Assembly: GCA_016789245.1 (NCBI GenBank)
Contig: JAEURM010000082.1
Span: 1 to 7,930 of the forward strand
Direction: 5' to 3'
DNA length: 7,930 bases
Source of the DNA: Anaerolineales bacterium
GTDB taxonomy: Bacteria; Chloroflexota; Anaerolineae; Anaerolineales; UBA6663
This document shows positions 1-7,930 of the stretch, piece after piece. The notes below the pieces were generated by a model, which did not search any database, was not told the DNA's origin, and worked only from the letters and a program-made list of their open reading frames with translations. The translations under genes and the position numbers were made by a program. Each line of letters opens with the position of its first letter. The stretch's first letter is position 1.

Positions 1-546
1 TACGCGCAAGGCTGGGCGGCTAATTTTGATGATAAGTACATTGAAAGCGCCATCATCGCCACCAACGGCGCCGTGCTTCAAATGTTCAATCACGGCCTGA
101 GCAGTGCCGGCATGTTTTTGCTGGTGGGCGTGTTGTATGAGCGCGCACACACCCGCAATTTGGATGAGTTTGGCGGGTTGATGCCGCTGATGCCGGTGTA
201 CGGCGCGTTTCTCATTTTCACTAGCATGGCCTCGCTCGGCTTGCCCGGCCTCAACGGCTTTGTGAGCGAGTTTATGGTGGTGCGCGGCGCATGGGATGTG
301 TTCACCGTCATCACCGCCATTTCTATGCTCGGGTTGCTCATCACTGGCGCGTACATTCTGCGCGGCATTTACAAAACCATTTACGGCCCCATCAACACCA
401 AGTGGGTGGGCCACATTAGTGATATTTCCACCCGCGAAGTGATTGCGCTGGCCCCGTTGGCCGTGCTAATGCTGGTTTTGGGTGTTGCGCCGGGCTGGCT
501 TTCCAACGTCATCAATGAAGCCGTAACGCGATTGTTGGCGGGGTAG
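1..546 (+). CDS. nuoM: NADH-quinone oxidoreductase subunit M, first copy (3' part only)
   Basis: The reading frame is open from base 1, with no start inside the window, and ends at TAG 544-546. The 181 visible residues are the C-terminal part of an antiporter-like subunit of the complex I membrane arm, which takes part in proton translocation. The best signature is NHGLSSAGMFLL, then YERAHTRNLDEFGG, which is characteristic of NuoM. Further on, GLPGLNGFVSEF carries the glutamate that matches the TM12 Glu407 of E. coli NuoM. About five hydrophobic helices remain. The TM5 glutamate and TM7/TM8 lysines lie upstream and cannot be checked. The gene is followed by a second nuoM-like gene and nuoN, so it belongs to a nuo operon. 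The first ATG or GTG codons in the visible part are internal, not real starts. Confidence 0.93.
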   Translation, partial: YAQGWAANFDDKYIESAIIATNGAVLQMFNHGLSSAGMFLLVGVLYERAHTRNLDEFGGLMPLMPVYGAFLIFTSMASLGLPGLNGFVSEFMVVRGAWDVFTVITAISMLGLLITGAYILRGIYKTIYGPINTKWVGHISDISTREVIALAPLAVLMLVLGVAPGWLSNVINEAVTRLLAG

Positions 547-561
547 GTTTGGTTGATTTTT

Positions 562-602
562 AACGGAATAAGGTGCACGTAGTGCGTGTTGCGTATTCCG
601 TT
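562..602. repeat. Nested hairpin in the nuoM-nuoM2 spacer
   Basis: AACGGAATA (562-570) is the exact reverse complement of TATTCCGTT (594-602), giving a 9-bp stem. Inside it, GCAC (575-578) can pair with GTGC (582-585), or CACG (576-579) with CGTG (585-588), giving a smaller inner hairpin. It begins 15 bases after the stop of the first nuoM. No T-run follows directly (TTTT occurs only at 617-620), so it is not a convincing terminator. An mRNA-processing or stability element between cistrons is plausible but is inference. Confidence 0.55.
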
Positions 603-644
603 GGATGTGAAAGAAATTTTGTGTTGAAGACTGAGCCACGGTGT

Positions 645-663
645 GTGTGTACGCAATACACAC
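645..663. repeat. Small hairpin upstream of the second nuoM
   Basis: GTGTGTA (645-651) and TACACAC (657-663) form a perfect 7-bp stem around the 5-base loop CGCAA. It ends 22 bases before the chosen ATG of the second nuoM. There is no strong Shine-Dalgarno sequence between the hairpin and the ATG, only a GGA at 674-676, so local RNA structure could influence initiation. That role is inference. Confidence 0.45.
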
Positions 664-685
664 TCCGCTCTACGGATCTCGTATT

Positions 686-2242
686 ATGAGTTTTCCCATC
701 TTATCTGTTATCACCTTCACGCCGCTGGTGGCGGGCTTGCTTATTTTGATGTTGCCCGCTGAGCGCAAGAACGAAGCCCGCGTGGCCGCTTTAGCCACCG
801 GCGCTTTCACCGTTCTGCTCGCGCTGTTTGTGTACTTCGGCTTCAACCCGGCTGGCCCGCGCTTCCAATTTGTAGAAGGCCCGTATGAGTGGGTGCCGCA
901 ATTGGGCATCACTTACCACATGGCCATTGATGGCTTTGGCTTGCCCATGCTCTTGCTCACGGCGTTGGTGCTTTTCACCGGCGTGCTCATTTCATGGAAT
1001 ATTGATGACCGCCCGCGCGAGTTCATGGCCTTCTTCCTGTTCCTCTCAGTGGGCGTGTTCGGCGTGTTCGCCGCGCAAGATTTGTTCCTGTTCTTCTTCC
1101 TGCTAGAAATTGCCGTCTTTCCCAAATTCCTAATGATTGTGATTTGGGGTTCGCCCAAAACGCGTGAATACGGCGGTATGAAGCTCACGCTCTACTTGTT
1201 CTTTGCCTCGGTGGTGGCCCTGCTCGGCGTGTTATGGATGTACTCGCTCTCGCCCGTCAAAACCTTCAATATGATTTGGCTGGAAGAAGTGATGCGGGCG
1301 GGCGGTTTTGACCAAACGCTTAATCTGTTTGGTGCATCTGTATCCGCGCAAGCAGTGTGGTTCCCGCTGATTTTCTTCGGCTTTGCGGTGATGGGCGCTA
1401 TTTTCCCGCTCCACAGTTGGGCGCCCGATGGTCACGTGGCCGCACCCACCGCCATTTCCATGATGTTGGCCGGTGTGGAAATGAAGATTGGGATGTTCGC
1501 CGCCTTTCGCGTGGGCATTACGCTTCTGCCCGAAGGCGCTAAGTTCTGGGCACCCGTCATCGTCATCGTTGCGCTCATCAACGTGGTGTACGCCGCGTAT
1601 ATCGCGCTCATCCAAAAAGATTTCAAATACATCATCGGTTTCTCGTCCGTTTCGCACATGGGCTTGGTGATGATGGGCTTCGCCACGCTCTCGCCGAACG
1701 GCTTCTTGGGCGCCGGTCTGCAAATGTTCTCACACGGCGTGATGACGGCTCTTTTCTTCTCTATCGTCGGCATGGTGTATGACCGGGCGCACACGCGTAA
1801 CCTTCCGGATTTGGGCGGCTTTGTAAAGAAGATGCCGTGGGCGGCCATCGGCTTTATCATTGGCGGCTTCACGTCTATGGGTATGCCCGGCTTCTCCGGC
1901 TTCGTAGCCGAAATTCCGATTTATCTTGGCCTGTGGCAAGGGCGCACGCTCCCCGGCGCGGCCTTCCAAGCGCAACCATGGTTCTTCCCGCTCACGGCCG
2001 TTATCTCCGTAATCTCCATTGTGATTACGGCGGCTTATATTCTGCGGGCCGTGCAAAAGGTGTTCTTTGGTGAAATGCCCGCGCACTATGAACATGAAGT
2101 GGGCGATATTTCCGTATTAGATAAAGTGGCCATTGTGGTGTTGTGCGCCATGATGATTATCGTCGGCGTGTATCCGGCCATCATGTACCCGATTGTGAAC
2201 GCTGGCATTGCGCCGGTGCTGAACTTGTTTGGAGTGAACTAA
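686..2242 (+). CDS. nuoM: NADH-quinone oxidoreductase subunit M, second divergent copy
   Basis: This 518-residue membrane protein is a complex I antiporter-like subunit of normal NuoM length with about 14 hydrophobic helices. ATG 686 gives a typical NuoM N-terminus (MSFPILSVITFTPLVAG). An in-frame GTG at 641 would only add 15 polar residues and was not used. Family motifs include the TM5 glutamate E141 (LFFFLLEIAVFP), PLHSWAPDGH (241-250), TM8 lysine K267 (AGVEMK), the SHG helix near 349 with YDRAHTRNL, and TM12 glutamate E409 (GFSGFVAE). Oddities: the TM7 lysine of the usual FAVKMP motif is Met236 (FAVMGA), while K147 in TM5 and E265 in TM8 add charges not normal there. It could be a degenerate or re-wired pumping module. 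The gene abuts nuoN, whose ribosome binding site (GGAG 2231-2234) lies inside this gene. Confidence 0.93.
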   Translation: MSFPILSVITFTPLVAGLLILMLPAERKNEARVAALATGAFTVLLALFVYFGFNPAGPRFQFVEGPYEWVPQLGITYHMAIDGFGLPMLLLTALVLFTGVLISWNIDDRPREFMAFFLFLSVGVFGVFAAQDLFLFFFLLEIAVFPKFLMIVIWGSPKTREYGGMKLTLYLFFASVVALLGVLWMYSLSPVKTFNMIWLEEVMRAGGFDQTLNLFGASVSAQAVWFPLIFFGFAVMGAIFPLHSWAPDGHVAAPTAISMMLAGVEMKIGMFAAFRVGITLLPEGAKFWAPVIVIVALINVVYAAYIALIQKDFKYIIGFSSVSHMGLVMMGFATLSPNGFLGAGLQMFSHGVMTALFFSIVGMVYDRAHTRNLPDLGGFVKKMPWAAIGFIIGGFTSMGMPGFSGFVAEIPIYLGLWQGRTLPGAAFQAQPWFFPLTAVISVISIVITAAYILRAVQKVFFGEMPAHYEHEVGDISVLDKVAIVVLCAMMIIVGVYPAIMYPIVNAGIAPVLNLFGVN

Positions 2243-3721
2243 ATGACGCCCGTAGCCTTCTCGCCCGCGCACTTGCTGGCGGTTCTGCCTGAAATTTTGC
2301 TAGTGGTGGTGGCCGCCATCGTCATCATCGCTGATTTGGCGCAACGCCAAATCACTAAAGGCCAAGTGGGCCTCGCTATGCTAGAAGCGCGCCGCCGCAA
2401 TGTGGGCCTCGCCGCCGCCCTCGGCTTCCTTGTGGTGCTGGTAGTGTCTTTATTAGTCTCCCTGCCTAGCGTGGGTAATGACTTGATTTTTGGTGGCATG
2501 TTGCGCCACGATTTGATGGCCTTTATCTTCCGTGTGCTCTTCTTGTTCTCGGGCATGGTGGTGGCGCTGATTTCTATGGACTCCCCCACCATTGGCAAAC
2601 AAGGTGAATACTACGTGGTGCTGGTGGCCGCTGTGCTGGGCATGAACCTGATGGCCGCTTCGGCCGACTTAATCATGCTCTACCTCGCCGTGGAAACCAC
2701 CTCCATTGCGCTGTACGCGCTGGCGGGCTTCCTCCGCGAAGATAGCAAGAGCGCCGAATCTGGCTTGAAATATTTCCTCTTTGGCGCATTCACATCCACC
2801 ATCATGCTGTACGGCTTTAGTTTGCTGTACGGCTTTACGGGCCAAACCAACTTATACGCCATTGGCGAAGCGCTAACGGCGACGAACACGCCCGTGCTGT
2901 TTGCCTTATTCATGATTTTGGTAGGCCTCGGCTTCAAAATCTCGGCCGTGCCCTTCCACTTCTGGGCGCCGGATGTGTACGAAGGCGCACCCACGCCCAT
3001 CACAGCCTTCCTCTCCGTGGCCTCCAAAGCCGCCGGGTTTGCCGTGCTCATCCGCGTGCTCATGGCCGCCTTCCCGGCACAATCTGAGGTGTGGGTACAA
3101 GTGATTGCCGCCCTCTCCGCCGTGACGATGACGGTGGGCAACATCATCGCCCTCACGCAGAAAAACATCAAACGCCTGCTGGCTTATTCTTCCATCGCGC
3201 AAGCTGGTTACATCCTCATGGGCCTCGCCGCCTTTTCGGGTGAAGGCACGGCGGCCACGCTCTTTTACTTGGGCATGTACACGCTCACCAATTTGGCCGC
3301 GTTCGGCGCTATTGTGATGGTGACCCGTATCAGCGGTTCGGAAAGTATTGCCGATTTTAGCGGCCTCTCTCGCCGCGCGCCCGGCTTAGCATTGGTGATG
3401 TTGGTGGCCTTTCTATCTTTGGGCGGCATTCCGCCGCTGGCCGGTTTCTTTGGCAAGTTCTATCTGTTTACGGCCGCGCTCAATCAGGGTTTGGTGTGGT
3501 TGGCCGTAGTCGGCTTTATCAACGCCCTCATCAGCTTGTACTACTACTTGGTGGTACTCAAAGTTATTTATCTAAACGCACCCAAGGATGAAGCCAGCTA
3601 TCCAGTTTCCCGCCCGGCGGCGGTGGCGCTGTGGCTGTGCGTGATGGGCGTGTTTGTGGTGGGCGTACTCATTGGCCCGTGGGTCAATATCGCGGTGGCG
3701 GCGGCCAACGGGCTGTTTTGA
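2243..3721 (+). CDS. nuoN: NADH-quinone oxidoreductase subunit N
   Basis: The product has 492 residues, typical for NuoN, the antiporter-like subunit that usually ends bacterial nuo operons. It acts in the cytoplasmic membrane as part of the complex I proton-pumping arm. Conserved charges are intact: E141 in TM5 (YLAVETTSIALYAL), K222 in TM7 (GLGFKISAVPFHFWAPDVYEG), K252 in TM8 (SVASKAAGF) and K395 in TM12 (GGIPPLAGFFGKFY). ATG 2243 follows the TAA of the preceding gene with no gap. GGAG at 2231-2234 serves as ribosome binding site with an 8-base spacer, so the two genes are probably translationally coupled. The gene ends at TGA 3719-3721, 50 bases before the next start. Unlike its upstream neighbour, it has no odd residues at the channel positions. 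Confidence 0.97.
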   Translation: MTPVAFSPAHLLAVLPEILLVVVAAIVIIADLAQRQITKGQVGLAMLEARRRNVGLAAALGFLVVLVVSLLVSLPSVGNDLIFGGMLRHDLMAFIFRVLFLFSGMVVALISMDSPTIGKQGEYYVVLVAAVLGMNLMAASADLIMLYLAVETTSIALYALAGFLREDSKSAESGLKYFLFGAFTSTIMLYGFSLLYGFTGQTNLYAIGEALTATNTPVLFALFMILVGLGFKISAVPFHFWAPDVYEGAPTPITAFLSVASKAAGFAVLIRVLMAAFPAQSEVWVQVIAALSAVTMTVGNIIALTQKNIKRLLAYSSIAQAGYILMGLAAFSGEGTAATLFYLGMYTLTNLAAFGAIVMVTRISGSESIADFSGLSRRAPGLALVMLVAFLSLGGIPPLAGFFGKFYLFTAALNQGLVWLAVVGFINALISLYYYLVVLKVIYLNAPKDEASYPVSRPAAVALWLCVMGVFVVGVLIGPWVNIAVAAANGLF

Positions 3722-3726
3722 TACAC

Positions 3727-3745
3727 ACGAGTTGACTCTCGTTTT
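3727..3745 (+). terminator. Weak possible terminator after nuoN
   Basis: ACGAG (3727-3731) pairs with CTCGT (3738-3742) around a 6-base loop and runs into TTTT (3742-3745), six bases after the nuoN stop. The stem is only 5 bp, so any termination would be leaky. The loop is the -35 element of the downstream atp promoter, so the two signals physically overlap. Some read-through from nuo into atp is likely. Confidence 0.3.
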
Positions 3746-3761
3746 CCGCCAGTGATAAAAT
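3732..3761 (+). promoter_or_regulatory. Sigma-70-like promoter for the atp F0 genes
   Basis: TTGACT (3732-3737) matches the -35 consensus at 5 of 6 bases. TAAAAT (3756-3761) matches the -10 consensus at 5 of 6, with an 18-base spacer. TG at 3753-3754 one base upstream of the -10 makes an extended -10 (TGATAAAAT). Transcription would be expected to start near 3768, only about three bases before the ATG at 3771. The expected mRNA is therefore leaderless or nearly so, which fits the absence of a Shine-Dalgarno sequence before that ATG. Confidence 0.75.
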
Positions 3762-3770
3762 GCACAAACG

Positions 3771-4043
3771 ATGAATAACCGCCCAGCCGCCAAACCTCAG
3801 CAGTATTCCCTCAACATGGCGGTGGCCATTACGGTTGGGTTGGGGGGCTTCATTGTGCTCGCCATTGTGCTCGCTACACTGGCGTTGGGATTAGTGATTG
3901 ACCGGGCGCTAGACACGCGGCCAATCTTTACGATTGGGCTGATGGTGCTCAGTGCGCCCGTAAGTATTTTTGTCATGTACCGCGTGGCAACAGGTATTAT
4001 TGCCAAATCGGTTGCCAAGCCGGAAATTAAGAACGAACAGTAA
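3771..4043 (+). CDS. atpI: AtpI/AtpZ-like small membrane protein of the ATP synthase operon
   Basis: This 90-residue protein has two hydrophobic helices, about residues 16-43 and 52-75, and short charged ends. The hinge GLVIDRALDTRPIF, with the G-x3-D pattern at G40/D44 and a T-x-P turn at T49-P51, resembles the AtpZ/AtpI family (ATPase_gene1). These small proteins open many bacterial atp operons and have been linked to c-ring assembly or cation supply to the F0 sector. Its place, first gene before atpB, supports the call more than the weak sequence signature does. ATG 3771 has no upstream Shine-Dalgarno sequence, but lies just downstream of a strong promoter, which suggests leaderless initiation. 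Whether it is AtpI or AtpZ proper cannot be settled by eye. Confidence 0.75.
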   Translation: MNNRPAAKPQQYSLNMAVAITVGLGGFIVLAIVLATLALGLVIDRALDTRPIFTIGLMVLSAPVSIFVMYRVATGIIAKSVAKPEIKNEQ

Positions 4044-4066
4044 CCGTTTGGTTGCTGAATTTTGAG

Positions 4067-4071
4067 AGGAG
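4067..4071 (+). promoter_or_regulatory. Ribosome binding site that sets the TTG start of atpB
   Basis: AGGAG at 4067-4071, within GAGAGGAG, sits 7 bases before an in-frame TTG at 4079-4081. An earlier in-frame TTG at 4052 has no such site and is followed by unrelated residues. The TTG at 4079 is therefore the better start. A non-ATG start may keep atpB translation lower than that of atpE, which has ATG. Confidence 0.8.
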
Positions 4072-4078
4072 AAAAGCC

Positions 4079-5221
4079 TTGACGACGCATGATCATGCTG
4101 AAGACAAGCCGCGCCGCATCGGCTTCAAACGCTGGATTTTTCTAGGGTTGATGATTCTGGGCGCACTGATGGCTTGGAACGCGTTTGGTATTTGGGGTGA
4201 AATTTGGCGTCCGGTGCCGCCGGCCGTTATCCTGCCCGCTGAGCCGGCTTGGCCGGGGCTGTATATTTTGCCCGGCGTGCCGCTCACCAACACTATGCTT
4301 TCCACGCTCATCGCCACCGGGTTGTTGTTCATAGTGGCGTTGTTTGCGGTGCAACCGCATGTGCGCAGTGGGCAAGAAGTGCCCTCCAATTTCTTCTATC
4401 ACGCCATGGAAGTCGGCGTGGAATTTTTCTGGAACACCGCCCAAAGCGTGGCGGGTAAGTGGGCGCGCCCCATCTTCGCTTTCTCCATGAGCATCTTCCT
4501 AGTGGTGCTGATGGTAAACCTGTTCAAGCTAGTGCCCATTCACGAAACCATTGGCTATGTGAAGAAAGGGCACGGCAGTATTCAGGGGTATGAAACTGTG
4601 CCGGTGCTTGGTGGCACACTCCACCTGCTGAACGGCTCGAAGCCTTTCCCCAAAGATCAACGGGAAGAACATAGCGAAGAGGCTAGCCACACAGAAGGCG
4701 AAGCCGCGCATGGTGAAGAAAGCGAATATTGGAACAGCACTGAGCCGTGCAAAGATTGTGAAATCGTCCCCACCTTCCGGGGTGCGGCCACCGATTTGAA
4801 CTTCACGGCCTCCCTTGCCATCGTCACCATGCTCATGGTGCAAGTCTTTGGTGTGATGGCGCTTGGCCCCGGCTACTTCGTCAAATTCTTCAACGTCACC
4901 ACCATGATTAAGAAGCCGATTTTCGGTTTGATTGACTTCTTGGTGGGCATCTTGGAATTGATTTCCGAAATTGCCAAAGTGCTCTCGTTCTCGTTGCGTC
5001 TCTTCGGCGTAATCTTCGCCGGTACTTTGTTGCTTTCAATTGTTAGTACGCTGAGTTTTGGCGGTGCGCAACCCACGGCCTTCTTTGTGCCGGGCCTGCT
5101 CTTAGGCCTAGAGTTGTTCGTCGGTATTATTCAAGCGTATGTCTTTTCAACACTCGCGCTCACGTTTATGAGTCAGGCCACGGTCTCGCACCACGGCGAT
5201 GACCATGCCGAGGCGCACTAA
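4079..5221 (+). CDS. atpB: F0F1 ATP synthase subunit a, with long His/Glu-rich insertion
   Basis: Subunit a provides the proton half-channels beside the c-ring. The invariant arginine is R307 in FSLRLFG, equivalent to E. coli R210, and Q352 in GIIQAYVF matches Q252. TDLN (229-232) marks the helix after the extramembrane loop. At 380 residues the protein is about 110 longer than E. coli subunit a. The extra length comes from an added N-terminal hydrophobic segment (about 18-36) and an insertion at about 150-225 rich in His and Glu, ending in a CxxC (C224, C227). In the R307 motif, the usual Asn after RLFG is Val311, and the Glu of AGE is Thr316, while Glu345 may take over that carboxylate position. 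The start is TTG 4079, behind a good AGGAG. The gap to atpE is 36 bases. Confidence 0.95.
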   Translation: MTTHDHAEDKPRRIGFKRWIFLGLMILGALMAWNAFGIWGEIWRPVPPAVILPAEPAWPGLYILPGVPLTNTMLSTLIATGLLFIVALFAVQPHVRSGQEVPSNFFYHAMEVGVEFFWNTAQSVAGKWARPIFAFSMSIFLVVLMVNLFKLVPIHETIGYVKKGHGSIQGYETVPVLGGTLHLLNGSKPFPKDQREEHSEEASHTEGEAAHGEESEYWNSTEPCKDCEIVPTFRGAATDLNFTASLAIVTMLMVQVFGVMALGPGYFVKFFNVTTMIKKPIFGLIDFLVGILELISEIAKVLSFSLRLFGVIFAGTLLLSIVSTLSFGGAQPTAFFVPGLLLGLELFVGIIQAYVFSTLALTFMSQATVSHHGDDHAEAH

Positions 5222-5257
5222 GTTTTCATCCATTACTTCACCGGAGGCAGACTGAAC

Positions 5258-5497
5258 ATGGAATTTAATGACATCTTCTTGCAAGCAATGCGCTACATCG
5301 GGGCTGGTCTCGCCGTCATTGGCGTGGCTGGCGCAGGCGCAGGCATTGGTATTGTGGTGGGCGGTGCGGTGCAGGCTATGGCCCGCAACCCCGATTTCAC
5401 CCCTACTATCCAAACGAACATGATCCTCGGTATCGCGTTCGCCGAAGCGGTGGCCATTTACGCCTTGGCCGTGGCGCTCATCATTCTGTTTGTGTAA
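5258..5497 (+). CDS. atpE: F0F1 ATP synthase subunit c
   Basis: This 79-residue hairpin protein forms the rotating c-ring of F0. Helix 1 carries the glycine repeat GAGAGIG (25-31) for tight helix packing. The polar loop is ARNP (42-45). Helix 2 carries the ion-binding carboxylate E63 in FAEAVAIYAL. The residues that usually mark sodium-binding rings are absent: there is no glutamine in the matching part of helix 1, and the residue after E63 is Ala, not Ser or Thr. Proton coupling is therefore inferred. GGAGG at 5243-5247 lies 10 bases before ATG 5258. The gene sits between atpB and atpF in the normal order, with atpF only 9 bases downstream. Confidence 0.97.
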   Translation: MEFNDIFLQAMRYIGAGLAVIGVAGAGAGIGIVVGGAVQAMARNPDFTPTIQTNMILGIAFAEAVAIYALAVALIILFV

Positions 5498-5506
5498 GGA
5501 GCGAAC

Positions 5507-6250
5507 ATGGAAGCATTAGCCAATCTGGGTATTAACCCCGGCTTCTTACTGTTGTTCACCGTCTACTTTTTAGTAGTGGTGGGCGTGATGACGATTTGGG
5601 TGTACAACCCCATCATCAACGGCTTGGAAGCGCGGAAGAAGAAAATTGCGCAAGGCTTAGAAGATGCCCGCGTGGCCTCGGAAGCGCGTGCCAACGCCGA
5701 AGTGGAAGCCAAGAAAGTGATTGCGGAAGCACAAGCGCAAGCCAACAAAATTGTGGCCGAAGCCACCGCCCGCGCCGAGAAATCGGCGGCGGATGTGAAG
5801 GCGGCGGCGGAATCTGAACGCGCCCGTATCATCCAATCGGCGGAAGGTGATATTACGGCGGCCCGCACGCAAATGCTGGCCGATTTGCGCCCGCAGGTGG
5901 CCTCCCTCGCCATTTCCGCCGCCAACAAAATTGTGGCGGATACGCTGGATGAAAACCGCCAGCGCGCGCTGATCAATGAATTTTTCAGCGGCGTGAAGAG
6001 CGGCAAAGTGGTGGTGGTGGAAGATGCCAGCCTGAGCGGCGCCTCTGCCGAAGTAACCAGCGCCCTGCCGCTGACTGACGCCGAGCAAGCCGCCGTGAAG
6101 AGTGACATTACGGCCAAGATGGGCGGCGGTGATGTGGCCTTCAAAGTGGACCCCAGCATCCTCGGTGGTTTAGTGGTGCGCGTGGGTGATAAAGTCATTG
6201 ATGGCTCCGTGTCTGGCAAACTGCAAGGCCTGAAGCAATCTGTGAAGTAA
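5507..6250 (+). CDS. atpF: F0F1 ATP synthase subunit b fused to a delta C-terminal domain
   Basis: The stator subunit links F0 to F1. Residues 11-32 form the single membrane helix. About 36-155 is an Ala/Glu/Lys/Arg-rich helix (EARKKKIAQGLEDAR and following), as in subunit b. The last 75-80 residues are not b-like: AEVTSALPLT (171-180), VDPSILGGLVVRVGDKVIDG (214-233) and SVSGKL match the C-terminal domain of subunit delta (E. coli AtpH has GDMVIDGSVRGRL). At 247 residues the protein is about 90 longer than a normal b. The N-terminal helical domain of delta, which contacts the alpha subunits, is absent, so this differs from the actinobacterial b-delta fusion with complete delta. AAGGAG (5496-5501) precedes ATG 5507 by 5 bases. 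A terminator follows. Confidence 0.93.
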   Translation: MEALANLGINPGFLLLFTVYFLVVVGVMTIWVYNPIINGLEARKKKIAQGLEDARVASEARANAEVEAKKVIAEAQAQANKIVAEATARAEKSAADVKAAAESERARIIQSAEGDITAARTQMLADLRPQVASLAISAANKIVADTLDENRQRALINEFFSGVKSGKVVVVEDASLSGASAEVTSALPLTDAEQAAVKSDITAKMGGGDVAFKVDPSILGGLVVRVGDKVIDGSVSGKLQGLKQSVK

Positions 6251-6269
6251 ACGGTTCTCAGCAACCATT

Positions 6270-6304
6270 AAACGCCGAGCGGTAACATGCTCGGCGTTTT
6301 GGTT
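6270..6304 (+). terminator. Intrinsic terminator after atpF
   Basis: AAACGCCGAGC (6270-6280) and GCTCGGCGTTT (6289-6299) form a perfect 11-bp GC-rich stem around the 8-base loop GGTAACAT. The T-run is TTTT at 6297-6300, then GG and TTT. It lies 20 bases after the atpF stop and closes the atpI-B-E-F unit, so no F1 gene shares this transcript. Confidence 0.9.
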
Positions 6305-6338
6305 TAACGGTTATCTTCTGCAATTTATTCTATGGAAA

Positions 6339-6363
6339 GCATCCTGAGCTTGTCGAAGGATGC
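6339..6363. repeat. REP-like short palindrome of the GAGCTTGTCGAAGG type
   Basis: GCATCCT (6339-6345) and AGGATGC (6357-6363) form a perfect 7-bp stem around the loop GAGCTTGTCGA. The core CCTGAGCTTGTCGAAGG is a short palindromic sequence I recognise from intergenic regions of many bacterial genomes, typically with a constant loop and variable but complementary arms. Here it occurs once. Its position after the atpF terminator and before murE is typical for extragenic palindromes. Its function is unknown. Confidence 0.65.
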
Positions 6364-6380
6364 GCTCTTGATATTGGTCT

Positions 6381-6426
6381 GCCTAAACCGTAAGAGTCTT
6401 TAAGACCCTTAGGGTTTGAGCCTAAA
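6381..6426. repeat. 7-bp direct repeat GCCTAAA flanking the murE palindrome
   Basis: GCCTAAA occurs at 6381-6387 and again at 6420-6426, immediately before the murE ATG. The two copies bracket the 33-bp palindrome; the first overlaps its left edge by three bases. It could be a duplicated target site of a small insertion, a pair of regulator half-sites, or chance. Confidence 0.4.
6385..6417. promoter_or_regulatory. 33-bp imperfect palindrome just upstream of murE
   Basis: The sequence reads AAACC-g-TAAG-a-GTCTT-t-AAGAC-c-CTTA-g-GGTTT. Fourteen of the sixteen possible base pairs match around the central T at 6401. The last arm ends nine bases before the murE ATG (6427). As DNA it could be an operator. 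As RNA it would form a long hairpin touching the ribosome binding region, where only a weak TTGAG is seen. It lacks a following T-run, so it is unlikely to be a terminator. The role is inferred. Confidence 0.6.
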
Positions 6427-7930
6427 ATGCTTCTATCTCAATTATTGTCCGCCCTCCCGCATCCGGCCTCCCGCTCTGATGACGCTGATCCGGAAATTAC
6501 CAGCATCACCGCTGATTCACGGCAGGTGACGCTGGGCGCGTTGTTTGTGGCGCGGCGCGGCGAAACCGTGGACGGCCACCGTTTTATTCCCCAAGCCATT
6601 GAGAACGGCGCGGTGGCCATTGTGTGCGAAGCGCCACTTTCTACTTTCTACTCACTACCTGCTCTCATCGTTCCCAACGCCTCCGAGGCTCTTGCGTGGT
6701 TGGCCGCCGCGTGGCATGGCTTCCCGGCGCGCCGCTTGGTGATGATTGGCGTGACCGGCACCGATGGCAAAACCACCACCTCCACACTCATCCATAGCAT
6801 TTTGCAAGCGGCCGGTGTGCGCGCTGGCCTCATCTCCACCGTGGGCGCGGTGATTGGGGAGCAAACGCTGGATACGGGCTTTCACGTTACCACGCCGGAA
6901 GCAGTAGAAGTACAGAGTTACCTCGCGCAGATGGTGGCCGCCGGCTTCACTCATTGCGTGCTAGAAACCACCTCGCACGGTTGGGCGCAATACCGCGTGG
7001 ATGCGTGTGAGTTTGATGTGGCGGTGATTACCAACATCACCCATGAACATTTGGATTATCACAAAACGTACGAGAACTACCGCGCCGCCAAAGGCCGCTT
7101 GTTTGAAAGCCTAAGCACCGCCGCGCGGAAACCGGGCGTGGCAAAAACCGGCGTGCTGAATTTAGATGATAGCTCGCACGCGTACTTGAGCAGTGTGCTG
7201 AAGGTAAATAGCCTAAGGTACAGCCACACGGCCCGCACGGGTGTAACAGCGCGTTACATTGAATTTGCCCCCGAAGCCACGCGCTTTGAAATTCAATTCG
7301 CCAATTCTCCAATAACTAATCTACCCATCATGTCCTCGCTCCTCGGCCAATTCAACGTCTCCAACGTGTTGGCCGCGGTGGCCGCCACCGTGGGCGCGTT
7401 AGGCGTTGCGCCAGAGGCCGCCCAAACCGGCGTGGCACAACTGCGTGGTGTGCCGGGCCGCATGGAGCGCCTCAGCCTTGGCCAGCCCTTCACCGCCATT
7501 GTGGATTTTGCCCACACGCCCAACGCTCTGCGCCGCGCACTGGAAACGGCGCGTGAGATGCGGCACGCGGCTGGCCGTGGCCGGGTGATTGCGGCCTTTG
7601 GCTCTGCTGGTTTGCGGGATATTGAAAAGCGGCGGCTGATGGCCGAAACCTCCGCCGAGCTAGCAGATATCACCATCCTCACCGCTGAAGACCCGCGCAC
7701 AGAATCCCTCACTGATATTTTGGAAATGATGGCTCACGGCGCGCGGAACAAGGGCGGCGTGGAAGGCGTGAGTTTTTTTCGCGTTCCAGACCGTGGGGAA
7801 GCCATTCGGCTGGCGTGCCGCTTGGCGCAACCCGGTGATATTGTGCTAGCTTGCGGCAAAGGTCATGAGCAAAGCATGTGTTTTGGCACCACGGAGTATG
7901 CGTGGGATGACCGCACCGCCCTGCACGCCG
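6427..7930 (+). CDS. murE: UDP-MurNAc-tripeptide ligase, MurE-like (3' end beyond window)
   Basis: The product is a cytoplasmic ATP-dependent Mur ligase that adds the third amino acid to UDP-MurNAc-dipeptide. There are 501 visible residues. The N-terminal domain has ITADSR (27-32) and LFVARRGETVDGH. The ATP loop is GTDGKTTT (111-118, K115). TTPEA (155-159) and NITHEHLDYH (203-212) follow, then AKGRLF with K222, the expected carbamylated lysine. The C-terminal domain has GVPGRMER (341-348), DFAHTPNAL (360-368), GKGHEQ (477-482) and WDDR. E. coli MurE has 495 residues, so only a short tail is probably missing. EDPR (421-424) replaces the diaminopimelate-type DNPR, and FGSAGLRD (391-398) replaces the usual FGCGGDRD, so the added amino acid is uncertain. 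ATG 6427 gives a standard N-terminus but has no clear Shine-Dalgarno sequence. Confidence 0.9.
   Translation, partial: MLLSQLLSALPHPASRSDDADPEITSITADSRQVTLGALFVARRGETVDGHRFIPQAIENGAVAIVCEAPLSTFYSLPALIVPNASEALAWLAAAWHGFPARRLVMIGVTGTDGKTTTSTLIHSILQAAGVRAGLISTVGAVIGEQTLDTGFHVTTPEAVEVQSYLAQMVAAGFTHCVLETTSHGWAQYRVDACEFDVAVITNITHEHLDYHKTYENYRAAKGRLFESLSTAARKPGVAKTGVLNLDDSSHAYLSSVLKVNSLRYSHTARTGVTARYIEFAPEATRFEIQFANSPITNLPIMSSLLGQFNVSNVLAAVAATVGALGVAPEAAQTGVAQLRGVPGRMERLSLGQPFTAIVDFAHTPNALRRALETAREMRHAAGRGRVIAAFGSAGLRDIEKRRLMAETSAELADITILTAEDPRTESLTDILEMMAHGARNKGGVEGVSFFRVPDRGEAIRLACRLAQPGDIVLACGKGHEQSMCFGTTEYAWDDRTALHA

Follow-up and report, generated by a model that had tools for sequence, protein, structure and literature searches.

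The founding paper on the 2M type of complex I is said to be that of Chadwick et al. 2018. The complex and its gene order in Chloroflexi, nuoLM1M2N, are already known, and an extra proton per cycle has been proposed, or is thought, to go with it (PMC7117926, PMC9040806 and PMC6606698, in the parts of these papers that are available).

The role that Glu–Lys pairs play in long-range proton pumping by antiporter-like subunits is disputed. The wave, domino and histidine-switch mechanisms, in the published portions at hand, treat the lysine of TM7 as a fixed part. In NuoL and MrpA, a histidine switch has been described, which consists of His254 on TM8 with Ser150 as its hydrogen-bond partner (accessible sections of PMC13358369 and PMC9568556); the first of these sources also describes the His254–Ser150–Lys229 region of NuoL.

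The second NuoM of the window

The window, by which we mean the whole stretch of 7,930 nucleotides that was analysed (contig JAEURM010000082.1, from an Anaerolineales bacterium), carries a second NuoM between M1 and N, as in 2M complex I:

1 to 543, + strand: C-terminal 181 residues of NuoM1 (TIGR01972 165 bits, profile positions 323-483), assigned as M1 by position and score; its TM5-TM8 fall beyond the window and only the C-terminal part is seen
686 to 2242, + strand: nuoM2, 518 amino acids, a NuoM without the TM7 lysine, of the TM5-Lys type
2243 to 3721, + strand: nuoN (TIGR01770 408.8 bits, cut-off 332.6), TM7 lysine present in the motif GFKISAVPFHFWAPDVY

ATP synthase genes lie directly after nuoN (3771-6250). 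They encode a protein of the PF09527 family (ATPase gene 1), AtpB, AtpE (5258-5494) and a b subunit that is fused to the C-terminal part of delta (domain PF00430, then PF00213). AtpB (4052-5218) has 389 residues from a TTG start, while the PF00119 and TIGR01131 models span 217-227 positions, and its matched domain contains the Glu/His-rich stretch EEHSEEASHTEGEAAHGEESEYWNSTEPCKDCE. The next gene, at 6427, is murE, so that the gene of F1 alpha is not next here.

The nuoM2 frame has no internal stop over its 518 codons, and its product scores 427.1 bits against the TIGR01972 NuoM model (cut-off 263.8) and has the antiporter-like fold of NuoM. The residues that matter for what follows are:

1106 to 1108, + strand: Glu141, TM5 acid of the ion pair, kept
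1124 to 1126, + strand: Lys147, TM5, gained base; site of NuoL Ser150 (Glu144+6) by hhalign mapping
1196 to 1198, + strand: Leu171, TM6, His in a side clade of eight cores; adjoins the site of the NuoL TM6 Arg
1391 to 1393, + strand: Met236 (ATG), place of the lost TM7 lysine, within LIFFGFAVMGAIFPLHSWAPDGH
1421 to 1423, + strand: Ala246, site of the TM7b gate leucine (L242 of P. denitrificans)
1466 to 1468, + strand: Leu261, TM8, His in most relatives; site of NuoL His254 in the hhalign register
1478 to 1480, + strand: Glu265, TM8, gained acid; site of NuoL Met258
1484 to 1486, + strand: Lys267, central lysine of TM8, kept
1910 to 1912, + strand: Glu409, terminal acid of TM12, kept

The sequence-only reading of this DNA had placed a methionine where NuoM has its TM7 lysine, and the ATG codon and phmmer alignments to the NuoM of Paracoccus, Thermosynechococcus and E. 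coli, whose TM7 lysine aligns with Met236, agree with it. The TM7 stretch LIFFGFAVMGAIFPLHSWAPDGH contains no lysine elsewhere, so that neither an alternative lysine at this site nor an alignment slip that would conceal one comes into question. Half of the canonical ion pair is thus gone, while its TM5 glutamate is present, and so are the TM8 lysine and the TM12 glutamate, as the same reading had it; His324 and His350 are also retained. What it overlooked are Lys147 on TM5 and Glu265 on TM8, on which the interpretation turns. In one of two AlphaFold2 models the pLDDT minimum is at 246-252, adjoining the site of the lost lysine.

The earlier view that the gene is intact is borne out: a pseudogene or a misread codon is ruled out by the open frame, by the TM7 column, which is Leu, Ile or Met in the window protein and in all of the 120 best listed matches (of 7988 proteins over threshold), and by a low dN/dS in relatives. 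The latter is 0.035-0.23 for M2 (12 locus pairs), and the values for M1 and N (10 pairs each) are similar; some dS exceed 1.

The gate leucine changes along with the lysine. Site 246 is Leu in 83 of 83 rows that have the TM7 lysine, and Ser (73), Ala (9) or Val (2) in the 84 rows that lack it; nearly all of these 84 also have Tyr or Phe in place of Arg315 and Ala in place of Glu252. Sites 236 and 246 are K232 and L242 of Paracoccus NuoM, where K232Q and L242A each severely lower membrane activity and the purified enzymes reduce no ubiquinone (PMC9802314, available part). Since either substitution stops catalysis of the purified enzyme, a canonical NuoM does not tolerate the change without cost, which weighs against the reading that we favour below; with Met236 and Ala246 the window carries changes at two positions that are singly fatal in canonical NuoM. 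An open gate is not without precedent, since this position is Ala, Ser, Thr or Val in the NuoN that these operons encode.

Distribution of the Lys-less NuoM

A scan of genome contigs gave 518 confirmed matches, of which the best 80, with Chloroflexota names in their titles, were used. Together with the window's own they make a set of 81 M2 proteins, with M1 upstream in 78 and L in 67 (the three contigs without a visible M1 stop before it), and the gene order is L-M1-M2-N where the contig extends. The TM7 lysine is absent from all 81 M2 of this set (80 best of 518 loci and the window), where Leu is usual and Met, found in 2 of the 81, is the minority state. In the same operons it is present in L (66/67), M1 (74/78) and N (76/77), the rest being gaps.

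The lost lysine is not a quirk of the second copy, as the sequence-only reading could suggest. We searched 400 Chloroflexota genomes, which gave matches in 297, and took 60 regions from the lower-ranked matches. Among these 60, 18 L-M-N loci have a Lys-less NuoM as their sole M (15 with the TM8 histidine, 3 of the side type described below), which rules out that the trait is confined to second copies. That methionine might be common at this place in ordinary single-copy NuoM does not hold for Met itself (0 of 18), but the single-M loci of this clade do as a rule have Leu, and hence no lysine, in TM7. In 16 of the 18 genomes another NuoM with a TM7 lysine is encoded elsewhere, with L and N genes flanking it (in one of the 16, L210, the flanking L is partly on the contig only). 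No further TM7-Lys NuoM was found in the other two (G303 and G247, which are possibly incomplete); the operon of L226, which belongs to one of these two genomes, has matches to nuoC, D, H and I as well, of which D and H pass a cut-off. A separate lineage of complex I thus seems to have the Lys-less form as its ordinary NuoM, and in the 2M operons this form stands together with a canonical M1.

It is important to note that the sampling covers one phylum and was gathered by similarity to Lys-less proteins; all named organisms among the 120 listed matches of each of three protein searches are Chloroflexota. The phylum-wide pattern count (67 of 400 genomes) omits the M2 of the L127-L139 group and includes some matches outside NuoM, and is therefore not taken as a prevalence.

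The sequence-only reading offered that the module could be uncoupled, purely structural or served by another proton path. The last option is close to what we propose below; a spare or uncoupled module fits poorly with a clade that supplies the sole NuoM of 18 L-M-N loci. In a more definite form, M2 would be a segment of a longer membrane arm that is kept for structure or for passing a signal, and does not pump. The canonical M1 beside it in 2M operons, and the replacement in the window of both sites that are each needed for catalysis in Paracoccus (PMC9802314, as far as available), would speak for such a role. It is at odds with the single-M loci, even if 16 of the 18 genomes have a TM7-Lys NuoM elsewhere, with the presence of Glu141, Glu409, His324 and His350 in 81 of 81 M2 (80 best of 518 loci and the window), and with a selection on M2 of roughly the same strictness as that on its neighbours M1 and N. 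We consider it unlikely.

One base at four sites

The listed matches of the three protein searches were pooled with the loci and 40 further regions, which gave 738 rows and 671 distinct NuoM cores (330 from proteins and 341 from loci). One database M2 protein (P0041), in which some 41 residues around TM5-TM6 are repeated internally, maybe through faulty assembly, was excluded from later alignments. In 671 of 671 distinct cores, the sites 236, 261, 147 and 171 hold a single basic residue (K, R or H) between them, never more and never fewer: Lys at 236 on TM7 in 171 cores, His at 261 on TM8 in 447, Lys at 147 on TM5 in 45, the window's type, and His at 171 on TM6 in 8. The lysine is therefore not simply missing, as had been supposed; the base is relocated, to Lys147 in the window and to another of the four sites in each of the 500 Lys-less distinct cores, which is hard to expect of a segment that does not pump.

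The 81 M2 (80 best of 518 loci and the window) fall into two linked states with no mixtures, Met147/His261/Leu265 in 58 and Lys147/Leu261/Glu265 in 23, including the window. Among the 45 TM5-Lys cores, site 265 is E in 42 and V in 3. Two named strains, Longilinea arvoryzae KOME-1 and Levilinea saccharolytica KIBI-1 (loci L025 and L080), are of the TM5-Lys type.

Site 171 was included post hoc, after a side clade with Asp141 and Ala261 had appeared to break the rule (L151-L153, L227 and L228, with a single M). The idea of this 'DMLAL' clade as a baseless exception was set aside when a comparison of columns revealed its TM6 histidine, His171, in this same post hoc step; L227 and L228, fetched later for their resemblance to the clade, also carry it.

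Glu409 is present in 671 of 671 cores, and in the 500 Lys-less ones His324 in all and His350 in 493. The TM8 lysine is at site 267 in 488 of these 500 and at 266 in the other 12, so that its apparent loss in L118, L120-126 and L150 is ruled out, the lysine being one residue earlier. In the M2 subclade L120-L126, Lys266 occurs with Gly in place of His350, and His261 is kept.

The acid at 141 is Glu in 660 of the 671 cores; ten others have Asp there, and one has Gly. The His171 clade accounts for eight of the Asp141 rows, and of the other two, one has His261 (L102) and one the TM7 lysine (L205). The single core with no acid there is L234 (169-1707, + strand), a Lys-less NuoM with His261 and Gly141. 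The base rule is exact but the acid is not wholly constant, which counts against a strict acid–base pair; such pairing is not fully upheld, given Gly141 in L234 and Asp141 in L102 and L205. L234 can also be read in favour of a module that has ceased to pump.

In a FastTree of 167 NuoM rows, from which the trait columns had been removed, the TM7 lysine is lost on one branch (support 100), this Lys-less branch is sister to the canonical single-copy NuoM of Chloroflexota, and the four base states need four changes. A second tree, of 55 hand-picked rows, agrees with the first. It needs two origins of the TM5 lysine, a single origin being found in 0 of 200 bootstrap trees, and forcing the 11 TM5-Lys rows together is rejected (AU p 0.002), with a grouping that was already known from the first tree. 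By parsimony on the trees, the TM7 lysine was lost once, the TM5 lysine was gained twice and the TM6 histidine once. Neither of the two TM5-Lys origins has His261. The second of these, L110/L111 (M2), combines Lys147 with Thr236 and, in place of Glu265, with Val265; it is a natural control for the need of Glu265.

An hhalign comparison of M2 with the NuoL families of these operons places site 147 at the TM5 serine of NuoL (Glu+6) and, with a one-residue gap before TM8, site 261 at its TM8 histidine and site 265 at the methionine four residues later, that is Ser150, His254 and Met258 in E. coli NuoL numbering. One replacement site thus aligns with the switch site, which connects the ion pair with the histidine switch of NuoL; in the window, this site is Leu261 and there is no switch histidine. 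In the same comparison, site 171 precedes the TM6 arginine of NuoL, whose counterpart in Thermus is presumably Arg163. The latter and the TM5 glutamate are given as ion-pair partners (PMC11496545, available part). Based on the homology of the four sites to NuoL positions, they probably lie round the TM5 acid.

Ten columns are fully switched between the TM5-Lys and the TM8-His M2, and five of them are among 12 mapped sites of the NuoL His254–Ser150–Lys229 region (p 6e-7), from which the residue printed as 'Ile254' in the paper was omitted. Without 147 and 261, the figures are three of eight switched columns (p 3e-4). Seven of the 12 mapped sites are invariant in M2.

It may be that this covariation is structural, the four sites packing or balancing charge in such a way that one base is needed for folding or assembly, with no role in proton transfer. 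Consistent with this, the uncharged pocket columns 150 and 246 switch in step, the other five of the ten fully switched columns (118, 140, 163, 260 and 268) are outside the pocket, and the acid at 141 can differ while the base stays the same. Packing would hardly produce a rule that covers titratable residues on four helices with no exception in 671 cores, nor does it account for a TM8 lysine and a TM12 glutamate in every Lys-less core. We find it somewhat less likely still than a spacer role.

We favour a working module with a moved base over an uncoupled or purely structural copy. In a first step, the ancestor of the NuoM branch would have exchanged the TM7 lysine for a histidine on TM8, where NuoL has its switch. 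In a second step, in the window's lineage, this histidine would have been replaced by Lys147, which faces it on TM5, together with the gain of an acid on TM8 (Glu265) and a change to a smaller side chain at the TM7b gate (Ala246). The moved base would replace the TM7 lysine as partner of Glu141, the pair opening and closing with the passing wave and the base being titrated in the cycle, after which a proton would pass from Lys267 to Glu409. Another possible partner of Lys147 in the window is Glu265, which would give a Lys–Glu switch one helix over. The sequences themselves show the residue states, the one-base rule, the constraint on M2 and, by alignment, the NuoL positions of the sites; we infer that the moved base pairs with Glu141 and is titrated, and that the module pumps a proton. 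The single base at one of four sites in all 671 cores suggests that a key charge of the pump can move without breaking the machine.

The moved base may instead be an adaptation that alters the pKa, the ion or the number of ions, with Na+ or a proton step at lower force as examples. Histidine and lysine differ in pKa, the changes of the gate leucine to Ser or Ala and of Arg315 to Tyr or Phe go with the exchange, and related Mrp complexes exchange Na+ for H+, according to the available portions of the literature. Against it stands the AtpE of the window, whose motif FAEAVAIY we take to be of the H+ type. Such a change of coupling seems to us the least probable of the three alternatives.

Comparison with known systems

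Our best reading, to which we give a probability of about 0.6, is that nuoM2 is the Chloroflexota-type second NuoM of 2M complex I and still a working antiporter-like module, the base of whose ion pair has moved. The broader proposal, that this base is a movable part, which went from a TM7 lysine to a TM8 histidine and from there twice to a TM5 lysine and once to a TM6 histidine, always as a single base and with pumping kept, is more tentative, and close to an even call. If it is true, the textbook geometry, Glu on TM5 and Lys on TM7, is one of several working solutions, and nature already supplies a series of swaps for testing what the pair does: they separate the need for a base near the TM5 acid from the need for this lysine on the broken helix. 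No publication was found, in the partial texts searched, on a second NuoM that has lost its TM7 lysine or on a base that hops between helices; Chadwick et al. 2018, which was beyond the search, may contain an earlier mention.

The window resembles 2M complex I by its order M1-M2-N, and its relatives by L-M1-M2-N and a C-terminus of NuoL that tends to be longer. Behind the TM12 motif, NuoL continues for a median of 269 residues in the 2M relatives (n=83, 245-308) and of 235 (n=18, 227-295) and 244 (n=17, 171-303) in one-M loci, with ranges that overlap that of 2M; these lengths are from relatives only, the window's own NuoL lying outside it. What differs is an M2 with a Lys-less TM7 and its base on TM8 or TM5, which is absent from the published descriptions, in the parts examined.

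With NuoM, ND4 and Nqo13, which have the TM5 Glu–TM7 Lys pair, M2 shares the fold, the TM5 glutamate, the TM8 lysine, the two histidines and the TM12 glutamate. The window's M2 differs from them by the lack of the TM7 lysine, a replaced gate leucine, a new base on TM5 and a new acid on TM8.

The TM8 histidine of most relatives aligns with His254 of the NuoL/MrpA switch, and site 147 with its Ser150 (PMC13358369 and PMC9568556, available parts). However, NuoL also keeps its TM7 lysine, while in the Lys-less NuoM the base replaces it, and the window has Leu261 and Lys147.

Last, His222 of Fhl is a titratable residue that is thought to take over from a neighbouring helix in an antiporter-like subunit (PMC13358369, in its available part), like what we propose here for the ion-pair base. 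In that source, the case is a single structure-based proposal that concerns the switch histidine and not the lysine of the ion pair, and no exchange across a family is described.
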